Assembly (NCBI GenBank): GCA_020724265.1
Contig: DYHH01000020.1
Coordinates: 1-64,000 of the forward strand
Direction of reading: 5' to 3'
Length of the DNA stretch: 64,000 bases
Source of the DNA: Melioribacter roseus
GTDB lineage: Bacteria > Bacteroidota > Ignavibacteria > Ignavibacteriales > Melioribacteraceae
In this document: piece after piece, positions 1 to 64,000 of the stretch
Layout: every line of letters begins with the position of its first letter
Position numbering within the stretch: position 1 is the stretch's first letter
Notes under the pieces: model-generated
The model's input: only the letters and a program-made list of their open reading frames with translations
What the model was told of the DNA's origin: nothing
Databases searched by the model: none
Position numbers and translations under genes: made by a program

Positions 1-20
1 TTACTGACATTTCTATTGAG

Positions 21-1301
21 TTATTTACATGACATTTTTAACGAGTTATTACAAATTAATTTTGCTTTTATTTCTCCCAAAAGGTAAATACTGCCCAATA
101 CTACTAAGCATTCTTCAGATTTATTCAACACAAATTCTTGGATATATTCAGCAGGAGAGCTGATCACTTCAATATTTATATTTAACTCATCTGCAATATT
201 TTTAATTTGATCGACCGAAGCAGCTCTTTCATAATTAAAACTCGTAACAAATATTTTATCAAAATTATTATCGAATTGTTTGAGCATTTCTTTAATATTT
301 TTATCCTTCATTACTCCGAAAATTACTTCTCGCGAATTAAACTTATTTTTCTCTTCCTTAAACTCATTTAAAAAATTTGTAATTCCTTCTTCATTATGAG
401 AAGAATCAAGAATTACTCGCGGTGATTCGTTAAATACTTCATAGCGACCTTGAATACCGCTATTCTTAACAACATACTTAATCCCATTGAAAATTGATTG
501 TGTGTTTTTAAGCTTCATAGAATTTAAAATTGACAAAATTGCTAATGCTGCATTTTTTAGCTGGTACTTTCCGAAAAGCGGAGTTTCGTAAAGATGATAA
601 TCCCTCTCATTATTGAATAAAATTACATGATCATTTTCTATCCTTAAATTATCTTCCAAATTGTAAAACTCAGTATTAACTGAAAAAGCTTTTCTCTGAA
701 GAACTTCTTTTGCTTGTTCCGGAAGAATACCTATAAAAGCTTTACTATGAGATTTTATTATCTCACCTTTTTCATATGCAATCTCTTCAATCGAATTACC
801 TAAAATATTTGTATGCTCTAAACTTATAGTTGTAATAACAGAAGCAACCGGGTTTAATGCATTTGTAGCATCTAATCTTCCCCCAAGCCCGGTTTCAATT
901 ACTGCACAGTCAACTTTGTTTTCTGCAAAATACTTAAAAGCCATTGCAGTGGTTAGTTCAAAAAAGGTCGGCTCATATTCATCAATATATTTATTTATGT
1001 CATTCATGAATTTCACAACATAATTATCGTCAATCATCTCTCCGTTAATACGAATCCTTTCATTGAATTTTACAAAATGTGGTGAAGTATATAAACCGAC
1101 TTTATAACCATCTTCTATAAGAATGCTGCTAATAAAAGAAGCAACACTCCCCTTTGCGTTTGAACCGGCTATGTGAAAGCATTTTAATTTACTTTGCGGA
1201 TTTCCTAAATAATTAAAGAGATGCATTGGTTTTTCCAGACCAAGCTTGATACCAAATTGGTGAAGTGAAAATAATTTATTGAGTGATTCTTCTAAATTCA
1301 T
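21..1301 (-). CDS. folC: Folylpolyglutamate synthase / dihydrofolate synthase
   Basis: Adds glutamate to folates (and possibly to dihydropteroate) in the cytoplasm, using ATP. The 426 residues match the usual family length. Visible motifs are the Mur-ligase-type P-loop at about residues 46-53 (GSNAKGSV, where most members have GTNGKGS), the YTSPH folate-loop motif near residue 72, and the ETGLGGRLDATN block near 136-147. The Mur-ligase C-terminal domain follows. The ATG start overlaps the pyrD stop by four bases (ATGA), so translation is probably coupled. It is the last complete gene of a minus-strand run that includes pyrD and pyrK. The Asn-Gly to Asn-Ala change in the P-loop is conservative and I do not read it as loss of function. 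Whether it also has dihydrofolate synthase activity cannot be told from sequence. Confidence 0.93.
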   Translation of the reverse strand: MNLEESLNKLFSLHQFGIKLGLEKPMHLFNYLGNPQSKLKCFHIAGSNAKGSVASFISSILIEDGYKVGLYTSPHFVKFNERIRINGEMIDDNYVVKFMNDINKYIDEYEPTFFELTTAMAFKYFAENKVDCAVIETGLGGRLDATNALNPVASVITTISLEHTNILGNSIEEIAYEKGEIIKSHSKAFIGILPEQAKEVLQRKAFSVNTEFYNLEDNLRIENDHVILFNNERDYHLYETPLFGKYQLKNAALAILSILNSMKLKNTQSIFNGIKYVVKNSGIQGRYEVFNESPRVILDSSHNEEGITNFLNEFKEEKNKFNSREVIFGVMKDKNIKEMLKQFDNNFDKIFVTSFNYERAASVDQIKNIADELNINIEVISSPAEYIQEFVLNKSEECLVVLGSIYLLGEIKAKLICNNSLKMSCK

Positions 1302-2221
1302 GACGGCAGTTTATATGAAGCAATAATTTCCGCGAGTGATGTAATTTCTTTTTGTTTACAATAATTTTTCAAGCCTTCAATAATTTCTATCCCGGCTTGG
1401 GGATTGATAAAATTAACGGTACCTATTTGAATAGCAGTTGCACCGGCTATCATAAATTCAACCGCATCTTTCCAATTCATTATACCACCGACACCGATAA
1501 TCGGGATATCTACATTTCTGCTTATTTCCAACACTTTTGCTAGTGCAACCGGTTTTATTGCAGGCCCTGATAAACCGCCGGTAACATTATAAATTTTAGG
1601 TTTGCCAGTCCAAATATCAAATGCAGTTCCAACCAACGTATTAATTGCCGAAACAGCATCTGCACCCTCATCCTTTGCAACTTTAGCAAATTCCGAAATT
1701 CTCGCTACATTAGGAGATAATTTTATTATAATAGGTTTGTTTGTAACAGCACGGACTTTCTCAGTAATCTTTCCAACCGCGGTCAGATTATTACCAAATT
1801 CAAGTCCACCCTCTTTAACATTCGGACAAGATACATTTATTTCGAAACCTTTTATTTCATCTTCATGATCCAATACTTTAGTACATTCAACGTATTCTTC
1901 TATTGAGCTTGCGGCAATATTGCAGATTATTGTCGATTGAATTTCTTTTAAAAACGGTATTTTTTCTTTTACGAATACTTCCAACCCAACATTTGCTAAC
2001 CCAATTGCATTCAACATACCCGATGCAGTTTCAACAATTCGCTGCGGCGGATTTCCTTTACGCGGTTTAAGTGAAACAGACTTTGTAATTATTGCACCGA
2101 TTTTGGATAGATCGGTGAATTGAGAAATTTCATTCCCATAACCAACAGTTCCCGATGCAAGCAAAACAGGATTTTTTAAAGTAAGATTTCCTAATTTGAC
2201 TTGTAAATCAATTTCACTCAT
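1298..2221 (-). CDS. pyrD: Dihydroorotate dehydrogenase, class 1B catalytic subunit
   Basis: Oxidises dihydroorotate to orotate in pyrimidine synthesis, passing electrons through FMN to the PyrK subunit and then to NAD. The 307-residue TIM barrel has the class 1 catalytic Cys in the NVSCPN motif (Cys132) and the FMN-binding GVGGI segment near residue 240. Class 1B is inferred because pyrK lies immediately upstream and overlaps by four bases (ATGA). The stop overlaps the folC start in the same way. Start is ATG. Known from the family: the 1B enzyme is a heterotetramer of PyrD and PyrK. Confidence 0.95.
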   Translation of the reverse strand: MSEIDLQVKLGNLTLKNPVLLASGTVGYGNEISQFTDLSKIGAIITKSVSLKPRKGNPPQRIVETASGMLNAIGLANVGLEVFVKEKIPFLKEIQSTIICNIAASSIEEYVECTKVLDHEDEIKGFEINVSCPNVKEGGLEFGNNLTAVGKITEKVRAVTNKPIIIKLSPNVARISEFAKVAKDEGADAVSAINTLVGTAFDIWTGKPKIYNVTGGLSGPAIKPVALAKVLEISRNVDIPIIGVGGIMNWKDAVEFMIAGATAIQIGTVNFINPQAGIEIIEGLKNYCKQKEITSLAEIIASYKLPS

Positions 2222-2976
2222 AACACTATTTCCTTAGAATCGAAAACAGGTCCATCTTTGCAAACTAAAAGATATTTATCTTCAGTTGATGAATGAACGG
2301 GACAACCTTGGCAAATTCCGAAACCGCAAGCCATCGCACATTCTGTTGATAATTGACACTCGACATTATTTTGTTCGGCAAATTTTTGAAGTGCTTTCAA
2401 CATCGGAGTCGGTCCGCAGGAAAAAATAATAGTACCGTCGTCAATTAAGGATTCTTTATTAGCTTCAAGCAAATCAAGAACAGTTCCTTTATATCCTTCG
2501 CTTCCGTCATCAGTTGCAACCGATACGTTCTTTAATCCATATTTAACTACATAGTTCTTATTTCTGCCGCCAATTAATGACACAATTTCAACTTTATCGA
2601 TAAGTACTTTTGTTAGGAATGGGAAAGGTGCAACTCCCAGTCCCCCTGCTATAATTAATGCTTTATTGAACTTTTTGTTATAATTAAATCCGTTTCCAAG
2701 TGGTCCTAAAACTTCAATTTCATCGCCAATCATTTTTTCTGATAATATTCGTGTCCCTTCACCATGAACATCAAACATAAAAAAAATGGAATCTCCTTGA
2801 ACATCACAAACACTGAATGGTCTCCGTAACAGAGGGAAATCATTATCACTTACTTTAATATTACAAAATTGACTTGGCTTAACCTGTGAAGCAATAACCG
2901 GAGCTTTTGCTTTCATTAAGTAAATATTTGGTTGTAGTTTTTCTAATGACTGAACAATAATTTTTTCGTTTATCAA
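2218..2976 (-). CDS. pyrK: Dihydroorotate dehydrogenase electron-transfer subunit
   Basis: FAD and [2Fe-2S] subunit that carries electrons from PyrD to NAD. The 252-residue protein has the FAD-binding RRPFS motif (51-55), an NAD-binding GGLGVAPF segment near 111-118, and C-terminal cluster ligands Cys217, Cys222, Cys225 and Cys239 (C-x4-C-x2-C-x13-C), the usual PyrK spacing. The start is TTG at 2974-2976, preceded by an ATAGGT ribosome site six bases upstream. No ATG, GTG or TTG further upstream gives a better start. The stop overlaps pyrD. It lies 36 bases downstream of the RpiB-like gene, so it is probably part of the same transcript. Confidence 0.94.
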   Translation of the reverse strand: MINEKIIVQSLEKLQPNIYLMKAKAPVIASQVKPSQFCNIKVSDNDFPLLRRPFSVCDVQGDSIFFMFDVHGEGTRILSEKMIGDEIEVLGPLGNGFNYNKKFNKALIIAGGLGVAPFPFLTKVLIDKVEIVSLIGGRNKNYVVKYGLKNVSVATDDGSEGYKGTVLDLLEANKESLIDDGTIIFSCGPTPMLKALQKFAEQNNVECQLSTECAMACGFGICQGCPVHSSTEDKYLLVCKDGPVFDSKEIVL

Positions 2977-3012
2977 TTTTTACCTATGGTGAGGAATAAG
3001 AAATTTCTTTAC

Positions 3013-3669
3013 TTATTTATTTCCATTTTTTGCATTAAACAAATTTTGTTCGATAGCAGTAATTTTATCTAATCTTCTTTGATGTCTTCCTCCTGAAAAT
3101 TCGGTATTCAGAAAAACATTCACAATTGATTTGATTGATTCTTCGCCTAATGATTTTGCACCAACACAAAGAACGCAAACATTATTATGTTCACGGGCAG
3201 ATTTTGCAGAGAATTCATTATAGCATGTTGCAGCACGTATTGTCGGAATTTTGTTAATTACTATTGCAGAAGGAATACCTGTTGCGTCCAGCATAATTCC
3301 TCTTTCGCATTCCCCGTTTAATCTTTTTTTAGCTATATCTAATGCGAAATCCGGGTAATCACATGAATCTTTACTGTTTGTACCGACGTCAATTACCTGG
3401 TAACCCATTTCTTTCAGATATGTAATTAAAATTTGTTTCATCTCATACCCGGTATGATCAGAACCAATGGCAATAGTTTTAATTGAGTTAGTAACTGAGA
3501 TATTCTCTTCAGAAATTGAAGTACTATTCTTCCGAAGTATCTTCATTTTTATATTTTGAATTCGATCCATTGCGGAAGGAGTAATAATTGTATTTGAATC
3601 AACCAATACTTCTTGAATTCCTTGTTTAGACAATCGAATAATTTCGTCTTCGGTAATCAGTTTTTTCAT
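3013..3669 (-). CDS. RpiB/LacAB-family sugar-phosphate isomerase-like protein with N-terminal extension
   Basis: Residues 66-210 are clearly RpiB-like: GSDHTG at 69-74, YPDFA at 105-109, AREHNN around His161 and the GGRHQRRL tail at 193-200. It differs from classical ribose-5-phosphate isomerase B in two ways. First, RpiB is about 145 residues, but here a 65-residue N-terminal extension precedes it (motif LITEDEI, then IITPSAMD), resembling the ITE...ITP-A-D segment I recall from proteins linked to microcompartment loci (memory, unverified). Second, the catalytic Cys of the ICGTGVG loop is replaced: the aligned stretch is LDATGIP, with Asp128 at the Cys position. The reaction is therefore uncertain. 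It may be a divergent isomerase or have another substrate. It starts two bases after the manC stop and is followed by pyrK. No shell-protein genes are in the window. Confidence 0.75.
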   Translation of the reverse strand: MKKLITEDEIIRLSKQGIQEVLVDSNTIITPSAMDRIQNIKMKILRKNSTSISEENISVTNSIKTIAIGSDHTGYEMKQILITYLKEMGYQVIDVGTNSKDSCDYPDFALDIAKKRLNGECERGIMLDATGIPSAIVINKIPTIRAATCYNEFSAKSAREHNNVCVLCVGAKSLGEESIKSIVNVFLNTEFSGGRHQRRLDKITAIEQNLFNAKNGNK

Positions 3670-3670
3670 A

Positions 3671-4738
3671 TTAGGTCAATTCTGGTCTTTTATTCATTCT
3701 AAGATAATCAACAACATGTTTTACATCTTGTGCATTATTTCTGTGGCAAATCAATAATGAATCTTTGGTATTTATAACAAGTAAATGTTCAACGCCTAAA
3801 ACAGCGGTAAATTTTTGCGGCGAAAAAATATATGATCCGAATGTATTTTCCGTATAAACATCACCAATCTTAACATTTCCCTCTTCATCTTTAGGCATAA
3901 TCTCATAAACAGCTTCCCACGAACCGAGATCGCTCCAATCAAATTCACCTTTTGTAACAAAAACGTTTTTTGAGTGTTCTAATATACCATAATCAATAGA
4001 AATACTCTTCATCTGTCCGTAAACTTGAGTAAGGGTATTTTCATAACTTTCGGAACCAAGTGATTGTTCAATTTCAAGCAACCCGCTGTGATGATCAGGT
4101 AAATGTTCAGACATTTCATTCATAAGAGCATTTAGTTTCCAAACAAATATACCGGAATTCCAAAGAAATCCGCCATCGTCTAAAAATCTTCTTGCGGTTG
4201 CAATATTCGGCTTCTCAGCGAAAGTAAGAACTTTATATATGCCTTCTTGCTTTTCAACATCATCAACTTGTATATAACCATATCCTGTTTCTGGATATGA
4301 AGGAGTGATACCTATTGTCACAAGTTTATTTGAATTTTCTGCAAATTTTGCCGCTCGTAAAATAGTCTCATGAAACTTTTTGATATTGTGAATTACATGA
4401 TCCGCCGGTAAGACAATTGTAATTGCATTAGGATTTCTTTTTTTTATTTGAATAGTTGCTAATCCTATACATGGAGCGGTGTTTTTACCAAACGGTTCAT
4501 CGAGAATATTCTCTTCGGGTATATTATATAGCTGTTCTCTTACTCTGCTTTTTTGAAGTCTGTTTGTAACAATAATGATATTTTCTTTTGGTACAATTCC
4601 ATCCAAACGATTGACGGTATCTTGGATTAAAGTATTTTCACCAATAATTCTAATCAACTGTTTAGGTTTCATTCTTTTACTTCTAGGCCAAAACCGGCTG
4701 CCAACACCACCTGCCATAATTATCGCAAATAAGTCCAT
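3671..4738 (-). CDS. manC: Mannose-1-phosphate guanylyltransferase
   Basis: Makes GDP-mannose from mannose-1-phosphate and GTP for surface polysaccharides or glycans. The 355-residue protein begins MDLFAIIMAGG and has the nucleotidyltransferase signature GGVGSRFWP (10-18), the KPKQ motif (24-27), FAEKP mid-protein and the usual left-handed-helix C-terminal tail. It lacks the isomerase domain of the bifunctional type. An open frame extends 36 codons further upstream, but the ATG at 4736-4738 is preceded by AGGGAGA at a good distance and matches the family's N-terminus. The preceding gene ends at 4740 and only one base separates them. Confidence 0.93.
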   Translation of the reverse strand: MDLFAIIMAGGVGSRFWPRSKRMKPKQLIRIIGENTLIQDTVNRLDGIVPKENIIIVTNRLQKSRVREQLYNIPEENILDEPFGKNTAPCIGLATIQIKKRNPNAITIVLPADHVIHNIKKFHETILRAAKFAENSNKLVTIGITPSYPETGYGYIQVDDVEKQEGIYKVLTFAEKPNIATARRFLDDGGFLWNSGIFVWKLNALMNEMSEHLPDHHSGLLEIEQSLGSESYENTLTQVYGQMKSISIDYGILEHSKNVFVTKGEFDWSDLGSWEAVYEIMPKDEEGNVKIGDVYTENTFGSYIFSPQKFTAVLGVEHLLVINTKDSLLICHRNNAQDVKHVVDYLRMNKRPELT

Positions 4739-4739
4739 T

Positions 4740-5609
4740 TTAATATCTCCCTTTCCTGGCATAAATATTTTTTCCGAATTTTTCAGCTTTATTAAGGTAA
4801 GTAGTAATATCAACATCTTTACGGCGCACAACAGCAACAATAACAATTAAACAGGCACGCATACTTTCAATAGTTTCTTTTACAGGGGTAAGTTCATTTT
4901 CTTTTATTAACGATAATGCATTGTAAATAATTCTATGCATATTTGTAATAATTTCAAACCCAACTTTTTCGGATAACTTTGTGTTGACTTCCATTAATTC
5001 ATGATATTTATTTATCTCTTCACCTGTATAAGATAAGTTTTCTAATTTTTTAAAAAATAAATCCAGTTCCTTAACCGGTTTCATAATAGTTTTTTCAAAA
5101 TCCTCAAAATCAATATCTTCCTCTTCCTTTATATCCTCCATAATTATCTTTTCTGTTATTGTCTCTTCTTTCTCAACGTGTTGATTTTCTTCATTATGGA
5201 TTCTTATTTCATCTATATTAAGAGATTGTGTTTGTTTATCTCCTAACTTTACATTTATTGATTTGTTTGAAATCTCGGCTAAAATACTTTTCATGTTTGG
5301 AGGAGTTACAATATCTAAAACATTACTAAGCTCACGGATTAAACTATGACTATGTTCTTTGAATCTATCTGATATTTTGAGGAAATCAATTTTTGAAGTG
5401 GCGATAAATCTATAAACTTCATCCAGTTTTATTGCAAACTTTGAAAGCGAGGTAATTTTTTTCATTTCGGTTATCTCGTTTTCAATACTTGAACATTTTG
5501 CAAGATGCTCTCTAAGAATAGCAACCGTTTCGATTTTTTCGGAGCTTAATCGAAGATTATTTGAAGCGGTTACAATTGCTTGAATTATGTATTGTTTTAC
5601 AAGATTCAT
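4740..5609 (-). CDS. Unknown helical, partly coiled-coil protein
   Basis: I do not recognise this 289-residue protein. It has no signal peptide or membrane segment. It looks mainly alpha-helical: an N-terminal helical block (about 1-115), a charged Glu- and Lys-rich linker (about 140-185), and a second helical block (about 190-289). The layout resembles scaffold or phosphotransfer-type helical bundles, but I see no conserved His motif, so no function is claimed. It is the first gene of the run leading to manC, the RpiB-like gene, pyrK, pyrD and folC, and its stop is one base from the manC start, so it is probably co-transcribed with them. Start ATG. Confidence 0.7.
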   Translation of the reverse strand: MNLVKQYIIQAIVTASNNLRLSSEKIETVAILREHLAKCSSIENEITEMKKITSLSKFAIKLDEVYRFIATSKIDFLKISDRFKEHSHSLIRELSNVLDIVTPPNMKSILAEISNKSINVKLGDKQTQSLNIDEIRIHNEENQHVEKEETITEKIIMEDIKEEEDIDFEDFEKTIMKPVKELDLFFKKLENLSYTGEEINKYHELMEVNTKLSEKVGFEIITNMHRIIYNALSLIKENELTPVKETIESMRACLIVIVAVVRRKDVDITTYLNKAEKFGKNIYARKGRY

Positions 5610-5725
5610 TTACAAAAATTCAACGAGCCGAAATTGTTTTTACTTTGTATTATATTCAGAGAATTTTATTTAATACTTAAATGTAATCAAAATAATAGAC
5701 ATTATTAATTAGAGAATTATCATCA

Positions 5726-5765
5726 TAAAAAATGAAGAGACACGAAGTATCATGTCCCTTTCATT
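5726..5765 (-). terminator. Rho-independent terminator after the MFS gene
   Basis: On the minus strand a stem of about 11 pairs (arms 5753-5764 and 5732-5742, with one bulge and one G-U pair) encloses a ten-base loop and runs into six T residues. It lies about ten bases after the MFS stop and closes the prmC-to-MFS run. The rest of the gap to 5610 must hold the promoter of the next minus-strand run; I see no convincing TAnnTTTG box there. The downstream arm resembles the dispersed repeat words seen near 63.97 kb. Confidence 0.75.
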
Positions 5766-5774
5766 TAATAATAA

Positions 5775-7181
5775 TTATGCTTCAGCCTTTGATTTAAACC
5801 CTTTCATCATCCAGCCTTTTGCTAGCAATAGTGCTAAAGGCGAGATTACTGCTATTCCACCATAAATCAACCACATCATTTCGGAATTCATCATAGATTG
5901 AGGAACATCAGCCGGTACATATTTCATTAAAAACCAGCCGGAATATAGACTTGTTACAATCTTTGTTAAAAACCACGGGAACTGCCCTATTCCCATATAA
6001 ATACCGGTCATATTTTTAGGAGCGATTTCGGCAACCCATTGTAAGAATCTCGGCTGCCACATAGCTTCACCAAGAGTCATTATTATTAAATATGCCATTA
6101 GTGTTTCTATACTTGGTCCGAGTGCAAGTATAAAAGTTGGGAAAGCCATTATGAAAGTACCGATTATCATCATATGATAAGTATTCTTTTTTGATGTTAA
6201 TGCTGTAACCATCGGAGTTAGTATAAATATTAATATAGGATTCAGATTAACAAAGAATTCAAAATTATCCTGAACAAATCCATCGAAAGCACGGCTGGTA
6301 TATAATGGAAGAGTCAGCCAATTATGCGCAAATAGAGTTTGCACAGGAATCAAAATAAAAATGAAGAAAAGGAAACGTAAATCTCTTAGTGGGAAATTTT
6401 TGTAATAATAATACAATTTTTCTTTTGTTGTCATTGAAGAAAGTTCATCTTCTTCTTCAGCTTCTTCAGCGGTAACTCCGGCTTCTTCTTTTATCTTTGC
6501 AACGGCTTCATTCATTGCCTTTTTTGTGATTATAAAATAGACGATTGCAATACCGACAACAGTAAATATTGTCATAAACCAAAAAACACCTGTAATTTCA
6601 AAAGTTTTTCTAATTGGCGGTGAAATCAAACCCGGTAGAAATCCGCCAAGATTCATTAATGCATACAACATTGCATATCCCATAGCGGCAGTTTTAGGAG
6701 TAGTTAATTTTTTTACACCGGTATAAGCTGCCGGTTGGTAAATACCATAACCTAAAATGATACCGAGAATACCAAGCATTGATAAAGTATGCGCAGAATT
6801 CCATAATCCCGGTGAACCAATTTCCGGTGAGATAGTTAGTAATACTCTTCCGACTAACATCAGCGATAGAGCAATTAACAATGCTTTACGAAGTCCGATC
6901 CAATCGACTGTAGCTCCGAGAAAAAGCATTGCTATTGTTATACCTGCAGTTAAAACACCGACCATACGCCCGGCATCAATATCATCAAGACCAACATACT
7001 GGTTGAAAAATATTGCAAGTAAACCAACAATTCCGAAGTATGTCATACCCTCAATAACGTAAGATAAATTTAAACCGAAAAGTGCACGAGAAGTATGTGC
7101 GAGATCAATAAATGGTTGAGTAAGTTCTTTAAATATATTCTTAAAGAACCCGTTACTTTGTTGTCCAGAATTTTCCGTCAT
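5775..7181 (-). CDS. MFS transporter, possibly POT-like
   Basis: An inner-membrane protein of 468 residues with about 12 predicted transmembrane segments in two halves, separated by an acidic cytoplasmic loop (about 225-260, rich in Glu). The N-terminal segment YFGIVGLLAIFF followed by a GRMVG...D-R-K loop resembles the proton-dependent oligopeptide (POT) branch of the major facilitator superfamily, but the branch and substrate are uncertain. The ATG start overlaps the murB stop by four bases (ATGA). It is the last gene of the prmC-dtd-comEC-murB run and is followed by a terminator. A peptide-uptake role beside murB would suit cell-wall peptide recycling, which is inference only. Confidence 0.8.
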   Translation of the reverse strand: MTENSGQQSNGFFKNIFKELTQPFIDLAHTSRALFGLNLSYVIEGMTYFGIVGLLAIFFNQYVGLDDIDAGRMVGVLTAGITIAMLFLGATVDWIGLRKALLIALSLMLVGRVLLTISPEIGSPGLWNSAHTLSMLGILGIILGYGIYQPAAYTGVKKLTTPKTAAMGYAMLYALMNLGGFLPGLISPPIRKTFEITGVFWFMTIFTVVGIAIVYFIITKKAMNEAVAKIKEEAGVTAEEAEEEDELSSMTTKEKLYYYYKNFPLRDLRFLFFIFILIPVQTLFAHNWLTLPLYTSRAFDGFVQDNFEFFVNLNPILIFILTPMVTALTSKKNTYHMMIIGTFIMAFPTFILALGPSIETLMAYLIIMTLGEAMWQPRFLQWVAEIAPKNMTGIYMGIGQFPWFLTKIVTSLYSGWFLMKYVPADVPQSMMNSEMMWLIYGGIAVISPLALLLAKGWMMKGFKSKAEA

Positions 7182-8218
7182 AGATTTTCCTGTTGATTAT
7201 TATTAATAATATTAACTTCAGGTTCAAGTAAAATACCAAATTCATTAAATACTTTCGTCTGTATATTTTCAACAAATTTCAGAATTTCTTCACCGGTTGC
7301 ACCGCCGTAGTTAACAATCACCAATGCTTGATTAACATGTGTACCAACATTTCCCATCCGGATTCCTTTTAATCCACATTTTTCAATCAACCATCCCGCA
7401 GATATTTTGTACAGCCCATCTTCGGAAATAAAATATGAGAGGTTAGGATATTTCTGATTTAATTCATCATATATTTTTTTTGTTACAATGGGATTTTTAA
7501 AGAAACTTCCCGCATTACCCAATTTTTTCGGATCCGGCAGCTTACTATTACGAATATTTATAACCGCTTCCCTAATTTGGGATAAGGTTGGAGTTGTTAA
7601 ATTATTTTCGATGAGATAATTTTTCAATGATATATAATTCGTATTAAGTTTTCCTATTTTGGACAACTTTAGATTTACTTTCGTTATAATAATCTTTCCC
7701 TTCAATTCATTTTTGAAGATACTGTCTCGATAACCAAATTTACATTCATCCAAATTGAAAATTCTTTTCTCTCCGTTTTCAATATCATAACATTCAAGTG
7801 TGTAGAATACATCTTTTAATTCTACTCCATAAGCTCCTATGTTTTGAATTGGGGCAGCACCCATATTACCCGGAATTAATGATAAATTTTCTATTCCGTA
7901 ATAATTTTTCTGAACAGTATAATTAACTACATCATCCCATACTTCACCGGCACCAATACTTAGAAGTACTTCATTTTCATTTAATTGTTCCTCATCAATT
8001 CCCTTTATTTCATTTTTTAAAATTATTCCGTTATAATCTGATGTGAAAAGAATGTTACTGCCGCCACCAAGAATTAATACTTCCTCTTTTTCTTTGATGT
8101 TTAGAAATAATTCCGGTATATCTACTTCCGATGAAAAAGTAATAAACTTATTTGCTTTTGCATCAATTCCGAATGAATTGTATTTCTTAAGTGAATAGTC
8201 TGAATATTTCTTAATCAC
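7178..8218 (-). CDS. murB: UDP-N-acetylenolpyruvoylglucosamine reductase
   Basis: FAD enzyme that reduces UDP-GlcNAc-enolpyruvate to UDP-MurNAc, the second step of peptidoglycan precursor synthesis. Visible features: FAD-binding LGGGSNILF near residue 50, PGNMGAAPIQNIGAYG near 115, the YRDSIFK motif, GNAGSFFKNP carrying the catalytic Ser, and EPEVN at the C-terminus. The YRDS loop points to the type I (E. coli-like) enzyme. I start it at GTG 8216-8218, where GGAG sits six bases upstream and the GTG overlaps the comEC stop as GTGA; an in-frame TTG four codons earlier has no ribosome site. Length 346 residues. Confidence 0.93.
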   Translation of the reverse strand: MIKKYSDYSLKKYNSFGIDAKANKFITFSSEVDIPELFLNIKEKEEVLILGGGSNILFTSDYNGIILKNEIKGIDEEQLNENEVLLSIGAGEVWDDVVNYTVQKNYYGIENLSLIPGNMGAAPIQNIGAYGVELKDVFYTLECYDIENGEKRIFNLDECKFGYRDSIFKNELKGKIIITKVNLKLSKIGKLNTNYISLKNYLIENNLTTPTLSQIREAVINIRNSKLPDPKKLGNAGSFFKNPIVTKKIYDELNQKYPNLSYFISEDGLYKISAGWLIEKCGLKGIRMGNVGTHVNQALVIVNYGGATGEEILKFVENIQTKVFNEFGILLEPEVNIINNNQQENL

Positions 8219-10608
8219 ATCGTTCTCCAATCAACATATTCAAATTTATTGCCGTCACTAATAAATAAAATTGCACCTTCAATATCAGTGCGAAATAATT
8301 TAATATTATTAAGTGAGATTAATTCCAATACTTCATCGGATGGGTATTCCATAATATTACCAAGACCAACACTAATAATTGAGTATGTAGGATTAACTGC
8401 ATGAAGCAATTCCGGTGTTGTACTGATATTGCTGCCATAGTTTGCAACCTGGATAACATCCGATTTTAAAAACATATTTTTCTTTTCAAGCAAAAGGGTT
8501 TCTCCCCTCTTTTCAACCCCGGACATTAATAGTATTGAGCTTTTTCCATACTGCAATTTAACAGGTGTACTTCTATTCATCGGATTAAAATATGCATATT
8601 CTGATTTAAGCAATTCATCAAGTAAAAATATCCTTGAGTTACCGACAGTAATTTTATTTTTATTGATATACTGCGGAATAATATTTTTATCAATTAGATA
8701 ATCCAAGAACAGTTCAAGTTCGATATCTGACCCGTAAACATTGGGGATCAAGAGTGTATCAATCAAATTTTTTTCTATAAACGGAATTATTCCAAGATAC
8801 TTATTACGATTAAGATGTGAAATAATTCCGTAATTAATCTTATCAATTCCTAATCTATTCAATAACGGGATTAACACAGCATCACCCGTATTATAATTAT
8901 CCGAGCCACCACCGAAGTTTACCATCGCAGTCTTTTTATTAGGAAATTTTATTATTGCAGACTCGCTATTCCCTACATCAACAAAAAGAACTGATAATTT
9001 TTCATCTGGCATTAATTTTTTATTATCTACATTCGACCATACTAATAAATTGGCTGCGATTAAAATCACAAATACTGATTTTGCAGTAAGCCTAATTAAT
9101 TTTTTAAAATAAATCGTAAGAATTGTCAGTAGAATTATGTAAACAGCACCATCCCAAATAGAATAATTTGGAAATGAAAGATGGGAAATACTTAATGATG
9201 AAAGAATATTTACAATCATGAACAGCGAATCAACAATAAATTCATTTGTTAATGAAAACAAATAGGCTAATTCTAATGAAATTGATCCGATTATAATTGT
9301 AACTATTCCCAAACCTAGAATAATTCCTATCATAGGTATAACGAATAGATTTGCTGCAAGCGAAATCAACGATAGCTTTTCAAAGTAATAAATTGTAAAT
9401 GGAATTGTGCCAATTTGTGCGGCAAGCGATAAACCGACAAATAATAATATATAACGAAGTAACTTGTTTGTAATATTTCTATCGTTAATTGCTTTTGAAA
9501 TTTTTGGATAAAAAACAAAAATCGAGACTACAGCAGAAAAAGATAGCTGGAAACCCGGATTAAATATTTGTGTTGGATCAAATATTAATATTATAAAGGC
9601 GGCTAAAGCAAGAGTGTTAAAATTATTTTGTTTGTTTGAACGAAGATAGGAAACCAAAAGTAAGACTGCCATAATTGTTGCTCGAGTTACTGAGGGGGGT
9701 AAACCGGTGATTATCATAAAAGTAAGTAAACCGATAATTGTAAACGTAATTCGTAAGTAGATATTGAATCTTCCAAGTATAAAAACCAAAATCAGAACAA
9801 TAAAACCAACATGCAAACCTGATACAGCCAATACATGTATTACACCGGATTTAACAAAACCTTCTTTAACATCGTAACCAATTTCAGAACGATCAGCTAA
9901 TAGAAGTCCCTTTAGTAATCCGGCAGTCCGTTCACTATAAAGTTCTTTTAACTTTAGAGCGACCGCATATCTTACATCAAAGATCAATGCTGAAATAAAA
10001 TTTACTTTATAATCAACTATTACAAAGTCCATCGGAGAATATGAATTGAACAAAGCAGATATGTTTTTACTTTTCAAATATTCCCGGTAATCAAACTCGC
10101 CGGGATTTTTTTGATTAGGAGGTATGGAAATATTACCAAGAACAACTATTCGATTACCCGGGCTCAATTTCCCCAATATCTTATGTATAACTTCTTCATC
10201 ATATGACAGGTTGCAAATAATACTATAATTTTGTTCGACAATAGAATTACCTTTTATTGTCTTATCAACATTAACATTTAATATTAATTTTTTACCCGGC
10301 AATTCAATTTGTTCAACTCTTCCATCAACTAAAACATTTTTTATAAATTTATCTTCAAATGGATAAGTTGGTTCTGATATTTTATCGGCGGAGATATATA
10401 TCAATCCAACAAGTATTACTGCAATAAAAATACTTGTAGTTGAAAATAAATTATCGGTACTGTTATTAAAAATGAAAAGGATTATTGCTGAGATGAGAAA
10501 TATTAATAAGAGAACTATCAATATTTCTAATGAAACCTCGAGAAAGGAAGAAAGGATTAAACCAAATATAAAAGCCGTTACAAATTTTATTAACGGATAA
10601 TCATTCAA
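8215..10608 (-). CDS. comEC: ComEC/Rec2-type DNA-uptake channel with degenerate metallo-beta-lactamase domain
   Basis: Inner-membrane channel thought to carry single-stranded DNA into the cytoplasm during transformation. The 797 residues contain an N-terminal DUF4131-like domain with membrane helices, the competence core (VSGLHVGF and SVTRA motifs, about ten membrane helices) and a C-terminal metallo-beta-lactamase-like domain from about residue 535. In that last domain the metal ligands are lost: the usual T-H-x-D-x-D-H is SHLNRNK, the DGG motif is NFGGG, the TGD motif is MSG and HHGS is NYGS. Family members with an intact domain are proposed to degrade one DNA strand; this one should not bind metal there. 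Start TTG, with AGGA eight bases upstream, overlapping the preceding gene by four bases. Other competence genes are not in the window. Confidence 0.88.
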   Translation of the reverse strand: MNDYPLIKFVTAFIFGLILSSFLEVSLEILIVLLLIFLISAIILFIFNNSTDNLFSTTSIFIAVILVGLIYISADKISEPTYPFEDKFIKNVLVDGRVEQIELPGKKLILNVNVDKTIKGNSIVEQNYSIICNLSYDEEVIHKILGKLSPGNRIVVLGNISIPPNQKNPGEFDYREYLKSKNISALFNSYSPMDFVIVDYKVNFISALIFDVRYAVALKLKELYSERTAGLLKGLLLADRSEIGYDVKEGFVKSGVIHVLAVSGLHVGFIVLILVFILGRFNIYLRITFTIIGLLTFMIITGLPPSVTRATIMAVLLLVSYLRSNKQNNFNTLALAAFIILIFDPTQIFNPGFQLSFSAVVSIFVFYPKISKAINDRNITNKLLRYILLFVGLSLAAQIGTIPFTIYYFEKLSLISLAANLFVIPMIGIILGLGIVTIIIGSISLELAYLFSLTNEFIVDSLFMIVNILSSLSISHLSFPNYSIWDGAVYIILLTILTIYFKKLIRLTAKSVFVILIAANLLVWSNVDNKKLMPDEKLSVLFVDVGNSESAIIKFPNKKTAMVNFGGGSDNYNTGDAVLIPLLNRLGIDKINYGIISHLNRNKYLGIIPFIEKNLIDTLLIPNVYGSDIELELFLDYLIDKNIIPQYINKNKITVGNSRIFLLDELLKSEYAYFNPMNRSTPVKLQYGKSSILLMSGVEKRGETLLLEKKNMFLKSDVIQVANYGSNISTTPELLHAVNPTYSIISVGLGNIMEYPSDEVLELISLNNIKLFRTDIEGAILFISDGNKFEYVDWRTM

Positions 10609-11507
10609 TTAATCAATCCTATTAATGAGTCTTTAATTTGTGTAATATCTTTAATTTCTTCGGATAATTTCTTTGAGTGCTTCCCTGCCGATATAGTTAA
10701 AGACGGATTTCTTGTATGCATTTTAGCACTCATATCTTCAATATTACCGTGATCGGAACAAATCAGTAAAGTAATTTCATCTGGTATATTTGTAAGAATA
10801 TAAAAGAGAAATTCGTCAAAGGTAGTTAATATTTCATCAGCAACATCTTTAATTCTAAAATGACCGATATGATCGGTGTAAAAGTATTCGAACAAAGTAA
10901 AATCGTGTTTGGCAGCGAGTTTGAATAACCTTTCGGCAGCGAGTTGCGGATTTATAATCGGTAAATCATAATTTAATTTTGTTACCCATCTGCTGTTATC
11001 AATTTCAGCGCTTAATGCTATGCCTTCTTTTAAATCATTTTCATTTTTGAGAGGAACACCACTAAGCAAACAGCTTAATGAAGTTACACTTAATCTTTTT
11101 TTCCCGGAATCTATATAATCAAAAAATATTTTCGGATAAGCATTTGCGAAAACTACTTTTTTGTTTAGGTCTATAAGAGTTTTAAAAATATTCATTTCCT
11201 TTACAAATGGAATTAAAGATGAATGCGGATAAGGTCCGAAATGAAATCCAATTGTTTTAGGAGCATTAATACCGCAAAAGATTGATGTTTGCCCTGTACC
11301 GCTTTGAGGTAAATCATCTACACCTAAACACGCGTCTGTCGGGAAAATATATTTATCATTATTACTAATAAATTGATTATCCAAATGAGGAACATCATTA
11401 AAAACTTCTACAAGAAACTTAAACTTTCTTTTAAAGAAGATATTTTTTTCGGGATCATTTTCTCCGATTCCAACACCATCAATAAATATTATCAAGACTT
11501 TTGACAT
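10605..11507 (-). CDS. Alkaline-phosphatase-superfamily metalloenzyme
   Basis: The 300-residue protein has the layout of the phosphopentomutase/phosphoglycerate-mutase branch of the alkaline phosphatase superfamily: metal-binding DGVGIGEND at 10-18, the nucleophile region SGTGQTSIFCG near residue 70-80, TDHIGH near 212, SDHGNIED near 250 and a final HTRN. The substrate is unknown; it is shorter than true cofactor-independent phosphoglycerate mutase (about 510 residues) and lacks its inserted domain. No signal peptide, so probably cytoplasmic. It overlaps comEC by four bases and the dtd stop by one base, so the genes are translationally linked. Confidence 0.75.
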   Translation of the reverse strand: MSKVLIIFIDGVGIGENDPEKNIFFKRKFKFLVEVFNDVPHLDNQFISNNDKYIFPTDACLGVDDLPQSGTGQTSIFCGINAPKTIGFHFGPYPHSSLIPFVKEMNIFKTLIDLNKKVVFANAYPKIFFDYIDSGKKRLSVTSLSCLLSGVPLKNENDLKEGIALSAEIDNSRWVTKLNYDLPIINPQLAAERLFKLAAKHDFTLFEYFYTDHIGHFRIKDVADEILTTFDEFLFYILTNIPDEITLLICSDHGNIEDMSAKMHTRNPSLTISAGKHSKKLSEEIKDITQIKDSLIGLIN

Positions 11508-11956
11508 TATTTTGACTCAACCAAAATTGTTACCGGACCGTCATTTATAATTTTCACTTCCATCATCGCTCCGAATTCACCGGTTTTAATTTTATGCCCT
11601 CCCAAATTCATTTTCATTCTTGAAATAAAATTGTCGTAAAGTTGTTCGGCTAATTCCGGCTTTGCAGCATCGGTATAACTAGGTCTATTCCCTTTTCGTG
11701 CATCTCCGTACAATGTAAATTGAGAAATGACTAAGACCTCGCCATCAATATCTTTTACAGACAAATTCATTTTATCGTTTTCATCCAAGAATATTCTTAG
11801 ATTCGAACACTTATCTGCTACGAAGTTAACTTCGTTTTCATCATCGCCATGAGTAACACCAAGTAAAATTACAAGTCCTTTTCCTATTTCTGCTGAGTAA
11901 TTTGTTTCTGCAATATATACTCCCCCCTCTTTTACTTTTTGAACTAGAGCTCTCAT
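11507..11956 (-). CDS. dtd: D-aminoacyl-tRNA deacylase
   Basis: Removes D-amino acids (and glycine misloaded on tRNA-Ala) from tRNA. The 149-residue length is typical. Both signature motifs are present: SQFTLYGD near residues 78-85 and the NDGPVT motif near residues 138-143, which carries the cross-subunit Gly-Pro. The ATG start overlaps the prmC stop by four bases. The stop overlaps the next gene's ATG by one base. Confidence 0.96.
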   Translation of the reverse strand: MRALVQKVKEGGVYIAETNYSAEIGKGLVILLGVTHGDDENEVNFVADKCSNLRIFLDENDKMNLSVKDIDGEVLVISQFTLYGDARKGNRPSYTDAAKPELAEQLYDNFISRMKMNLGGHKIKTGEFGAMMEVKIINDGPVTILVESK

Positions 11957-12819
11957 GATTTTCTTCCAATTATAATGCGATCAATATTCTGATAATCTTT
12001 AATAATATTTATGTCACCGAGGTCTGCATCTAAAAACAATTTTTGTATAAACTCACTCTGTCCTTGTGCCATTTCGCACAATAAAAAACCACCTTTATTT
12101 AAAAGAGAATCTGATTTTTTTGTTATGATTCTATAGAATTCGTATCCGTCCGAGAAATCCGTAATACTTATCGCAGGTTCATAGTTTACAATATCATTTG
12201 ACAAATTACTATAATCATTTTGCGAAACATACGGGGGATTTGAAATAATCATATCGAATTTCGAATCGCTTGAAAAATCATTGATGTCGGAAATTAATAA
12301 TTTTATTTTATCATTCACTTTATTATACAAAGCATTCTCATCAGCAATTTTCCATGCTTCTTCAGAAACATCAATCGAAGTAATTTCAATACCATTAAGA
12401 TTTTTTGCTAAAGAAATCGGGATATTACCGGATCCTGTACCTATATCTAAAATACTTTTTAGATTATTTTCCTTTACCAATGATATTGCTTGTTCAATTA
12501 AGAATTCAGTTTCCGGTCGCGGGATTAAAACATTTTTATTTACTTTGAATTTTAAACCGTAAAATTCTACTTCTCCCAAAATATACTGCAACGGCTCATG
12601 TTTACTTCGTCTTGAAATAAACTCTCTGTAAGCCGCAATTTCGTTTTCATCAAGCGGTCTGTCAAACAATAAATATAAATCGATTCTTTTACAGTTAAGG
12701 ATACTTGCCAAAAGTAATTCCGCATTCAGCCTTGAGAACTCAATGCCTTTCTCTTCTAAATAAGCAGTTGAAAGCTTTAGTACTTCGAGAACAGTTAATA
12801 TGTTTGAATTATTTTTCAT
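11953..12819 (-). CDS. prmC: Peptide chain release factor N5-glutamine methyltransferase
   Basis: Methylates the Gln of the GGQ motif in release factors using S-adenosylmethionine. Motifs: DIGTGSGNIPI (about 126-136) for cofactor binding and NPPYV (194-198), the substrate-Gln motif. An open frame extends 15 codons upstream, but those codons lie inside the terminator of the preceding respiratory operon, so I start at ATG 12817-12819, giving a normal 288 residues beginning MKNNSNILTVLEV. No clear Shine-Dalgarno precedes it. It heads the run prmC, dtd, phosphatase-like, comEC, murB, MFS. Only about 15 bases separate the terminator from the start codon, so its promoter must overlap the terminator region or the run depends on read-through. 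Confidence 0.92.
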   Translation of the reverse strand: MKNNSNILTVLEVLKLSTAYLEEKGIEFSRLNAELLLASILNCKRIDLYLLFDRPLDENEIAAYREFISRRSKHEPLQYILGEVEFYGLKFKVNKNVLIPRPETEFLIEQAISLVKENNLKSILDIGTGSGNIPISLAKNLNGIEITSIDVSEEAWKIADENALYNKVNDKIKLLISDINDFSSDSKFDMIISNPPYVSQNDYSNLSNDIVNYEPAISITDFSDGYEFYRIITKKSDSLLNKGGFLLCEMAQGQSEFIQKLFLDADLGDINIIKDYQNIDRIIIGRKS

Positions 12820-12829
12820 ACACTTTAAA

Positions 12830-12862
12830 ATAAAAAAGGGATGCATGAAATACATCCCTTTC
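12830..12862 (-). terminator. Rho-independent terminator closing the ACIII/caa3 operon
   Basis: A perfect nine-pair stem (AAAGGGATG at 12853-12861 with its complement at 12835-12843) with a nine-base loop, followed on the minus strand by T-rich sequence. It starts 19 bases after the stop of the last respiratory gene and directly precedes prmC. It also explains the spurious N-terminal extension of the prmC frame. Confidence 0.85.
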
Positions 12863-12879
12863 ATGGAAATGATTTTAGG

Positions 12880-14229
12880 TTATTGTTTATATGTTTCCAA
12901 CATATATTCCACGACTGCTTTTGCTTCGTTAGGTTTTAAACCTTGACTCGGCATAGCCGGGAATTGAGGATCTACCTTTACCGGGTTTAAAATGTATTGT
13001 ATTAAACCTTCTTTGTTATTTTCATATTTAGGAAGAACATTTTTGTAAGCAGGCCCAACAAGTACGCGGTCATATTGATGACATGCTATACATCTGCCGT
13101 TATAAATATCTTCTCCGTTAATCGACACGGTTGCAAGACCAAGGTTCGCCTTGAATTCTTCTTCATATTTAACAAAGTCAGCTTCTATCTTTGCCAAATG
13201 TACTTTTGAAGTCGTACTGAAAGCAGCTTGATCCTTCGCATTTGATGAAACAAACAAGACAACGGTCAATACTACCAAAATGGTTACATAATTTGCTTTG
13301 GAGTCTTTAATCATTATGTATAGGAAAGTAGCAATAAATAGAATTGAAATAAGAAGAACAAGTGTAATCATAAAAATATTATATGCTAATGCATTTTGTG
13401 GTGTAAGTAGAATTCTTAATAAAACAAATATGGGGAGAAGAATTGTGAATATTAATCCTTTGCTTAATGAAAACTCCCGGACAAATTTTAAATATTTTAC
13501 ATCAACTTTTTCTTCAGTTCGAATTTTATAGTAGAAAAATAATGCAGTTATCGAGGTGACAGATAAAGAAAGAACTATCATGTATAAAAAATATGATAGT
13601 GTTCTCAACGAAAAAATAGTTGAAAGAACTGAATATTCACTTCCCCATTTTTCTGCATTGGCTGCATTTTCAACCGCACCTACAAAAAACAAAGCTGTCA
13701 GTAGGAAGAAAATCATACTCCATAGATCTGTTTTACCGAATTTAGCCGAAGCTTCATTCCGGTAATTTTCAAAAGTTTCTTTTGTTTCGCTTTCTTCAAA
13801 ATTGATTTTGCTTCTATCTACCTGATCAAATATTGTTTTTAAGTTGATGCTGTTTTTGTAAGAAAAAAAAAGTATGACTCCAAAAATAAAGGTGATAAAA
13901 GATAGAATTAACAAAACAACAACACTCGATGAAGAATTTTGAAGAAGCTGCACATAGCAAAAAATTGCACTAATGAGGGGAATTATTCCGAGTGCATATA
14001 CAACACTTTTATTCATTGCTGCAATATTTACAAGATCACGAACAATTTTAAGGTAGTTACTATTGTTTTCTTTTATACTTTTTCTCTTCAAGAATACAGA
14101 GAACAAAGATGAACCTATTAGTATCGCAAGATAAGGGATAAACAGTGTAAATGTTAAAATCAACAAATACTTTAATAGTACTAAATGTTCGTGAGACTGC
14201 GGAAGTGCAATGCTGTCTAAAAAATCCAT
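12880..14229 (-). CDS. Polytopic membrane protein with C-terminal cytochrome c domain
   Basis: I do not recognise the N-terminal part. It has about eight hydrophobic segments (roughly 20-45, 75-95, 105-128, 170-190, 210-235, 255-275, 282-305 and 313-330) with a His-Glu-His before the first. A monoheme c domain follows (CIACH near residue 385, distal Met in the PAMPSQ segment). It is the last gene of the ACIII/caa3 cluster, six codons or fewer after ctaB, so it probably carries electrons in, or helps assemble, that chain. An in-frame TTG lies two codons upstream, but ATG at 14227-14229 is better placed behind TAAGGA. Could be an assembly factor or an additional electron entry; nothing in sequence decides. 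Confidence 0.82.
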   Translation of the reverse strand: MDFLDSIALPQSHEHLVLLKYLLILTFTLFIPYLAILIGSSLFSVFLKRKSIKENNSNYLKIVRDLVNIAAMNKSVVYALGIIPLISAIFCYVQLLQNSSSSVVVLLILSFITFIFGVILFFSYKNSINLKTIFDQVDRSKINFEESETKETFENYRNEASAKFGKTDLWSMIFFLLTALFFVGAVENAANAEKWGSEYSVLSTIFSLRTLSYFLYMIVLSLSVTSITALFFYYKIRTEEKVDVKYLKFVREFSLSKGLIFTILLPIFVLLRILLTPQNALAYNIFMITLVLLISILFIATFLYIMIKDSKANYVTILVVLTVVLFVSSNAKDQAAFSTTSKVHLAKIEADFVKYEEEFKANLGLATVSINGEDIYNGRCIACHQYDRVLVGPAYKNVLPKYENNKEGLIQYILNPVKVDPQFPAMPSQGLKPNEAKAVVEYMLETYKQ

Positions 14230-14240
14230 ATGCAAATTCC

Positions 14241-15134
14241 TTACAAATTTCTAAAAAATAATTTATCAACAGAAAGAATAACTACAACGATCAATACGTA
14301 TATATTTATTAAGTAAAAAGCTTTTCGAAAAACAATCTTGTTATGATGATCTGTTATAACATTTCGGGATTTCAAAACTAACCATAAACCGGCAGCCAGT
14401 AATAATACTATTGATATTAAATTAGCAGAAAAACTGAATAACGGGATCAATAAACTGCTGATGGCAAGAGCAATAATCCAGATATAAGTTATTCTGCTTA
14501 ATTGTTCTTCCGAGAACACTTTTGTCAATGTCGGGAAACCGGCTTTTTCATAATCACTTCCGAATAACAAAAGCAGCAGCCAAAAATGGGGTATCTGCCA
14601 AATGAAGAAGAACAGGGCCAAAGCCATAGCATGCGGAGCCCAAATATAACCACCGGCTGCAACCCAACCGATAACGGGTGGAACAGCACCAACAAGAGAA
14701 CCCGGTACAACGGCTAATGCAAATTTTCTTTTCATCGGAGTATAGAATAAATTATACCAGAAAAGTGTAAACCAGCCGAGTAATAATGCAAGGTAACCGG
14801 AAGAAAAATAAATTAACCCGCTTCCAACAATTATAAGAACAAATGCAAATATTAATACATTCTCTGTGCTTACAGTTCCCGATACAAGAGGACGATTTTT
14901 TGTTCTGTCCATAATTGCATCGGTTGATCGTTCTTGATAATGATTTAATGCGGATGAACCGCATGCCAAAACAAAAACTCCAATAGAAACAGGAAAAATT
15001 TTGAGTGCTATTTCTTCAGCAAATTGAATGAACCCTACTGCCGTTGATACTGCTACAAAAATTGTAATTCTGATTTTGGCTAATTCAAGAAACGGAGATA
15101 TTATTTTATAAACCGTTTCTAATTTCTTGTTCAA
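14241..15134 (-). CDS. ctaB: Protoheme IX farnesyltransferase (heme O synthase)
   Basis: UbiA-family membrane prenyltransferase that converts heme B to heme O for the oxidase. The 297 residues show the substrate-binding stretch NHYQERSTDAIMDRTKNRPL (about 70-89) and eight to nine membrane segments. Start is TTG at 15132-15134, overlapping the coxB stop as TTGA. It lies in the oxidase operon between coxB and the membrane cytochrome. A heme A synthase (ctaA) is not in this window, so the heme type (A or O) at the oxidase cannot be set from here. Confidence 0.95.
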   Translation of the reverse strand: MNKKLETVYKIISPFLELAKIRITIFVAVSTAVGFIQFAEEIALKIFPVSIGVFVLACGSSALNHYQERSTDAIMDRTKNRPLVSGTVSTENVLIFAFVLIIVGSGLIYFSSGYLALLLGWFTLFWYNLFYTPMKRKFALAVVPGSLVGAVPPVIGWVAAGGYIWAPHAMALALFFFIWQIPHFWLLLLLFGSDYEKAGFPTLTKVFSEEQLSRITYIWIIALAISSLLIPLFSFSANLISIVLLLAAGLWLVLKSRNVITDHHNKIVFRKAFYLINIYVLIVVVILSVDKLFFRNL

Positions 15135-16087
15135 TTTATACTCGTAATACTCTCAACAACTATTTCAAGTTCTTCTTCGTTCAAATTATAAGTCTGTGAA
15201 GGCATCATGCCAAAAGCAAACCCTTTAACAATATCTGCATTAGGATAAAGAATTGATCTTCTTATGTATTCTTCATCGACTATAACTTCTCTTTCTTCTC
15301 CGTCAGTTAATACAATTCTTTTTGTTCCAACTATTCCTTTGAAGGAAGGAGCTAATTTTTCCGAACCGTCAATTGTATGACAGGTCATGCAACCTTTTTC
15401 CTGCAAAAGACTTATACCGGGGATTTCAAATTTAGTCATAGTAACTTCTTCTTGAGTTTCTGTTTCATCTTCCGAATCGTCGTACCATTTCTCAAAATCT
15501 TTTTCATCCATTGCAATTACAGCGGTATACATCATTGAATGTTTCAAACCGCAATACTCTGCACATGCAATATCATACCGTCCTTCGGTCTGAGCTGTGA
15601 ATGATAAGTAAGTAGTTCTACCGGCTATAACATCCTCTTTAATTCTAAATGCCGGGATAAATAAAGAATGATTAACGTCGGCAGATTCCATTAACAATTT
15701 AATCGGTTGACCAACCGGGATGTATAATGAATCTGTTTTTTTTCCGTTTGGATAATTAAAATCCCAAGACCACATTCTAGCAGTAACATTAATTTCAAAT
15801 GCATCTTCGGGAATGTATCTAATCTGGCTGAAACCGAGATAACCATAATAGAACATCGCCAGCACAAGTATAGTTGGAATACCGATCCAAATAACTTCGA
15901 GCAAGAGATTACCGTGAATATCAACCGGTTTGTGTCCTTTTTTCCTGTGATACTTAAAGACAAAAAATATCATTGTTGCCGTAACACCGATTAAAAGGAC
16001 AACCGAAATCGCAACAATAAACAACATCACATTATCAACTGTCTCGGTAGTAGAAGCCGGAGCGTAACCGGTAAAAAATCCTAACAT
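15131..16087 (-). CDS. coxB: Cytochrome c oxidase subunit II with fused cytochrome c (caa3 type)
   Basis: Carries the CuA centre and a tethered c-type heme. From the N-terminus: two membrane helices (about 20-45 and 62-85), a cupredoxin domain with CuA ligands Cys175, Cys179, His183 and Met186 (motif CAEYCGLKHSMM) plus an upstream His in ADVNHS, then a cytochrome c domain with CMTCH at 233-237 and a Met-containing MMPSQ segment. I start at ATG 16085-16087, which has AGGTGAGG six bases upstream; a GTG four codons earlier overlaps coxD but lacks its own ribosome site. It comes last among the cox subunits (order A, C, D, B), unlike the common B, A, C, D order. Confidence 0.94.
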   Translation of the reverse strand: MLGFFTGYAPASTTETVDNVMLFIVAISVVLLIGVTATMIFFVFKYHRKKGHKPVDIHGNLLLEVIWIGIPTILVLAMFYYGYLGFSQIRYIPEDAFEINVTARMWSWDFNYPNGKKTDSLYIPVGQPIKLLMESADVNHSLFIPAFRIKEDVIAGRTTYLSFTAQTEGRYDIACAEYCGLKHSMMYTAVIAMDEKDFEKWYDDSEDETETQEEVTMTKFEIPGISLLQEKGCMTCHTIDGSEKLAPSFKGIVGTKRIVLTDGEEREVIVDEEYIRRSILYPNADIVKGFAFGMMPSQTYNLNEEELEIVVESITSIN

Positions 16088-16095
16088 TATCAACC

Positions 16096-16392
16096 TCACC
16101 TATAAAAAACATCAAAGAAAGTTAATATGAAAATTACCAAGAGGGTCATTCCGCTTAAAAGTAAAAATACTTTGAAGATCGGCTCCTCAAACTTAATATG
16201 CATAAAATAATTTATTACAAGTGCAGATTTTACAGCAGCAATAAACAAAGCAATAGGCAAAGCTAGTTTGCCGAAATCTACTCCGGCTACTGTTACCGTA
16301 ATAGACGTTAATGCAATTAATGCCAGCCAAACTAAAACGTATATTCCATAACCATGAGAATGTGTTTTATGTTCTGTATTACCGTGTTCCAT
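16096..16392 (-). CDS. coxD: Cytochrome c oxidase subunit IV (prokaryotic COX4 type)
   Basis: A small (98-residue) membrane protein with three hydrophobic segments and a His-rich N-terminus, the usual form of the fourth subunit in caa3-type oxidases. It lies between coxC and coxB. ATG at 16390-16392 is preceded by AGGT five bases away; the TTG one codon earlier is less likely. It helps stabilise the complex; it binds no cofactor. Confidence 0.88.
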   Translation of the reverse strand: MEHGNTEHKTHSHGYGIYVLVWLALIALTSITVTVAGVDFGKLALPIALFIAAVKSALVINYFMHIKFEEPIFKVFLLLSGMTLLVIFILTFFDVFYR

Positions 16393-16399
16393 CAATACC

Positions 16400-17023
16400 T
16401 CAATGAATTAAATAGAATAACGGGAAAAGGAAAATCCAAATAAGATCAACTAAGTGCCAATAAAGACCGCCGTTTTCCAGTTTAACATAATTATCATGAA
16501 CAATTTTGTTTTTATAAACAAATACCATTAAGAATGCTATTATTATCACGCCAATAATAACGTGAAAAGCATGCAAACCTGTCATAACAAAATATAAACC
16601 GAAGAAAAGTATTTCACCGTTTTGCCTGTTTAATAATTCTTCCGAACCGGGGTATATACCGTGACTGAATTTTGCAGACCATTCAAAATATTTCACAACC
16701 ATAAATACTAATGCAAAACCAATTGTGGCAGCTAAATAAAATAATGAAAGGTTCTTTTTATTTTTTTGAATGGCAACAATTGCAAGAACCATTGTGAGTG
16801 AACTTGTCAACAATACAATAGTATTAAAAGTGCCCAGACCAGTATTTAATTCTAATGCAGCTAACTTAAATAGATCAGGAAACTGAAATCTATATACAGC
16901 GTAAACCAAGAACATTCCACCGAAAAGAAGAACTTCGGTAAACAGAAAAACCCACATGCCAAGTTTTGCACCAAGGTCATCTCTATGAACGTGGTTCACA
17001 ACTGCACCTTTACTTTGACTCAT
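16400..17023 (-). CDS. coxC: Cytochrome c oxidase subunit III
   Basis: The 207-residue protein has five membrane helices and the family's conserved stretches: KLGMWVFLFTEVLLFGG near the N-terminus, KYFEW, FFGLYFVMTGLHAFHV and the C-terminal YWHLVDLIWIFLFPLFYL. Five helices match the short bacterial subunit III. Start ATG with AAGGAG seven bases upstream. The start lies 14 bases inside the coxA 3' end, so the two are probably translated together. Confidence 0.95.
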   Translation of the reverse strand: MSQSKGAVVNHVHRDDLGAKLGMWVFLFTEVLLFGGMFLVYAVYRFQFPDLFKLAALELNTGLGTFNTIVLLTSSLTMVLAIVAIQKNKKNLSLFYLAATIGFALVFMVVKYFEWSAKFSHGIYPGSEELLNRQNGEILFFGLYFVMTGLHAFHVIIGVIIIAFLMVFVYKNKIVHDNYVKLENGGLYWHLVDLIWIFLFPLFYLIH

Positions 17024-18656
17024 AATCTAACTCCTTAAGCTGGCTAAAGTCATAAGGTTCATGATTAACAGTAATTTCTCTATCAAAATTTAAGAGTGGT
17101 GGTGGTGATGAAGTCTGCCATTCCAATGTTACACCACCCCATGGATTGTTATGAGCTTTCTTTCCTTTTTTAATTGCCAAAAACAAATTCAAGAAAATGG
17201 AAACTAAAGTTGCAAACATAATCCATGAACCAATTGTAGATAACATTTGTAAATCGGCAAATTCAGGAAGATAATCATAATATCTTCTCGGCATACCTTG
17301 GTAACCCATGATAAATTTGGGGAAATATAAAACGTTAAAAGCAATTATATAAAACAACGCATTGATGTTTGCCCATTTTATATTATACATTTTACCAAAC
17401 ATCTTTGGGAACCAATAATACATTGCGGCGAAAACAATTGTACCCGTACCGCCAAACATGACGTAATGAAAATGAGAAACAACGAAGTATGTATCATGTA
17501 CGTGAATATCAGCAGTAATACTACCAAGTACCAATCCGGTCAATCCGCCAATTGAGAAAAGAAAAACAAAGGACATAACCCATAAGAAAGGTGGTTTCGG
17601 ATCAATACTTCCTTTATACATTGTTGCAACCCAGTTAAAAACTTTAACACCGCTCGGTAGCGCAACTATATATGTTAACAAGGAAAATATTACTCTTGAA
17701 GTATCACTCATTCCGCTTGTAAACATGTGGTGTGCCCAAACTAAATAACCTACAAATGCGATAGCTAAACTTGACATTGCGATTGGTGTATAACCAAAAA
17801 TTGTTCTTCTTGAAAATGTTGGAATGATTTCCGAGACAACTCCCATTGCGGGAAGAATCATAATATAAACGGCCGGATGCGAGTAAATCCAAAATAGATG
17901 CTGGAATAAAATCGGGTCTCCTCCTAATGCCGGATCGAAGATTCCAACTCCGAATGATCTTTCAATTATTACCAATAAAATTGTAATTCCGACAACCGGT
18001 GTGGCAATTACCTGAATCCATGCAGTTGCGTAAGTTGACCAAACAAATAACGGCATTCTGAAAAAATTCATACCCGGAGCACGCATTCTATGGATTGTTA
18101 CAATAAAGTTAAGACCGGTAAGTATTGATGAAAATCCGAGTACAAATGCCGCGAATAAAGGTAAGGATACACTTGTTGTTGTTCTAACACTATAAGGGAC
18201 ATAAAATGTCCAACCGGTATCAATCGGACCGCCTTGCATAAACAAAGAAAGAATTACAAGAACACTTCCGATAAGATAAATCCAGTATGATAATAAATTC
18301 AATCTTGGGAAAGCAACGTCTTTAGCTCCCAATTGAAGAGGAAGAAAAAAGTTGCCGAAAATTGCAGGAATACCCGGAATAATAAAAAGAAAAATCATGA
18401 TAACGCCATGCAGCGTAAACAATGTATTGTATTCTTGAGCTCCCATAATAGTTTCACCGGGTGCCATTAATTCTAAACGCATCAATACACCAAAAAGTGC
18501 ACCAACAAAAAAGAATGCAGTGATCGTAACCAAATACATCAAACCAATTCTTTTATGATCGGTACTAAAAAGCCAGGAAGTGATTCCCGTACTTTTTTTA
18601 GTAGTACCTTCCTCATAAAATGATTTTGCGGCTACATTAACATTTCCGTCCGCCAT
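17010..18656 (-). CDS. coxA: Cytochrome c oxidase subunit I, A2-type heme-copper oxidase
   Basis: Catalytic subunit that reduces oxygen and pumps protons. Visible ligands: His83 (low-spin heme, in LFTLHGVIM), His260, His309 and His310 (CuB), and His395 and His397 (VSHFHYVM; high- and low-spin hemes). Tyr264 would form the His-Tyr crosslink. The loop around 257-264 reads IYSHPAVY instead of the Glu-containing GHPEVY of A1 enzymes; this YS motif marks the A2 subfamily known from Rhodothermus and Thermus caa3 oxidases. About 12 membrane helices, 548 residues. It directly follows sco and precedes coxC. Start ATG with AGGAG upstream. Confidence 0.97.
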   Translation of the reverse strand: MADGNVNVAAKSFYEEGTTKKSTGITSWLFSTDHKRIGLMYLVTITAFFFVGALFGVLMRLELMAPGETIMGAQEYNTLFTLHGVIMIFLFIIPGIPAIFGNFFLPLQLGAKDVAFPRLNLLSYWIYLIGSVLVILSLFMQGGPIDTGWTFYVPYSVRTTTSVSLPLFAAFVLGFSSILTGLNFIVTIHRMRAPGMNFFRMPLFVWSTYATAWIQVIATPVVGITILLVIIERSFGVGIFDPALGGDPILFQHLFWIYSHPAVYIMILPAMGVVSEIIPTFSRRTIFGYTPIAMSSLAIAFVGYLVWAHHMFTSGMSDTSRVIFSLLTYIVALPSGVKVFNWVATMYKGSIDPKPPFLWVMSFVFLFSIGGLTGLVLGSITADIHVHDTYFVVSHFHYVMFGGTGTIVFAAMYYWFPKMFGKMYNIKWANINALFYIIAFNVLYFPKFIMGYQGMPRRYYDYLPEFADLQMLSTIGSWIMFATLVSIFLNLFLAIKKGKKAHNNPWGGVTLEWQTSSPPPLLNFDREITVNHEPYDFSQLKELDYESK

Positions 18657-18671
18657 TTATTTCAAACTCCT

Positions 18672-19439
18672 TTAATTCTTAGAATCTTTTCTTTTTTTTA
18701 TTAAAAGTACAGTTAAGAAAACACCTACAATAATCATCATAATCGAACCGATGATACGAGTTATATTTAGTGTATAACTTCTTCCATCGGGATCGTAACT
18801 AAAACAAAACTGTAAAACTTTTGCAACAGTTGGATTTGTTTTTCCGCTGCCGGCATCAATCAATGCCATTTTAACATCAAACGGATTATAAGTTGAACCA
18901 AAAATATATCTTGAAATTTTTCCTTCCGGTGAAATTGCAATTAAAGCACCGGCATGAAGAAAATCATCTTGAGTTGGCTTGTAATAAAATCCTACTGCTT
19001 CAGTTACTTTGGCAATATTTAATGAATCGCCTGTTAAAAAAGTCCAAGCTTCATCCGGGAAATTTCTTCTAATGCTATTGAAATAATTCTTTTTCCATTT
19101 AGCGGCAACTTCGGGGGTTTCGCGCGGATCAAAACTGATTGTAATTACATTAAAATCCTCTAATGGTTCAAGCTGAACTTTATCAACTACCCATGAGAGT
19201 TCTGTTAGAAGCGGACTACAAATTCCAGGGCATTCATAATAAACTAAAGCTAATAAAAACGGTTTATCAACAATATCTTTTAAGGAAACCGTATCTCCTT
19301 TGGATGTTTGAAAAACTGCTTCCATCGGGATATAGTTCCCAAGTTTTTCATCAATGCCGACTTCAATTTCACTTGCCGGTATTGATAAATAACTTAAGTT
19401 AAAAATGAGTAGAAAAAATAAACTCCTTAAAAATTTCAT
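18672..19439 (-). CDS. SCO1/SenC-family copper chaperone
   Basis: Thioredoxin-like protein that delivers copper to, or reduces, the CuA site of CoxB. It has a signal peptide (1-22), the copper-binding CPGIC motif (Cys70 and Cys74) and the conserved His162 (DFLHAG). Unusually for a short SCO protein it also ends in a membrane helix (about 228-247) with a Lys- and Arg-rich tail, so it may be anchored at both ends or by the tail after signal cleavage. It sits between the cytochrome c gene and coxA, the expected place for an assembly factor. Start ATG overlaps the preceding stop by one base. Confidence 0.93.
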   Translation of the reverse strand: MKFLRSLFFLLIFNLSYLSIPASEIEVGIDEKLGNYIPMEAVFQTSKGDTVSLKDIVDKPFLLALVYYECPGICSPLLTELSWVVDKVQLEPLEDFNVITISFDPRETPEVAAKWKKNYFNSIRRNFPDEAWTFLTGDSLNIAKVTEAVGFYYKPTQDDFLHAGALIAISPEGKISRYIFGSTYNPFDVKMALIDAGSGKTNPTVAKVLQFCFSYDPDGRSYTLNITRIIGSIMMIIVGVFLTVLLIKKRKDSKN

Positions 19440-20380
19440 TATGCTCTTGCTGTCCCTATAACATTTTTCAAATAATTATATAGATTCTGCCATTCGGTTC
19501 CTTTTAACAAATTAACTTCTGCGCTAAAACCCATTTCAAGAAAATTAACATTTACAACTTGTATAAAATCTTCTAAACTCAGTTTGCTGAAATCAACTTC
19601 AATAAATGAAGAAAATACCCTGTACTTATTAACTGCAGTTTTATTAAATACATCAACACCTTGAATTGAAGGATGATTATTAACATAAGCAATTAAATTT
19701 GCAATTCTCTTTGAATGAGATTTTTCATTTACTAATTGAGTAAATGCCATCTCAACAGTAATTTGATCGGATGTAGCTCGTCCTTCCGACAATTTATAAG
19801 TCATTTCTAATTCTTGAACTTGCTCATCTGTTACGGTCGGATAATCAGCAAAGGTTCTGATATATTGAATCATTGCAATTCGATCGGCAGGAGGTAAGAA
19901 TTCATAAGCAACCATACCTGTTTGTGGAATTCCTTCCTCAAGTGTTTTATATAATCCCGTGAAATCAACGCCGTTTTTCCATCCATCTAATTTCGTTAAA
20001 TTTCTTGCCGGAGGATTCAAAGCCATACCGGCAACTCCATCACCTAATCCCGATTCGCCATGACATGAAGCACAATTTTTCTTATAAAGATCTTTACCCT
20101 TGTTAATTAATTCATCGGTTGGATCAGTAATGGTAGAAATATCAACAGCAGGCATTATCGAACCACTTTTTACTTCAAGAGTTCGTTTAACTTCATCCTT
20201 TACCGGTGCTTTAGCGGGAAGAGTATTAACATTGATTGTGTTGAGATTATTCACATAATAAATTCCGACAATCAATATTATCAAAAAGAAATAAACAAAC
20301 ACCCAACCAAACAACCTTTTTGGTTTTTTGATTAACGATTTAAAGTCAATTTCAGGTTCGTATTTTTTATTTTGTTCCAT
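19439..20380 (-). CDS. Membrane-anchored monoheme cytochrome c
   Basis: A 313-residue protein with one N-terminal membrane helix (about 24-44), a single cytochrome c domain (CASCH at 103-107, with YEFLPPADR and later segments) and a C-terminal region of about 110 residues without heme motifs. It lies between actF and sco. Because ActE is already fused to ActD here, this is an extra cytochrome, a reasonable link between ACIII and the caa3 oxidase (inference). The last 110 residues are not recognised and may be a binding domain. Start ATG. Confidence 0.85.
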   Translation of the reverse strand: MEQNKKYEPEIDFKSLIKKPKRLFGWVFVYFFLIILIVGIYYVNNLNTINVNTLPAKAPVKDEVKRTLEVKSGSIMPAVDISTITDPTDELINKGKDLYKKNCASCHGESGLGDGVAGMALNPPARNLTKLDGWKNGVDFTGLYKTLEEGIPQTGMVAYEFLPPADRIAMIQYIRTFADYPTVTDEQVQELEMTYKLSEGRATSDQITVEMAFTQLVNEKSHSKRIANLIAYVNNHPSIQGVDVFNKTAVNKYRVFSSFIEVDFSKLSLEDFIQVVNVNFLEMGFSAEVNLLKGTEWQNLYNYLKNVIGTARA

Positions 20381-20395
20381 TTCCGATTTTCCAAA

Positions 20396-21583
20396 TTAGA
20401 GTCTAAAGTCTAAACCTCTTTTAAGTTTGGGATCACCAATAGGTACTAAATTTTCTTTCTTTGCTTTAATTCCGAAAACAATAACCATTATTCCGAAAGT
20501 CAACAACGGGAAACCTAATTCCATCCAGCTAAAAGGAATACTTTCGGGGCTGTAAGTTGGCATAATCAACCAATACAAATCAACTATATGAGCTACCAAT
20601 AGCCAAATAGCCATGAATTTCAATCTCTTTGGATTTGTTTTTGACGGCTGTGATACTAACCCGAAATAAGGTACAACAAAATGAACAAAAATCAACAGTA
20701 GCGAAACAACAATCCAGCCCCCTTCCCATCTGTTAAGATACCAATAAGTTTCTTCGGGAATGTTAGCGTAATAAATTAATAAAAATTGAGAGAATGCTAT
20801 GTATGCCCAAAAGTTAACAAATGCGAACATTAAAGCACCGAGGCTATAATAATGATCTGTCTTAATTCCTTTTATAAATAAACCTTTTTCAGTCAGATAA
20901 ACAACTAAAAATGTAACAACAGCAATTGCCGCTAAAACAGTTCCGGAGAAATAATAAATTCCAAAAATAGTACTGAACCAATGAGGTTCAAGACTCATTA
21001 TCCAATCAACCGAAGCAATAGTTATAGTAATTGCGAAGAAAGGCATGAAGATAGCGGAGATTTTAATATTGCTTGAAGTTAATTTCTGATCACCGGTCTG
21101 ATCTTGCAAGCGTGATCTTTTTGTAAGCATGAAATAAAATAACATCCAAACTAAAAATATTACGACCACCCTTATTGTAAAGAAAGGAATATTGAGGTAT
21201 CCGACTTTTCCGCTGAGAATTTCATCACTCAATACATCTTCCGTATGAGTCCAGTGAAACATATCGTGCATATTAAAATAAACGGGTATTGCAATGATCG
21301 GCAGAATAAATATAATTGCTCCTAAAAATTCAGGTATTCTTCTGAAGGGAACACTCCATACTGCACCGCCGAGATATTCAATTGCAACAAGAAATAGTGA
21401 ACCGACACCTATACTGCTTAAGAACATCAACATTATCAAATTATTGAATGAACTCCTTACCGGATCGACTAAATATGAAATAATAACAAGAACTAAACCT
21501 ACGGCAAAAAGTGTATAACCGGCTTTCCCAAAGCTAGAAGGTAGTTCTTTTTTAGAATATTCAATTTTTGTTTCTGAACTCAT
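20396..21583 (-). CDS. actF: ACIII subunit ActF (NrfD-like quinone-binding membrane subunit)
   Basis: The 395-residue protein has about ten membrane helices and belongs to the NrfD/PsrC-like group, which forms half of the paired membrane core of alternative complex III. It is shorter than ActC, as is usual for ActF. Conserved-looking stretches include SIGVGSLFLVAIEYLGGAVWS and HDMFHWTH. In the structure known from Flavobacterium, ActC rather than ActF is proposed to hold the quinol site. The ATG overlaps the actDE stop by one base (TAATG), indicating coupling. Confidence 0.92.
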   Translation of the reverse strand: MSSETKIEYSKKELPSSFGKAGYTLFAVGLVLVIISYLVDPVRSSFNNLIMLMFLSSIGVGSLFLVAIEYLGGAVWSVPFRRIPEFLGAIIFILPIIAIPVYFNMHDMFHWTHTEDVLSDEILSGKVGYLNIPFFTIRVVVIFLVWMLFYFMLTKRSRLQDQTGDQKLTSSNIKISAIFMPFFAITITIASVDWIMSLEPHWFSTIFGIYYFSGTVLAAIAVVTFLVVYLTEKGLFIKGIKTDHYYSLGALMFAFVNFWAYIAFSQFLLIYYANIPEETYWYLNRWEGGWIVVSLLLIFVHFVVPYFGLVSQPSKTNPKRLKFMAIWLLVAHIVDLYWLIMPTYSPESIPFSWMELGFPLLTFGIMVIVFGIKAKKENLVPIGDPKLKRGLDFRL

Positions 21584-22719
21584 TATAAATCAGACTCCTT
21601 AGCATTTAGTGCGCGCTGCAATGCCCTGATGTATAAAATAGTTGCCCACTTTTCTTCACGTGTCATTTGTGTAGAATAAGAAGGCATTACATTTTGTCCT
21701 TCTGTAATTACATGATAAATTCTGCCGTCACTCCATAACTTTACTTTTTCCGAATGAATAGAAGGTGGATTAGGATATTGACCTCGTAATCTGCTATCGC
21801 CTTCACCAAAATATCCATGACACGGGCTGCAGAAAACATCATATTTTTTCTTTCCTAATGCTAAATTTTCTTCCGAATAATCCAGAGGATTAATCATAAG
21901 CTTTTCAGCTAATTCCGGTTTACCATAATATGGATAAGGAATTGCACCTCTTGAGATTGTTCCTTCGACCGGCATTCTCATTGAGAAACCATCAGCGAAT
22001 ACATTTGTCGTTTCTTGAGGAAGTGCTTTATCTTGTTCCATCATCCAATTAAACGGAACCATATACATCAATTTGTTCAGTCCGAAATATGTAGTACCGG
22101 AAATAATAATTGCAGTTACAGCAAGAAAACCTAAAAACTTGGGTTCTAAAATTTTTGGCGAAGTGCTAACTTCTTCTTCATCCCAATAAATCTCACCAAC
22201 CTCGGCTGCACCTAATTCATTTAAGAATTTTTTTATTTCTTCGGCATTAAAAAGTTCATCATCCGCTTGAATATTAATACCGTATTTCTCGGTCGATACT
22301 TTTTTCATGTAATCGGTATCATGCAGCGGATGAGAGTTGTTCGGGAATTTGAAAAAGAAAAACAACATTGTAACTACTGTTCCAATTGCTGCAGCCAATA
22401 CTGTAACTTCAAACATAATCGGGACGTATTTAGGGAAAGCGAAATACGGTTTGCCGCCGATGATTATGGGATAATCAATAGCCGACATCCAGAAAGTCAT
22501 TAGCAAAGCTGCAAGAGTACCACTCAAACCAAATACCAAAGCAGCAAATCCCAATTTAGATCTACCCAATTTCATTGCATTAGGCATGCCGTGAATCGGG
22601 TAAGGAGTGTTTACGTCAAATTTTTTATAACCCTTCTCTGCAGTCTTTTCAGCTGCTTTGATAATCTCATCGGGAGTATTAAATATAGCCGTTATAGCAA
22701 ATAAAACTTTTTCACTCAT
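21583..22719 (-). CDS. Fused ActD-ActE: ACIII membrane subunit plus cytochrome c
   Basis: Residues 1 to about 185 match ActD (DUF3341): an N-terminal soluble part, two membrane helices (about 56-80 and 98-123) and a small alpha/beta part. Residues from about 193 form ActE: one membrane helix (195-215) and a monoheme cytochrome c domain with CSPCH at 297-301 and Met in the VMPSYS segment. These are usually separate genes; here they make one 378-residue frame with no stop between. I start at ATG 22717-22719, nine bases after AAGGA. A TTG two codons earlier overlaps the actC stop but is too close to the ribosome site. Confidence 0.92.
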   Translation of the reverse strand: MSEKVLFAITAIFNTPDEIIKAAEKTAEKGYKKFDVNTPYPIHGMPNAMKLGRSKLGFAALVFGLSGTLAALLMTFWMSAIDYPIIIGGKPYFAFPKYVPIMFEVTVLAAAIGTVVTMLFFFFKFPNNSHPLHDTDYMKKVSTEKYGINIQADDELFNAEEIKKFLNELGAAEVGEIYWDEEEVSTSPKILEPKFLGFLAVTAIIISGTTYFGLNKLMYMVPFNWMMEQDKALPQETTNVFADGFSMRMPVEGTISRGAIPYPYYGKPELAEKLMINPLDYSEENLALGKKKYDVFCSPCHGYFGEGDSRLRGQYPNPPSIHSEKVKLWSDGRIYHVITEGQNVMPSYSTQMTREEKWATILYIRALQRALNAKESDL

Positions 22720-22721
22720 TA

Positions 22722-24089
22722 TCAATGATCCTTATGTGAAGGTTGAGCATCTTCTAAAACTGCTTTTACTTCTGCAATAGATACAACCGGTAATGTCTTT
22801 GTAAATAATAACATGAGAGTAAAGAATAAACCGAAACTTCCGATTAGTATTGCAAAGTCAGTAAGAGTTGGAGTATAATAAGCCCAGCTTGAAGGTAAAT
22901 AATCTCTTGATAAAGAGGTTACCGTAATTACAAATCTTTCGAACCACATACCGACATTAACGAGAACAGCAATTGCAAACATAACCGGAATTGTTCTTCG
23001 TATTTTTTTAATCCAGAATAATTGAGGGAAAACAACATTACAAGTAACCATTATCCAATAAGCCCAAGCATACGGTCCGAACGCCCTATTAATAAATGCA
23101 AATTGCTCCGGCTGTACACCGGAATACCAAGCAATAAAAAATTCCATTGCATAAGCATAACCAACCATACTTCCTGTGAGAAGTATTATTTTATTCATTT
23201 TCTCAAGTGTATCTAAGGTTATTATATGCTCAAAATTGAATATCTTTCTAATAAAGATGAGAACATTTTGTACCATCGCAAACCCTGAGAAAACTGCACC
23301 GGCAACAAAGTAAGGAGGAAATATTGTTGTATGCCAGCCTGGTATAATCGAAATAGCAAAATCAAAACTTACTATTGTGTGAACAGATAAAACAAGCGGT
23401 GTAGCAAACCCGGCTAATATCAAATATACCATTTCATAATGCTGCCAATGGCGGTTTGAATGACGCCATCCTAAACTAAAAACAGAATAGGTTAATTTTT
23501 TAATTTTATTTTTGGTTCGATCTCTTAAGGTAGCAAAATCGGGAATAAGTCCTACATACCAAAATATTAATGATACGGTGAAATATGTAGAAACAGCAAA
23601 AACATCCCAAAGCAACGGAGAAGAAAAGTTAACCCACAATGAATGTTGATTTGGATAAGGGAATAAATAACCTGCTAACCACGGACGACCGACGTGTATT
23701 AATGGAAAAATTCCAGCAGTCATAACTGCAAAAATTGTCATACCCTCGGCAAAACGAGCAATACCTGTTCTCCATTTCTGTCTGAATAAAAATAAAATAG
23801 CGGAAATCAAAGTACCGGCATGACCAATACCAACCCAGAATACGAAATTGACAATCGGGAATCCCCATCCAACCGGGTTATTGTTACCCCACAAACCCGT
23901 ACCGTAGTAGAAAGACAAACCTAAACCTACAACACCAATCATCAACATTGTAACAGTAATACTTAGAGCTAGATAATATTTTTTATCCGGTTTAGTCTCT
24001 AACGGTTTGGAAATGATTTCGTCTATTTCCCTTAAAGAAGGTCTTTTTTCAATTACAGCTAATTCTTGCGAGTAGTCAACAGTCTGCAC
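22722..24089 (-). CDS. actC: ACIII subunit ActC (NrfD-like)
   Basis: Large membrane subunit (455 residues, about ten helices) of alternative complex III, related to NrfD/PsrC. In known structures it holds the quinol-oxidising site next to the ActB [3Fe-4S] cluster. Conserved stretches include the N-terminal SLREID, a [16 protein letters not shown] segment, GRPW and PYPNQ. The start is GTG (24087-24089), overlapping the actB stop by one base; GGAGGA lies six bases upstream and no nearby ATG fits. Confidence 0.94.
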
Positions 24090-27000
24090 TAGACTTCCTC
24101 CGAGTGAGTATTTCTTAATTTTGCCAAATATGTAACGTTAGGTCTTACATTTAATGATTCGAGAACGTGATAACCAAGTTCGTGGTTTCTATATTTTGCA
24201 ACATCCGATTTAGAATCATTGATGTTACCAAAAACAATTGCATCTGTAGGACAAGCAACTTGACAAGCGGTTTTAACGTTATCGCCAATTATTTCTCTTC
24301 CCTCTCGAATTGCATTTTCTCTTTCGTCCATAATTCTCTGAACACAGAAAGTACATTTTTCCATTACACCGCGTGATCTAACCGTAACTTCAGGATTATT
24401 AACAAGAGCAGTTAAATCATTTTCATAATATGCATTTGCAAAGTGATCTCTGAAATTATAGAAATTAAATCTACGAACTTTATAAGGACAGTTATTAGCA
24501 CAGTATCTTGTTCCGACACATCTGTTATAAGCCATTTGATTCAATCCATCGGAACTATGATTTGTTGCATTAACTGGACAAACATTTTCGCATGGAGCAT
24601 TGTCACAATGCTGACATAACATAGGCTGAGCACTTACAACCGGTTCTTCGGGTGTGCCGGAATAATATCTATCGATACGCATCCACTGCATTTCTCGTCC
24701 CATTGCAACTTGTTCTTTACCGACAACCGGAACATTATTTTCAACATTACAAGATGTTACACATGCCGCACAACTTGTACATTTGTTTAGATCAATTGCC
24801 ATTCCCCATTTTAAGCCTTCATAAATATGGGGTTGTGTTATATCAAAAATATCGTATTTGTTTTTATCTAAGAATTTTGGATTTTCTTTATACTCTTGAA
24901 GAGTTCCTTCTTGAATGATTTTTCTTATATAATGAAAATCCTTAACAAAAGTATCGTCAATCGCATGATGTTCTTGAGTTGATGCTAATGCATATCTTTT
25001 ACCTGTCCTTGAAATATTAACATCGTCTAAATTGTATTTAACAGAATCATTTCCATAAACGATAAAATTATTTGCATTAAATCCCACGTTACTTCCGACA
25101 TCACCGGCTTCAGTTCTTCCGTATCCAAGTTCAATCACAATTAAATCATCTGCCATACCGGGTTGAACAAATGCAGCTATTTCTATTTGTTTTCCATCAG
25201 CTTCTATTTTGATTACATCATCATTTTCAATTGATAGTTTTGATGCAGTTGAAGGTGAAACTGCGGCATAATTATCCCATGCAATTTTTGATACCGGGTG
25301 CGGAGTTTCTTGAAGCCAACCATTATTTGCGAATCTCCCGTCTCCAAGAAAATAATTTTTTTGAAGATGCAATGTTATTGCGTTATTACTCTCGACCTTA
25401 ATATTATTTAGTGAATTGCTATTGAAGGATAACGGTGATGAATTATTTTTTAATTCAAGTACACCATCATGTAAAGATGTATACCAAAAAGTTTTGAAAT
25501 CTGTTGGAGTGTCAAACTTCGAGTAAATATTTTTTTCAAAATTATTCATAAGATATTTGTGATAAATATCTTCAGAATAGTTATCATTTTCATTTATCCA
25601 TCGCAATAATGCAGATTCTTTCTGTCTTGAATCAAATAAAGGAGCAATAACAGGTTGTTGTAGACTATAAATATTATCTCTTGTCAAGAAATCATTCCAG
25701 CTTTCCAAATCATTATGAATCGGAAGTGTATAATTACTATTCACGGAAGTCTCATTAACTGATTGAGAGAAAGTAAGACTCAAATTAACTTTAGATAATG
25801 ATTCCGTGTACCCTAAATCCTTTGGTAAATGATAAACCGGGTTTGTATCGAAATGAATGACAACACCAACTTTACCTGAATTCATTTTTGAAATTAATTC
25901 TTTTATCTCTATTGTCGATACAATTGGTTTTTGAAAAGTTGTTGTTGAATTACTATAAACCGGAGTATTACCTAAAATTTCATTCAATAAATTAACCGCT
26001 AAATGGGTTTCTTTGGATAATGTATCACCGGCATAAACAATTGCATTACCCTTATTTTGAATTAAATCAAAGACAAGGTTATTAACATATTTTTCATTTA
26101 GAGAATACTTTTCAACAAATTCATTCAAACTATATTTTGAAACGAGTGACAATGTATTTCCGCTCAAATCAATTTCCGATGCATTTCTCTTTAATGCAAT
26201 TTCATTAGCTAATGATAAAACAAACTCTAATTGCAGATTAGGTTTAACTCGAAGTCGATAATCGGCATTCATTCCTGTTAAGCTCATCCCGCCTTCAGCA
26301 ACATACAATCTGTTGAAGTTAGAGTTATTCAAAACATCACGTCGAGAAGAATACTTTCGCATATTTTCAATAGTTGAGCCATCTCTTCCCAAAAAATCAG
26401 AATCGAGTGATAATATCACATCTGCTTTATCAAAATCAACAGCCGGTAAAGAATCACTACCGTAAGATTCTTTCCATGCATCTAATCTATTTTTATTAGT
26501 AAATAATCCGTATGAATAAACTCTGGATGTAGGAAATGCATTTACAAAATCATTCAACAATTTTGAAGTAGTTGGTGAAGTTATTAACCCGGTTAAGACT
26601 GCAATTTCTTTCCCTTCACTAATAGATTTCTTAAATGAAGAGATAACCGAAGAATCAACTTCGTTCCAATCTGTTTTTGATTTTCCTTTTAACGGGTATT
26701 GCAATCTATCCGGATCATATAAATTCAGAATGCTTGCTTGTCCGGTTGTACAAAGTTTTCCTTTATTAATAGGATGATCAGGATTTCCATCCACTTTAAC
26801 CGGTCTGCCCTCTCGTGTCTTAACTAAAATTCCGCAATTCTGTTCACAAGCCGTACAAGTGGAAGCATAAAAGTTTGGTTTACCGGGCAGAACTCCTTCA
26901 GGTCTTTTAGTATAAGGAATTATCTCACCTTTATCACGGTAATCAGTACACGAAGTTACGGCAAAGGCTGCGGAGGCAGACAATAATGCTAAAAATTTTC

Positions 27001-27154
27001 TTCTTGAAACAGGACTGATTTCAGAAGGATCGAATTCATCTGTAACACCTTCATTAAACTCATTTACCTTGGCAGTAAAAACTGCATCATTATCATGATA
27101 TTCTTTTAAGCTTCGCCAGAAATTAGGGTTAGTTACTTTTTTGTTATCAGACAT
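24089..27154 (-). CDS. actB: ACIII subunit ActB (molybdopterin-enzyme-like plus iron-sulfur protein)
   Basis: Exported electron-transfer subunit of alternative complex III, 1021 residues. A twin-arginine motif SRRKFL (50-55) and hydrophobic stretch, ending in a TSC sequence that may be lipidated, follow a 49-residue N-terminal lead. Residues about 95-720 resemble molybdopterin oxidoreductases (ActB1 half); known ActB proteins lack the Mo cofactor. Within it Cys100, Cys103, Cys107 and Cys135 form C-x2-C-x3-C-x27-C. Residues about 775-985 are the ferredoxin-like ActB2 half with four Cys groups ([39 protein letters not shown]...CQVAC), expected to bind three [4Fe-4S] and one [3Fe-4S]. Second gene for a large subunit in the operon, downstream of the small Tat peptide. 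Confidence 0.95.
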
Positions 27155-27165
27155 TCTACCAAACC

Positions 27166-27333
27166 TTATTTAGTTCTCTTTATTGCAGATGGATGCAGTT
27201 TAACTTTTTTATTCAGAATTATTCTTTCGGATTTATCGGCATATTTTAGTGGAGACTTTGCAAAAATTGCTGAACCAAATGTTACAATTGCAGTTAATCC
27301 GAAAAATTTTCTTCTGTTAATTTTATTCTTCAT
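27166..27333 (-). CDS. Small Tat-signal-like protein in the ACIII operon
   Basis: A 54-residue frame between actA and actB. It begins MKNKINRRKFFGLTAIVTF, with the twin-arginine RRKFFG pattern and a hydrophobic segment ending in AKS, so it looks like a Tat signal or a membrane anchor. Only about 30 residues remain after it, ending in a basic tail (IKRTK). The ATG at 27331-27333 lies ten bases after the actA stop. An open frame extends ten codons further into actA but that start is less likely. The stop is 11 bases before actB. I know no named family with certainty. It may be an accessory subunit or help export ActB; Tat-dependent small peptides are also known near formate dehydrogenases. Confidence 0.72.
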   Translation of the reverse strand: MKNKINRRKFFGLTAIVTFGSAIFAKSPLKYADKSERIILNKKVKLHPSAIKRTK

Positions 27334-27343
27334 AATAAACTCA

Positions 27344-27913
27344 TTATCTATGACAAGCTGCACAATTTTCAGGCCCGACTTTTACTTTTTCTAAATATGG
27401 AAGATGTTGTTCGGGGTTACGATGACATTCGAGGCAATCTCCCATAGTAAATCCTTTTACTTGCTGAACAACATCCATGTTTGCTACATCACCATGACAA
27501 GTTGCACAATCTATACCGTTGTTAACATGTACACTATGATTGAAATAAGCATAATCCGGTACTTTATGAATTCGTTTCCACGGCAATGGTTTTCCGTTTT
27601 CGTAATATTCTGTTAGTCTAATTATTTCTGGTTGATTTTTTCTTGCTACCGAATGGCAGTTCATACAAGTACTAACAGACGGAACTAAGGCATGCCGCCC
27701 TTTTTCAATACCGGTATGACAATATTGACAGTCAATTTCCATAAGTCCGGCATGTAACTGATGAGAAAAAGCAATCGGCTGCTCTGGTGCATAACCAATA
27801 CCATCTCGCTCGGCTCTTGAGACATAAAAGGTAATTACGAAAGTTATTGCTATAACAAAAAGCGTCAATGGAAGGCGAATTTTAAGAGTGTAATCAAGTA
27901 AAGTTTTTTTCAT
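27344..27913 (-). CDS. actA: ACIII subunit ActA, pentaheme cytochrome c
   Basis: First gene of the respiratory operon. After an N-terminal membrane anchor (about 14-34), five CxxCH motifs can be counted (CQYCH, CMNCH, CATCH, CLECH, CAACH), as in ActA of known alternative complex III. The 189-residue protein ends three residues after the last heme motif begins to close. ATG at 27911-27913 follows AGG six bases upstream; the in-frame TTG two codons earlier is less likely. The promoter must lie within 27914-28124. Confidence 0.95.
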   Translation of the reverse strand: MKKTLLDYTLKIRLPLTLFVIAITFVITFYVSRAERDGIGYAPEQPIAFSHQLHAGLMEIDCQYCHTGIEKGRHALVPSVSTCMNCHSVARKNQPEIIRLTEYYENGKPLPWKRIHKVPDYAYFNHSVHVNNGIDCATCHGDVANMDVVQQVKGFTMGDCLECHRNPEQHLPYLEKVKVGPENCAACHR

Positions 27914-28124
27914 CTGCAACCTGTAGTTACGAAGCTTTCCTTAAAAAATATTTTAATTAAAATTCGGTTGGAGAGACATTCTAAAATAAATCAAAACCTA
28001 ATCAAGAAATTATTTTATTTACAATAAAGATAAGATATAAAATCTTATTTATAGTGGCGCAAGATAAAAAATATTACAAAAAAACAAAAGAAATTCTTCT
28101 CAAGAAATGATATTAAATCTTGAA
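27914..28124. other. Non-coding gap holding the ACIII operon promoter
   Basis: AT-rich gap of 211 bases between the stop of the polyprenyl synthase gene and actA. It holds a perfect seven-base inverted repeat (ATAAGAT, five-base spacer, ATCTTAT, 28030-28048) that could be an operator. A weak five-pair hairpin followed by T-rich sequence (about 28085-28113, minus strand) may terminate the upstream operon. On the minus strand near 27990 a TAGGTTTTG with TTG 21 bases upstream resembles a Bacteroidota promoter with one extra T; I rate it weak. Confidence 0.4.
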
Positions 28125-29102
28125 TTAATTTTTTCTGTTAACAACAAAATCAACTAATTCCAAAAGTGAACTTTTGTACGGACTATCCGGGAATACCTTT
28201 AAACTTTCATTAGCGGAGTGAATGAATTGAACTGCTTGTGATTCTGCATATTCAATACCACCGTTATTTAATACAAAATCAATTACTTCGGAAATTCTAC
28301 CCTTCTTGCTTTCACTTTTAATCAATTTAATAATTCTATTAGCTTCTTTCTTTTCAACATTTTTGAGGGAATATATTAAAGGAAGTGTAATTTTTTTCTC
28401 TTTGATATCACCGCCTAAAGGTTTACCGATAATTTTTGATTTCCCTGTATAATCAAGAATGTCATCACGAATCTGAAAAGCTATGCCTAAAGATTCACCG
28501 AAATTTTTTAATGCGGTAATTTTATTAACATCATCGGTTGAACTTCTTGCTCCAATTTCACAGCATGTTGATATCAACGATGCAGTTTTATCCGAAATAA
28601 TTTTGAAATAAGTTTCTTCATCGATATCAAGTTTTCTTGTTTTGCTAATTTGCAGTAATTCCCCTTCAGACATGCGCTTAACAGTATCGGTAACAACCCG
28701 TAGAAAATCAAAATCATTACCATCGACTGCTAGCATAAGTCCGCGGGATAATAAATAATCTCCAATTAAAACGGCAACTTTATTTTTCCAAACAGCATTT
28801 ATAGATGGTATACCGCGTCTTGTTTCGGCAGCATCAACAACATCATCATGAACTAGTGTTGCAGTATGAAGCATTTCAACTAAAACAGCACCACGGTATG
28901 CTCTATCGGATATTTCTCCGCTTAAACCTGCCGAAAGTAATACCAAAACCGGACGTATTTTTTTACCCTTTTGTTTTAAGATATACTTGGTAACTAAATC
29001 GACTAGACCAACTTTGGACTTGAGAGAAATTTTGAATTTATCGTTGAAAAGATCGAGTTCTTTTTCAATCGGCTGGATTATTTCTGAAAGTTTAATCTGC
29101 AA
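28125..29102 (-). CDS. Polyprenyl diphosphate synthase (octaprenyl-type)
   Basis: Makes long-chain trans-prenyl diphosphates, probably the side chain of menaquinone. Both Asp-rich motifs are present: LVHDDVVDAAETRRG (first) and QIRDDILDYTG (second), together with GKKIRP and GDYLLSRG. Two TTG codons are possible starts. I choose 29100-29102 (about 325 residues), because AGAGAAAGG precedes it and it overlaps tatC by only 11 bases; the outer TTG at 29130-29132 has no ribosome site and overlaps by 41. A quinone-chain role fits the neighbouring quinol-oxidising complex. Confidence 0.9.
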   Translation of the reverse strand: MQIKLSEIIQPIEKELDLFNDKFKISLKSKVGLVDLVTKYILKQKGKKIRPVLVLLSAGLSGEISDRAYRGAVLVEMLHTATLVHDDVVDAAETRRGIPSINAVWKNKVAVLIGDYLLSRGLMLAVDGNDFDFLRVVTDTVKRMSEGELLQISKTRKLDIDEETYFKIISDKTASLISTCCEIGARSSTDDVNKITALKNFGESLGIAFQIRDDILDYTGKSKIIGKPLGGDIKEKKITLPLIYSLKNVEKKEANRIIKLIKSESKKGRISEVIDFVLNNGGIEYAESQAVQFIHSANESLKVFPDSPYKSSLLELVDFVVNRKN

Positions 29103-29856
29103 TACCCTTTCTCTGGAATACTTTTGCAACAAAAATACTTATTTCATACAATAATGCCAACGGAACAGCTAACAACACTTGAGCAACAGGGTCTGTTCCG
29201 GGAGTTAAAATAGCAGCAGCAACTAAAATAAGTACAATTGAGTGTCTGCGATATTTCCTCATAAAAGCCGGAGTAATTAAACCCAATCTCGAGAGGAAAA
29301 ACGACATCATTGGAAGTTCAAAAACTAAACCTGCGGCAAGCATAACACTAATTATTATTGAAAAGTATTCATCTATAGCAAAATTATTTTCAATTTGTTC
29401 ACTCCCAAATTGACCGGCAAATGTAAGTGTTAATGGAAGCATAACATAGTATGCAAATACAATTCCGGAGAGGAAACACAAAGTTGAAAAAGATACAACA
29501 GCCGTAACGTATTTTTTCTCATTTTCTTTAAGTGCGGGTGCAATAAATTTCCAGAGTTGATAAAACAAATTGGGAATACTCAAAACAACTCCCGCTATCA
29601 AAGCAACTTGAAAATAGAGAAATAGCTGTCCGAAAGGTCTGAGATTTTGAAGTTTGATTCTTGCTGATTGAGCAGGCAAAAGAAGTATATGATCAATTAA
29701 AAAATCAATAAAAATCCAGGCAATTATAGTACCGATAACAATACCAATCAACGAGTAAAGAATTCTCCACCGCAACTCTTCGAGATGTTCTAAAAATGAC
29801 ATCTCAACTTCTTTAGAGCTATCATTCTCGGTGTTATTAGTTTCTTCGGAACTCAC
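29092..29856 (-). CDS. tatC: Sec-independent protein translocase TatC
   Basis: Six-helix membrane receptor for twin-arginine signal peptides. The FLEHLEELR motif (about 21-29) is the family's hallmark and binds the signal peptide. The 254 residues contain an acidic N-terminal lead of about 20 residues. The start is GTG 29854-29856; a later ATG just before FLEHLEELR is possible. It directly follows glyA. It would export ActB and perhaps the small Tat-like peptide encoded in the next operon. tatA is not in the window. Confidence 0.95.
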   Translation of the reverse strand: MSSEETNNTENDSSKEVEMSFLEHLEELRWRILYSLIGIVIGTIIAWIFIDFLIDHILLLPAQSARIKLQNLRPFGQLFLYFQVALIAGVVLSIPNLFYQLWKFIAPALKENEKKYVTAVVSFSTLCFLSGIVFAYYVMLPLTLTFAGQFGSEQIENNFAIDEYFSIIISVMLAAGLVFELPMMSFFLSRLGLITPAFMRKYRRHSIVLILVAAAILTPGTDPVAQVLLAVPLALLYEISIFVAKVFQRKGIAD

Positions 29857-29862
29857 AATGAA

Positions 29863-31164
29863 CTACTTATTTTTTAACTCTGGATATAGAGGAAATTTAG
29901 CGCATAAGGCATTCACTTCCTCTTTAATTTTCTTTAGTTCGTCTTCGTTTTCAAAATTGATAATAGACCTGTTAATCATATCAGCTATCTGATCCATTTC
30001 AGGTTCTTTCATTCCTCTAGTTGTAACAGCTGCAGTACCAATTCTAATACCGCTGGTAACAAAAGGACTTTTTTTGTCAAACGGGATCATATTTTTATTG
30101 ACTGTTATTCCGGCAGCACCAAGAGCATTTTCAGCTTTTTTACCACTAATTTCTTTGTTAGTTAAATCAACCAGCATAAGATGATTATCAGTTCCATCAG
30201 ATATTATTTTGAAATCGTTTGACATCATTTTTTCAGATAATCTTTTTGCATTCTTAATTACTTGCTCTGCATAAGTTTTAAAATCATCACTTAATGCCTC
30301 TTTGAATGCAACTGCCTTTGCCATTATAACATGCATTAAAGGACCACCTTGAATACCGGGCATAACTTGAGAATCAAATATTTCAGACATCATTTTTGTT
30401 CTATCGCCTTTTGGTGTTTTGATGCCCATTGGATTTTCTTTGTCTTTACCTATTAAAATTACACCGCCTCTTGGACCGCGAAGTGTTTTGTGAGTGGTAG
30501 AGGTTACAACATCACAATGTTCAATAGGATTATTGAGCAAACCTTTTGCAATTAAACCGGCAGGATGTGCCATGTCACATAACAAAAAAGCACCTACTTT
30601 ATCTGCAATTTGCCTGAATGACTTGTAATCCCATTCTCTTGAATAAGCACTTGCTCCTGCTATTATAAGCTTAGGTTTTTCTTTGACTGCAAGTTCTTCA
30701 ATTATATTATAATCCAATACTTGAGTCTTTTCGTTTAGTGTATAACCGACAGCATTATAAAGTTGTCCTGAAAAATTTACAAAAGACCCATGAGTAAGAT
30801 GACCTCCGTGGTCAAGACTTAAACCGAGAACTTTATCTCCCGGGTTCAGCAAAGCCATATAAACTGCCATATTAGCTTGAGAACCGCTATGTGGTTGAAC
30901 ATTTACATACTCAGCATTGAAAAGTTGTTTTAATCTATCGCGTGCTAAATCTTCCGCCATATCAACATATTCACAACCACCATAATATCTTTTACCAGGG
31001 TAACCTTCGGCATATTTATTTGTAAGAATAGAGCCTGCAGCTGCTAAAACCGGTAAAGAAACAAAATTTTCCGAAGCAATTAATTCTAAATGGTCTTCTT
31101 GCCTATTGAGTTCCAGATTAACTACTTCAAATATTTCAGGATCCGCTTTGAGATATTCAATCAT
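29863..31164 (-). CDS. glyA: Serine hydroxymethyltransferase
   Basis: PLP enzyme that interconverts serine and glycine with tetrahydrofolate, supplying one-carbon units. The 433-residue protein has the PLP-lysine motif [13 protein letters not shown] near residue 225-237, the QPHSGSQAN stretch near 90-98 and the YYGGCEYVD motif. Start ATG. It lies between the TPR gene and tatC with short gaps. Confidence 0.97.
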
Positions 31165-31179
31165 AATTTTTAACCAATT

Positions 31180-32418
31180 TTATGGAACAACCACAGATTT
31201 ATTTATCCAATCGTAACATTTTCCTTCAATTTGAATTGTTTCACCCGATTTAATTTTTCTAAAGAAATAGTCTTCTTGTGATGGTACAGAATTAGCAAGA
31301 GCAGAAACTCTTTCACGAGCAGTGGAACTAAAATTCCCGCCCATTGCTGCTGCTTTTCTATATGTTTGAACAGCTAACAAGTATACTAATTTGTCCATAA
31401 ATTCAAATCCACAACTACGCGCTGCTTGTTCATAAAGAGTTCCCTCTATATAAACAGGATAATCCCAACTGGGGTTTATTGACATAGCTCTTAGTAGAAA
31501 TGATCTGGATGCAGCTAACTGACCTTGATTTTTATACATAACAGCAAGGTTTACATAGTGTTCGGCATTATCCGGTTGTAGTTCAATCAATTTTTTGTAT
31601 GCCTCAATTGATTTGGCTGTATTTTCTAATCTTTGGTAAGCCGTAGCTAATTGATTCCAATAATTAATTACATCAGGACTTTGTTGAACTAGAAATTCCA
31701 ATCCTTCAATAGCTTTCTCAAAACTTTGATTTCTCATTGCAGTACTAGCAAATTTCCAGGCTTTTTCCATATTATCTTTGTCTAATTGCCAAGCTTTGTA
31801 AGTAATTTCTACTAATTCATCCATATCTTCGGCTAAATTTTCAATTCTCGAAATCCAAGTTGGATTAGAAGGATCAGCTTCAGACAGTTTAGAATACAAA
31901 TCGAGTGCTTTAAGTTTATATCCGTTGCCATCTGTGGATAATCTGGCGTATAAAATTCCCAATCTATCTTGATAAAATGTATCCAAATTGGGATCAGCCA
32001 TTAGAGCTTCTTCATATGCAGAAATTGCTTCTTCAGTGGGTCTATCAGTCCAGTTTTCAATAACAAATGCTTTTCTTGCTAAGAAATATGATTTTTTATC
32101 TGCTTCAAACTGTACAGCCCTTTCGTATAAAAACAATGTAGTATCTGCAATTTGTAATTTTTCTTCATCTGTTGTAGCAATACTATCATGCATAAAAAAT
32201 AAAGCTTCTTCCATTCGAGTAAAGATTTTATATCTAACAAATGGCTCAGGATTTTCATGAATTACATTCCACCCATGAGGAAGAGCACTTGTGAAATCAT
32301 TGTTTTTATGATATTCAAAAAACAAGCTGAATTCAGCCATTAATTCTTGACTTTGAGCAAATGAGTTTAATGCAGTTAAAGTCAAGAAAATTACAAGTAT
32401 GTTTTTTAATTTTTTCAA
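31180..32418 (-). CDS. Exported TPR-repeat protein
   Basis: A signal peptide (1-21, ending SFAQS) is followed by several tetratricopeptide-like helix pairs, clearest at about residues 225-330 (for example YWNQLATAYQRLENTAKSIE and HYVNLAVMYKNQGQ). The protein ends after a short domain with GETIQIEGKCYDWI. 412 residues. Start TTG with AGGGGAAA upstream. It lies immediately downstream of an outer-membrane protein and a lipoprotein, suggesting a common envelope function, but the role is unknown. Confidence 0.85.
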   Translation of the reverse strand: MKKLKNILVIFLTLTALNSFAQSQELMAEFSLFFEYHKNNDFTSALPHGWNVIHENPEPFVRYKIFTRMEEALFFMHDSIATTDEEKLQIADTTLFLYERAVQFEADKKSYFLARKAFVIENWTDRPTEEAISAYEEALMADPNLDTFYQDRLGILYARLSTDGNGYKLKALDLYSKLSEADPSNPTWISRIENLAEDMDELVEITYKAWQLDKDNMEKAWKFASTAMRNQSFEKAIEGLEFLVQQSPDVINYWNQLATAYQRLENTAKSIEAYKKLIELQPDNAEHYVNLAVMYKNQGQLAASRSFLLRAMSINPSWDYPVYIEGTLYEQAARSCGFEFMDKLVYLLAVQTYRKAAAMGGNFSSTARERVSALANSVPSQEDYFFRKIKSGETIQIEGKCYDWINKSVVVP

Positions 32419-32435
32419 TTTTGTTTCCCCTATTT

Positions 32436-33683
32436 TTATCTTTCCGGTCTAATAAACCAAAGATCTCCAAAATTAATTGTGATAAATGCAGCAAAAATAT
32501 TTTCTTTTATTAAGTTATTTTCTGTTGTTCCTTTAATACCATATTTAAATCCGAAATCAATTGAGTTATCAAAACCAATAGGGTATGAAAACCCGGCATA
32601 AGCAGCAACTTCATCTACACCTTTTCCATTAACAATGTATTGAGACTGTTCATAACTTAAACCCGCTCTCCAAATCATCTGCTCCCATGTACTACTAAAT
32701 CTACCAGAACCGTGCCTAAATTCAAAACCCAACGAATAACGTTGTAAATCTCTTAAAAATGGGCTAAGGTTTCCATCTTCAGTAAATTCGGAGAAATTTT
32801 GGTTCACAAAATCAAACATAAATGTATATTTTTCTTTCCATTGAAGTGATAAACCGACTCCGAGTCTAGAGGGTATTTCCCTATTAAAAGCCGAATTACT
32901 ATATTCTTCAAAACCACGAGAATTTCTAAATGCGGCAATAGAATCCGACTTTATTTTATTGGTAATATGATATGTGGCACCAATTCTTATTTCAGAAAGA
33001 GATTCGAGATCAGTATATTTTGAAAAATCCGGAGATAAGATTCCAAAAGTGAAACCAATTCCATGATTTTTCAGACTTAATGAATATTCTGAATTTGTAA
33101 AGTTTATTTGATCTTCAAATTCCAACCGCGATAAATAATCTGTTTTACCTGAAAAATATTCAAGAGTAGTACCAATCGAAAGATCGAAGGGCAACGTGTA
33201 TGATAAGCCTAAAAATGCTTTTGATAATCCACCACTTCCTGTATAATCAGTTTTATAGTTTCCCAAATCCGGTGAACTTTGTTCATATGCAACATTGTAA
33301 TTAATGTTACTATATGGTAAAAGACCTCCGACAAGAGTAATACCGTAATCATTAGAAATCGGGATTGCAACCATCATTCCGCTAAAATCGGTTTCGGTAT
33401 AAAAAGCGGATTGAGAATTATCCGAAAGATCATAACCTTTGAAATTTACACCGGTGGATAATCTTGTCAATTCAATTTTACTCCAAGCTGCTGGATTTAG
33501 TGTGCCTATATAATCATGTTTACCATGAGCAATTCCGGTTCCGCCTAATCCCATTTCTCTTGCCGAATTGTAAAGCAGAATATCACCAATTCCAAAACGG
33601 GTATAAATTGAACCTCCGGATGCAAGAACAAGTGAACTTAGAAGAAGCAACGATATAATAATTTTATTTTTCATTTTTCTCAT
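32436..33683 (-). CDS. Outer-membrane beta-barrel protein
   Basis: Signal peptide of about 23 residues, then a GGSIYTRFGIGD start followed by a NPA-x-W motif (about 73-76). That layout resembles FadL/PorV-like Bacteroidota barrels. Alternating hydrophobic and aromatic strands run to the end (415 residues). Ligand unknown. It overlaps the preceding lipoprotein stop by four bases (ATGA), which supports this start, although an ATG three codons later is possible. It is not clearly one of the type IX secretion proteins. Confidence 0.8.
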   Translation of the reverse strand: MRKMKNKIIISLLLLSSLVLASGGSIYTRFGIGDILLYNSAREMGLGGTGIAHGKHDYIGTLNPAAWSKIELTRLSTGVNFKGYDLSDNSQSAFYTETDFSGMMVAIPISNDYGITLVGGLLPYSNINYNVAYEQSSPDLGNYKTDYTGSGGLSKAFLGLSYTLPFDLSIGTTLEYFSGKTDYLSRLEFEDQINFTNSEYSLSLKNHGIGFTFGILSPDFSKYTDLESLSEIRIGATYHITNKIKSDSIAAFRNSRGFEEYSNSAFNREIPSRLGVGLSLQWKEKYTFMFDFVNQNFSEFTEDGNLSPFLRDLQRYSLGFEFRHGSGRFSSTWEQMIWRAGLSYEQSQYIVNGKGVDEVAAYAGFSYPIGFDNSIDFGFKYGIKGTTENNLIKENIFAAFITINFGDLWFIRPER

Positions 33684-34861
33684 TTCAATACGTTGTAGTA
33701 AATGACTAGTTTAGGTCTTAAAGATGGGTTGCTATATTTGCTTCCATAAAGAACATACTTATCTAATGCCTCAATTTCGTTGCTTAAAATCAAACGCATC
33801 CCTTGATTTTCCGTCCCTTTATTAATTACTTGAATGGGTTGAGTAATTTCACCTTTAAATTGCTTTCCATCAAAACGTAGACGCGAACTTCTCAAATTTG
33901 AAACCACTGAAAAATCCGAGCTATCAGCAAAAAGTTGAATTCTTAGTGAATCTGCTGCAGGCGAACCAATTACTGAGTTAAGAGTATCTAATTGAAGAGT
34001 CAGTTCAGCTCTATTGATATTAACATTTTGAGGTAGTTTTGAAAGGTCAAAAAATAACTTTCCTCTTTGACCTAAACCGGCTATTAACTGAATTCTATCG
34101 TCATCAATCGCAGGTGGAGTACCTTCTGGAACGTGTACATCGAATACTAATGTTGCAACCACAGTATCCATCTTGCTATTTTCGTTTTCAACTACAAATC
34201 TTATTAACGGTGAATTTTCAAATTGGATAAAGGGAAAAGCTCTAAATCCATAAATCAGATTTGTACCGGGTGAAGGGAAAAAAACCATACCGTAATTTTC
34301 GGCAAGTGAATCCCCGGCTAATGCGTTCATCCACTCTAAAGCAATTTCCGAATGAACATTGAATTTAATAAGCGTATCGGAAATTTCTTTTTGATCTGTT
34401 AACTCATTCGGCTCATAGGAAAGAAGTGTCAAAGAGTCTGCATTGAATTTAGCAGAACCCCAATCCGAAGTTATTTTATGAACTGAAAAATCAAATTGTT
34501 GAGTTAAGTCACCAATTCTATAATTTGGTCTTAATTCAACCTCAGAACTGTGTACGGTAAGAGATTTATTCAATAGCGAAGTTCGAACGGAATCCGGAAG
34601 AATAATCCCAAACCGAAGTAGCATTGTCGATTTAACATAGTTCAGATTACCCAGAAGTATTCTGCTGGAAGCTCCAAGACTTAAAGAGTCTACAAGATAT
34701 GAACTTGAGTGTTGTGCTAATGAATCTTCAGTACTACTAAGAATAATAATTTCTAATTCATTACCAATAAAATCCTTGCCCAAAGAAGTAGGATCATCTT
34801 GACAAGAAATAAAAATAGAAGTAACTATTAGAATAATCGAGGAAAGTTTTACAAGCCGCAA
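33680..34861 (-). CDS. DUF4270-like lipoprotein
   Basis: A 393-residue secreted lipoprotein: hydrophobic N-terminus ending in the lipobox IFISC, then DDPTSLGKDFIG, the typical beginning of DUF4270 proteins of Bacteroidota, and mostly beta-strand sequence ending LRPKLVIYY. In several Bacteroidota this family lies beside glgA, as it does here two genes away (recalled, not searched). I start at TTG 34859-34861, with AAAGGTGA close upstream; the longer open frame would overlap gmhB by 41 bases. Function unknown, outer-membrane or surface location inferred. Confidence 0.68.
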   Translation of the reverse strand: MRLVKLSSIILIVTSIFISCQDDPTSLGKDFIGNELEIIILSSTEDSLAQHSSSYLVDSLSLGASSRILLGNLNYVKSTMLLRFGIILPDSVRTSLLNKSLTVHSSEVELRPNYRIGDLTQQFDFSVHKITSDWGSAKFNADSLTLLSYEPNELTDQKEISDTLIKFNVHSEIALEWMNALAGDSLAENYGMVFFPSPGTNLIYGFRAFPFIQFENSPLIRFVVENENSKMDTVVATLVFDVHVPEGTPPAIDDDRIQLIAGLGQRGKLFFDLSKLPQNVNINRAELTLQLDTLNSVIGSPAADSLRIQLFADSSDFSVVSNLRSSRLRFDGKQFKGEITQPIQVINKGTENQGMRLILSNEIEALDKYVLYGSKYSNPSLRPKLVIYYNVLK

Positions 34862-34865
34862 AAAA

Positions 34866-35438
34866 TCACCTTTTATTAAAATCCTGCTTAATAAAATTAA
34901 CTGCATTCAAAAAATTATCAGTCGTAAAATTCGGAGTTTTTCCTTCTTTTTTCAAGATATTTATTTCGTCTGTAGTTAATTGTGAATTAATTAATATTGA
35001 TTTAACACCTGCATTAAATCCACAAAGAATATCAGTTGCCTTATCTCCAACCATGTATGATTTTGAAAGATCAATTTTATTTTCTGCAGCAGCTTTATTA
35101 ATCATATAAGGTGAAGGTTTCCTACACTTAGCTTCTTGGTCATTATTGTACAAAGGATGATAAGGACAATAATAGAATACATCTATACCGGCATTTTGTT
35201 CCGAAAGTAATTCATTAATTTTTTTATTTACAGATTCAACTTGTTGTAAGGTAATTAATCCCTTTGCTACACCGGCTTGATTTGAGATCACAATAATTTT
35301 AAATTCATATTTTGATTTTAATTCCGAAATGCCTTCAGCAACACCGGGTAGTAGCTTAACCAAATTCGGATCACCCAAATAACCCGGGTCTTCATTGATT
35401 GTTCCATCTCTGTCTAAAAATACAGCGAAAGACGACAT
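34866..35438 (-). CDS. gmhB: D-glycero-D-manno-heptose 1,7-bisphosphate 7-phosphatase (HAD family)
   Basis: HAD hydrolase acting in ADP-heptose synthesis for the lipopolysaccharide core. Visible motifs: catalytic FLDRDGTIN near the start, SNQAG motif, a Cys/His zinc-type region (YYCPYHP ... CRKPSP) and the MVGDKATDI acidic motif. About 190 residues, standard for GmhB. ATG at 35436-35438 lies one base after the glgA stop; the TTG four codons upstream overlaps glgA. The other heptose genes are not in the window. The histidinol-phosphatase branch of the same fold is a less likely alternative. Confidence 0.87.
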   Translation of the reverse strand: MSSFAVFLDRDGTINEDPGYLGDPNLVKLLPGVAEGISELKSKYEFKIIVISNQAGVAKGLITLQQVESVNKKINELLSEQNAGIDVFYYCPYHPLYNNDQEAKCRKPSPYMINKAAAENKIDLSKSYMVGDKATDILCGFNAGVKSILINSQLTTDEINILKKEGKTPNFTTDNFLNAVNFIKQDFNKR

Positions 35439-35439
35439 T

Positions 35440-36933
35440 TTAACTGACAATATCCTTGTAAAGATTCACATAATTTTTGGCAGAATTCAACCATGTAAAG
35501 TTTTGTTTCATACCCTCTTTCATAATTTTCTGCCAATCAGCTTTATTTTTTGAGTAAATTTTTATTGCTCGTTTAATTTCTTTAAGCATCTCTTTGTGAT
35601 CATATTTCTTGAACACAAAACCTGTTCCGGTTTTTGTTTTCTCATTATAATTTTCTACGGTATCTGCCAAACCGCCGGTTTCATGAACAACAGGTACAGT
35701 GCCATAAATTAAACTGTACATTTGATTCAAACCGCAAGGTTCTGTTTTAGAGGGCATTAAAAACATATCCGAACCGGCTTCGATTAAATGTGCTAACTCG
35801 TCGTCAAACCCAAGATAACAAGAAAACTTCTTGCTGTACTTAGTTATTTGCGAATCAAAAAATTTATGATATTTCTTTTCACCTGTTCCAAGAATAATCA
35901 AGTGAATATTTAGTTTCATCAATTCCGAAAAAGCATCTTTAACTAAATCAAAACCCTTTGGATCCGATAACCGTCCAATCATTCCAATAATCGGTTTATT
36001 CTCATCAAAATCAAACCCAAATTTTTCTGCGAGAGCTTTTTTATTATCGAGTTTGTTTTCTAAATTTTTAATAGAATATTTTTTTGCAATATGCTTATCT
36101 TTTTCCGGATTCCAAATTGATGAATCAATTCCGTTAATAATACCGGCAATATCTTTTTGTCTTTTACAAAGCAAGGTTTGCAGACTACCGCTTATTTCTT
36201 TGTCTTTGCATAATTCTTTGGCATATGTCTCACTAACAGTATTAATATGATCAGCAAAAGTTAACGCAGTTTTCATAAAATTGACTTTACCATCATGAAT
36301 TACACCTTTAGTGTTATTTAATTCTTCAGGTAACCCGGTTTTCGAAAAAGAACTCTTTGGAAACTCTCCTTGGAATGATAAATTATGAATGGTAAACAGA
36401 GTTTTTACAGATTTGAATGTTTCATCATCTTTAAATAAAGTTTTTTGATAAGCCGGGATCAGACCACACTGCCAATCATTGCAATGAATTATATCGGGTA
36501 CCCATCCAAGTTTACTAATTAATTCAAAAACTGATTTTGCTAATAGAATAAATCTTTCATCATTATCATCAAAATCATTGCCTGTTAATGGGTTGATATA
36601 CAGACTTGGTCTATTTCCAAAATATTCTTCGTTATCCAAAAAATAAATTTGAACTCGGACTTTTTGCCCGACTAAAAAAGAGGATCTCAACGAAAAGACT
36701 ACATCTTTTTCGCCAATTTTTGTAGTTAAGTCTTTTAATCGAACAACTTCATGTATTTTATATTTTCTTTCATCGATTGCGCCATATTTTGGAACAACAA
36801 TTCTGACCTGGTGTCCCAATTCTTGAAGTTTTTGAGGAAGCGCAGAAGATACATCTGCAAGACCGCCGGTTTTAATAAAAGGAACAACTTCTGAAGTAAC
36901 AAATAGAATTTTTAACTTTTTTGAAGATGCCAT
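35440..36933 (-). CDS. glgA: Glycogen synthase (ADP-glucose)
   Basis: Bacterial-type GT5 glycogen synthase elongating alpha-1,4-glucan from ADP-glucose. The ADP-glucose-binding KTGGLADV motif (21-28), the HCNDWQCGLIPAY segment and the C-terminal TEPCGLNQMYSLIYG motif are all seen. 497 residues. ATG 36931-36933 has GAGG nine bases upstream and gives a normal N-terminus; the frame's first ATG at 36948 lies within a few bases of the predicted transcription start. First gene of an eight-gene run that ends with the polyprenyl synthase. Confidence 0.94.
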   Translation of the reverse strand: MASSKKLKILFVTSEVVPFIKTGGLADVSSALPQKLQELGHQVRIVVPKYGAIDERKYKIHEVVRLKDLTTKIGEKDVVFSLRSSFLVGQKVRVQIYFLDNEEYFGNRPSLYINPLTGNDFDDNDERFILLAKSVFELISKLGWVPDIIHCNDWQCGLIPAYQKTLFKDDETFKSVKTLFTIHNLSFQGEFPKSSFSKTGLPEELNNTKGVIHDGKVNFMKTALTFADHINTVSETYAKELCKDKEISGSLQTLLCKRQKDIAGIINGIDSSIWNPEKDKHIAKKYSIKNLENKLDNKKALAEKFGFDFDENKPIIGMIGRLSDPKGFDLVKDAFSELMKLNIHLIILGTGEKKYHKFFDSQITKYSKKFSCYLGFDDELAHLIEAGSDMFLMPSKTEPCGLNQMYSLIYGTVPVVHETGGLADTVENYNEKTKTGTGFVFKKYDHKEMLKEIKRAIKIYSKNKADWQKIMKEGMKQNFTWLNSAKNYVNLYKDIVS

Positions 36934-36960
36934 TGCGGGATGCCTCATATTTTTAGCCTA

Positions 36961-36992
36961 CAAAAATACAAAATTATTGACTTATTGACAAA
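36961..36992 (-). promoter_or_regulatory. Bacteroidota-type promoter for glgA
   Basis: On the minus strand TTTG (36989-36992), a 20-base spacer and TATTTTTG (36961-36968) match the -33 TTTG / -7 TAnnTTTG consensus exactly. Transcription would begin near 36954, about 20 bases before the chosen glgA ATG. A second perfect -7 box, TAATTTTG, lies within the spacer. The hutI promoter on the other strand of this 140-base gap is not obvious. Confidence 0.6.
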
Positions 36993-37073
36993 AATGTAGG
37001 ATATTGAAGTTTTTTCGTTATGTTGACTTACCGTAAACACCTTCATTAAAATAAATGAGAATCTGAGTGTAAA

Positions 37074-38315
37074 ATGAAAAAATTGATCTTCAATCCAGCC
37101 CAAATACTAACAATTAATACAAATGGAAAAAATCTTAAACGTGGTAAAGAACAATCCGAAATCGGTTTGTTAGAGAATCATTCAATCGAAATTGAGAATG
37201 GATTAATCAAAAATTTTGTTCTTACGAATTCTGTAAAAAAAGAAAAATATGAAGAAGTAATTGATGTCTCGAACAGAACAGTTCTCCCGGGATTAGTTGA
37301 ATGTCACACTCATACTGTATTTGCCGGCTCAAGGGCAGATGAATTCCGAATGAAACTTGAAGGAATTGATTATGAAGAAATTGCCAAAAAAGGTGGTGGA
37401 ATTATCTCAACGGTTAAAGCTGTTAGAAAATCTACTTTTGATGAACTTGTAGAAATTGCAAAACCGAGAGTTGAACATTTTATTTCACAAGGTATAACTA
37501 CTTTAGAAATAAAAAGTGGTTATGGGCTAAGTTTTCTTGATGAAATAAAGTTACTGCAAGTCATTCAACACTTAAATAAAATTTACCCGATTGATATTGT
37601 CGGAACATTTCTAGGTGCTCATACTTTCCCTCCGGAGTACAAAAAAGATCGTGAGAAGTATATAGAAATTATTTGTGACGAAATGATTCCATATATTGCT
37701 AAAAATAAATTAGCTGGGTTTTGCGATGCGTTTTGCGAATCAACTGCCTTCTCAGCTAAAGAAGTTGAAAAAATTTTCAAAGCTGCTTCGAAGCATAAAC
37801 TGAAATTGAAATTACATACTGAACAATTCAATAATATCGGTGGACTTGAAGTCGCGATAAATAACAAAGCAGTCAGTGTAGATCATCTCGAAGTTTTAAA
37901 ATTAGAGCAGATTGAATTACTTAAAAAATCAAAAACAATTGCTGTGCTGCTCCCCGGTGTTTCATTCTTCCTTAATTATAATTATGCACCGGCAAGAGAG
38001 CTGATCTCAAACAGAATTCCTATTGCTCTTGCAACAGATTATAATCCCGGGTCATCGCACATAGCAAACTTAAATTTTATAATGAGTCTTGCTGCGTTGA
38101 AAATGAAATTATCAATAGAAGAAGTTATAACTTCAGTTACAATCAATTCTGCTGCCGCTTTGAATAGAGCAAAAAGCATCGGAAGCTTAGAGATAGGAAA
38201 GAAATCTGATTTTTCGGTATTTGATACGGATAATTATGCCGATATTGTTTATCAAGTTGGGAAAAATATTTGCGAGATGACTATTAAGGATGGTAACGTT
38301 ATTTATAAAAAATAG
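37074..38315 (+). CDS. hutI: Imidazolonepropionase
   Basis: Amidohydrolase-superfamily enzyme that hydrolyses imidazolone-5-propionate to formiminoglutamate in histidine breakdown. Metal ligands are seen in the ECHTHTVFAGSR motif (about 74-85), the downstream LHTEQF His pair (near 246) and the catalytic Asp region (ATDYNPGS near 325). 413 residues, normal length. It stands alone on the plus strand, converging with ftcD, which makes the next enzyme of the pathway. hutH and hutU are not present in this window. Confidence 0.95.
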   Translation: MKKLIFNPAQILTINTNGKNLKRGKEQSEIGLLENHSIEIENGLIKNFVLTNSVKKEKYEEVIDVSNRTVLPGLVECHTHTVFAGSRADEFRMKLEGIDYEEIAKKGGGIISTVKAVRKSTFDELVEIAKPRVEHFISQGITTLEIKSGYGLSFLDEIKLLQVIQHLNKIYPIDIVGTFLGAHTFPPEYKKDREKYIEIICDEMIPYIAKNKLAGFCDAFCESTAFSAKEVEKIFKAASKHKLKLKLHTEQFNNIGGLEVAINNKAVSVDHLEVLKLEQIELLKKSKTIAVLLPGVSFFLNYNYAPARELISNRIPIALATDYNPGSSHIANLNFIMSLAALKMKLSIEEVITSVTINSAAALNRAKSIGSLEIGKKSDFSVFDTDNYADIVYQVGKNICEMTIKDGNVIYKK

Positions 38316-38335
38316 TCAAACTATGAAAAAGACAA

Positions 38336-38470
38336 GAGGCTGTATCAAAAGTAAATTTTATTGTAAAATTAGAACGCAGATACCGCAGATTTGAACTGTC
38401 GGCAGACTACGCCGAACTCTGGCGAAATTCCCACGATTTTTTATTTGATATTTACTTTTAAGACAGCCTC
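38336..38470. repeat. 135-bp inverted-repeat element (MITE-like) between hutI and ftcD
   Basis: Two 20-base terminal inverted repeats, 18 of 20 positions matching (38336-38355 begins GAGGCTGTATC; the opposite arm is 38451-38470), bound a 95-base core that has no coding frame. The core contains the words CGCAGATACCGCAGAT and a small CGGC...GCCG hairpin, with higher GC than its surroundings. The ends resemble the GGCTGTCTCAAAAG-type ends of some IS families (memory, not a search). No target-site duplication is clear. Because it lies between convergent genes it could also act as a bidirectional terminator. Confidence 0.6.
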
Positions 38471-38493
38471 CCGTTATTCATTTTGTAAGTCAA

Positions 38494-40323
38494 CTAAAGT
38501 TTAGATTCTACAATAGACAATACATCTTTCAATTTTGCTTCTGCTTGCATTCGTAACTCGTCACATTTCTTTTTCATATCAGCAACAAATTTTTCATCCT
38601 TGATTGACTTTAAGTTTATCAAAACATTATAAATACCCCCAAGAACCCCTGTGTATGCGCTCTGTGCACCAACGCCAACATCAGTTATTGAATTTGGATT
38701 TCCGTGTTTTGCTACAACCTCAGCAATTTCGATTGCTTCGTAACTTAACGTTGCCGTTAAATAAGGAACTTGCACAGCTACTTTTAATCCATCTTGCATC
38801 GCAGCAGTTCGTTTTTTCTTTTCTTCATTGGTTTTCTTCGGCAGCCGCATTGCATCCATATATTGATTGAATGCATTTGTATCATCATCAACCGCTTTTA
38901 CTAATTTGAATTTTATATCCTGACATTTTTCAGCAGCTTCATTAAGAATATCATCTACTTCGTCGCTGCCTCTTTTGTTAGCGGTTAAATTTGCAACCAT
39001 AGATGAAAGAGAAACACCGAGAGCTCCGGATAATGCTGCAATTGAACCACCACCGGGAGCCGGAGATTCTCGAGAAACTTCATCAACAAAATCAGTTACT
39101 TTCATTTCAACTAATGCATTATCCAAATCCTTCGGAAGTCCCAGTACCCGTTCTTTAATAATGAATTCGGATACATCATTCAAACCAAGTGATTGAACGG
39201 CTGTTTGAAGAATATCTCTAATCGGGATTCCTGCTGAACGATGCTGAAGTTTCAAATAATACTTTCCCGACTCCAATAAAGCTTGGAAAGGAACTAACCC
39301 AACTATTTCGCTTCCTGTAACTACTAATCCCCTTTCGGCAGCCAATCTTCTTGTTTCATCAAGTACATGATGCATCGATGTTACTTTGTAATTAGTAAGA
39401 TTAATTGAAATCTGAGCTCTGTCGTATTCCGGAACCATCCAACCGATTGCCTTGCAATGTTTAAATTTCCCGGGAATCTTTACCGATTCACCTTCAGGTT
39501 TAGTGGGATCGATTCCATGCATCTCAAGAATTTCGGCGAGGTCATAATCGTGTACATCTTTACAATGCTGTATAGTTTCGTCAATTGTTTTACCGACAAA
39601 ATCATGATGACCGCAAGGATAATTACCCTTTTCATATTTTAATATATTTTCACTCTTGTAATAGAATGATCCTTCCGAAATTTCACGTGCGGATCTTCCT
39701 TTTTCTCTAATTTCAAAAGCAATATCGGTAGCATGTTTGGGTTCGCGAGTATTAAGATTAATATTATATGCAATTAAAAATTCCCTAACTCCCATAACAG
39801 TTGCGCCGGCTTTCGGATTAAACTTAGCCGGACCAAAATCAGGTTTCCATTTTGGATTTTTTAGTTTTTCTTCAAGTGCTTCGTATTCACCTTTTCTTAT
39901 TACAGCGAGATTTTGTCTTTCAGGAGTTTGCGCAGATTTTTCATATAGATATATCGGAATGTTTAATTCATCACCCACTCTTTTAGCTACTTCTTTGGAA
40001 AGTTCAATACATTCTTCAATTGTAACATCATTTACAGGAATAAATGGACAGACATCCGTAGCACCCATTCTTGGATGCGAGCCTTTATGTTTGCTCATAT
40101 CAATTAACTCTGACGCTTTTTTGATCCCGCGAAATGCTGCTTCTTTAACTCCTTCTGGTGAACCAACAAATGTAACAACGGTTCTATTCATTTCTTCACC
40201 GGGGTCAACATCAAGTAGTTTTACTTCGTCGACCGATTCAATCGCATCAGTAATTTGTTTAATAATATCTTTGTCTCTTCCTTCAGAAAAATTGGGAACG
40301 CATTCAATTAATCTTTCAGTCAT
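38494..40323 (-). CDS. ftcD: Bifunctional glutamate formimidoyltransferase / formimidoyltetrahydrofolate cyclodeaminase
   Basis: Transfers the formimino group from formiminoglutamate to tetrahydrofolate, then removes ammonia to give methenyl-THF. Residues 1-340 form the transferase (CVPNFSEG at 8-15, catalytic His83 in GSHPRMGATDV). Residues from about 410 are the cyclodeaminase (SPAPGGGS motif near 424-431). At 609 residues it is about 65 longer than the animal enzyme. The extra part lies at about 215-290 and holds Cys238, His240, His241, Cys255 and His259, a plausible metal site. Start ATG with AAAGGAG upstream. It pairs with hutI and lies downstream of the Ig-like lipoprotein gene. Confidence 0.94.
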   Translation of the reverse strand: MTERLIECVPNFSEGRDKDIIKQITDAIESVDEVKLLDVDPGEEMNRTVVTFVGSPEGVKEAAFRGIKKASELIDMSKHKGSHPRMGATDVCPFIPVNDVTIEECIELSKEVAKRVGDELNIPIYLYEKSAQTPERQNLAVIRKGEYEALEEKLKNPKWKPDFGPAKFNPKAGATVMGVREFLIAYNINLNTREPKHATDIAFEIREKGRSAREISEGSFYYKSENILKYEKGNYPCGHHDFVGKTIDETIQHCKDVHDYDLAEILEMHGIDPTKPEGESVKIPGKFKHCKAIGWMVPEYDRAQISINLTNYKVTSMHHVLDETRRLAAERGLVVTGSEIVGLVPFQALLESGKYYLKLQHRSAGIPIRDILQTAVQSLGLNDVSEFIIKERVLGLPKDLDNALVEMKVTDFVDEVSRESPAPGGGSIAALSGALGVSLSSMVANLTANKRGSDEVDDILNEAAEKCQDIKFKLVKAVDDDTNAFNQYMDAMRLPKKTNEEKKKRTAAMQDGLKVAVQVPYLTATLSYEAIEIAEVVAKHGNPNSITDVGVGAQSAYTGVLGGIYNVLINLKSIKDEKFVADMKKKCDELRMQAEAKLKDVLSIVESKL

Positions 40324-40347
40324 AAACTTTCTCCTTTATGAAACATT

Positions 40348-42018
40348 TTATTCTATTTTTATTGTAATATCACCAACAGGCCAACGAGGCTTAAGTTCCA
40401 ATGTATCGGGATAAAAAACAAATTGTTCTGAAGGTATAAATGGATAAATCATACCTTTATCATATTCCAAATTTTCATTCTTATCATCAAAAGCAATCAA
40501 TAAATATTTACCCGGGAACACACGATCAAAATTAAAATTTCGAGTATTTTGTTTATATGCAAGTTTTTCGTCATTGATATTTTTTGCAAGGACAACAATA
40601 TTCATTTCATCATCGGCAATAACTTTCCCGGATATTCCGCTGAAATCCAAATTGTTAATGGTAGAGAATTTATAAGTAAATACCGAATCAATAAAATTAC
40701 CGGCAGCATCTACTAATAACTTATTATCAATTTTAATTTCGTAATCACTATTTGGTCTAAGTGAAGGAAAAGTTATATAAAATGTAGCATCGTCTATTTT
40801 AACAAATTCTTTATTTACCTCAGTTTTTCTATTATCGAAAACTTTAACAGCGTCTTTGAGAATATTAAAATCAAATCCATCGGAATAGTTTACTAGAACA
40901 TCTCCGTTTATATAATCAACTTTCCCATTCTGAAATTGTTCTTTAAGCGAAAGCAGTTCCGGAAATGTTGTATCCGGTTTATCATTTCTTACAATAGATG
41001 TAATTTCATATTCAAGTTTGTTGCCGCTTTTATCAATAATGTTTGTCGAAATTAAATACAATTCATCCGATGCGAGTAATGAATCTGAAAATGATAATAA
41101 GAAATTTTTCTTTTTTGTTTTCCCTTTGAAAAAATAATCAACCGAAGTTCTTCTTTGATTTGTAGAATCGTAAATAAAAAAGCTCTCATTTGATATTAAT
41201 GTAGAATCAACCGGTTCGTTAAATTCGATTAACAAATGATTTGCATCTGTCATTGTTAAACCTAAAACACGTGGTTTTGCAGTATCTTCCAACTGAAGTT
41301 GGTAATTTAAATTTGTAAATAAGTCAATAGAATCGGATAAAATAACCTCCGTATGAGGAACTCCGAACCGATCTTGAGAAGGATCATATAAGAAATTTCT
41401 GAATTCATCTTTAACGGCAAAAACTCTGTACGAACCGTCACTCAAACCGGTTAACCTATAACTTCCGTCAGTACCGCATTGTGTAATATAGTCAGGTTTT
41501 TGTTTTAATGGATTTAATGTATCGGTTAACATTTTATACGCAAATATCATTGTCCCAAGAGGAGCAGCATCAATTGCAGTGCCCGTTATAGTACCTATAT
41601 CAATTTTATCACCGGTTGAGAAAGCAAATGTATATGCTTTTTCCATTTTATTACGATTGTTTATATCTTCAACATCCGTTCCTATTGTAATTGTATATGT
41701 TGTATTCTCTCTTAAACTATCAGGCAAAACAATTTCTAAAGATCTACCCGACCAATCATATTCCAATCGTTGGGGGATATTCGGTGAAATGAAAATTGAC
41801 TCTTGTACAGACCTTTTGTTAACATACTCCGAAAATTCTATTTCAATATAACTATCGCTGAAGTTCACGGTTTGGTCTTCCGGATAAACAGAAACAATCT
41901 CAGGCGGTATTCTATCGATATCTCCACCGCCGGGGGGTAATTGATTTGCGCATGAATAAAACAAGAGAGTAATTAACGCAGCTAAAATTATTTTTTGAAT
42001 CGTTGTTCTCTCTGCCAT
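40348..42018 (-). CDS. Ig-like-domain surface lipoprotein
   Basis: A 556-residue exported lipoprotein. The N-terminus has a hydrophobic stretch with lipobox FYSC (Cys about 23), then PPGGGDIDRIPPEIVSVYPEDQ, characteristic of Bacteroidota SbsA/Big_5-type Ig-like proteins. Several Ig-like beta domains follow (about 35-135, 145-215, 240-340, 345-450) and a final segment near 460-556. No enzyme motif. It overlaps the mltG stop by 31 bases. I keep the ATG at 42018 because no later in-frame start precedes the lipobox, although no clear ribosome site is visible. It is the third gene of the tsaD-mltG run. Confidence 0.8.
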   Translation of the reverse strand: MAERTTIQKIILAALITLLFYSCANQLPPGGGDIDRIPPEIVSVYPEDQTVNFSDSYIEIEFSEYVNKRSVQESIFISPNIPQRLEYDWSGRSLEIVLPDSLRENTTYTITIGTDVEDINNRNKMEKAYTFAFSTGDKIDIGTITGTAIDAAPLGTMIFAYKMLTDTLNPLKQKPDYITQCGTDGSYRLTGLSDGSYRVFAVKDEFRNFLYDPSQDRFGVPHTEVILSDSIDLFTNLNYQLQLEDTAKPRVLGLTMTDANHLLIEFNEPVDSTLISNESFFIYDSTNQRRTSVDYFFKGKTKKKNFLLSFSDSLLASDELYLISTNIIDKSGNKLEYEITSIVRNDKPDTTFPELLSLKEQFQNGKVDYINGDVLVNYSDGFDFNILKDAVKVFDNRKTEVNKEFVKIDDATFYITFPSLRPNSDYEIKIDNKLLVDAAGNFIDSVFTYKFSTINNLDFSGISGKVIADDEMNIVVLAKNINDEKLAYKQNTRNFNFDRVFPGKYLLIAFDDKNENLEYDKGMIYPFIPSEQFVFYPDTLELKPRWPVGDITIKIE

Positions 42019-43043
42019 TGTCTATATTCACTTACATTTCTTAAATGTTCATTATGCGTGGAAGCAAATTTATGCCCACCTTTTCCATCAGCTACAAAAT
42101 AATAATAATTATTTTCTTCCGGGTACAATGCCGCAAGAATTGCATCTTTGCCCGGGTTATTAATCGGGGAAGGCGGTAAACCCGTGTTTAAATAAGTATT
42201 ATAAGGTGATTCGATTTGTAAATCTTTTAATAATACAATTGGACTTCTTCTATTTCGTATTAAATATTGAACCGTTGGATCAGCTTGAAGTCTCATTCCA
42301 ATTTTCAATCTATTATGATATACACCGGAAACTGTTTGTAATTCAGATTTGATGCTGGTCTCAGCTTCAATAATAGATGCTAAAGTAAGAACTTCGTGCA
42401 TAGAAAGACCGAGTTCCTCTGCTCTTTTTCTTTTTGCATCATCGAAGAACTTATGCATTTCGTTTACAAGTTTCCGAATAAAATTAACAGGAGATATATC
42501 AACAAAGAAATAATATGTTTCGGGAAGTAAATAGCCTTCAAGCGAAAATGAATTAACTCCAATACTCCGAAGAAAATTTTGATCGTAACTTAATTCCATA
42601 AATTCAGTTGAGTCAATTTCCAAATCCCTTTGAACAATTCCTGCTAATTTAGGCTGCCAAATACCTTCGGGAATTGAGACTAATTTTTGAGCTAAGGGTG
42701 ATCCTTCTACAAGTAATTGAACAAGTTGAATATAACTCAATCCATTGGGGATTTTGTATTTGCCCGCTTTAATTTTTCTTTCCGCACCATAAAGAAATGC
42801 CGCAACTTTCAAATTAAACCGGCTCGGAATTACTTCATACTTACATAAAGAATCCACAACTTCTGTTAAAGTTGCCCCTTCTCTTACATTAATTTCTATT
42901 GGTGGAATTTTTTTGTAGTAGTTTGGAGTGAAAAAAGTAATAATTAAAAAGCCGAGTACGAAACCGAAAAAACCGGCAATTAAATAAACTTCATTTTCAG
43001 AAAATCTTTTTTTGTTTTGAGTCTCTTCAGTTTTAGGTATCAC
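41988..43043 (-). CDS. mltG: Endolytic murein transglycosylase
   Basis: Inner-membrane enzyme that cleaves nascent glycan strands and sets their length. One N-terminal membrane helix (about 20-40), a LysM-like part, then the YceG domain with the catalytic Glu in LASIIEAET (near residue 219), LEGYLLPETYYF and the SPYNTYLNTGLPPSPI motif. 351 residues. Start is GTG with no strong ribosome site. Downstream of tsaD by 54 bases. Confidence 0.94.
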   Translation of the reverse strand: MIPKTEETQNKKRFSENEVYLIAGFFGFVLGFLIITFFTPNYYKKIPPIEINVREGATLTEVVDSLCKYEVIPSRFNLKVAAFLYGAERKIKAGKYKIPNGLSYIQLVQLLVEGSPLAQKLVSIPEGIWQPKLAGIVQRDLEIDSTEFMELSYDQNFLRSIGVNSFSLEGYLLPETYYFFVDISPVNFIRKLVNEMHKFFDDAKRKRAEELGLSMHEVLTLASIIEAETSIKSELQTVSGVYHNRLKIGMRLQADPTVQYLIRNRRSPIVLLKDLQIESPYNTYLNTGLPPSPINNPGKDAILAALYPEENNYYYFVADGKGGHKFASTHNEHLRNVSEYRQWQREQRFKK

Positions 43044-43097
43044 TATTAGCGTCTGTTTCGATTTTTAAGAAGCAAAATATAGTAAATAATTTACTTT

Positions 43098-44135
43098 TTA
43101 CCGATGTGAATACTCTTGAAATACATCCTGCGGTAATGATGGATAAGCATTAGCATTCAGTTCAAATCTATTTCCGCTTTGATAAATACGAAAACCTCTT
43201 TCGGCTATCATTGCGGCATTATCACCGCAAAATTGTAAATCCGGTATTACCAATTTGAGTTTATTAATCTCTGCAATTTTTTTGAACTCGTCTCTTAATT
43301 TTTGGTTTGCCGCAACTCCTCCGACTAAAGATATCGACTTAAACTCAAAGTTTGAAATTGCTTTCTTTACATTCTTTATTAGTGCATCAACAACCGCTTT
43401 TTGAAATGAGGCAGCAATATTATTTAATTCATTAGCCGGAATTGATTCAATATTTTGATAGTATTCTTTTTGGAGAAAACGAAGAACTGCCGTTTTTAAT
43501 CCGCTGAATGAATAGTCATACTCGGTTTTTAATTGTGCAATCGGAAACACTATTGAATTCTCATCCCCATTTTCAGCATATTCTTGAATTGCCTTTCCGC
43601 CGGGATAACCGAGACCCAACATTTTTGCAACTTTATCAAATGCTTCACCGGCAGCATCATCAATAGTTGAACCTAATTTAATAATCTCCAAATCGTTCTT
43701 TACAATGAGCAGTAATGTATGTCCACCTGATACAACCAAACAAAGGTAAGGGAATTCAGGTTTATCTTTCATTAAAAATCCGCTAAATATATGCCCTTCG
43801 ATATGATTAACGGGAACAAAAGGTTTGTTCAAAGAAAGTGCTAATCCTTTTGCATAAGTTAGTCCGACAAGAAGAGCACCGATTAAACCCGGTCCGGCAG
43901 TTGCACAAATCAAATCAATATTTTTGAATTCGAGTCCGGCTTCTTTAAGAGCACTTTTCACTAACGGATTCATAATTTGCAGATGTGCACGGCTTGATAG
44001 TTCCGGAACAACACCGCCGTATTTATTATGGAAATCCTGAGAGGATACTAAATTAGATTTAAGCACACCATCGGAAATAATAGCAACAGATGTTTCATCA
44101 CAGGAAGTTTCGATACCAAGTACATTCTTTATCAA
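43098..44135 (-). CDS. tsaD: tRNA N6-threonylcarbamoyladenosine transferase TsaD
   Basis: Kae1-family enzyme that transfers the threonylcarbamoyl group to A37 of ANN-decoding tRNAs. The GIETSCDETSVAI start, the metal-binding HIEGH (His-x3-His near residue 112-116), CLVVSGGHT and the C-terminal GGVAANQKLR and CGDNAAMIA motifs are all present. 345 residues. Start is TTG (44133-44135). A promoter candidate lies about 40 bases upstream. tsaB and tsaE are not in the window. Confidence 0.96.
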   Translation of the reverse strand: MIKNVLGIETSCDETSVAIISDGVLKSNLVSSQDFHNKYGGVVPELSSRAHLQIMNPLVKSALKEAGLEFKNIDLICATAGPGLIGALLVGLTYAKGLALSLNKPFVPVNHIEGHIFSGFLMKDKPEFPYLCLVVSGGHTLLLIVKNDLEIIKLGSTIDDAAGEAFDKVAKMLGLGYPGGKAIQEYAENGDENSIVFPIAQLKTEYDYSFSGLKTAVLRFLQKEYYQNIESIPANELNNIAASFQKAVVDALIKNVKKAISNFEFKSISLVGGVAANQKLRDEFKKIAEINKLKLVIPDLQFCGDNAAMIAERGFRIYQSGNRFELNANAYPSLPQDVFQEYSHR

Positions 44136-44172
44136 ATTTGTTTTTCTCTTTTTGAGTAATTAATTGGCAAGA

Positions 44173-44206
44173 CAAAATTACTAATTGAATTATTGAATGA
44201 AAACAA
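44173..44206 (-). promoter_or_regulatory. Candidate promoter for tsaD
   Basis: Minus-strand TAATTTTG (44173-44180) fits the -7 TAnnTTTG consensus, with TTG 23 bases upstream (44204-44206), a slightly long spacer. The rest of the 161-base gap to the proline dehydrogenase stop shows nothing else I can support. Confidence 0.4.
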
Positions 44207-44296
44207 TAGTTAACGTGTAAATTCATCAACCATTATAAAAGTTGAAGAAAAAGAAATGAATTCAATCTAAAGAATCGAACTAGTAAGAGGCTTGCT

Positions 44297-45196
44297 TTAC
44301 TTAAACGAAAATATACTCTTAGTAATATACCAAGCTACTTGCGGATTCTCTTGTAATCTTCTAATCGAATATGCGTACCAATGTTCGCCGTAGGGAACGT
44401 AGATTCTAATCTTATGCCCGTCCGAATTTATTTTATCACGCAAATGCTCGGTTACACCATAAAGCATTTGAAATTCATATTTATTTTTTGGAATTTTTTT
44501 CTCTTCAATAATACGGTAAGATTCTTTAATTAGATAATCATCATGAGTAGCAATACCGACATAATTTCCATCATCAAACATTTTTTCAAGTGATTTGAGA
44601 AAATTATCTCTTACTTCTTGTCTACCTTTAAAGGCAATTTTTTCAGGTTCAATATAAATACCTTTGCACAAACGATAATTAGTACCAATTTTATTTAGCT
44701 CAACAACATCATCTAATGTTCTGCGCAGATAAGACTGCAAAACAATTCCAACATTATCATACTTAGTCCGTAATTCTTTAAATATATCAATAGTAATTTG
44801 AGTGAACGGAGAATCCTCCATATCGATTCTAACAAAATTATTATAACTTTTTGCCCTTTCAATAATTTCGGTAATCAACTCCTTGCAGTAATCTGCATCA
44901 ATTGCCAAACCAAGAGCGGTAGGTTTTATGGAAATATTTGAATCTAATTTATGCTTGTCGATTGCTTCGAGTAGTTCAAAATATTGTTCTTTTGTTTCAG
45001 AAGCTTCGCCTCTTGTTTTAATTGACTCTCCTAAAATATCCATTGTTGCGACAATTCCATTTGCATTTAATTCTTTTACAACTCTAACTCCATCATTTAA
45101 TGTATCTCCCGCAACATATTTTTTAGCAAAAATGTGAACAACTGATTTCGGTAATAATTTTACAAACTGAACAATTGCCATATTAAGTGGATTCAC
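44297..45196 (-). CDS. Proline dehydrogenase
   Basis: FAD enzyme that oxidises proline to pyrroline-5-carboxylate. The 299 residues cover the whole monofunctional beta/alpha-barrel: RLCKGIYIEP, YEFQMLYGV and the signature YVPYGEHWYAYSIRRLQEN near the C-terminus. The start is GTG (45194-45196) with GAGGTG five bases upstream. A weak Bacteroidota-type -7 box (TATATTTT, 45223-45230) with TTG 18 bases upstream may drive it. The gene for the next enzyme, P5C dehydrogenase, is not nearby. It follows coaE. Confidence 0.93.
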   Translation of the reverse strand: MNPLNMAIVQFVKLLPKSVVHIFAKKYVAGDTLNDGVRVVKELNANGIVATMDILGESIKTRGEASETKEQYFELLEAIDKHKLDSNISIKPTALGLAIDADYCKELITEIIERAKSYNNFVRIDMEDSPFTQITIDIFKELRTKYDNVGIVLQSYLRRTLDDVVELNKIGTNYRLCKGIYIEPEKIAFKGRQEVRDNFLKSLEKMFDDGNYVGIATHDDYLIKESYRIIEEKKIPKNKYEFQMLYGVTEHLRDKINSDGHKIRIYVPYGEHWYAYSIRRLQENPQVAWYITKSIFSFK

Positions 45197-45288
45197 TAGA
45201 ACACCTCAATTTTTGATTACGAAAAATATAGCTGCAAAACTCATAAAGCAAGTTAAGACCTTATTATCTTATATGATTGTAAAAATTT

Positions 45289-45894
45289 TTATTTTCTTAA
45301 TGCATCAAGAACAGAAAGCACAAAATTTGTTTTTGATTTCAACTCCTCCATTGAACCATTGTTTTCAATTACGAAATCTGCAAGTTTCTTTTTTTTCTCT
45401 TCCGGCAATTGACTGTTTATTCTTCTTAAAACTTCAGAACGATCTATTTTCTTACTATTAATCGATCTGATAATTCGGGTTTCTGCAGGTGAAGCAACAA
45501 CTATTATATAATCGAACATATCTTCCATTTCTGCTTCATAAATTAAAGCTGCTTCAATGAAAACCATTTCACTTTTGGACAATTTTTCTTCCATCGAATT
45601 TTTAATTTTTTCAATTGTGGGAGGATGCAAAATGGAATTTATCCTATTTATTTTTTGAGGATCGGAGAAGACTTTTTCAGCTAAATATTTTGTATTTGGT
45701 AAATTATTATGGAAAGACTCTTTACCAAATTCAGTTACTATTTTATCTTGAACGGATTTATCAGTGGAAAGGATTTCTTTTGAAATGTCATCGGCATAAA
45801 TAACCGGGTAACCTTTTGAATTAATAATTTCACAAACAGAACTTTTACCTGATCCGATTCCGCCTGTGATTGCAACTTTAAGTTTTTTTTTCAT
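45289..45894 (-). CDS. coaE: Dephospho-CoA kinase
   Basis: Last step of coenzyme A synthesis. The Walker A motif is GGIGSGKSSVC at about 11-21, followed by the YADDISKE segment and the family's RLRRINSQL-like region (RRINSQLPEEKK). 201 residues. Start ATG at 45892-45894. No Shine-Dalgarno: the start codon lies four bases after the T-run of the rny terminator, so the message may be leaderless or depend on read-through. Confidence 0.94.
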   Translation of the reverse strand: MKKKLKVAITGGIGSGKSSVCEIINSKGYPVIYADDISKEILSTDKSVQDKIVTEFGKESFHNNLPNTKYLAEKVFSDPQKINRINSILHPPTIEKIKNSMEEKLSKSEMVFIEAALIYEAEMEDMFDYIIVVASPAETRIIRSINSKKIDRSEVLRRINSQLPEEKKKKLADFVIENNGSMEELKSKTNFVLSVLDALRK

Positions 45895-45897
45895 TAT

Positions 45898-45934
45898 AAA
45901 AAAAATGCCATCCGTTTTCTGAAGATGGCATTTT
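45898..45934 (-). terminator. Strong terminator after rny, abutting coaE
   Basis: A perfect 11-pair stem (45902-45912 with 45924-45934; arm AAAATGCCATC) and an 11-base loop, followed on the minus strand by at least eight T. It begins 14 bases after the rny stop and ends four bases before the coaE start codon. Confidence 0.9.
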
Positions 45935-45947
45935 ATAATTGATCAAA

Positions 45948-47513
45948 TTATTTAGCGTAATTAATTTTACGAACTTCTCTTATTACTGTCACTTTAATTT
46001 GTCCGGGGTATTCCATTTCTTCTTGAATTTTTTGTGCAATGTCGTATGATAAACGATCTGACAAATCGTCATCAACTTTATCCGGCTCAACAACAACTCG
46101 TACTTCCCTACCAGCTTGGATTGCATAAGTTTTTGCAACACCTTCAAATGACTTTGCCAAGTTCTCTAGATTTTCTAATCTCTTCACATAACTTTCCAAA
46201 GGTTCGCGTCTAGCACCGGGTCTTGCACCGCTAATTGCATCGGCAGCCTGGACTAATGCGGAAATCGGATGCTCCATTTCAATATCTTCATGGTGAGAAC
46301 CGACTGCATTAATAACAATTGGATGTTCTTTAAACTTCTTTGTCATTTCCATACCAAGCAGAGCATGAGGACCTTCAACATCTCTATCTAATGTTTTCCC
46401 GATATCGTGCATTAGACCGGCTTTCTTTGCAACATGTGTGTCGAATCCCAATTCTGCAGCCATTATACCTGTAAGTAATGAAACTTCAATACTATGCTGC
46501 AATAGATTTTGACCATAGCTTGAACGATACTTCATTTTGCCGATAGCTTTAGTCAATTCCGGATGAACTCCATGAACACCTAATTGAATTAATGTGTGTT
46601 CACCTTCTTTCATAATTTCTTCTTCAAGTTCGCTTTGAACTTTTTCGACAACTTCTTCAATTCTTGCGGGATGAATTCTTCCGTCTGCAATTAATCTTTC
46701 GAGAGAAATTCTCGCAACTTCTCTTCGGAACTGATCAAAAGCCGAAAGAATTACCGCTTCGGGTGTATCGTCAACAATCACATCAACACCGGTAGCGGAT
46801 TCGAATGCGCGAATGTTTCTTCCTTCACGACCGATAATTCTTCCTTTCATATCATCATTCTGAATTTGCACAACGGAGACTGTTGATTCTACCGAATGGT
46901 CAACTGCAGTTCTTTGAATAGCTTGAACAATAATTTTCTGAGCTTCTTTTTTGGCTTCGGCTTTTGCATGATCTCTAATATCTCTAATCATTTGAGAAGC
47001 ATCTGATTTTGCTTCGTTGATCATATTTTCCATCAACATTTTCTTAGCTTCTTCTGCGGTAAGTGCTGCAATTTTCTCAAGCCGTAAGTTTTGTTCAAGT
47101 AAGAGTCTGTCTAACTCGGAATTTTTTCTTTCAACATCTTTTTTGATGTTATTAAGAGATTCTTCTTTTTGGCTAATTTCTTTTTCTTTGGAAGTTACAA
47201 CTTCAATTTTTTTCTCAAGAATTTCTTCTCGTTTTTCAAGCTGTTTTTCGAAGTTGGAAATTTTCTGTTTTTTTGTATTAACTTCGTTATCAAACTCTTG
47301 TTTCTTTTTTAACCATTCATCCTTTACTTCGAGAAGCTTTTCACGTTTAAGATGTTTAGCTTCCTTTTCAGCATCTTCTGCAATTTTTTTTGCGATTTCT
47401 TTTGCATTTTTTACCGTGTTGGCAGCAACTTTAGTTTGAATAAGCCACCCGATAAAAAATCCAATAATTAATGCGACAACAAGCGCAATAATATGAATCA
47501 ATTCCACAACCAT
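45948..47513 (-). CDS. rny: Ribonuclease Y
   Basis: Membrane-anchored endoribonuclease that starts mRNA decay. In order: N-terminal membrane helix (about 5-27), long charged coiled coil (about 35-200), KH domain (GRIIGREGRNIRAFE near 225) and HD domain (His-Asp pair in GLMHDIGK near 370). 521 residues from ATG 47511-47513, preceded by GGAGGAAAC; the frame extends 17 codons further upstream into the 6S-like RNA, which I reject. It is the last gene of the division/translation block and has its own strong terminator. Confidence 0.95.
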   Translation of the reverse strand: MVVELIHIIALVVALIIGFFIGWLIQTKVAANTVKNAKEIAKKIAEDAEKEAKHLKREKLLEVKDEWLKKKQEFDNEVNTKKQKISNFEKQLEKREEILEKKIEVVTSKEKEISQKEESLNNIKKDVERKNSELDRLLLEQNLRLEKIAALTAEEAKKMLMENMINEAKSDASQMIRDIRDHAKAEAKKEAQKIIVQAIQRTAVDHSVESTVSVVQIQNDDMKGRIIGREGRNIRAFESATGVDVIVDDTPEAVILSAFDQFRREVARISLERLIADGRIHPARIEEVVEKVQSELEEEIMKEGEHTLIQLGVHGVHPELTKAIGKMKYRSSYGQNLLQHSIEVSLLTGIMAAELGFDTHVAKKAGLMHDIGKTLDRDVEGPHALLGMEMTKKFKEHPIVINAVGSHHEDIEMEHPISALVQAADAISGARPGARREPLESYVKRLENLENLAKSFEGVAKTYAIQAGREVRVVVEPDKVDDDLSDRLSYDIAQKIQEEMEYPGQIKVTVIREVRKINYAK

Positions 47514-47542
47514 GTTTCCTCCACTAAACGAATATATAAGGA

Positions 47543-47751
47543 GCCGCACAGAGCCGATCATCAAAAAGAGAAGAACTCAGATGGACAATGCGGGAAACTG
47601 CCCGACGCTTTTTACTTCCACTGACCGCTCCGGAGAGCGACTCATCCCGATAAAAAATCGGGACTTACCGAGGCCTGTAATACACGCCGTGAGTCAATAA
47701 CCCTTTTTTCCTAATTGTTAGTTCTTCCTTTTTTCCGATCGGTTATGCGGC
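47543..47751 (-). ncRNA. ssrS: Structured RNA between zapA and rny, probably 6S RNA
   Basis: About 209 bases, GC-richer than the surroundings and without a frame. The ends form a long interrupted closing stem: GCCGCA and CCGATC at the 5' end pair with TGCGGC and GATCGG at the 3' end, and AAAAAG plus GAAGAACT (47720-47733) pair with AGTTCTTC plus CTTTTT (47563-47577). Inside are hairpins with perfect stems (TCCCGAT/ATCGGGA; CGCTC-TCCG-GAGCG). The stretch GGTCAGTGGAAGTAAAAAGC recalls the E. coli 6S segment GGUCCGUCCGAGAAGCCUUAAAAC (partly). 6S genes often lie beside zapA. I am sure it is a structured RNA; the 6S name is inference. Confidence 0.66.
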
Positions 47752-47759
47752 GTAAAACA

Positions 47760-48056
47760 TTATGGGGAGGATATAATTTCTGAGTCGTTTAAGAGAAGCT
47801 TGATTTTTTTGATTTTATCGGTAGCCTGTATACTGAATTCTCTAAATTTATTTTTTTCTACAAACAAGTCATACGCTATATTAAGAGATGCAATAATTGC
47901 AATAGTTTCAGTAGGTTGATCAGGCAATTCTTCCTTAGTTTCGGTCATTACATTATTAACATATTTTGCTAGTTCTGTAGCAATTTCTTCGTTTTCTACT
48001 AAGAGAGAATACTCTTTATCAAATATTTTTAGTTTCAGCTTCTTTTTTTCTGTCAT
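47760..48056 (-). CDS. zapA: Cell division protein ZapA
   Basis: Small FtsZ-ring-associated protein that bundles FtsZ. 98 residues: an N-terminal beta part (KLKIFDKEYSLLVEN), the conserved helix with AKYVNNVM, and a C-terminal coiled coil. I start at ATG 48054-48056 behind GGAAG; the frame's earlier start (seven codons upstream) is weaker. It is preceded by a coiled-coil gene and followed eight bases later by the 6S-like RNA. Confidence 0.9.
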   Translation of the reverse strand: MTEKKKLKLKIFDKEYSLLVENEEIATELAKYVNNVMTETKEELPDQPTETIAIIASLNIAYDLFVEKNKFREFSIQATDKIKKIKLLLNDSEIISSP

Positions 48057-48086
48057 TATATCACTTCCGCCACACAAACAAATTTT

Positions 48087-48401
48087 TTAAGAGCGTAAAT
48101 GAAAATCAATTTTTGAAATTAAATCGTTAATCTTGTTTTTTAATTGAGTCTTTTCTTCATCGTTCAACAATCCGCCGAACTGCGAATTTTCCGTATCGAT
48201 GAAAGCGTTATTAAGTTTAGTTTCTATATCGTCTACTTTTAGTTTTAGTACCTCATTCTCTTTTTCTAATTGTTTAATTCTTTTATGAAGAGTTTTGTTC
48301 TCTTCGGATACTTCAGAAGTTCTTTGTATATGCTTATAAACTTGTTTTTCTAAGGATGAAAGTTCATCCATAAAAAAATCATATTTCGAGGAATCAGGCA
48401 A
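48087..48401 (-). CDS. ZapB-like coiled-coil protein
   Basis: A 104-residue protein made almost wholly of coiled coil (about 10-65: heptads in LEKQVYKHIQR... and LEKENEVLKLKVDDIETKL) and a short helical C-terminus. Its place directly before zapA suggests a division-ring partner of the ZapB type, but length and sequence are not diagnostic. Start is TTG, directly after the pheT stop, with GGAGG (inside pheT's last codons) five bases upstream. The overlap of this ribosome site with pheT implies coupled translation. Confidence 0.72.
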   Translation of the reverse strand: MPDSSKYDFFMDELSSLEKQVYKHIQRTSEVSEENKTLHKRIKQLEKENEVLKLKVDDIETKLNNAFIDTENSQFGGLLNDEEKTQLKNKINDLISKIDFHLRS

Positions 48402-50804
48402 TTATCCTCCGCGCAATTGTGCGTTTAATTTTCTTTTAACGGTTTCGATAGCATTCCAAAAATCTTTTTCAACCTCTTCTTCAGTTAATGTTCTTGATGA
48501 ATCATAATATTCTAACTGAAAAGCAAGGCTTTTTTTGCCCTCACCTAAGCTATCACTTTCAAAGATATCGAATAACTTTATATTTTTCAATAGCTTAGAA
48601 CTGCTCTCTTTAATTGTTTTTTCTACTTCAAAATTATTGATTTTATTATCCAGCACAAAAGCACAATCTCTAATTACTTTAGGATATTTTAATAATTGAG
48701 TAAATACTTTTTCTTTTATTTCGATCTTCTTTAATTCATCTATGTTAATTTCTGCAGCAAATACATCTTGTTCGATATCATATTCTTTCAGCAAATTTTC
48801 TTCAACTTGTCCGATTTTACAGATATCAACATTCTTATAAGAATAGACAAGTGTATTTTTCAATCCTTTAACTTCTTTACCGTACTCTATTTTAACCGAC
48901 GGTAGAACTTCAAGCTTATGCAGCAATTCTTCAACTGTTCCTTTCAAATTAAAAATTGAGACATCGGTTGATTTTGCATACCATTCATCTTCGTTAAATT
49001 TACCGGTCATAATCATAAGAAGCATTTCTTTTTCAGAAATGTCATCAAATGATTTTACTTCATTTTTCCCGATATTTTCAAAAGTGTGACCAATTTCAAA
49101 GAGAGATAAATTTTGCTCTCTAACTTTCAAGTTATTTGAAATTGTTTGTAATGCTCCGGGCATTAAAGACGTCCTTAAATGCGACATCTCTTTACTTTGC
49201 GGATTCATCAAACTAATCGGTTTACCGAAAGGAATATTTCTCTCATTATTTAATAAGCTGTTTGTAATAATTTCGTTAAAACCGAGTCCTACTAATTTAT
49301 CTCTTAAATTATCGACGTATTTAGATTGATCAACATTTTTTTCCAAAACTACTTTGATGTCGTCAATTTCCGGCACATTGTCGTAACCGTTAATTCGAGC
49401 AACTTCTTCAATCAAATCAATTTCACGTTCAATATCAGGTCGAAAAGCCGGGATCTCAGCAGTTAATTTTTCTTCGGTTTCTGATGTAACTTTTATACCG
49501 AGGTTCTTAATTATATCGGTTACTTTTTTCTTTTCGATTGTAAAACCCATTATTTTATTCAATCTATCAAACCGTAGACCGACAATTTTGGGTTGATATT
49601 TTTTCGGATAAACATCCAACTCGCCTTTACAAACTTTGCCATCGGCAATTTCACCAATTAATTGAGCCGCTCTTCTTGCAGCCCAAATTGTAATTTCAAT
49701 ATCAGTTCCTCTTTCAAACCGGTACGATGCATCTGTAGAAAGCCCAATTCTTTTCGCTGTTTTTCTTATTCTTGACGGGTTAAAATAAGCCGATTCAATT
49801 AAAATGTTTTTTGTATTACTTGTTACTTCAGAATTTTCTCCTCCCATTATTCCGGCGAAAGCAACCGGTTTATTCCCGTCACAAATCATCAAGTCGGTTG
49901 TAACAAGTTCTCTTTCTTTAGAATCAAGGGTAACAAATTTCTTTTGATCACCTGCCTGGCGAACTACAATTTCATTTCCTTCAAGTAAATCCAAATCAAA
50001 TGCGTGAAGCGGCTGCCCTATTTCATGAAGAACATAATTTGTAACATCAACAATATTATTTATCGGACGCAAACCGATACTTGTTAATTTTTTCTTTAAC
50101 CATTCGGGAGATTCTTTAACAGTAACATTTCTTACAACTTTTCCAATGTATCGCGGGCATCCTTCTTCATCTTCGATCGAAACTTTTGCATATACTGAAG
50201 ATTCTTCATTTATTTCTTGCAAATTTAATTCAGGTAATTTAAATGGTCTATTCAATGAAGCTGCTAAATCACGAGCAATTCCGATATGACTTAAAGCATC
50301 AGCACGGTTTGGGGTCAAATCAATTTCAAAAGTAACATTATCAAGTCCTAAAGCTTTAGCAAGATCAGTCCCTTCTTTCAGCGAAGAATCAAGAACTAAA
50401 ATTCCTTCATGATTATCACTTATTCCAAGTTCACTTTCAGAACAGATCATACCAGTAGAAACTTCACCTCTAATTTTTGCTTTTTTAATTTCGAATTGAC
50501 CATTTGGAATTATAGCTCCAACTTTTGCGAAAGCAATTTTTTGTCCGGTTTGAACATTTGGTGCACCACAAACAACAGTAAAATCTTCAGTACCATCATT
50601 TACAACGCATACTGTAAGTTTATCAGCATTAGGATGTTTTTTAGTCTCTTTGACAAAACCAACTACGAAATTTTTATATACTTTTTTGTTGTCGATAATT
50701 TCATCAACTTCAAGACCGGCTTTTGTAATAATCTCGGCAATTTCTTCGGTTGATAAATCATCAAACTCAATATAATCGGATAACCAATTAAGAGAAATTT
50801 TCAC
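48402..50804 (-). CDS. pheT: Phenylalanine-tRNA ligase beta subunit
   Basis: 800-residue beta subunit. N-terminal B1 and the tRNA-binding B2 (OB-fold, GAPNVQTGQ near 82), B3/B4 with NRADALSHIGIARDLA, B5 and the editing region, and a C-terminal anticodon-binding (FDX-ACB) domain ending before position 800. Full normal length. Start is GTG, with GGAG six bases upstream. Follows pheS by 14 bases. Confidence 0.96.
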   Translation of the reverse strand: MKISLNWLSDYIEFDDLSTEEIAEIITKAGLEVDEIIDNKKVYKNFVVGFVKETKKHPNADKLTVCVVNDGTEDFTVVCGAPNVQTGQKIAFAKVGAIIPNGQFEIKKAKIRGEVSTGMICSESELGISDNHEGILVLDSSLKEGTDLAKALGLDNVTFEIDLTPNRADALSHIGIARDLAASLNRPFKLPELNLQEINEESSVYAKVSIEDEEGCPRYIGKVVRNVTVKESPEWLKKKLTSIGLRPINNIVDVTNYVLHEIGQPLHAFDLDLLEGNEIVVRQAGDQKKFVTLDSKERELVTTDLMICDGNKPVAFAGIMGGENSEVTSNTKNILIESAYFNPSRIRKTAKRIGLSTDASYRFERGTDIEITIWAARRAAQLIGEIADGKVCKGELDVYPKKYQPKIVGLRFDRLNKIMGFTIEKKKVTDIIKNLGIKVTSETEEKLTAEIPAFRPDIEREIDLIEEVARINGYDNVPEIDDIKVVLEKNVDQSKYVDNLRDKLVGLGFNEIITNSLLNNERNIPFGKPISLMNPQSKEMSHLRTSLMPGALQTISNNLKVREQNLSLFEIGHTFENIGKNEVKSFDDISEKEMLLMIMTGKFNEDEWYAKSTDVSIFNLKGTVEELLHKLEVLPSVKIEYGKEVKGLKNTLVYSYKNVDICKIGQVEENLLKEYDIEQDVFAAEINIDELKKIEIKEKVFTQLLKYPKVIRDCAFVLDNKINNFEVEKTIKESSSKLLKNIKLFDIFESDSLGEGKKSLAFQLEYYDSSRTLTEEEVEKDFWNAIETVKRKLNAQLRGG

Positions 50805-50818
50805 AACTTACTCCAAAA

Positions 50819-51808
50819 TTAGAATTGAATAAGAAATCGTTTATCGTTATCAAAATAAGTACGTATATCATCAATACCGTATTTTCTCATTGCGGTTCTT
50901 TCTACTCCCATTCCGAAAGCATATCCGGTATATTTTTCGGAATCGATACCGCAATTTTCCAATACATTAGGATCAACCATACCGCATCCCATAATTTCAA
51001 GCCATCTTCCTTCCTTACCTTTAGGCTGCCACCAAATATCAACCTCCGCACTCGGCTCGGTGAAAGGGAAAAAACTTGGTCTAAATCTATACTTAATATC
51101 TTCACCAAAAAACTCTTTAACAAAGTGAATCACAGTTGCTTTCAATTCAGCAAAAGTAACATCGGTATCAACGACTAGACCTTCCAACTGATGAAACAAA
51201 CAGTAGCTCTTTGCGCTAATAGCCTCATTCCTAAAAACTTTACCGGGCATAATTGCTCTTAGAGGCGGCTTTTTATTCTGCATTAATCTTATTTGAACCG
51301 GAGAAGTATGAGTTCGCAGAAGAAAATCCTTATTTACGAAAAAGGTATCCTGCATATCTCTTGCCGGGTGATCATCGGGAAAATTTAACGCTTCGAAATT
51401 ATAATAATCCGATTCGAGTTCGGGACCTTCATAAACCGAAAATCCCAACACTTTAAAAATCGATTTCATTTGGTCTAGCGTTTGTGTTAAAATATGCTTT
51501 GTACCAAGATTAGTTTTAATACCCGGAAGCGATAAATCAATAAAATCTTTTTGGGATTTTTCCTTCTCATTTAAAAGACTTTTCTTTTCATTAAAACTAT
51601 TTTGTGTAGAATTTTTAAGCCGGTTAAGAACCTGACCGTATTTTGGTTTTTCTTCTTTTGGTAATTCTTTGAATTCATCAAACAGAGCGGTAATAGAACC
51701 TTTTCTTCCGAGATATTTTATACGCAGTTCTTCGAGGGATTTAAGATTTGTTACTTCCGCTAACTCTGAATTGAATTGATTCTCAAGTTCTTTAATTCGT
51801 GTGTGCAT
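50819..51808 (-). CDS. pheS: Phenylalanine-tRNA ligase alpha subunit
   Basis: 329-residue alpha subunit: N-terminal coiled coil (1-90) and the class II catalytic core with motif 2 (RTHTSPVQIRLM, GKVFRNEAISAKSY) and motif 3 (GYAFGMGVERTAMRKYGI). Order pheS-pheT is usual. Start ATG. It lies downstream of rplT and separated from it by a hairpin that may attenuate transcription. Confidence 0.97.
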   Translation of the reverse strand: MHTRIKELENQFNSELAEVTNLKSLEELRIKYLGRKGSITALFDEFKELPKEEKPKYGQVLNRLKNSTQNSFNEKKSLLNEKEKSQKDFIDLSLPGIKTNLGTKHILTQTLDQMKSIFKVLGFSVYEGPELESDYYNFEALNFPDDHPARDMQDTFFVNKDFLLRTHTSPVQIRLMQNKKPPLRAIMPGKVFRNEAISAKSYCLFHQLEGLVVDTDVTFAELKATVIHFVKEFFGEDIKYRFRPSFFPFTEPSAEVDIWWQPKGKEGRWLEIMGCGMVDPNVLENCGIDSEKYTGYAFGMGVERTAMRKYGIDDIRTYFDNDKRFLIQF

Positions 51809-51833
51809 AAACCGTATCCGTTAATTTAAAGAA

Positions 51834-51878
51834 ATACCCTCATTAAGAATTAAGCAAATAATTCTCCAATGAGGGTAT
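51834..51878 (-). terminator. Hairpin between rplT and pheS, possible attenuator
   Basis: An 11-pair perfect stem (ATACCCTCATT at 51868-51878 with its complement at 51834-51844), whose loop holds an inner six-pair stem (GAATTA/TAATTC). The T-rich tract after it on the minus strand is short (TTTCTTTAAA), so it could terminate partly. It starts three bases after the rplT stop. In E. coli an attenuator lies in the same place; no Phe-rich leader peptide is visible here. Confidence 0.6.
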
Positions 51879-51881
51879 AGA

Positions 51882-52229
51882 TTAATTCATAGTAAATTTA
51901 ACTATTTCAGAGAAAGCTTGCGGATTTTCGAGAGCAAGATTTGCAAGTACTTTTCTGTTTATATCAACACCTTTTTCATTTAGAGCATGAATAAGTTTTG
52001 AATAAGTAGTACCGTTAATTCTTGCAGCAGCATTAATTCTAGCTATCCACAATCTTCTGTATTCTCGCTTTTTGAGTTTGCGGTCTCTGTAGGCATGAGT
52101 TAAGCCTTTTTCCACTGAATTTTTTGCAATGGTATAGACTTTACTTCTCGCGCCCCAATATCCTTTCGCTGCTTTGAGAACTTTTCTTCTTCGTTCTCTT
52201 GACGCAACGTTGTTACTTGTTTTAGGCAT
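51882..52229 (-). CDS. rplT: 50S ribosomal protein L20
   Basis: 115-residue rRNA-binding protein with the typical long basic N-terminal helix (ASRERRRKVLKAAKGYWGARSKVY) and RAYRDRKLKKREYRRLWI-type core. Start ATG with TAAGGAG upstream. Part of thrS-infC-rpmI-rplT-pheST, an order seen in many bacteria. L20 represses this operon in E. coli; no such site can be confirmed here. Confidence 0.98.
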   Translation of the reverse strand: MPKTSNNVASRERRRKVLKAAKGYWGARSKVYTIAKNSVEKGLTHAYRDRKLKKREYRRLWIARINAAARINGTTYSKLIHALNEKGVDINRKVLANLALENPQAFSEIVKFTMN

Positions 52230-52243
52230 AGTTCTTCAACTCC

Positions 52244-52435
52244 TTATTGAATCATTATTTTAACACGTTTTGAATCGGAAGCAGCTACTAAAGTAGCTTT
52301 TCTCAGGTTCCTTTTTCTTTTTGTTGTCTTCTTGGTAAGAATGTGGGCTTTGAAAGCCTTGTTTCTTTTTATCTTACCGGAACCTGTTTTCTTGAAGGTC
52401 TTAGAAGCTCCGCGATTACTTTTCATTTTAGGCAT
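52244..52435 (-). CDS. rpmI: 50S ribosomal protein L35
   Basis: 63 residues, highly basic, with the [20 protein letters not shown] start typical of L35. Start ATG behind AGGAAGG. Fifteen bases after infC and fourteen before rplT. Confidence 0.97.
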
Positions 52436-52450
52436 TGTAACACCTTCCTA

Positions 52451-52978
52451 TTATTTTTTTGATTTTCCTTTTTGAGGAGCCAAGATGGTAAACATCGCTC
52501 TCCCCTCAAATTTTATTTCTTGTTCAATTTTTGCAACATCTTCAAGTTGACTGATAAATTGTTTTAATAGATCTTCACCCTGCTCTTTATAAGCAAGTTC
52601 TCTTCCTTTAAAAATAACTGATACTTTTACTTTGTTGTTATCACCAAGAAATTTTTCTGCATGTCTTACCTTAAAGTTAATATCATGTGTATCAGTATTA
52701 GGATGAAGTCTAATTTCTTTTAGAACTGTAGTCTGAGCTTTCTTCTTAGCTAATTTTTCTTTTTTCTGCTGTTCGTAAATAAATTTACCATAGTCAATAA
52801 TTTTGCAAACCGGCGGTTTAGCTTGAGGAGCAATTTCAACCAAATCAAGCCCTCTCGCTTCAGCTTCTTTTAATGCTTCTTGAGTAGATAAAATTCCGAG
52901 CTGATTTCCTTCAGGATCAATGACCCTAATTTGTGGTACCCTTATATCCCGGTTTACTCTATAATTTGTTTGGGCGAT
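52451..52978 (-). CDS. infC: Translation initiation factor IF-3 with non-canonical ATC start
   Basis: Binds 30S subunits, keeps them apart from 50S and checks the start codon. The full 175-residue protein begins I-A-Q-T-N-Y-R-V-N and includes the N-terminal domain (RVNRDIRVPQIRVI), a linker, and the C-terminal domain (IDYGKF, RPHPNTDTHD-type region). The only ATG/GTG/TTG in frame is a TTG deep inside (residue 46), which would delete the N-terminal domain. Upstream the frame contains TAA five codons before an ATC (52976-52978), which has AGAGGTG four bases ahead. So initiation at ATC is very likely (ATA two codons into that gap is worse). E. coli infC uses ATT, allowing IF-3 to regulate itself. 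Confidence 0.93.
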   Translation of the reverse strand: MAQTNYRVNRDIRVPQIRVIDPEGNQLGILSTQEALKEAEARGLDLVEIAPQAKPPVCKIIDYGKFIYEQQKKEKLAKKKAQTTVLKEIRLHPNTDTHDINFKVRHAEKFLGDNNKVKVSVIFKGRELAYKEQGEDLLKQFISQLEDVAKIEQEIKFEGRAMFTILAPQKGKSKK

Positions 52979-52989
52979 GAAACACCTCT

Positions 52990-54924
52990 CTATTTGTTAT
53001 TGGATTTGTTTTTAATCTCAGCACTAATATCTGAGATAAATTTCTCTAAATCAACAGTTCCCTGATCTCCTTGACCATGTTTACGAACTGAGACTGTTCC
53101 GTTACTTTCTTCTTTTTCTCCAACAATTAACATATATGGGACTTTTTGAGTTTCCCAATCACGAATCTTATAACCAATTTTTTCATTCCGTTTGTCTAAG
53201 TCAACAAAAAGTCCCTTGTTCTTCAATGAATCATGTACTTTCGACGCATAATTCATAAATTTTTCAGAAACGGGAATAACAGCGACTTGAACCGGAGCAA
53301 GCCAGGTTGGAAAAGCTCCGCCATAATGTTCAATTAATACTCCAAAAAATCTTTCTAAAGATCCGAGTAATGCACGGTGTACCATAAATGGTCGGTGCTC
53401 TTTACCATCTTCACCTATGTACGTCATATCAAATCGTTCGGGTAGATTAAAATCAAATTGAATTGTACTCATCTGCCACTCACGATTTAGCGCATCTTTT
53501 ATTTTAATATCAATTTTGGGTCCGTAAAATGCTCCACCACCTTCATCGATTTCATAAGGAAGAGATTCATGCTCCAAAGCTTTTTTAAGTGATTCAACAG
53601 CCAATTCCCATAACTTATCTTCTCCAACAGCTTTATCGGGTTTCGTTGAGACATAATATTTCAGATCTTTGAACCCAAATGAATTCCAAACAAAAAGACA
53701 AAATCTAATTACTTCAATAATCTCTTTTTCAATTTGTTCATGCGAACAAAATATATGAGCATCATCTTGAGTGAAGCCGCGAACTCGGAGCAACCCATGG
53801 AGCACACCACTTTTTTCATATCTATATACAGTCCCTAATTCAGCCCATCTTAATGGTAAATCACGATAAGAACGAAGATCAGATTTATAAATCATTATAT
53901 GGAAAGGGCAGTTCATTGGTTTTACATAATAATCCTGTTCATCTATCTGCATTGGAGAATACATACTTTCTTTGTAGAAGCCGAGATGACCGCTGGTTTC
54001 CCATAAAGATGATTTACCAATATGAGGAGAATAAAGAATTTCATAACCATTTGAAAGATGAGCTTCACGCCAAAAATTTTCAATAGAGTTTCTAATTCTA
54101 CCGCCTTTAGGATGCCAAAAAATTAATCCAGCACCTCCCTCATCATGCACACTGAAAAGATCAAGTTGTTTTCCAAGTTTACGATGATCACGTTTTTTTG
54201 CTTCCTCAAGTAATGCCAAATGTTCATCAAGCATGTTCTTTTTAGGGAAGGAAATACCATATATACGCTGCATACGCTGACGTTTTTCGTCACCACGCCA
54301 GTACGATCCCGAAACACTTAATAATTTGACATTTTTTATCAAACCGGCAGAAGGAAGATGTGGACCTGTGCATAAATCCGTAAAATCTCCCTCTTTATAA
54401 ATACTTATTATTTCTTCATCTTCGTTTAGGTCATCGATTATTTCTAATTTATAGTTATCACCGACTTGCGAATACAGATCAATTGCTTTTTGCTTACTAA
54501 GTTCTTCTCTTTGAAAAGGTCTATTTTCAGAAGCAATTTCCATCATCTTTTTTTCAATTACCGGAAGGTCTTCTTCAGTAAGTTGAGTATCAATATCAAT
54601 ATCATAATAAAATCCGCTATCGATAGCAGGTCCAACACCGAATTTAGCTTCAGGGTAAAGAGCTTTTACCGCATGAGCCATCAAGTGGGATGAAGAATGC
54701 CAGTAAGTTTCTCTCCCCTCTTCATCATTAAAAGTAAGTATTTGTAGATGAGAATCCGCATTAATTTGTGTATGAAGATCTCTTACTTCACCGTCAACTT
54801 TAGCCACAAGTGCTTCTTTAGCTAAACGACCTGAAATTGATTCAGCAATTTGATAAGGAGTAATACCTTTATCGTATTCTTTTACCGAACCATCCGGGAA
54901 TGTAATATTTATTTTACTATTCAT
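52990..54924 (-). CDS. thrS: Threonine-tRNA ligase
   Basis: Charges tRNA-Thr, 644 residues. N-terminal TGS domain (residues 1-62), editing domain (HSSSHLMAHAVKALYP, the SAD-like region with GPAIDSGFYYD), class II core with the zinc Cys (PMNCPFH) and the two His ligands, and anticodon-binding domain. ATG at 54922-54924; the frame extends 29 codons upstream through the terminator, which I reject. The terminator at 54936-54958 ends 12 bases before the start codon. First gene of the thrS-infC-rpmI-rplT-pheST-zap block. Confidence 0.96.
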   Translation of the reverse strand: MNSKINITFPDGSVKEYDKGITPYQIAESISGRLAKEALVAKVDGEVRDLHTQINADSHLQILTFNDEEGRETYWHSSSHLMAHAVKALYPEAKFGVGPAIDSGFYYDIDIDTQLTEEDLPVIEKKMMEIASENRPFQREELSKQKAIDLYSQVGDNYKLEIIDDLNEDEEIISIYKEGDFTDLCTGPHLPSAGLIKNVKLLSVSGSYWRGDEKRQRMQRIYGISFPKKNMLDEHLALLEEAKKRDHRKLGKQLDLFSVHDEGGAGLIFWHPKGGRIRNSIENFWREAHLSNGYEILYSPHIGKSSLWETSGHLGFYKESMYSPMQIDEQDYYVKPMNCPFHIMIYKSDLRSYRDLPLRWAELGTVYRYEKSGVLHGLLRVRGFTQDDAHIFCSHEQIEKEIIEVIRFCLFVWNSFGFKDLKYYVSTKPDKAVGEDKLWELAVESLKKALEHESLPYEIDEGGGAFYGPKIDIKIKDALNREWQMSTIQFDFNLPERFDMTYIGEDGKEHRPFMVHRALLGSLERFFGVLIEHYGGAFPTWLAPVQVAVIPVSEKFMNYASKVHDSLKNKGLFVDLDKRNEKIGYKIRDWETQKVPYMLIVGEKEESNGTVSVRKHGQGDQGTVDLEKFISDISAEIKNKSNNK

Positions 54925-54935
54925 AATGTCTAAAT

Positions 54936-54958
54936 AAAAAAAAACGGAGAAAACTCCG
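54936..54958 (-). terminator. Terminator in the tRNA-thrS gap
   Basis: Stem CGGAG/CTCCG (54954-54958 with 54945-54949), a TTTT loop, then nine T on the minus strand. It lies 91 bases downstream of tRNA-Val and 12 before thrS. It may simply end the tRNA operon, or act as an attenuator in the thrS leader. The stem is only five pairs. Confidence 0.65.
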
Positions 54959-55048
54959 ATTATATTATTAGGCTCTTTTAAGTTGAATTGCCAATTGAAG
55001 AATCTGGTCAATCATTCAAACCAAGAACCAAATTAAATCATCTATTTG

Positions 55049-55123
55049 TGGGTTCTATAGGATTCGAACCTATGACCTTCTGCACGTCAAGCAGACGCTC
55101 TAACCAAACTGAGCTAAGAACCC
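55049..55123 (-). tRNA. tRNA-Val (anticodon GAC)
   Basis: 75 bases fold as a cloverleaf: seven-pair acceptor stem GGGTTCT/AGAACCC, D arm GCTC...GAGC, anticodon arm TCTGC-TTGACGT-GCAGA with GAC at 34-36, variable loop AGGTC, T arm ATAGG-TTCGAAT-CCTAT, discriminator A. No encoded CCA. It is second in a two-tRNA operon. Confidence 0.93.
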
Positions 55124-55188
55124 GGGAATAACAAGGAAAAAGTATAAAGGCGAAAGTTCAAAGGGAAATTACTTTTGCCTTGTATTAG

Positions 55189-55274
55189 TACCGAGGGCCG
55201 GAGTCGAACCGGCACGGGCGCAAGCGCCCACAGGATTTTAAGTCCTGTGCGTCTACCAATTCCGCCACCCCGGC
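55189..55274 (-). tRNA. tRNA-Leu (anticodon TAA)
   Basis: 86 bases with the long variable arm of class II tRNAs (GGGCGCTTGCGCCC). Acceptor stem GCCGGGG/CCTCGGT with two G-U pairs and discriminator A; anticodon arm CAGGA-CTTAAAA-TCCTG with TAA at 34-36; T loop TTCGACT. No encoded CCA. It is first in the operon, about 53 bases from the predicted transcription start. Confidence 0.95.
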
Positions 55275-55333
55275 AAAAGTGATATTAATTACAAAATTTT
55301 ACAGAACAACATTTTTTGTAAACAAACGAGTTA

Positions 55334-55364
55334 CAAATATAGATGTTTAAGGCTATTTTATCAA
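55334..55364 (-). promoter_or_regulatory. Bacteroidota-type promoter for the tRNA-Leu/tRNA-Val operon
   Basis: On the minus strand TATATTTG (55334-55341) fits -7 TAnnTTTG exactly, with TTG 20 bases upstream (55362-55364). Transcription would begin near 55327. The gap from the carB stop (55470) to here holds only AT-rich sequence and a weak short hairpin at the carB stop. Confidence 0.65.
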
Positions 55365-55469
55365 CAAAATTTAATTCTAAATTTAGCGAATCAACGTATT
55401 TAGCGGATTTACTTAAATTCCTTCATGTGGGCATAAATATAGAAACTACAACTTAAATTAGATTTTTTT

Positions 55470-58400
55470 CTAAATGCTTTCGAGTTCTGAATTTGGACTT
55501 CTGATTTCTGTATATTCCTCCCAACTTTTTACTTGAAGAAAATCATCGTCATATTTTTCAAGAGCTTCCGCAAGTCTCATTGCTAACTGTCTATTTGTTA
55601 TCAATGGAATTTTATAATCAACTGCCAATCTTCGTACCATGTAATCATTTGTAAGTTCATCTTCTTGAAAACTTTTCGGAATGTTTATAACAAGATCAAC
55701 GCCTTTTGATTTTATTAAATCAATAACATTAGGTTTCTTCTTCTGTGAAGGCCAGTTTACTTTTTCGACTGTTATATTATTGTTTATCATAAATTTTGCC
55801 GTACCGGGTGTAGCATAAAATTTAATTCCAAGTTTCGTAAGTATTCTTGAAGTTTCCAATAACTCTGCTTTTGATTCAATTGTACCTGAAGAAATGAGTA
55901 CCGACTTAATAGGAAATTTGTATCCTACTGAGATTAAAGCTTTCAAAAATGCCTCGTTAAAATCATCACCGAAACATGCGACTTCCCCGGTTGAAGCCAT
56001 TTCAACTCCCGTAGTCGGGTCAGCTCCTTCAAGCCTAGTAAAAGAAAATTCCGGTGCTTTAACAGCAACATAATCATATTCAAATAATGATGTCTCGCTA
56101 GTATCAAACGGTTTATCAAGAATTATTTTCACAGCTGTTTCGATAAAATTATCTTTAATTGTTTTTGATACAAAAGGAAAACTTCGGGATGCTCGCAGAT
56201 TACATTCAATCACTTTTACGTTATTTTGTTTTGCAATAAATTGAATATTGAATGGACCGTTAATAGACAAAGCTTCCGCAATTTTTTCTGATGTCTTTTT
56301 AATCTGTCTTATAGTTTCCAAGTAAGTTCTTTGCGGAGGCAGTACTAATGTTGCATCACCCGAATGAACTCCGGCATTTTCAACATGTTCCGAAATTGCA
56401 TACTTAACAATTTTTCCATTGCTTGCTACACCATCAAATTCAAGTTCTTTCGCATTTTCTAAAAACTTGCTAATAACAGTCGGGAATTCTTTTGATAATT
56501 CAACAGCTTTTTGAAGAAATGTAATTAATTCTTGATCATTGGATGCGACGCCCATAGCGGCTCCGCTTAAAACGTAAGACGGTCGAACAAGTACCGGATA
56601 ACCAATTGAATTTGCAAACCTAAGTGCTTCTTCAACAGTTGATAGGACACTCCATTCCGGTTGCTCGATATTTAATTTGTCAAGTAAGGAAGAAAATTTA
56701 CTTCTGTTTTCTGCAAGATCAATTTTGTCCGGAGATGTACCTAAAATCGTTATTCCCCGTTTATTTAATGGCACTGCCAAATTATTTGGAACTTGTCCCC
56801 CCATAGATATAATTACACCGCGTGCATTTAATTTTCGGTAGATTTCTTCAACAGTTTCGAGAGTAAGTTCTTCAAAAAAGAGAAAATCAAACTCATCGTA
56901 ATCCGTACTAACTGTCTCCGGATTACAATTAATCATAACTGATTTTTCACCATACTTTCTTAAGAATCTACCGGCATTGACACAACACCAATCAAATTCA
57001 ACCGAACTTCCAATTCGATAAGGTCCGGAACCAAGAATTATAATAGGATTTAGTTTATCATCTTTACTTAGATCATCATGAGAGGCATTGTAAGTCAAGT
57101 ACAAATAATTAGTCTTAGCCGGATACTCAGCGGCTAAAGTATCAATCTGCAAAGCAGATGGATGAATATTTTCATAAACCCTTATCTGTCTAATATCCTC
57201 TTCGTTTTTATTAATTGCTTTTGCAATTTGAAGGTCGGAGAAACCTAACTTTTTGGCATGAAGCAGTGAATCTTTAGTAACACGCTGGTCAATTTCAAGT
57301 AATCTTTTGTGATTAACTATATTTTTAATCTTATGAAGAAACCACTTATTAATATTAGTCAATTCATGAATTTGTTCGACGGAGTAACCGTTTTCAAACG
57401 CTTGGGCAATAACAAATAAACGTTCTTCACCCGGCTCTTTTAAGAATAGTTCAATATCATCAAATTGAAATTTTTTATCATTGCAAACCACACCATTAGC
57501 ACCAATATCCAACATACGAACGGCTTTCTGCAGTGCCTCTTCAAATTTTCTTCCGATAGCCATAACTTCGCCGACCGATTTCATCGAAGAACCGATACGT
57601 TTTGATACATTTCGGAATTTTTTCAAATCCCATCTTGGAATTTTAATTACACAGTAATCAAGTGCAGGTTCAAAGAAAGCGGGTGTAGTTTTGGTTACGT
57701 TATTTTTTAACTCATACAATCCATAACCGATTGCCAATTTAGCAGCAACAAACGCCAATGGATAACCGGTTGCTTTAGATGCAAGTGCCGAACTACGCGA
57801 TAATCTTGCATTAACTTCAATTACCCGATAATCATCCGAATTTTTATCAAGTGCGTATTGAATGTTGCATTCACCAATAATTCCGAAATGACGAATTACT
57901 TTAATGGCTATTTCACGTAACTTATGATATTCATGGTTGGTTAAGGTTTGACTTGGTGCAACGACAATGCTTTCACCCGTATGAATTCCCATCGGGTCAA
58001 AATTTTCCATATTACATACAGTAATACAATTATCATATTTATCTCTAACAACTTCGTATTCAATTTCTTTCCAACCTTCGAGATATTCTTCAACTAATAT
58101 TTGAGAAGTATAAGAGAGGGCTTTGGATGCTAATTTTTCCACTTCATTTTTGTTTCTACATACACCTGAACCTAAACCGCCTAAAGCAAATGCAATTCTT
58201 ATTAATACAGGAAAACCTAACTCCTCACTGGTTTTTATTGCATCTTGAATCGAGGTCACAGCTTTACTTTTTGCTACTTTTACATTTATCGAATCAAGAT
58301 TTTTTTTGAATTTTTCGCGGTCTTCAGTATCAATTACAGTTTTGATCGGACTGCCGAGGATTTTGACATTATATTTATTAAGAATACCTTTTTCATGAAG

Positions 58401-58697
58401 TTCCATTCCGCAGTTAAGTGCAGTTTGTCCGCCGAAGCTGATTAAAATTGCATCGGGTTTTTCTTTTTGAATAATTTTTGTAACAAACTCAACATTTACA
58501 GGAAGTAAATAAACTTTGTCTGCTAAGTATTCTGAAGTTTGAATAGTTGCAATATTCGGATTAATTAATACCGTGTAAATACCCTCTTCTTTAAGGGCTT
58601 TAATAGCTTGACTTCCGGAATAATCGAACTCTCCGGCTTCACCGATTTTCAGTGCGGAACTTCCGAGTATTAATATTTTTTTTGGTTTGTTTGTCAT
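55470..58697 (-). CDS. carB: Carbamoyl-phosphate synthase large subunit
   Basis: 1075 residues of two homologous ATP-grasp halves: residues 1-400 (carboxyphosphate site; PNIATIQTS, GSPIKTVIDTEDR), oligomerisation domain, 550-935 (carbamate site; SGPYRIGSSVEFDW, INCNPETVSTDYD), and a C-terminal allosteric domain (from about 936, GVDLVINIPKS). All normal. Feeds pyrimidine and arginine synthesis. Start ATG, 87 bases after the carA stop. No strong Shine-Dalgarno. Confidence 0.97.
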   Translation of the reverse strand: MTNKPKKILILGSSALKIGEAGEFDYSGSQAIKALKEEGIYTVLINPNIATIQTSEYLADKVYLLPVNVEFVTKIIQKEKPDAILISFGGQTALNCGMELHEKGILNKYNVKILGSPIKTVIDTEDREKFKKNLDSINVKVAKSKAVTSIQDAIKTSEELGFPVLIRIAFALGGLGSGVCRNKNEVEKLASKALSYTSQILVEEYLEGWKEIEYEVVRDKYDNCITVCNMENFDPMGIHTGESIVVAPSQTLTNHEYHKLREIAIKVIRHFGIIGECNIQYALDKNSDDYRVIEVNARLSRSSALASKATGYPLAFVAAKLAIGYGLYELKNNVTKTTPAFFEPALDYCVIKIPRWDLKKFRNVSKRIGSSMKSVGEVMAIGRKFEEALQKAVRMLDIGANGVVCNDKKFQFDDIELFLKEPGEERLFVIAQAFENGYSVEQIHELTNINKWFLHKIKNIVNHKRLLEIDQRVTKDSLLHAKKLGFSDLQIAKAINKNEEDIRQIRVYENIHPSALQIDTLAAEYPAKTNYLYLTYNASHDDLSKDDKLNPIIILGSGPYRIGSSVEFDWCCVNAGRFLRKYGEKSVMINCNPETVSTDYDEFDFLFFEELTLETVEEIYRKLNARGVIISMGGQVPNNLAVPLNKRGITILGTSPDKIDLAENRSKFSSLLDKLNIEQPEWSVLSTVEEALRFANSIGYPVLVRPSYVLSGAAMGVASNDQELITFLQKAVELSKEFPTVISKFLENAKELEFDGVASNGKIVKYAISEHVENAGVHSGDATLVLPPQRTYLETIRQIKKTSEKIAEALSINGPFNIQFIAKQNNVKVIECNLRASRSFPFVSKTIKDNFIETAVKIILDKPFDTSETSLFEYDYVAVKAPEFSFTRLEGADPTTGVEMASTGEVACFGDDFNEAFLKALISVGYKFPIKSVLISSGTIESKAELLETSRILTKLGIKFYATPGTAKFMINNNITVEKVNWPSQKKKPNVIDLIKSKGVDLVINIPKSFQEDELTNDYMVRRLAVDYKIPLITNRQLAMRLAEALEKYDDDFLQVKSWEEYTEIRSPNSELESI

Positions 58698-58740
58698 TTA
58701 TTTTTCTTTGCTCTTTTGCGCATTTGCAGTAGTTAATGAA

Positions 58741-58775
58741 AAACAACCGTAGAGACGCCAAGACACTTAGTTGAT
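58741..58775. repeat. Dispersed repeat core in the carA-carB gap
   Basis: The 87-base gap contains, on the minus strand, CTAAGTGTCTTGGCGTC and CTACGGTTGTTTTTC. These match the general form (cttNgtgtct...ggtt) of a similar segment near 63.97 kb and part of the terminator near 5.74 kb. Such words occur widely between genes of this bacterial group (memory). No frame. Confidence 0.35.
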
Positions 58776-58784
58776 TTTTTATAC

Positions 58785-59837
58785 TTATTTTATCTTACTC
58801 AAGAACTCATCAAAAATAAATTCGGTATCCACCGGACCTGGTGCAGCTTCCGGATGAAATTGTACCGACATTATCGGTAATTCTTTATGAATAATTCCTT
58901 CATTGGTTTTGTCATTTAGGTTTTCAAACCAAACATCCCATTCTTTTGGTAATGTCTGAGTATCAACTGCAAAGCCGTGATTTTGTGAAGTTACAAAACA
59001 CCGATTGTTTTTTTTATTAATAACAGGTTGATTCTGACTTCGATGACCATATTTCATTTTATAAGTTTTTGCTCCGGCTGCAAGTGAAACAATTTGATGC
59101 CCCATACAAATACCAAGTATAGGTTTTCCAAGAGTAATAATCTCTTTTGCTGTGTTGACAAGATCGTGATACATTTCCGGGTTACCCGGACCATTGCTAA
59201 ACAATACCGCATCAAAATCTGTTTGTTTATAATCATAATTCCATGGAACGCGTTTTACTTTATATCCTCTGCTAACAATATTTCTAACAATATTCTCTTT
59301 ACAACCGCAATCATAAAGAAGAATAGTTTTACCTTTTCCGTATTCCACAACATCTTTAGTTGCAACTTTTTCAAATAAATTAATTGTATCCGGGTTAAAG
59401 AAATCAATGGGATCGGTATCTAATTCAATTTTACCGAGCATTGTACCATTTTCTCGAATAAGCTTAGTTAGTTCTCTTGTATCAACTTCACACAAACCGG
59501 GTATGTTATATTTTTCCATCCATCTAGATAATGGATTGAAAGCATTCCAGTGGCTGAAATCATTAGAATAATCTGAGATTATCAATCCGCTTATTTTAAT
59601 TCCTATTGATTCGAAAAAAGTGGAATTAATTTCAATTTCTTTTTCAATTCCGTAATTACCAATTAATGGGAAAGTTAAAACTAAGATTTGTCCGGTGTAA
59701 GAAGGGTCTGTAAGAGTTTCGGGGTAACCAACCATACCGGTATTGAAAACGATCTCCCCTGCTGCCGATTTAGCCGCCCCAAATAATTTTCCTTGAATGG
59801 AAGTTCCGTTTTCAAAAACAAGTTTGGCTGTGTTTAT
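58785..59837 (-). CDS. carA: Carbamoyl-phosphate synthase small subunit with probable ATA start
   Basis: Glutamine amidotransferase subunit supplying ammonia to CarB. The catalytic Cys lies in GICMGHQIVSL, the His-Glu pair in QFHPEAAPGP. The frame's first ATG (59735) would begin at M-V-G-Y-P, losing the conserved N-terminus. The upstream sequence, in frame, reads I-N-T-A-K-L-V-F-E-N-G-T-S-I-Q-G...GEIVFNTG, exactly the usual CarA start, and a TGA blocks the frame four codons further up. No ATG, GTG or TTG lies in that stretch. ATA at 59835-59837 has GGAG seven bases ahead and gives 350 residues. A promoter is 30 bases upstream. A sequencing error is the main alternative. Confidence 0.9.
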   Translation of the reverse strand: MNTAKLVFENGTSIQGKLFGAAKSAAGEIVFNTGMVGYPETLTDPSYTGQILVLTFPLIGNYGIEKEIEINSTFFESIGIKISGLIISDYSNDFSHWNAFNPLSRWMEKYNIPGLCEVDTRELTKLIRENGTMLGKIELDTDPIDFFNPDTINLFEKVATKDVVEYGKGKTILLYDCGCKENIVRNIVSRGYKVKRVPWNYDYKQTDFDAVLFSNGPGNPEMYHDLVNTAKEIITLGKPILGICMGHQIVSLAAGAKTYKMKYGHRSQNQPVINKKNNRCFVTSQNHGFAVDTQTLPKEWDVWFENLNDKTNEGIIHKELPIMSVQFHPEAAPGPVDTEFIFDEFLSKIK

Positions 59838-59864
59838 TGAATTACTCCGTCAAAATTGTTGGCG

Positions 59865-59872
59865 CAAAGATA
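59865..59872 (-). promoter_or_regulatory. Candidate -7 box for carA
   Basis: Minus-strand TATCTTTG fits TAnnTTTG exactly. No TTG lies 20 bases upstream (only TTTC). Transcription would start near 59858, leaving a leader of about 20 bases that contains the GGAG site before the ATA codon. This supports the ATA start because no longer leader remains. Confidence 0.4.
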
Positions 59873-59955
59873 GGTAAATTAAGAATAAAGTGGAAAGAAG
59901 AAATTATTTATATGAAAAGAAAAATTGCAACTAAAACAGCCGTTAATTCCATCAA

Positions 59956-61797
59956 TTAATACACTGCTACGTTAGCACTTAATTCGTTACTCTCAATTGG
60001 AAGTAATTTTAACAACTTCATTTGTTCTTTCATCGTTTTAAATTCTTCTTCCAGTACAAGTAGATCATGCATAATTGTTCTATTTATTTTCAATAAATCC
60101 GAAGAGAATAAATTTTTATAGTACTCTATTCCATCAGATATATTTTTTTGAAATGTGTCAAAATATTTTAATTTACCGATAGAAGAATTATCTTCAACTT
60201 CTTTGATTTCCTCCTTCAAATAGTTGAGATAAAGTTTCATTTCTTTAATAAACATATTAGGGCGATCTTTTCTGCTAATGAGATTTAATCTGCCATATAT
60301 GTGGTCTATCATTTCTTTCAACGACACAATTTTAGAAAAATAAGCTAAGTTTGGGCCCGGACAAATTAACACACCATCACCGTCAGTTTTTTCCGCTGCA
60401 TCATTCATTTTAAGAACCGAAGTTGCTAATCCAACACAAAGACATGCTTTATCAATAATCTTTTTGTACTGTGAATCAAAATTAGTTTTGTCTAGATTTT
60501 GAGACTTAAGTTGATCAATCTTTTTTGTTTGATAAGTTATTGATGCAGTGCAAATTGCTTTTTCGCTAAACTCGGTGTTTGATTGTAAATATTTTTTGGG
60601 GCAAGGACTTCCGGGTTTTCCGTTAAGAGCATTTTCTAATTTTTCGATATCTTTTGAATTTCCTCTTATGCTGTTAAAAGGAACTCCAAGCGGAGATATT
60701 CTGCTTAAATAAAGATCCTCTTCGGTTGCATTAGTTAATAGCGATAAAGTATTTTGATCGACATTTGTTGCTTCCGGAACAAGAAGAAAAGGTGTTCCCC
60801 ACCCAACGGAATCAACTTGATAATATTCGAGAAGAAATTTTTGCTCGTCAAAAGTACCAACGCCGCCTTGTGCGGTAATTTTAATATCGCGCGGTAGATC
60901 ATTTGCTAATCTATTCTTTTTCTTAAGTGCATCTATATAAATTTCATGGGTTGTATTAATCAACAATTCACGGTTGGTTTTAAATTCTTCGAGAATAGGT
61001 CCCAGCAAATAGCCATCTGTTGCGAAAGCATGTCCGCCGCAATTAAGTCCCGATTCAATCCTGTATTCTGAGATCCATATACCCTTTTTTGCCAGGTATT
61101 TACCTTGAATTATTGCCGAACGATAATCACTTACTTTTAGAATTATTTTCTTATTCAGTTCGCCATTTTCATTTGGGAAAAAGTCTTCAAATTCTTCGAA
61201 GTAACTATAAAGCCTTGGGTTCATACCGGCGGATAAAACAATGGAAGATTTCAATTTACTGTTGGCAAAGCCACGCAACGAAGCATGTGCATCATTATAA
61301 ATTACCGGTAACTGTAAATCTCTATTGTAATTAGGTTTATCAACTTTGGTCATAATGTTGACGTCAATATTCCCGGGCTTAACCTTAAGAAGAACCCACT
61401 CCTTTATTACCTCCAAGGCGTTATTCTCTAATGCTTCATTGTACTTAATTTTCAGATCGGAATCATCGGGCAACAATTCAATATATTTTGCAAAATCACT
61501 ATGTTCTTTCCCATATGAATTTTTAAGTTTCTCAAAGTTATCTTGTACAATATCATCAACTAAATTAAGATAAGCAGTAATTCGTTTGGCACGGTAATCT
61601 TCTTCTTTTGTTGATATCGGTTCGTATTCAACATCAAAGTTTTTGCAATGGTGTTTTCTCATTTTTTCAATAAGATCATCATCAACAATTGAAATGACTG
61701 AATCAATACCAAAATGAGCAACTTTAATCGGTGTATCTATTGAGAAACCGAGACCCATTACAGGTATATGAAATTTATGTATTGGCTTGTTAATCAT
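59956..61797 (-). CDS. Uncharacterised 613-residue protein, possibly a TIM-barrel flavoprotein
   Basis: I do not recognise a named family. It begins HKFHIPVMGLGFSIDTPIKVAHFGIDSVISIVDD, similar to the entry of nitronate monooxygenase and other FMN barrels, and later has ITAQGGVGTFDEQKFLLEYYQVDSVGWGTPFLLVPE, which matches the barrel's Gly-rich phosphate-binding region. Residues about 230-285 add SEYRIESGLNCGGHAFATDG. The C-terminal third holds Cys residues (GSPCPKKY, KAICTAS, KACLCVGL, LICPGP) that could bind an iron-sulfur cluster, then helices. No signal peptide. Start ATG, divergent from crcB with an operator-like sequence between. Confidence 0.75.
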   Translation of the reverse strand: MINKPIHKFHIPVMGLGFSIDTPIKVAHFGIDSVISIVDDDLIEKMRKHHCKNFDVEYEPISTKEEDYRAKRITAYLNLVDDIVQDNFEKLKNSYGKEHSDFAKYIELLPDDSDLKIKYNEALENNALEVIKEWVLLKVKPGNIDVNIMTKVDKPNYNRDLQLPVIYNDAHASLRGFANSKLKSSIVLSAGMNPRLYSYFEEFEDFFPNENGELNKKIILKVSDYRSAIIQGKYLAKKGIWISEYRIESGLNCGGHAFATDGYLLGPILEEFKTNRELLINTTHEIYIDALKKKNRLANDLPRDIKITAQGGVGTFDEQKFLLEYYQVDSVGWGTPFLLVPEATNVDQNTLSLLTNATEEDLYLSRISPLGVPFNSIRGNSKDIEKLENALNGKPGSPCPKKYLQSNTEFSEKAICTASITYQTKKIDQLKSQNLDKTNFDSQYKKIIDKACLCVGLATSVLKMNDAAEKTDGDGVLICPGPNLAYFSKIVSLKEMIDHIYGRLNLISRKDRPNMFIKEMKLYLNYLKEEIKEVEDNSSIGKLKYFDTFQKNISDGIEYYKNLFSSDLLKINRTIMHDLLVLEEEFKTMKEQMKLLKLLPIESNELSANVAVY

Positions 61798-61875
61798 AAT
61801 ATTACTTGCGTATTTTTTGTGAGGCGAAATATTGAGGTAAAGTTAAGAATTAAAATCTTTCTTGCTTCTTTGAGA

Positions 61876-61905
61876 ATGTAAAAGAAATGTAAAAGATTTT
61901 TACAT
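61876..61905. promoter_or_regulatory. Operator candidate with three half-sites
   Basis: ATGTAAAAG occurs at 61876-61884 and 61887-61895, exactly 11 bases apart (one helical turn), and the second copy forms a perfect palindrome with TTTTACAT (61898-61905), around a GAT centre. The arrangement looks like a site for a dimeric regulator with a flanking half-site. It lies in the 226-base gap between the unknown flavoprotein-like gene and crcB. The rest of the gap is AT-rich with no riboswitch. Confidence 0.45.
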
Positions 61906-62023
61906 ATTGATTTGAGTAGATTTAAGCTATATAAAAATAATGTGAATTAGAATTACACTTTTTGTTAAATTTCATCAGACTTAAAAAGTTTTTTTAAGAG
62001 TATCACCAATTAGGAAATTAAAA

Positions 62024-62392
62024 TTGATTAATCTGTTTATTGTTTTTATCGGTGCCGGTATCGGCGGGAGTTTGAGATATTTAATTTCGGATTTTGCTGC
62101 GAAAAATTTTTCAGTTTATTTCCCATTCGGGACATTGATTGTGAATTTAATCGGCAGTCTAATACTTGGTTTTATGATATTCGGATTTGATGAGAAAGGA
62201 TTAATAAATGATAAAATAAAACTCTTTATAGGAATAGGTTTTTGCGGCGGTTTAACAACCTTTTCAACTTTTTCGTACGAGACTTTTTATTTACTTAAAA
62301 ATACCCAATTTCTTCTTGCAACACTTAATATCACATTGAATGTACTAACTACAATATTAGGCATTTATTTAGCTTACATAGCTGTGAGATAA
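62024..62392 (+). CDS. crcB: Fluoride channel CrcB/Fluc
   Basis: 122-residue four-helix fluoride exporter, working as an antiparallel dimer. The GAGIGGSLRYL start, GTLIVNLIGSLILG and the sodium-site GFCGGLTTFSTF are all seen. The start is TTG (62024-62026), eight bases after AGGA. There is no sequence resembling the fluoride riboswitch consensus upstream. The gene pairs with the DUF190 gene. Confidence 0.95.
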   Translation: MINLFIVFIGAGIGGSLRYLISDFAAKNFSVYFPFGTLIVNLIGSLILGFMIFGFDEKGLINDKIKLFIGIGFCGGLTTFSTFSYETFYLLKNTQFLLATLNITLNVLTTILGIYLAYIAVR

Positions 62393-62394
62393 AA

Positions 62395-62742
62395 ATGAAA
62401 ACAAATTCAAAAGCAAAATTGTTGAGAATATTTGTAGGCGAAACCGATAAACACGGACATGTCGGTTTGTATGAAAAGATTGTTGTTGAAGCTCGTCAGA
62501 ATAATCTTGCCGGTGCCACAGTTTATAAAGGAATAATGGGTTTCGGAAGCAACAGCCGGATTCATACTGCAAAAGTTTTGCGAATATCCGAAGACCTACC
62601 TTTAGTAATTGAAATTGTTGATAGTGAAGAAAAAATCAATTCGTTTATCCCGGTTGTCGAAAAAATATTCGAGGAGTCTAATGCGGGCGGTTTAATCACA
62701 ATTGAAGCTGCCGAAATTATTAAGTACACTTCAACAAAATAA
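62395..62742 (+). CDS. DUF190-family protein
   Basis: 115 residues with the DUF190 layout: LLRIFVGETDKHGHVGLYEKIV, ARQNNLAGATVYKGIMGFG and LPLVIEIVDSEEKI. Such proteins form a small ferredoxin-like (PII-like) trimer and are often next to crcB; function unknown, maybe a fluoride-linked regulator. The ATG lies two bases after the crcB stop. Confidence 0.9.
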   Translation: MKTNSKAKLLRIFVGETDKHGHVGLYEKIVVEARQNNLAGATVYKGIMGFGSNSRIHTAKVLRISEDLPLVIEIVDSEEKINSFIPVVEKIFEESNAGGLITIEAAEIIKYTSTK

Positions 62743-62749
62743 TGTTTTT

Positions 62750-63517
62750 ATGAGAATTACAATTCTTTTCATTACTCTATTACTTTCTAATTTATCTTTT
62801 GCACAAAACAAATATGATTTAGATCAATTTATTAACGAAGGTGTCGATTATTATTTTGCTCCTTTCAAATGGACAAGCAAAGATTTACTTTATTTAGGTT
62901 TGACAGTCGGGGCTACATATTCTGCAATGCAATTTGATAACGACTTCAAGGAATTTACTCAAAGAAATCGAAAAGAATACTCTTCGTTGTCGATTTTAGC
63001 GGGGAGATATTATGGTGAACCTTTGACTCCAATTGTTTTAAGCACATTATTTATTGTTAATGGAAACTCAAATGCTAGTGCTTACCAAAAGAAATTGGGG
63101 TTTGAAATTATTCAATCAACTTTTTATGCGTTTGCAACGACACAACTGATCAAAATTGTTTTAGGAAGAGAAAGACCTGAATTTACCGATGACAACATGA
63201 GTTTTAACGGCTTTACTTTATTTGACAATGATTATTTTTCATTACCATCTGCGCATACAGCGATAGCCTTTGCTTTATCTACTGTGCTATCTCAAAATAG
63301 TAAGTCAGATGTTTTGAAAGCAGCAAGTTATTTGCCTGCATTAGTTACAAGTTATTCGCGTATATATGAAAACCGGCATTGGTTTTCCGATGTTGTGCTT
63401 GGCGGGATTATCGGTTTTGTAACAGCAAAATATTTTGTTAATGTACATGAAGAAAACGATATGTTGAAAGATGAGTCCCCGCAACCGCTATTTTCCATAT
63501 CAATTCCTATCAGATAA
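62750..63517 (+). CDS. Membrane-associated PAP2-family phosphatase
   Basis: A signal peptide (LFITLLLSNLSFA, first 19 residues), then a PAP2 domain with the three motifs: K-x-x-x-x-x-x-RP (KIVLGRERP), PSAH and S-R-x5-H-x3-D (SRIYENRHWFSD). The family dephosphorylates lipid pyrophosphates or phosphatidic acid outside the cytoplasm. Because there is no run of strong membrane helices before the motifs, it is probably outer-membrane or periplasmic. 255 residues. I start at ATG 62750-62752, eight bases after the DUF190 stop; the upstream frame extends into that gene. Confidence 0.87.
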   Translation: MRITILFITLLLSNLSFAQNKYDLDQFINEGVDYYFAPFKWTSKDLLYLGLTVGATYSAMQFDNDFKEFTQRNRKEYSSLSILAGRYYGEPLTPIVLSTLFIVNGNSNASAYQKKLGFEIIQSTFYAFATTQLIKIVLGRERPEFTDDNMSFNGFTLFDNDYFSLPSAHTAIAFALSTVLSQNSKSDVLKAASYLPALVTSYSRIYENRHWFSDVVLGGIIGFVTAKYFVNVHEENDMLKDESPQPLFSISIPIR

Positions 63518-63676
63518 GTAGTATAAAACAATTTTACACCTTCGGGGTTGTGAGTATTCTTGATTACGAGTTAAGTTAGAATAATACCACCCCTTCGGGG
63601 TTTTAAGATTATTGGATTACAAGTTATGTTAAAATAATATCACCGCTTCGCGATTTTTTACCGGTTATGGTAACGT
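63518..63676 (+). repeat. Three 53-bp tandem repeats carrying TTCG-loop hairpins
   Basis: Three copies, offset by exactly 53 bases (cttcg cores at 63540, 63593 and 63646), begin directly after the PAP2 stop. The middle copy has a CCCC-TTCG-GGGG hairpin followed by TTTT; the third has CGC-TTCG-CG and a T-run. Copies 1 and 2 share the second half (ggattacNag end) best; the third diverges after its hairpin. The hairpins could terminate PAP2 transcription. No coding frame. Confidence 0.7.
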
Positions 63677-63800
63677 GAATATAATTTCATCAATTCACGG
63701 TTTTACAATTAGGAATAACTAGAGTAATTGAAAGAGTACCTTCTCTAAATTTATTCTTATGGAAATTATTGATACTTTTTTATTCATAAATTATGTTAGA

Positions 63801-63826
63801 TAAAAAATCCCGAAGGGGTGATATTG
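63801..63826 (-). repeat. Inverted copy of the TTCG-hairpin repeat
   Basis: On the minus strand these 26 bases match 63635-63660 (third tandem copy) at 23 of 26 positions, including the hairpin CCCGAAGGGG and its T-run. So the two copies form an imperfect inverted repeat 140 bases apart. The stretch between shows nothing else I can support. Confidence 0.6.
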
Positions 63827-63898
63827 CTTTCTTCACTTTCATACTTTAGAAAATAAGTTAATAGTAATATATTTTTTACGATAACATCATAAAAAATA

Positions 63899-64000
63899 TT
63901 AAACACGGAGTTCGCAATGAAAGTACAATTGACACAATGATTTTATTTGTGAACTCCATGAATTCTTCGTGTCCCTTGTAGTTAAAAAAATATTGAAATC
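63899..64000. repeat. AT-rich tail with a dispersed repeat-like segment
   Basis: GGAGTTC (63907-63913) and GAACTCC (63951-63957) form an inverted repeat with a 37-base loop, followed by ATGAATTCTTCGTGTCCC. The word CTTCGTGTCCCTTGTAGTT matches the repeat words near 58.75 kb and 5.74 kb. No gene starts before the window edge on either strand; the rest of 63677-64000 is AT-rich and non-coding. Confidence 0.35.

What the first reader, a model, noticed from the sequence alone, without database searches (positions are those of the whole stretch)
27166..27333. Small Tat-signal peptide between actA and actB
The short frame has a twin-arginine pattern, a hydrophobic stretch and a basic tail, and is placed with short gaps between two core ACIII genes. 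It is too short to be an ordinary enzyme. It may be an overlooked subunit or export helper of ACIII; tatC lies only a few kilobases upstream.
Basis: partly seen in the sequence, partly recalled or inferred. Interest (0 to 1): 0.55.

Follow-up and report, generated by a model that had tools for sequence, protein, structure and literature searches.

The report
Overlooked mini-protein of Ignavibacterial respiratory complex
A 55-amino-acid protein, apparently overlooked until now, is encoded between two genes of a bacterial respiratory enzyme (alternative complex III), is kept by nearly all relatives with the same form of that enzyme and was not found at that place in other forms, so it is probably an unseen small subunit of the complex.

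Summary
In detail: on the minus strand, 27333-27166, a 55-aa frame (NRRKFF Tat-like motif, one hydrophobic helix, basic tail) lies 10 nt after actA and 11 nt before actB. It is a real gene. Of 245 sampled genomes of the class, 121 encode the Ignavibacterial-type ActA; the frame follows it in 111 by profile and in 7 more by eye, in 1 it seems split by contig ends, and 2 lack it. In a named set fetched through ActA, 30 of 30 loci of this ActA type carry it between actA and actB and 0 of 50 others do. Close pairs show purifying selection (finite dN/dS 0.05-0.42). A C-terminal motif, [HN]Px[AS][VI]xR, is conserved besides R-[RK]-x-F-F. On an ActB tree the trait needs two changes, which fits one gain on the branch to ACIII with fused ActD-ActE and one loss. 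No Pfam or NCBIfam family reaches its cut-off and no PDB chain matches. Best reading: an ACIII accessory subunit, a Tat-inserted, probably uncleaved one-helix anchor whose basic periplasmic tail docks on the complex. Coding status and link to this ACIII type are shown; subunit role, Tat use and docking are inferred. tatC proximity says little (8 of 30 loci).

The parts
27166..27333 (-). small gene, 55 aa: Tat-like signal/anchor plus basic tail (the finding)
27301..27315 (-). codons 7-11, RRKFF Tat-like motif; usual family form R-[RK]-x-F-[FL]
27256..27315 (-). codons 7-26, predicted single helix (signal/anchor)
   Evidence: AlphaFold2 model, helix 7-26, pLDDT 95 for residues 11-20
27175..27204 (-). 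codons 44-53, conserved tail motif VKLHPSAIKR; usual family form [HN]-P-x-[AS]-[VI]-x-R
24089..27154 (-). actB, 1021 aa, own Tat signal SRRKFL with lipobox-like TSC
27344..27919 (-). actA, pentaheme cytochrome c (Ignavibacterial type, about 190 aa)
22722..24089 (-). actC, NrfD-like membrane subunit
   Evidence: Pfam NrfD
21583..22725 (-). actDE, ActD fused to the monoheme cytochrome ActE
   Evidence: Pfam ActD residues 11-177 and cytochrome c residues 287-366
20396..21583 (-). actF (by position and similarity across loci)
   Evidence: no Pfam hit; found in order after actDE in relatives

Best explanation
The frame is a real gene for a small accessory subunit of the Ignavibacterial type of alternative complex III (ACIII). 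It is probably made with ActA and ActB from one operon. Its R-[RK]-x-F-F signal takes it to the Tat translocase, the route that ActB also uses. The hydrophobic helix mostly lacks a signal-peptidase site and is probably kept as a membrane anchor, N-terminus in. That leaves a basic tail of about 25-30 residues in the periplasm. The conserved end of the tail (VKIHPxAVKR) docks as an extended strap on ActB/ActA/ActE near the membrane and stabilises the complex. The gene maps to the same branch as the fusion of ActD with ActE, which changed how ActE is anchored; the peptide may make up for that change. Shown: the gene, its conservation, its strict link to this ACIII type, and the fusion. Inferred: one operon, Tat use, no cleavage, docking, stabilising role.
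For: Place: same strand, between actA and actB, with 10 and 11 nt gaps. In 27 loci fetched by the small protein, the frame overlaps the actB start by 4 or 8 nt in 9 and ends 2-33 nt before it in 18, which suggests translational coupling (actB starts chosen by script). Linkage with ActA as bait: 121 of 245 sampled class genomes have this ActA type; a small-gene row follows it in 111 (gap 2-332 nt, median 38), 7 of 9 fetched exceptions show the frame by eye, 1 is apparently split by contig ends, 2 lack it. Named ActA scan, best 80 of at least 577 related stretches: 30 of 30 type-1 loci have the frame, 0 of 50 others have it between actA and actB. Selection: 43 pairs at 55% identity or more, pooled pS 0.56 vs pN 0.21; window vs two congeners dN/dS 0.195. 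ActB tree of 89 rows: 2 changes for the trait (shuffled mean 26, 0 of 500 as low); type-1 ActB is one side of a branch with local support 100. ActD-ActE is fused in 9 of 9 type-1 loci long enough to tell and in the window; ActE is a separate frame in 13 of 13 type-2 loci. No Cys in 78 of 78, so no Cys-bound cofactor; AxA after the helix in only 10 of 78; tail net charge median +7. AlphaFold2: one helix 7-26, then extended tail.
Against: No proteomic or structural evidence, and no complex could be modelled. The second Arg is K in 34 of 78, so Tat use is not certain. Two genomes of one genus lack the frame and a third has an eroded helix, while all three keep the fused-ActDE cluster: the gene is not indispensable, and the fusion does not require it. 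None of the 56 matching genomes among 395 of the phylum lies outside the class, and the profile matches no chain of a solved ACIII, so no known density can be assigned to it; the organisms with solved ACIII were not themselves examined for the gene. The co-occurrence with the fusion rests on a single branch, so it is one event and not a repeated correlation. The model's tail is of middling confidence (pTM 0.35).
Confidence: 0.6

Rival explanations
1. Assembly or export helper: a membrane-anchored Tat peptide that binds ActB (or ActA) during export and leaves or stays sub-stoichiometric. The tail recognises the partner, the signal brings both to the translocase.
For: Gene sits directly before actB, overlapping its start in 9 of 27 loci; own Tat-like signal; dispensable in one lineage.
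Against: ActB keeps its own complete signal: RR in 70 and RK in 6 of 76 valid matches. In 50 of 50 outgroup loci no such gene lies between actA and actB, though one elsewhere in those genomes was not sought. A soluble cytoplasmic chaperone would be the usual solution (recalled).
Confidence: 0.2
2. Cleaved periplasmic peptide: the Tat-like signal is removed and a free basic peptide of about 25-30 residues is the subunit. (Overlaps with the best explanation except for cleavage.)
For: Signal-like n- and h-regions; the window copy has SAIFA-K, a possible site.
Against: AxA in only 10 of 78 sequences; a Pro at the end of the helix is kept in 57 of 77.
Confidence: 0.12
3. Ordinary Sec/YidC-inserted one-helix subunit: the RRKFF motif is only a positive n-region and Tat is not used. 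(Overlaps with the best explanation except for the route.)
For: K replaces the second R in 34 of 78, N in 2, S in 1; the helix is hydrophobic enough for an anchor (median best 15-residue mean 1.77).
Against: First Arg kept in 78 of 78 and Phe at the Tat position in 76 of 78, more than an n-region needs. ActB itself, an Fe-S protein, has RK in 6 loci (SRKQFL in 5, SRKKFL in 1), so RK seems tolerated.
Confidence: 0.25
4. Leader frame that only couples translation of actA to actB; the peptide has no function.
For: Short gaps and start-stop overlaps.
Against: Amino-acid level selection and a conserved C-terminal motif.
Confidence: 0.04

Closest known systems
CydX (cytochrome bd oxidase small subunit)
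   Same: Easily overlooked one-helix protein of a respiratory enzyme; CydX is a 37-aa part of bd oxidase required for function (start of abstracts of PMC4325964 and PMC6005532 in the listing; papers not opened).
   Different: CydX has no Tat-like motif and no long basic periplasmic tail (recalled); no sequence comparison made; different enzyme.
TIGR02811, formate dehydrogenase region TAT target
   Same: Small protein with Tat signal and short conserved C-terminus, encoded beside a molybdopterin-family respiratory enzyme (description recalled; name and length of 66 positions).
   Different: Only 1 of 29 members matches, E 0.036; the window copy does not match; cut-off 48.45 bits.
ActH of Rhodothermus marinus ACIII (Rmar_1979)
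   Same: An extra, lineage-restricted ACIII subunit recognised only through structure and mass spectrometry, contacting ActA, ActB and ActE (passages of PMC5928083).
   Different: A larger periplasmic protein with a three-helix bundle (same passages); profile search of PDB chains, which hold entry 6f0k, gave no ACIII hit.
ActG of Rhodothermus marinus ACIII
   Same: ACIII subunit predicted to span the membrane once, not in all act clusters (passages of PMC5928083).
   Different: Authors found no actG homologue in M. roseus (passage of PMC3534657); no sequence comparison made here.
NF038009 TatB_1, Tat-system-associated protein
   Same: 8 of 29 members match weakly, best E 3.4e-4; in five of these the matched stretch starts in the signal region.
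   Different: 13.6-17.3 bits in the five members whose scores were shown, against a cut-off of 100; own genome none over cut-off.

Membership tests
Protein-coding gene | Purifying selection on amino acids in relatives | tested here: met
   43 pairs (not independent), pooled pS 0.56, pN 0.21; finite dN/dS in the 40 pairs printed 0.05-0.42
Tat substrate | S/T-R-R-x-F-L-K type motif (recalled) | tested here: inconclusive
   R7 78/78, position 8 R 41, K 34, N 2, S 1, F10 76/78
Tat substrate | Export depends on TatC | not testable with these tools
   needs a reporter experiment
ACIII subunit | Encoded in act clusters and co-inherited with them | tested here: met
   118 of 121 plus one apparent contig split; 30 of 30 type-1 and 0 of 50 other loci; tree. 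Holds for the Ignavibacterial type only.
ACIII subunit | Present in the purified complex | not testable with these tools
   no proteomic data held
ACIII subunit | Homologous to a chain in a solved ACIII structure | tested here: not met
   profile A3 against PDB chains: best hit E 0.032, N-terminal part of a formate dehydrogenase; none from ACIII. Does not exclude a new subunit.
TIGR02811 formate_TAT | Score over curated cut-off | tested here: not met
   1 of 29 members at E 0.036 (bits not shown); own genome 0 over cut-off
NF038009 TatB_1 | Score over curated cut-off of 100 bits | tested here: not met
   13.6-17.3 bits in the five matching members shown
Duplicated ActB N-terminus | Tail related to mature ActB | tested here: not met
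   hhalign aligns 23 signal columns only (probability 88%); tail alone probability 0.2%
ActE N-terminal segment, split off | Tail related to separate ActE of type-2 loci | tested here: not met
   hhalign probability 0.1% against seven ActE sequences
ActG | Sequence relation to R. marinus ActG | not tested
   sequence not fetched

The most novel reading that the evidence does not exclude
Ignavibacterial ACIII is a distinct architectural class of the enzyme: ActD and ActE fused, and a new Tat-inserted one-helix mini-subunit that arose on the same branch and takes over, from the changed ActE anchor, the strapping of the periplasmic module to the membrane. It would be a Tat-routed bitopic micro-subunit of a quinol-oxidising respiratory complex.
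Probability: 0.4. Interest if true: 0.65.

Novelty: new variant of a known kind. Interest (0 to 1): 0.55.

Why it matters
ACIII replaces cytochrome bc1 in many bacteria and its subunit list is still open: the R. marinus structure has an unassigned periplasmic density (PMC5928083, passage). A gene kept in nearly all Ignavibacterial-type act clusters examined, yet apparently left out of the M. roseus annotation (actA and actB carry consecutive numbers, Mros0045 and Mros0044, passage of PMC3534657), gives a concrete extra subunit to look for in a cultured organism. It also marks a lineage-specific redesign of the enzyme, and offers a short Tat-like signal-anchor family for asking how strict the twin arginine is.

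Tried and rejected
Rejected: frame as chance ORF (conserved and under selection). Rejected: partial duplication of the actB 5' end, suggested by local hits of the window protein to ActB-sized frames over residues 3-45; profile comparison keeps only the signal region. Rejected: tail as the ActE N-terminal segment by homology. Rejected as a clue: tatC linkage. Led nowhere: Pfam, NCBIfam and PDB searches, TIGR02811 and NF038009 in the own genome, paper searches for a small ACIII gene between actA and actB (open-access library only; nothing describing one seen in the listings, or in the passages read of PMC5928083, PMC5492636 and PMC3534657).

Rows dropped or chosen by hand: I picked 113 small-gene rows (short open frame, near full length, E 1.7e-22 to 1e-3) and 121 ActA rows (all listed rows down to E 7e-67, one per genome) from the listings. 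One search left out L020, L023 and L032, and the partial L008. The 78-sequence set was extracted with a C-terminal pattern, so R53 and part of that motif are conserved there by construction; in the 30 frames taken without that filter, [AS][VI]xR is present in 30, the full [HN]Px[AS][VI]xR in 25, and R[RKN]xF[FL] in 28. The 27 loci were brought in by the small protein itself and are no evidence for linkage. omits L115 and L137 (no ATG start found). In one search one of the 7 'RK' ActB signals (L017) is a wrong-frame match, found, so 6 of 76 are valid. Searches failed or lost the type-2 rows through a bad cysteine pattern; one search replaces them (14 of 102 loci without a usable full ActB left out). 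One search stopped with an error before its last count, so outgroup gaps are read.

Full report
What is there. The stretch 27166-27333 codes, on the minus strand, for MKNKINRRKFFG...HPSAIKRTK, 55 aa. It lies between actA (27344-27919) and actB (24089-27154), all on the minus strand, with 10 and 11 nt between. The cluster continues with actC (NrfD), a fused actDE (Pfam ActD plus cytochrome c), actF, another cytochrome c, SCO1 and coxI (actF by position and relatives). tatC is upstream, beyond a polyprenyl synthetase gene.

Is it a gene? A first search with the single protein in 58 genomes (own included) found, in 35 of 58, a short stop-free frame aligned to residue 53 or beyond, the weakest at E 0.8. 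27 such loci show the frame between actA and actB, with consensus R-R-K-F-F ... P-x-K-x-F ... K-V-x-I-H-P-x-A-V-K-R-x-K. In 9 of the 27 the frame overlaps the actB start by 4 or 8 nt. Among distinct sequences, 43 pairs with at least 55% identity have pooled synonymous difference 0.56 and non-synonymous 0.21; finite dN/dS values among the 40 pairs printed run from 0.05 to 0.42, some pairs are saturated at synonymous sites, and one near-identical pair (L005/L006) has one non-synonymous and no synonymous change. The pairs share members and are not independent. The window against its two congeners gives 0.195.

How tightly is it tied to ACIII? Loci found through the small protein cannot answer that, so ActA was used as bait. 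In 245 sampled genomes of the class, 208 have some ActA-like match; 121 have the type closest to the window's (E 7e-67 or better). A small-gene profile match lies directly 3' of ActA in 111 of 121, gap 2-332 nt, median 38. Of the 10 others, G231 has an incomplete ActA match on one contig and the small frame near the start of another. The remaining nine were fetched: seven show a recognisable frame by eye (L090-L096), in one with a degenerate signal (L093) and in one with an eroded helix (L095); two, both in genus g130, do not (L097, L098). Eleven fetched loci with a more distant ActA type show no such frame; in ten the actA-actB gap is about 15-50 nt, in one (L102) the actB frame runs back into actA.

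A scan of named genomes with an ActA profile (at least 577 related stretches, the best 80 kept) gave 80 loci. The 30 with ActA at 54% identity or more (Melioribacter, Ignavibacteria, Kapaibacterium, Chlorobiota, one Cloacimonadota MAG and others) all carry the frame. The 50 others (Verrucomicrobiota, Planctomycetota, Fibrobacterota, Acidobacteriota, Myxococcota, Marinimicrobia, Dyadobacter and others) carry none between actA and actB: the estimated gap is zero or negative in 31, 1-80 nt in 15, and larger in 4, where the frames seen are unrelated or none. Other places in those genomes were not searched. A profile search of 395 genomes of the phylum at E 1e-5 found it in 56, all labelled same class or closer; how many of the 395 belong to other classes was not shown. 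On an ActB tree of 89 rows (FastTree, local supports) the trait needs two changes, against a shuffled mean of 26: it fits one gain on the branch (support 100) to the Ignavibacterial type and one loss inside it (the eroded G250 copy is counted as present, twice, as L129 and L231).

What else changed on that branch? In 9 of 9 loci of this type that reach far enough, ActD and ActE are one protein of 379-399 aa (two of the nine are the genomes that lack the small gene); in 13 of 13 type-2 loci ActE is a separate frame, with a separate ActD detected in 12. Read by eye, seven of seven type-2 ActE have their own hydrophobic N-terminus followed by a [PRA]-P-[LIV]...M-[DY]-x-Q segment, while in six of six fused proteins an ActD helix runs into the later part. 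M. roseus authors noted the ActD-ActE fusion (PMC3534657, PMC5492636, passages read). The fusion and the new gene map to the same branch; a causal link is inference.

What does the peptide look like? 78 distinct sequences: first Arg 78 of 78, second R 41, K 34, N 2, S 1, Phe two places further 76 of 78. ActB signals in the same loci are RR 70, RK 6 of 76 valid matches, and 75 of those 76 show a lipobox-like Cys, the last being masked DNA. The small protein has no Cys in 78 of 78, AxA after the helix in 10 of 78, tail net charge median +7. In 30 frames taken without a motif filter, [AS][VI]xR is present in 30, the full [HN]Px[AS][VI]xR in 25 and R[RKN]xF[FL] in 28. AlphaFold2 on 29 rows gives a helix at 7-26 and an extended tail, mean pLDDT 79, pTM 0.35. 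It therefore looks like a one-helix anchor with a basic strap and no cysteine-bound cofactor. The ActB relation stops at the signal.

Most likely working. Co-made with ActA and ActB, Tat-routed, left in the membrane by its helix, tail docked on the periplasmic module by the conserved end. Gene, conservation, linkage and fusion are shown; the rest is inferred. The absence in two genomes with otherwise complete clusters says that it helps rather than makes the enzyme. The export-helper reading is weaker since ActB has its own signal and no such gene lies beside actB in 50 of 50 outgroup loci, but it is not excluded.

Known or new? No curated family reaches its cut-off and no PDB chain matches convincingly (best E 0.032). 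ActH and an unassigned periplasmic density in R. marinus ACIII (PMC5928083, passages) show that ACIII has lineage-specific extras; ActH, as described there, is a different and larger protein. Paper searches turned up no description of a small gene between actA and actB, in an open-access library only, by listings and passages. In kind it resembles small subunits such as CydX.

Noticed in passing
window 21583-22725: ActD and the monoheme cytochrome ActE are one fused protein; fused in 9 of 9 type-1 loci long enough to tell, ActE separate in 13 of 13 type-2 loci of the class.
   Followed up: yes
L095/L129/L231 (G250), L097/L230 (G241), L098/L229 (G215): In genus g130 (G250 matches a record titled Candidatus Kapaibacterium) the small gene is eroded in one genome and not found in two, while the rest of the ACIII cluster is intact.
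   Followed up: partly
L136: A MAG labelled Cloacimonadota carries the Ignavibacterial-type ActA (54% identity) and a variant small gene (signal ISRRQAVYG, tail VKIHPTAVSR); lateral transfer or a misassigned MAG.
   Followed up: no
L087, L092, L093, L094, L096, L135: ActB itself has RK instead of RR in its Tat motif in 6 of 76 valid matches, suggesting that Tat in these lineages accepts RK.
   Followed up: partly
window 19439-20380 and 18672-19439: A second monoheme cytochrome c (313 aa) and SCO1 follow actF before the cytochrome oxidase genes; the cytochrome is in the same place in 9 of 9 type-1 relatives with the region.
   Followed up: no
window 29092-29856: tatC lies close upstream of actA here and in 8 of 30 named type-1 loci, several of them Melioribacter, and in 0 of 50 other loci.
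   Followed up: yes
L099-L109, L222-L228, L233-L238: Other families of the same class have a second ActA type (mostly about 200-280 aa, roughly 42-53% identical where matched), without the small gene in the 11 loci examined for it.
   Followed up: partly

Follow-up and report, generated by a model that had tools for sequence, protein, structure and literature searches.

The start region of carA

The window, a stretch of 64,000 nucleotides of Melioribacter roseus DNA that was analysed as a whole (its genome is G000 below), carries on its minus strand the two genes for carbamoyl-phosphate synthetase. The features on which the argument turns are these:

58785..59837, minus strand: carA, glutamine-hydrolysing carbamoyl-phosphate synthetase small subunit, 350 residues counted from the ATA plus a stop codon (TIGR01368, 436 bits; PF00988)
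59835..59837, minus strand: putative start codon ATA of carA, proposed from sequence and conservation
59845..59848, minus strand: GGAG Shine-Dalgarno (SD) sequence, with a 7-nt spacer to the ATA; GGAGTA is invariant in three species
59850..59852, minus strand: in-frame TGA stop 5' of the carA start region, read directly
59865..59872, minus strand: TATCTTTG, a promoter-like box of the Bacteroidota -7 type (TAnnTTTG), a match to consensus that is invariant in the leader alignment of three species
59733..59735, minus strand: ATG codon 35 of carA, the first in-frame ATG and the mechanical start of the open reading frame; internal Met of the motif NTGMVGY
55470..58697, minus strand: carB (large subunit), with an ATG start, 87 nt 3' of carA and on the same strand

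An earlier note on this DNA, made from the letters alone, had placed the start of carA at the ATA, and all of its coordinates for the region, the TAnnTTTG box included, agree with a direct reading of the minus strand. Its claim that neither ATG, GTG nor TTG lies between the in-frame TGA and the first ATG is likewise borne out, and there is no in-frame CTG from the TGA (59852-59850) to codon 35 either. Read from the ATA, the protein exceeds the cut-off of NCBIfam TIGR01368 (307 bits) and aligns over residues 4-350 with positions 1-360 of the 361 in the profile, while Pfam PF00988 also aligns from its first position. PF00988 has no other match in G000, a genome that is 99.98% complete, and carA is present as a single copy.

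The TATCTTTG box, separated from the ATA (59837-59835) by 27 nt in G000, is a predicted promoter element, its activity being suggested by the consensus match and by conservation. An Rfam scan of 59500-60200 returned no riboswitch or known leader RNA, and the folding energy of the leader is no better than that of shuffled sequences (z 0.36). Farther 5', on the same strand as carA, a 613-residue protein is encoded at 59956-61797.

Conservation of the ATA and of the codons that follow it

The genus comprises four genomes, three of which carry carA: G000, G001 and G002, the latter two with CarA proteins 90% and 82% identical to that of G000. In the fourth, which is 80% complete, carA was not found. 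All three carA genes have GGAG-N7-ATA at the identical codon, and in all three a canonical start is absent from the upstream stop as far as codon 18 (in G002, where a TTG encodes an internal Leu) or codon 35. When the 150 bases upstream were aligned, TATCTTTG, GGAGTA and the ATA were invariant across the three leaders, G002 being otherwise strongly diverged, and between the SD sequence and codon 13 the ATA is in every species the sole codon within one base of ATG. carA thus shares with the genes that start at AUA, AUU or AUC both the absence of ATG, GTG and TTG ahead of the conserved N-terminus and a conserved rare codon at a good distance from an SD sequence. This conservation rests on few independent changes, in three carA-bearing species of one genus, and an A as third base of a single Ile codon is by itself not improbable.

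An unusual start codon in a single genome may be the product of one miscalled base, whether a true ATG at the position of the ATA or a frameshift that masks a normal start, and for one genome one base would be enough. The comparison of carA starts among close relatives, which the earlier note had proposed, disposes of this reading almost entirely: the ATA stands at this codon in two further species as well, and sequencing error in G000 is excluded for that reason. The same ATA and the same lack of a canonical start recur in three separate assemblies whose proteins are 82-90% identical, one of them (G002) a single contig; the finding that the note had named as fatal to its own proposal, an ATG at 59835-59837 or a frameshift, is excluded by their agreement. 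A genuine ATA start is thereby supported by three species that agree in the codon, in its distance from the GGAG and in having no canonical alternative.

It is also conceivable that translation begins at ATG codon 35 (59735) and that the conserved stretch ahead of it lies outside the protein in this genus. In G000 and G001 no canonical start comes before that codon in the frame, and it is the one that a gene caller restricted to ATG, GTG and TTG would choose. However, differences between G000 and G002 within codons 1-34 fall on third positions in 19 of 28 cases (p = 2e-4), with 6 of 7 between G000 and G001 and 15 of 23 between G001 and G002; by this measure codons 1-34 evolve as translated codons do, and they align with the beginning of the CarA profiles. 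Residue 35, moreover, is Met in 76 of the 77 CarA proteins compared, including that of E. coli and those of species with unambiguous upstream starts, and it is therefore a conserved internal residue and no start. The ATG has no SD sequence at a usable distance, the nearest GGAG lying ∼18 nt upstream, and a start there would deprive CarA of the beginning of its small-chain domain. Initiation at this codon is very unlikely.

About as improbable is a start upstream or out of frame that reaches the carA frame by frameshifting or by termination and reinitiation, as might be imagined for a short TTG-ACG-GAG-TAA frame overlapping the SD sequence. In G000 and G001 a TTG outside the carA frame is indeed followed, three codons on, by a TAA overlapping the SD region, but this short frame is missing from G002, whose leader reads CCTAAACGGAGTACCCCG, and as a route to carA it was rejected as not conserved. 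The leader is also short, and no slippery sequence is evident in it by eye.

Weak carA starts among relatives, and a second unusual start at infC

The start regions of carA were read in 63 genomes of the family with a match, in 16 members of the order and in others, and a tree was built from 74 distinct carA sequences, mostly from family and order members, with start labels assigned by rule. An ATG is within reach in 41 of these sequences, only TTG or GTG in 30, and neither in three, which are those of the ATA genus; elsewhere in the family a canonical start is always within reach. The three ATA sequences form a monophyletic clade (support 100/99) nested within a carA clade of 31 rows, which otherwise holds 24 rows with TTG or GTG only and four with ATG, two of the latter also carrying TTG at the usual place. 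Support at the deeper forks is moderate (80-90). In many genera of the larger clade no ATG is in reach, and carA has a conserved weak start, TTG or GTG, with the LxLxD core ending ∼17-18 codons after it (L120, L125-L127, L129, L133, L136, L138, L139, L176-L178, L180, L181, L186, L188, L189, L191, L194 and others).

Given that 24 of the 31 clade members use only TTG or GTG, weak initiation of carA is probably ancestral in this clade. In the sister clade the TTG is 7-8 codons more distant from the conserved core than the ATA, and changing one base of the ancestral start would therefore not simply yield the ATA. At carB the related loci mostly have ATG, with GTG in some and no case of TTG only, so that weak initiation characterises carA here. 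The pattern in the tree suggests that weak carA initiation has been selected for. A search of the literature on carA start codons and on start codons in Ignavibacterium found nothing usable.

The window holds a second start outside ATG, GTG and TTG, in the gene for initiation factor IF3:

52976..52978, minus strand: putative start codon ATC of infC, in the context GAGAGGTGTTTC-ATC

infC is the textbook case of such a start. Its first in-frame TTG is codon 46 of the protein, and ATC or ATT occupies the start position in nearly all loci examined across the order. About 50 genes of this contig allowed a comparison with G002, and the base rate of hidden upstream starts derives from this contig alone. 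In only two of them, infC and carA, does conserved coding sequence reach well ahead of the first canonical start; the others that were flagged are apparent overlaps with neighbours, judged by coordinates, or antisense frames.

Each genome of the genus contains the anticodon-arm pattern of the initiator tRNA, GGGCTNATAACCC, a single time, and its anticodon is CAU. This being the ordinary anticodon, AUA must pair with a mismatch at the third base, as a near-cognate. An altered initiator tRNA that reads AUA was considered and rejected, on a pattern whose only matches have CAU and which would overlook an initiator with different letters in the stem.

Proposed translation from AUA and its possible purpose

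There is reason to think, with a probability of about 0.88 for the explanation as a whole, that carA is translated from AUA by SD-guided initiation that is inefficient and sensitive to IF3, so that little CarA is made per mRNA. The sequence itself, its conservation, the coding constraint, the ordinary anticodon and the phylogenetic pattern are observed, and from them we infer the use of AUA, the low yield, the sensitivity to IF3 and the purpose. If the TATCTTTG box sets the start of transcription, the leader would be as short as ∼20 nt and would carry the GGAG, which would position the 30S subunit such that fMet-tRNA(CAU) could pair with AUA across the third-position mismatch. Initiation of this kind should be inefficient and should respond to IF3, which disfavours near-cognate codons, and less CarA would follow from each message. 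The AUA would in this way extend the TTG and GTG habit of the surrounding carA clade.

What such a start might be for is a separate matter. It probably serves to match CarA to CarB or to limit the synthesis of carbamoyl phosphate: carA, which comes first in the carAB pair, may be kept at a level suited to carB, or IF3, and through it translational capacity, may govern how much carbamoyl phosphate is supplied. It is plausible, as the earlier note had ventured, that a weak AUA start restrains pyrimidine and arginine synthesis, and this would fit the TTG and GTG starts of related carA genes. A more specific proposal, rather doubtful at present, is that CarA synthesis is itself under IF3 control, a high ratio of IF3 to ribosomes repressing carA together with infC and precursor supply following translational capacity. 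Were that true, an IF3 regulon in these bacteria would include a metabolic gene, carA, with the supply of pyrimidine and arginine precursors tracking their capacity for translation.

Against any such purpose stands the view that AUA is used but has no regulatory meaning, having arisen by drift where a good SD sequence makes the strength of the start codon nearly neutral; it competes with the purpose only and not with the use of AUA. The confinement of ATA to one genus speaks for it, as does the frequency of canonical weak starts (TTG, GTG) in bacteria generally. However, the ATA has been kept in three species although a single transition would turn it into ATG and although other third positions have changed, and weak starts are concentrated in the carA clade but not at the adjoining carB. 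Drift is the less likely account, and a role in limiting CarA is preferred.

Several known systems resemble the one proposed here. The E. coli carA, an orthologue that likewise has a weak start and lies directly 5' of carB, begins with TTG, as the earlier note correctly stated; TTG, unlike AUA, belongs to the normal start set, and UUG is a far more efficient start than AUA. infC starts with ATT in E. coli, ATC in Streptomyces, AUA in S. aureus and ATC in this window, and like carA it would be initiated at a near-cognate codon that differs from AUG in the third base and is disfavoured by IF3; there, however, the near-cognate start serves autoregulation, whereas CarA has no role in translation. 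In S. aureus, AUA starts are used in vivo at infC, ccpN and citZ, and reporters with the AUA of ccpN and citZ yield ∼10% of AUG, that of ccpN up to 30% in rich medium (Nat Commun 2026, PMC13009471). As proposed for carA, those of ccpN and citZ are SD-driven AUA starts of a metabolic gene or of a gene that regulates one, and that of ccpN is conserved among relatives, but they have an extended SD sequence where carA has GGAG only, and their use was demonstrated by Ribo-Ret and reporters where that of carA is deduced from sequence (PMC13009471). The sigR gene of Streptomyces has a GTC start that is repressed by IF3, the weak start keeping SigR below its partner RsrA (mBio 2017, PMC5472188). Here too, of two genes in one unit, the first is held below the second by a rare start outside ATG, GTG and TTG, as carA may be, although sigR concerns GTC and a genetically tested sigma/antisigma pair, and carA concerns AUA and enzyme subunits.

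A conserved non-canonical start codon is thus of a kind already known, and the new case is AUA on a core metabolic gene, carA. Few genes with starts outside ATG, GTG and TTG have been documented, and few AUA starts among them; gene callers restricted to the three canonical codons miss such starts and would here take the first 34 residues off CarA. That a whole genus has AUA on an enzyme gene, where the surrounding carA clade favours TTG and GTG, also makes testable the question of why distant bacteria, E. coli among them, initiate carA weakly.

A minor observation concerns the gap between carA and carB (58698-58784), which contains a degenerate inverted element, CTTGGCGTCTCTACGGTTGTTTTTC..., of which the window has one copy only when 3 mismatches are allowed. 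At the corresponding place G002 has CTTAGCGTCATTGCGTCTCTGCGGTTGTTTTT...CCGCAAAGTCGCTAAG.

What the first reader, a model, noticed from the sequence alone, without database searches (positions are those of the whole stretch)
59956..61797. Uncharacterised flavoprotein-like gene with Cys-rich C-terminal third
The first half has FMN-barrel hallmarks, while the rest contains several Cys residues that could hold an iron-sulfur cluster. The protein is long for nitronate monooxygenase. It is monocistronic, with its own complex operator candidate. It is the most substantial unassigned enzyme-like gene in the window.
Basis: partly seen in the sequence, partly recalled or inferred. Interest (0 to 1): 0.6.

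Follow-up and report, generated by a model that had tools for sequence, protein, structure and literature searches.

The report
FabX-like flavoprotein for unsaturated lipids
A common but unnamed Bacteroidota protein looks like a flavin and iron-sulfur enzyme that puts double bonds into membrane fatty acids, probably without oxygen, and it shares a DNA control site with the oxygen-dependent enzyme for the same job.

Summary
The gene is real (59956-61797, minus strand, 613 aa). It belongs to a conserved family in 111 of 296 sampled genomes of the phylum, with no Pfam or NCBIfam assignment. The AlphaFold2 model (pTM 0.88) is an FMN-type TIM barrel. Its best solved match is Helicobacter pylori FabX, the FMN + [4Fe-4S] acyl-ACP dehydrogenase/isomerase of unsaturated fatty acid (UFA) synthesis (Foldseek E 1.5e-10; VIA Z 24.4, 326 residues, 3.1 A). 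The catalytic His and several FMN contacts are kept. Six Cys are invariant in all 133 aligned rows, but their spacing differs from FabX. In the window's genome a 19-bp direct repeat (CTTTTACAnnnCTTTTACA) has only two exact copies: one before this gene, one before an acyl-ACP desaturase. In 17 relatives all 11 exact copies lie before this gene, the desaturase, or a divergent histidine-kinase/PhoB-type-regulator and B12 radical-SAM promoter. In Flavobacteriia the gene instead often carries an ATGATnnnnATCAT site also found before hemN-, nirK- and ccoI-like genes. FabA is nearly absent from the phylum, and FabX-like proteins never co-occurred with the family. Best reading: a divergent FabX-like enzyme for low-oxygen UFA synthesis. 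Fold class is strong, UFA role likely, exact reaction inferred.

The parts
59956..61797 (-). whole gene: 613-aa FabX-like flavoprotein (stop codon included)
60613..61797 (-). residues 1-395: FMN-type TIM barrel (N147, E248, GGH254-256, G311-G312 correspond to FabX N99, E175, GGH180-182, G220-G221)
61378..61680 (-). residues 40-140: helical insertion in the barrel (helices 40-53, 68-93, 101-108, 114-124, 128-138), mostly without counterpart in the alignment to FabX
61030..61041 (-). residues 253-256, Cys-Gly-Gly-His: invariant active-site loop, H256 = FabX catalytic H182
   Evidence: FabX role from PMC8626469 passages
60283..60612 (-). residues 396-505: Cys-rich subdomain (C399, C416, C452, C454, C479), where FabX has its [4Fe-4S] subdomain
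59959..60282 (-). residues 506-613: extra long helices at the C-terminus, absent from FabX
61877..61895 (-). direct repeat CTTTTACATTTCTTTTACA, 98 bp before the start codon: predicted response-regulator site shared with an acyl-ACP desaturase elsewhere in the genome

Best explanation
The gene encodes a divergent FabX-like enzyme: an FMN TIM-barrel flavoprotein with an adjacent iron-sulfur subdomain that acts on acyl-ACP and introduces the double bond needed for unsaturated membrane fatty acids when oxygen is scarce. By analogy with FabX, FMN (with His256 in the active-site loop) would remove hydrogen from a medium-chain saturated acyl-ACP to give the trans-2-enoyl-ACP, which is isomerised to cis-3, and the electrons would pass through the Fe-S centre to an acceptor, here more likely a protein or another low-oxygen acceptor than O2. 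In Ignavibacteria a two-component system with a PhoB-type regulator would co-control it with the O2-dependent acyl-ACP desaturase and a B12 radical-SAM enzyme; in Flavobacteriia it appears to sit in the low-oxygen/denitrification regulon. Shown here: gene, conservation, predicted fold, residue correspondence, shared operators, distribution. Inferred: cofactors, substrate, reaction, electron acceptor, identity of the regulators.
For: Model pTM 0.88, mean pLDDT 84.1. The first five rows of both fold lists are FabX (E 1.5e-10; Z 24.4, rmsd 3.1, 326 of 363 residues, model 2-503 on FabX 6-363, so the span includes FabX's Fe-S subdomain), ahead of FabK, PfaD and NMO. Profile-profile match to FabX plus relatives E 6.6e-8, probability 94.6. 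H256, N147, E248, G311, G312 and six Cys in 133 of 133 rows. Direct repeat: 2 exact copies in the 3.77-Mb genome (about 0.01 expected), before the target and before a PF03405 desaturase. In 17 chosen relatives all 11 exact copies, and 18 of 26 at up to 1 mismatch, lie before the target, the desaturase or the divergent HK-RR/rSAM pair. Flavobacterial ATGATnnnnATCAT before the target in 26 of 80 loci and before 4 of 5 HemN-like neighbours; 25 of 110 upstream regions against a mean of 2.9 in shuffles. Over the same 296 genomes: any desaturase in 93 of 111 carriers vs 93 of 185 others; FabX-like (E<1e-20) in 0 of 111 vs 64 of 185; FabA over cut-off in 1 of 296.
Against: No biochemistry. FabX's ligand set CX3CX3CX11C is not kept (C300, C304, C308, C320); at most C454 lines up with C320. 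FabX Q240 (FMN contact) aligns with an invariant Gly. The profile match to three canonical FabX rows alone is weak (E 4.6e-4, probability 33). AF2 confidence is lowest exactly at the active-site loop 254-256, and the C-terminal part folded alone is poor (pTM 0.45). Genome statistics are not corrected for kinship; the 64 FabX-like genomes fall in few families, most in one. Seven of 17 relatives have no site within 1 mismatch before the target, and three relatives with PF03405 (G013, G039, G041) have none before the desaturase. 18 of 111 carriers have no desaturase found. Neighbourhoods vary and no fatty-acid synthesis genes are among the recurrent neighbours.
Confidence: 0.57

Rival explanations
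1. It is an enoyl-ACP reductase (FabK-like) or trans-acting enoyl reductase (PfaD-like) that saturates lipid intermediates under low oxygen; the Cys-rich part is structural or brings electrons in rather than out.
For: FabK and PfaD are the next fold matches (Z about 22 and 18-19); PfaD chains are also over 500 aa; FabK shares the barrel and the catalytic His with FabX (PMC8626469 passages).
Against: The genome holds a separate shorter protein matching the FabX query (G000:C50, frame of 317 aa), probably FabK, so a reductase is likely already present. No NCBIfam match. Co-regulation with a desaturase and the Cys-rich subdomain fit FabX better. No polyketide or PUFA synthase was recognised among the recurrent neighbours.
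Confidence: 0.2
2. It modifies a membrane lipid in some way other than the first UFA double bond (for example a branched-chain or hydroxy acyl chain), as part of a membrane regulon with the desaturase and the B12 radical-SAM protein.
For: Shares operators with a PF03405 desaturase and a B12-binding radical-SAM/DUF4070 protein; most carriers also have desaturases.
Against: The best structural template acts on plain acyl-ACP; low-oxygen regulation in Flavobacteriia points to replacing an O2-dependent step.
Confidence: 0.13
3. It is a low-oxygen or nitrosative-stress flavoprotein (NMO-like detoxifier) with no role in lipids.
For: NMO-superfamily fold; the flavobacterial site also stands before HemN-like, Cu-nitrite-reductase-like and cytochrome c genes.
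Against: Would not explain the operator shared only with the desaturase and the HK-RR/rSAM promoter in Ignavibacteria. NMO structures rank lower, and the FabX paper states that the cluster is absent from all other characterised NMO-family members.
Confidence: 0.08

Closest known systems
FabX of Helicobacter pylori (HP0773; PDB 7e1q, 9lt5)
   Same: FMN TIM barrel, catalytic His in a GGH loop, N and E flavin contacts, GG phosphate loop, C-terminal Cys-rich subdomain (PMC8626469 passages)
   Different: 613 vs 363 aa: helical insertion 40-140 and C-terminal helices; Cys set C399/C416/C452/C454/C479 instead of C300/C304/C308/C320; extra Cys253 beside GGH; 21% identity in the structural alignment
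420-aa FabX relatives of two families of the phylum (e.g. L115, L117, L130)
   Same: same barrel and a Cys pattern C..C..CxC..C, closer in layout to the target's than FabX's is
   Different: shorter, without the C-terminal helices; 0 of 111 target-carrying genomes have one
FabK enoyl-ACP reductase / nitronate monooxygenase
   Same: barrel fold, FMN site, His
   Different: no Cys-rich subdomain, about 320-370 aa; no Pfam or NCBIfam hit for the target
UfaA of Neisseria gonorrhoeae (NGO1024)
   Same: reported role: anaerobic UFA synthesis with an unknown electron acceptor (as told in PMC11300592; original paper not held)
   Different: described there as about 36% identical to the Bacteroidales FabX homologue, so presumably a canonical member; sequence not compared here

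Membership tests
FabX family | FMN TIM barrel with catalytic His (GGH) | tested here: met
   predicted fold and conserved motif; flavin itself not tested
FabX family | four Cys in CX3CX3CX11C holding [4Fe-4S] | tested here: not met
   invariant Cys are C399-x16-C416-x35-C452-x-C454-x24-C479
FabX family | FMN side-chain contacts N99, E175, Q240, T243 | tested here: inconclusive
   N147 and E248 in 133 of 133 rows, T335 is T or S in 132 of 133, but Q240 aligns with a Gly
FabX family | acyl-ACP dehydrogenation and trans-2/cis-3 isomerisation | not testable with these tools
   needs an enzyme assay
FabX family | positively charged helix that docks ACP | tested here: inconclusive
   the matching helix carries R226, K233, K237, K238, mostly conserved; docking not modelled
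FabK / NMO / PfaD | match to a curated sequence family | tested here: not met
   no Pfam or NCBIfam family at a credible E-value
Shared UFA regulon | same operator as a UFA enzyme in the same genome | tested here: met
   2 of 2 exact sites in the genome: target and PF03405 desaturase; binding not tested

The most novel reading that the evidence does not exclude
This is the missing oxygen-independent route to unsaturated fatty acids in a large part of the Bacteroidota: a separate flavin/iron-sulfur enzyme family with its own cluster-binding site that sends electrons to a non-oxygen acceptor, switched together with, or instead of, the oxygen-dependent desaturase.
Probability: 0.4. Interest if true: 0.85.

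Novelty: new variant of a known kind. Interest (0 to 1): 0.7.

Why it matters
How bacteria without FabA make unsaturated fatty acids without oxygen is an open question; FabX itself uses O2 in vitro. Here is a conserved, unassigned enzyme family in over a third of the sampled genomes of the phylum, with an operator that ties it to the oxygen-dependent desaturase and, in other lineages, to low-oxygen respiration. That makes the question directly testable with one gene, one operator and one lipid assay, and gives a likely function to a protein now without a family model.

Tried and rejected
Direct PDB sequence search with the protein or the A1 profile found nothing useful; the profile's best hits were apolipoproteins on the C-terminal helices, taken as coiled-coil noise. 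Pfam on 69 members gave only scattered weak hits to unrelated, mostly helical families. The weak GATase and PRK00420 hits were rejected as chance.

The first idea that the upstream palindrome TGTAAAAATCTTTTACA is the operator was dropped: relatives keep the direct repeat, not the palindrome. An FNR box TTGATnnnnATCAA was tested and not enriched (6 of 110 at 1 mismatch, 3.95 in shuffles). A Pho-box reading of the direct repeat was considered because TTTACA-N5-TTTACA resembles a Gram-positive PhoP box (recalled): the regulator scores below the curated PhoB cut-offs and no exact site was left over for pst genes, but pst genes were not searched for.

The C-terminal part folded alone gave pTM 0.45 and was not used for a fold search. 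IMPDH, DAHP synthase and other TIM-barrel rows were taken as fold background. Literature searches on the family (on neighbouring questions) listed no paper describing it; this covers only the held library, and listings were read as titles and abstract beginnings.

Alignment A1 uses 68 of the 80 loci: L048 was dropped because the tool found stops in the range given and 11 more (L026, L027, L040, L046, L050, L053, L055, L056, L063, L068, L075), most of them close to rows kept, were left out. A2 uses 45 of the 69 rows of A1. In the 133-row alignment a few rows are truncated by the choice of start codon or by contig ends (e.g. L105, L109, L143, L144, L147, L160).

Full report
What is there. The ORF at 59956-61797 (minus) encodes 613 aa from an ATG. 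It lies between a crcB-like gene on the other strand (62024-62392, named by eye) and carA-carB (named by eye) on the same strand. The window belongs to a 3.77-Mb genome with one copy. The family occurs in 42 of 58 relatives including the window's own genome and in 111 of 296 genomes drawn from the phylum. A scan of genome contigs returned 80 loci (the cap), with record titles naming Ignavibacteria, Melioribacteraceae, Flavobacteriia, Bacteroidales, Neomarinimicrobiota and a few MAGs labelled otherwise.

No family model covers it. Pfam gave only GATase at E 0.1 and a smaller chance hit, NCBIfam only a far-below-cut-off hit; scanning 69 members gave scattered noise; sequence and profile searches of the PDB found no enzyme.

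Fold. AlphaFold2 on a 69-row alignment gave mean pLDDT 84.1 and pTM 0.88. Foldseek's first five rows are H. pylori FabX (best E 1.5e-10), then PfaD and enoyl-reductase domains, with NMO further down. VIA-align ranks FabX first at Z 24.4, rmsd 3.1, 326 aligned residues, model 2-503 on FabX 6-363; FabK follows at Z about 22, PfaD and NMO at about 17-19. FabX leads FabK by about 2 Z, so the fold class is firm and the FabX preference moderate. The lowest confidence inside the domain is at residues 254-256, the predicted active-site loop, as might be expected for a model without flavin.

Residues. Profile-profile alignment to FabX plus 30 relatives gave E 1.9e-7 with the 69-row alignment and 6.6e-8 with a 133-row one; to three canonical FabX rows alone it is weak (E 4.6e-4). 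The alignment puts GGH254-256 on FabX GGH180-182, N147 on N99, E248 on E175, G311-G312 on G220-G221 and T335 on T243. In FabX, H182 is the catalytic residue, N99, E175, Q240 and T243 contact the flavin by side chains, and C300, C304, C308, C320 hold a [4Fe-4S] cluster in a C-terminal subdomain (passages of PMC8626469). In the target H256, N147, E248 and C253, C399, C416, C452, C454, C479 are present in 133 of 133 rows. Q240 is not kept. The Cys spacing is not FabX's; it is closer in layout to 420-aa FabX relatives found in two families of the phylum, which show C..C..CxC..C. So the target works like a FabX in outline but is not a member by the Cys criterion.

Operator in the window's lineage. 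The upstream region of the genus and its neighbours keeps CTTTTACAnnnCTTTTACA, a direct repeat with an 11-bp period, about 98 bp before the start. In the whole genome this pattern has two exact matches (about 0.01 expected from base composition): this gene, and one about 72 bp before a 330-aa protein that is a PF03405 desaturase (E 2.8e-101). Of seven further matches at two mismatches six lie inside genes and one between a divergent pair: a histidine kinase (two TM segments by eye) followed by a PhoB-type response regulator, and a B12-binding radical-SAM/DUF4070 protein. In 17 relatives that I chose, all 11 exact matches and 18 of 26 matches at up to one mismatch lie before the target (10), the desaturase (2) or the HK-RR/rSAM pair (6); the other 8 are inside genes or beside unrelated ones. 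Against this, 7 of 17 relatives have no such site before the target, and three relatives with the desaturase have none before it. PhoB-type regulators bind direct repeats with this spacing (recalled), so the neighbouring regulator is the natural candidate; that is inference.

Regulation in Flavobacteriia. There the gene lacks the direct repeat, but 25 of 110 upstream regions of all loci held at that point (26 of 80 loci in a second count) carry ATGATnnnnATCAT within one mismatch, against a mean of 2.9 in shuffled sequence. In the same loci such sites stand before 4 of 5 HemN-like genes, a Cu-nitrite-reductase-like gene with a cytochrome c domain, a small cytochrome c gene (NorC-like by eye), a copper-ATPase (CcoI-like) and some Rrf2/NadA genes. 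cbb3 oxidase, UspA, HemN, Rrf2 and NadA/NadB recur near the target in 5 to 12 of 80 loci. This looks like a low-oxygen/denitrification regulon of a CRP/FNR-type factor; the factor itself was not identified.

Distribution. In the same 296 genomes: PF03405 in 53 of 111 carriers vs 27 of 185 others; any desaturase (PF03405 or PF00487) in 93 of 111 vs 93 of 185; FabX-like proteins (E<1e-20) in 0 of 111 vs 64 of 185. TIGR01749 FabA is over its cut-off in 1 of 296 and at E<1e-60 in 3, none a carrier. These counts are not corrected for kinship, and most FabX-like genomes are one family (f24), so the exclusivity rests on few independent lineages.

Interpretation. Three lines meet: the structural template is a UFA-forming acyl-ACP dehydrogenase/isomerase; an operator found twice in the genome ties the gene to the O2-dependent desaturase; and in another lineage the gene carries the site of low-oxygen genes. 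The simplest reading is an oxygen-independent, or low-oxygen, counterpart of the desaturase. A role of this kind is reported for UfaA of N. gonorrhoeae, and a FabX homologue from gut Bacteroidales has been expressed in B. theta (passages of PMC11300592); in F. nucleatum a FabX homologue partly offsets FabK inhibition (passages of PMC11091888). FabX itself passes electrons to O2; the different Cys set and the added helices here may serve a different acceptor, which is speculation.

Limits. No cofactor, substrate or reaction was tested. Cys geometry could not be measured. The C-terminal part alone folded poorly. Papers were read as passages only; the UfaA paper was not held.

Noticed in passing
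59733-59850 (minus): carA has its conserved N-terminus upstream of its first ATG, with no ATG, GTG or TTG in frame; after a GGAG-like stretch the first plausible start is ATA (or another rare codon), and the same codons are kept in L001/L082.
   Followed up: partly
L198:7425-10982 (G000:C9): Histidine kinase plus PhoB-type regulator diverging from a B12-binding radical-SAM/DUF4070 protein, sharing the target's operator; possible membrane-lipid sensing system of Ignavibacteria.
   Followed up: partly
L115-L142: 420-aa FabX relatives with a CLC-G Cys pattern in two families of the phylum, never in the same genome as the target family.
   Followed up: partly
G146:C1:4371161-4372865: A second, fragmented copy of the family (several frames, stops) beside an intact one.
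   Followed up: no
G041:C31 (L087) and G041:C25 (L173): Two intact copies of the family in one genome, only one with the exact direct repeat upstream.
   Followed up: no
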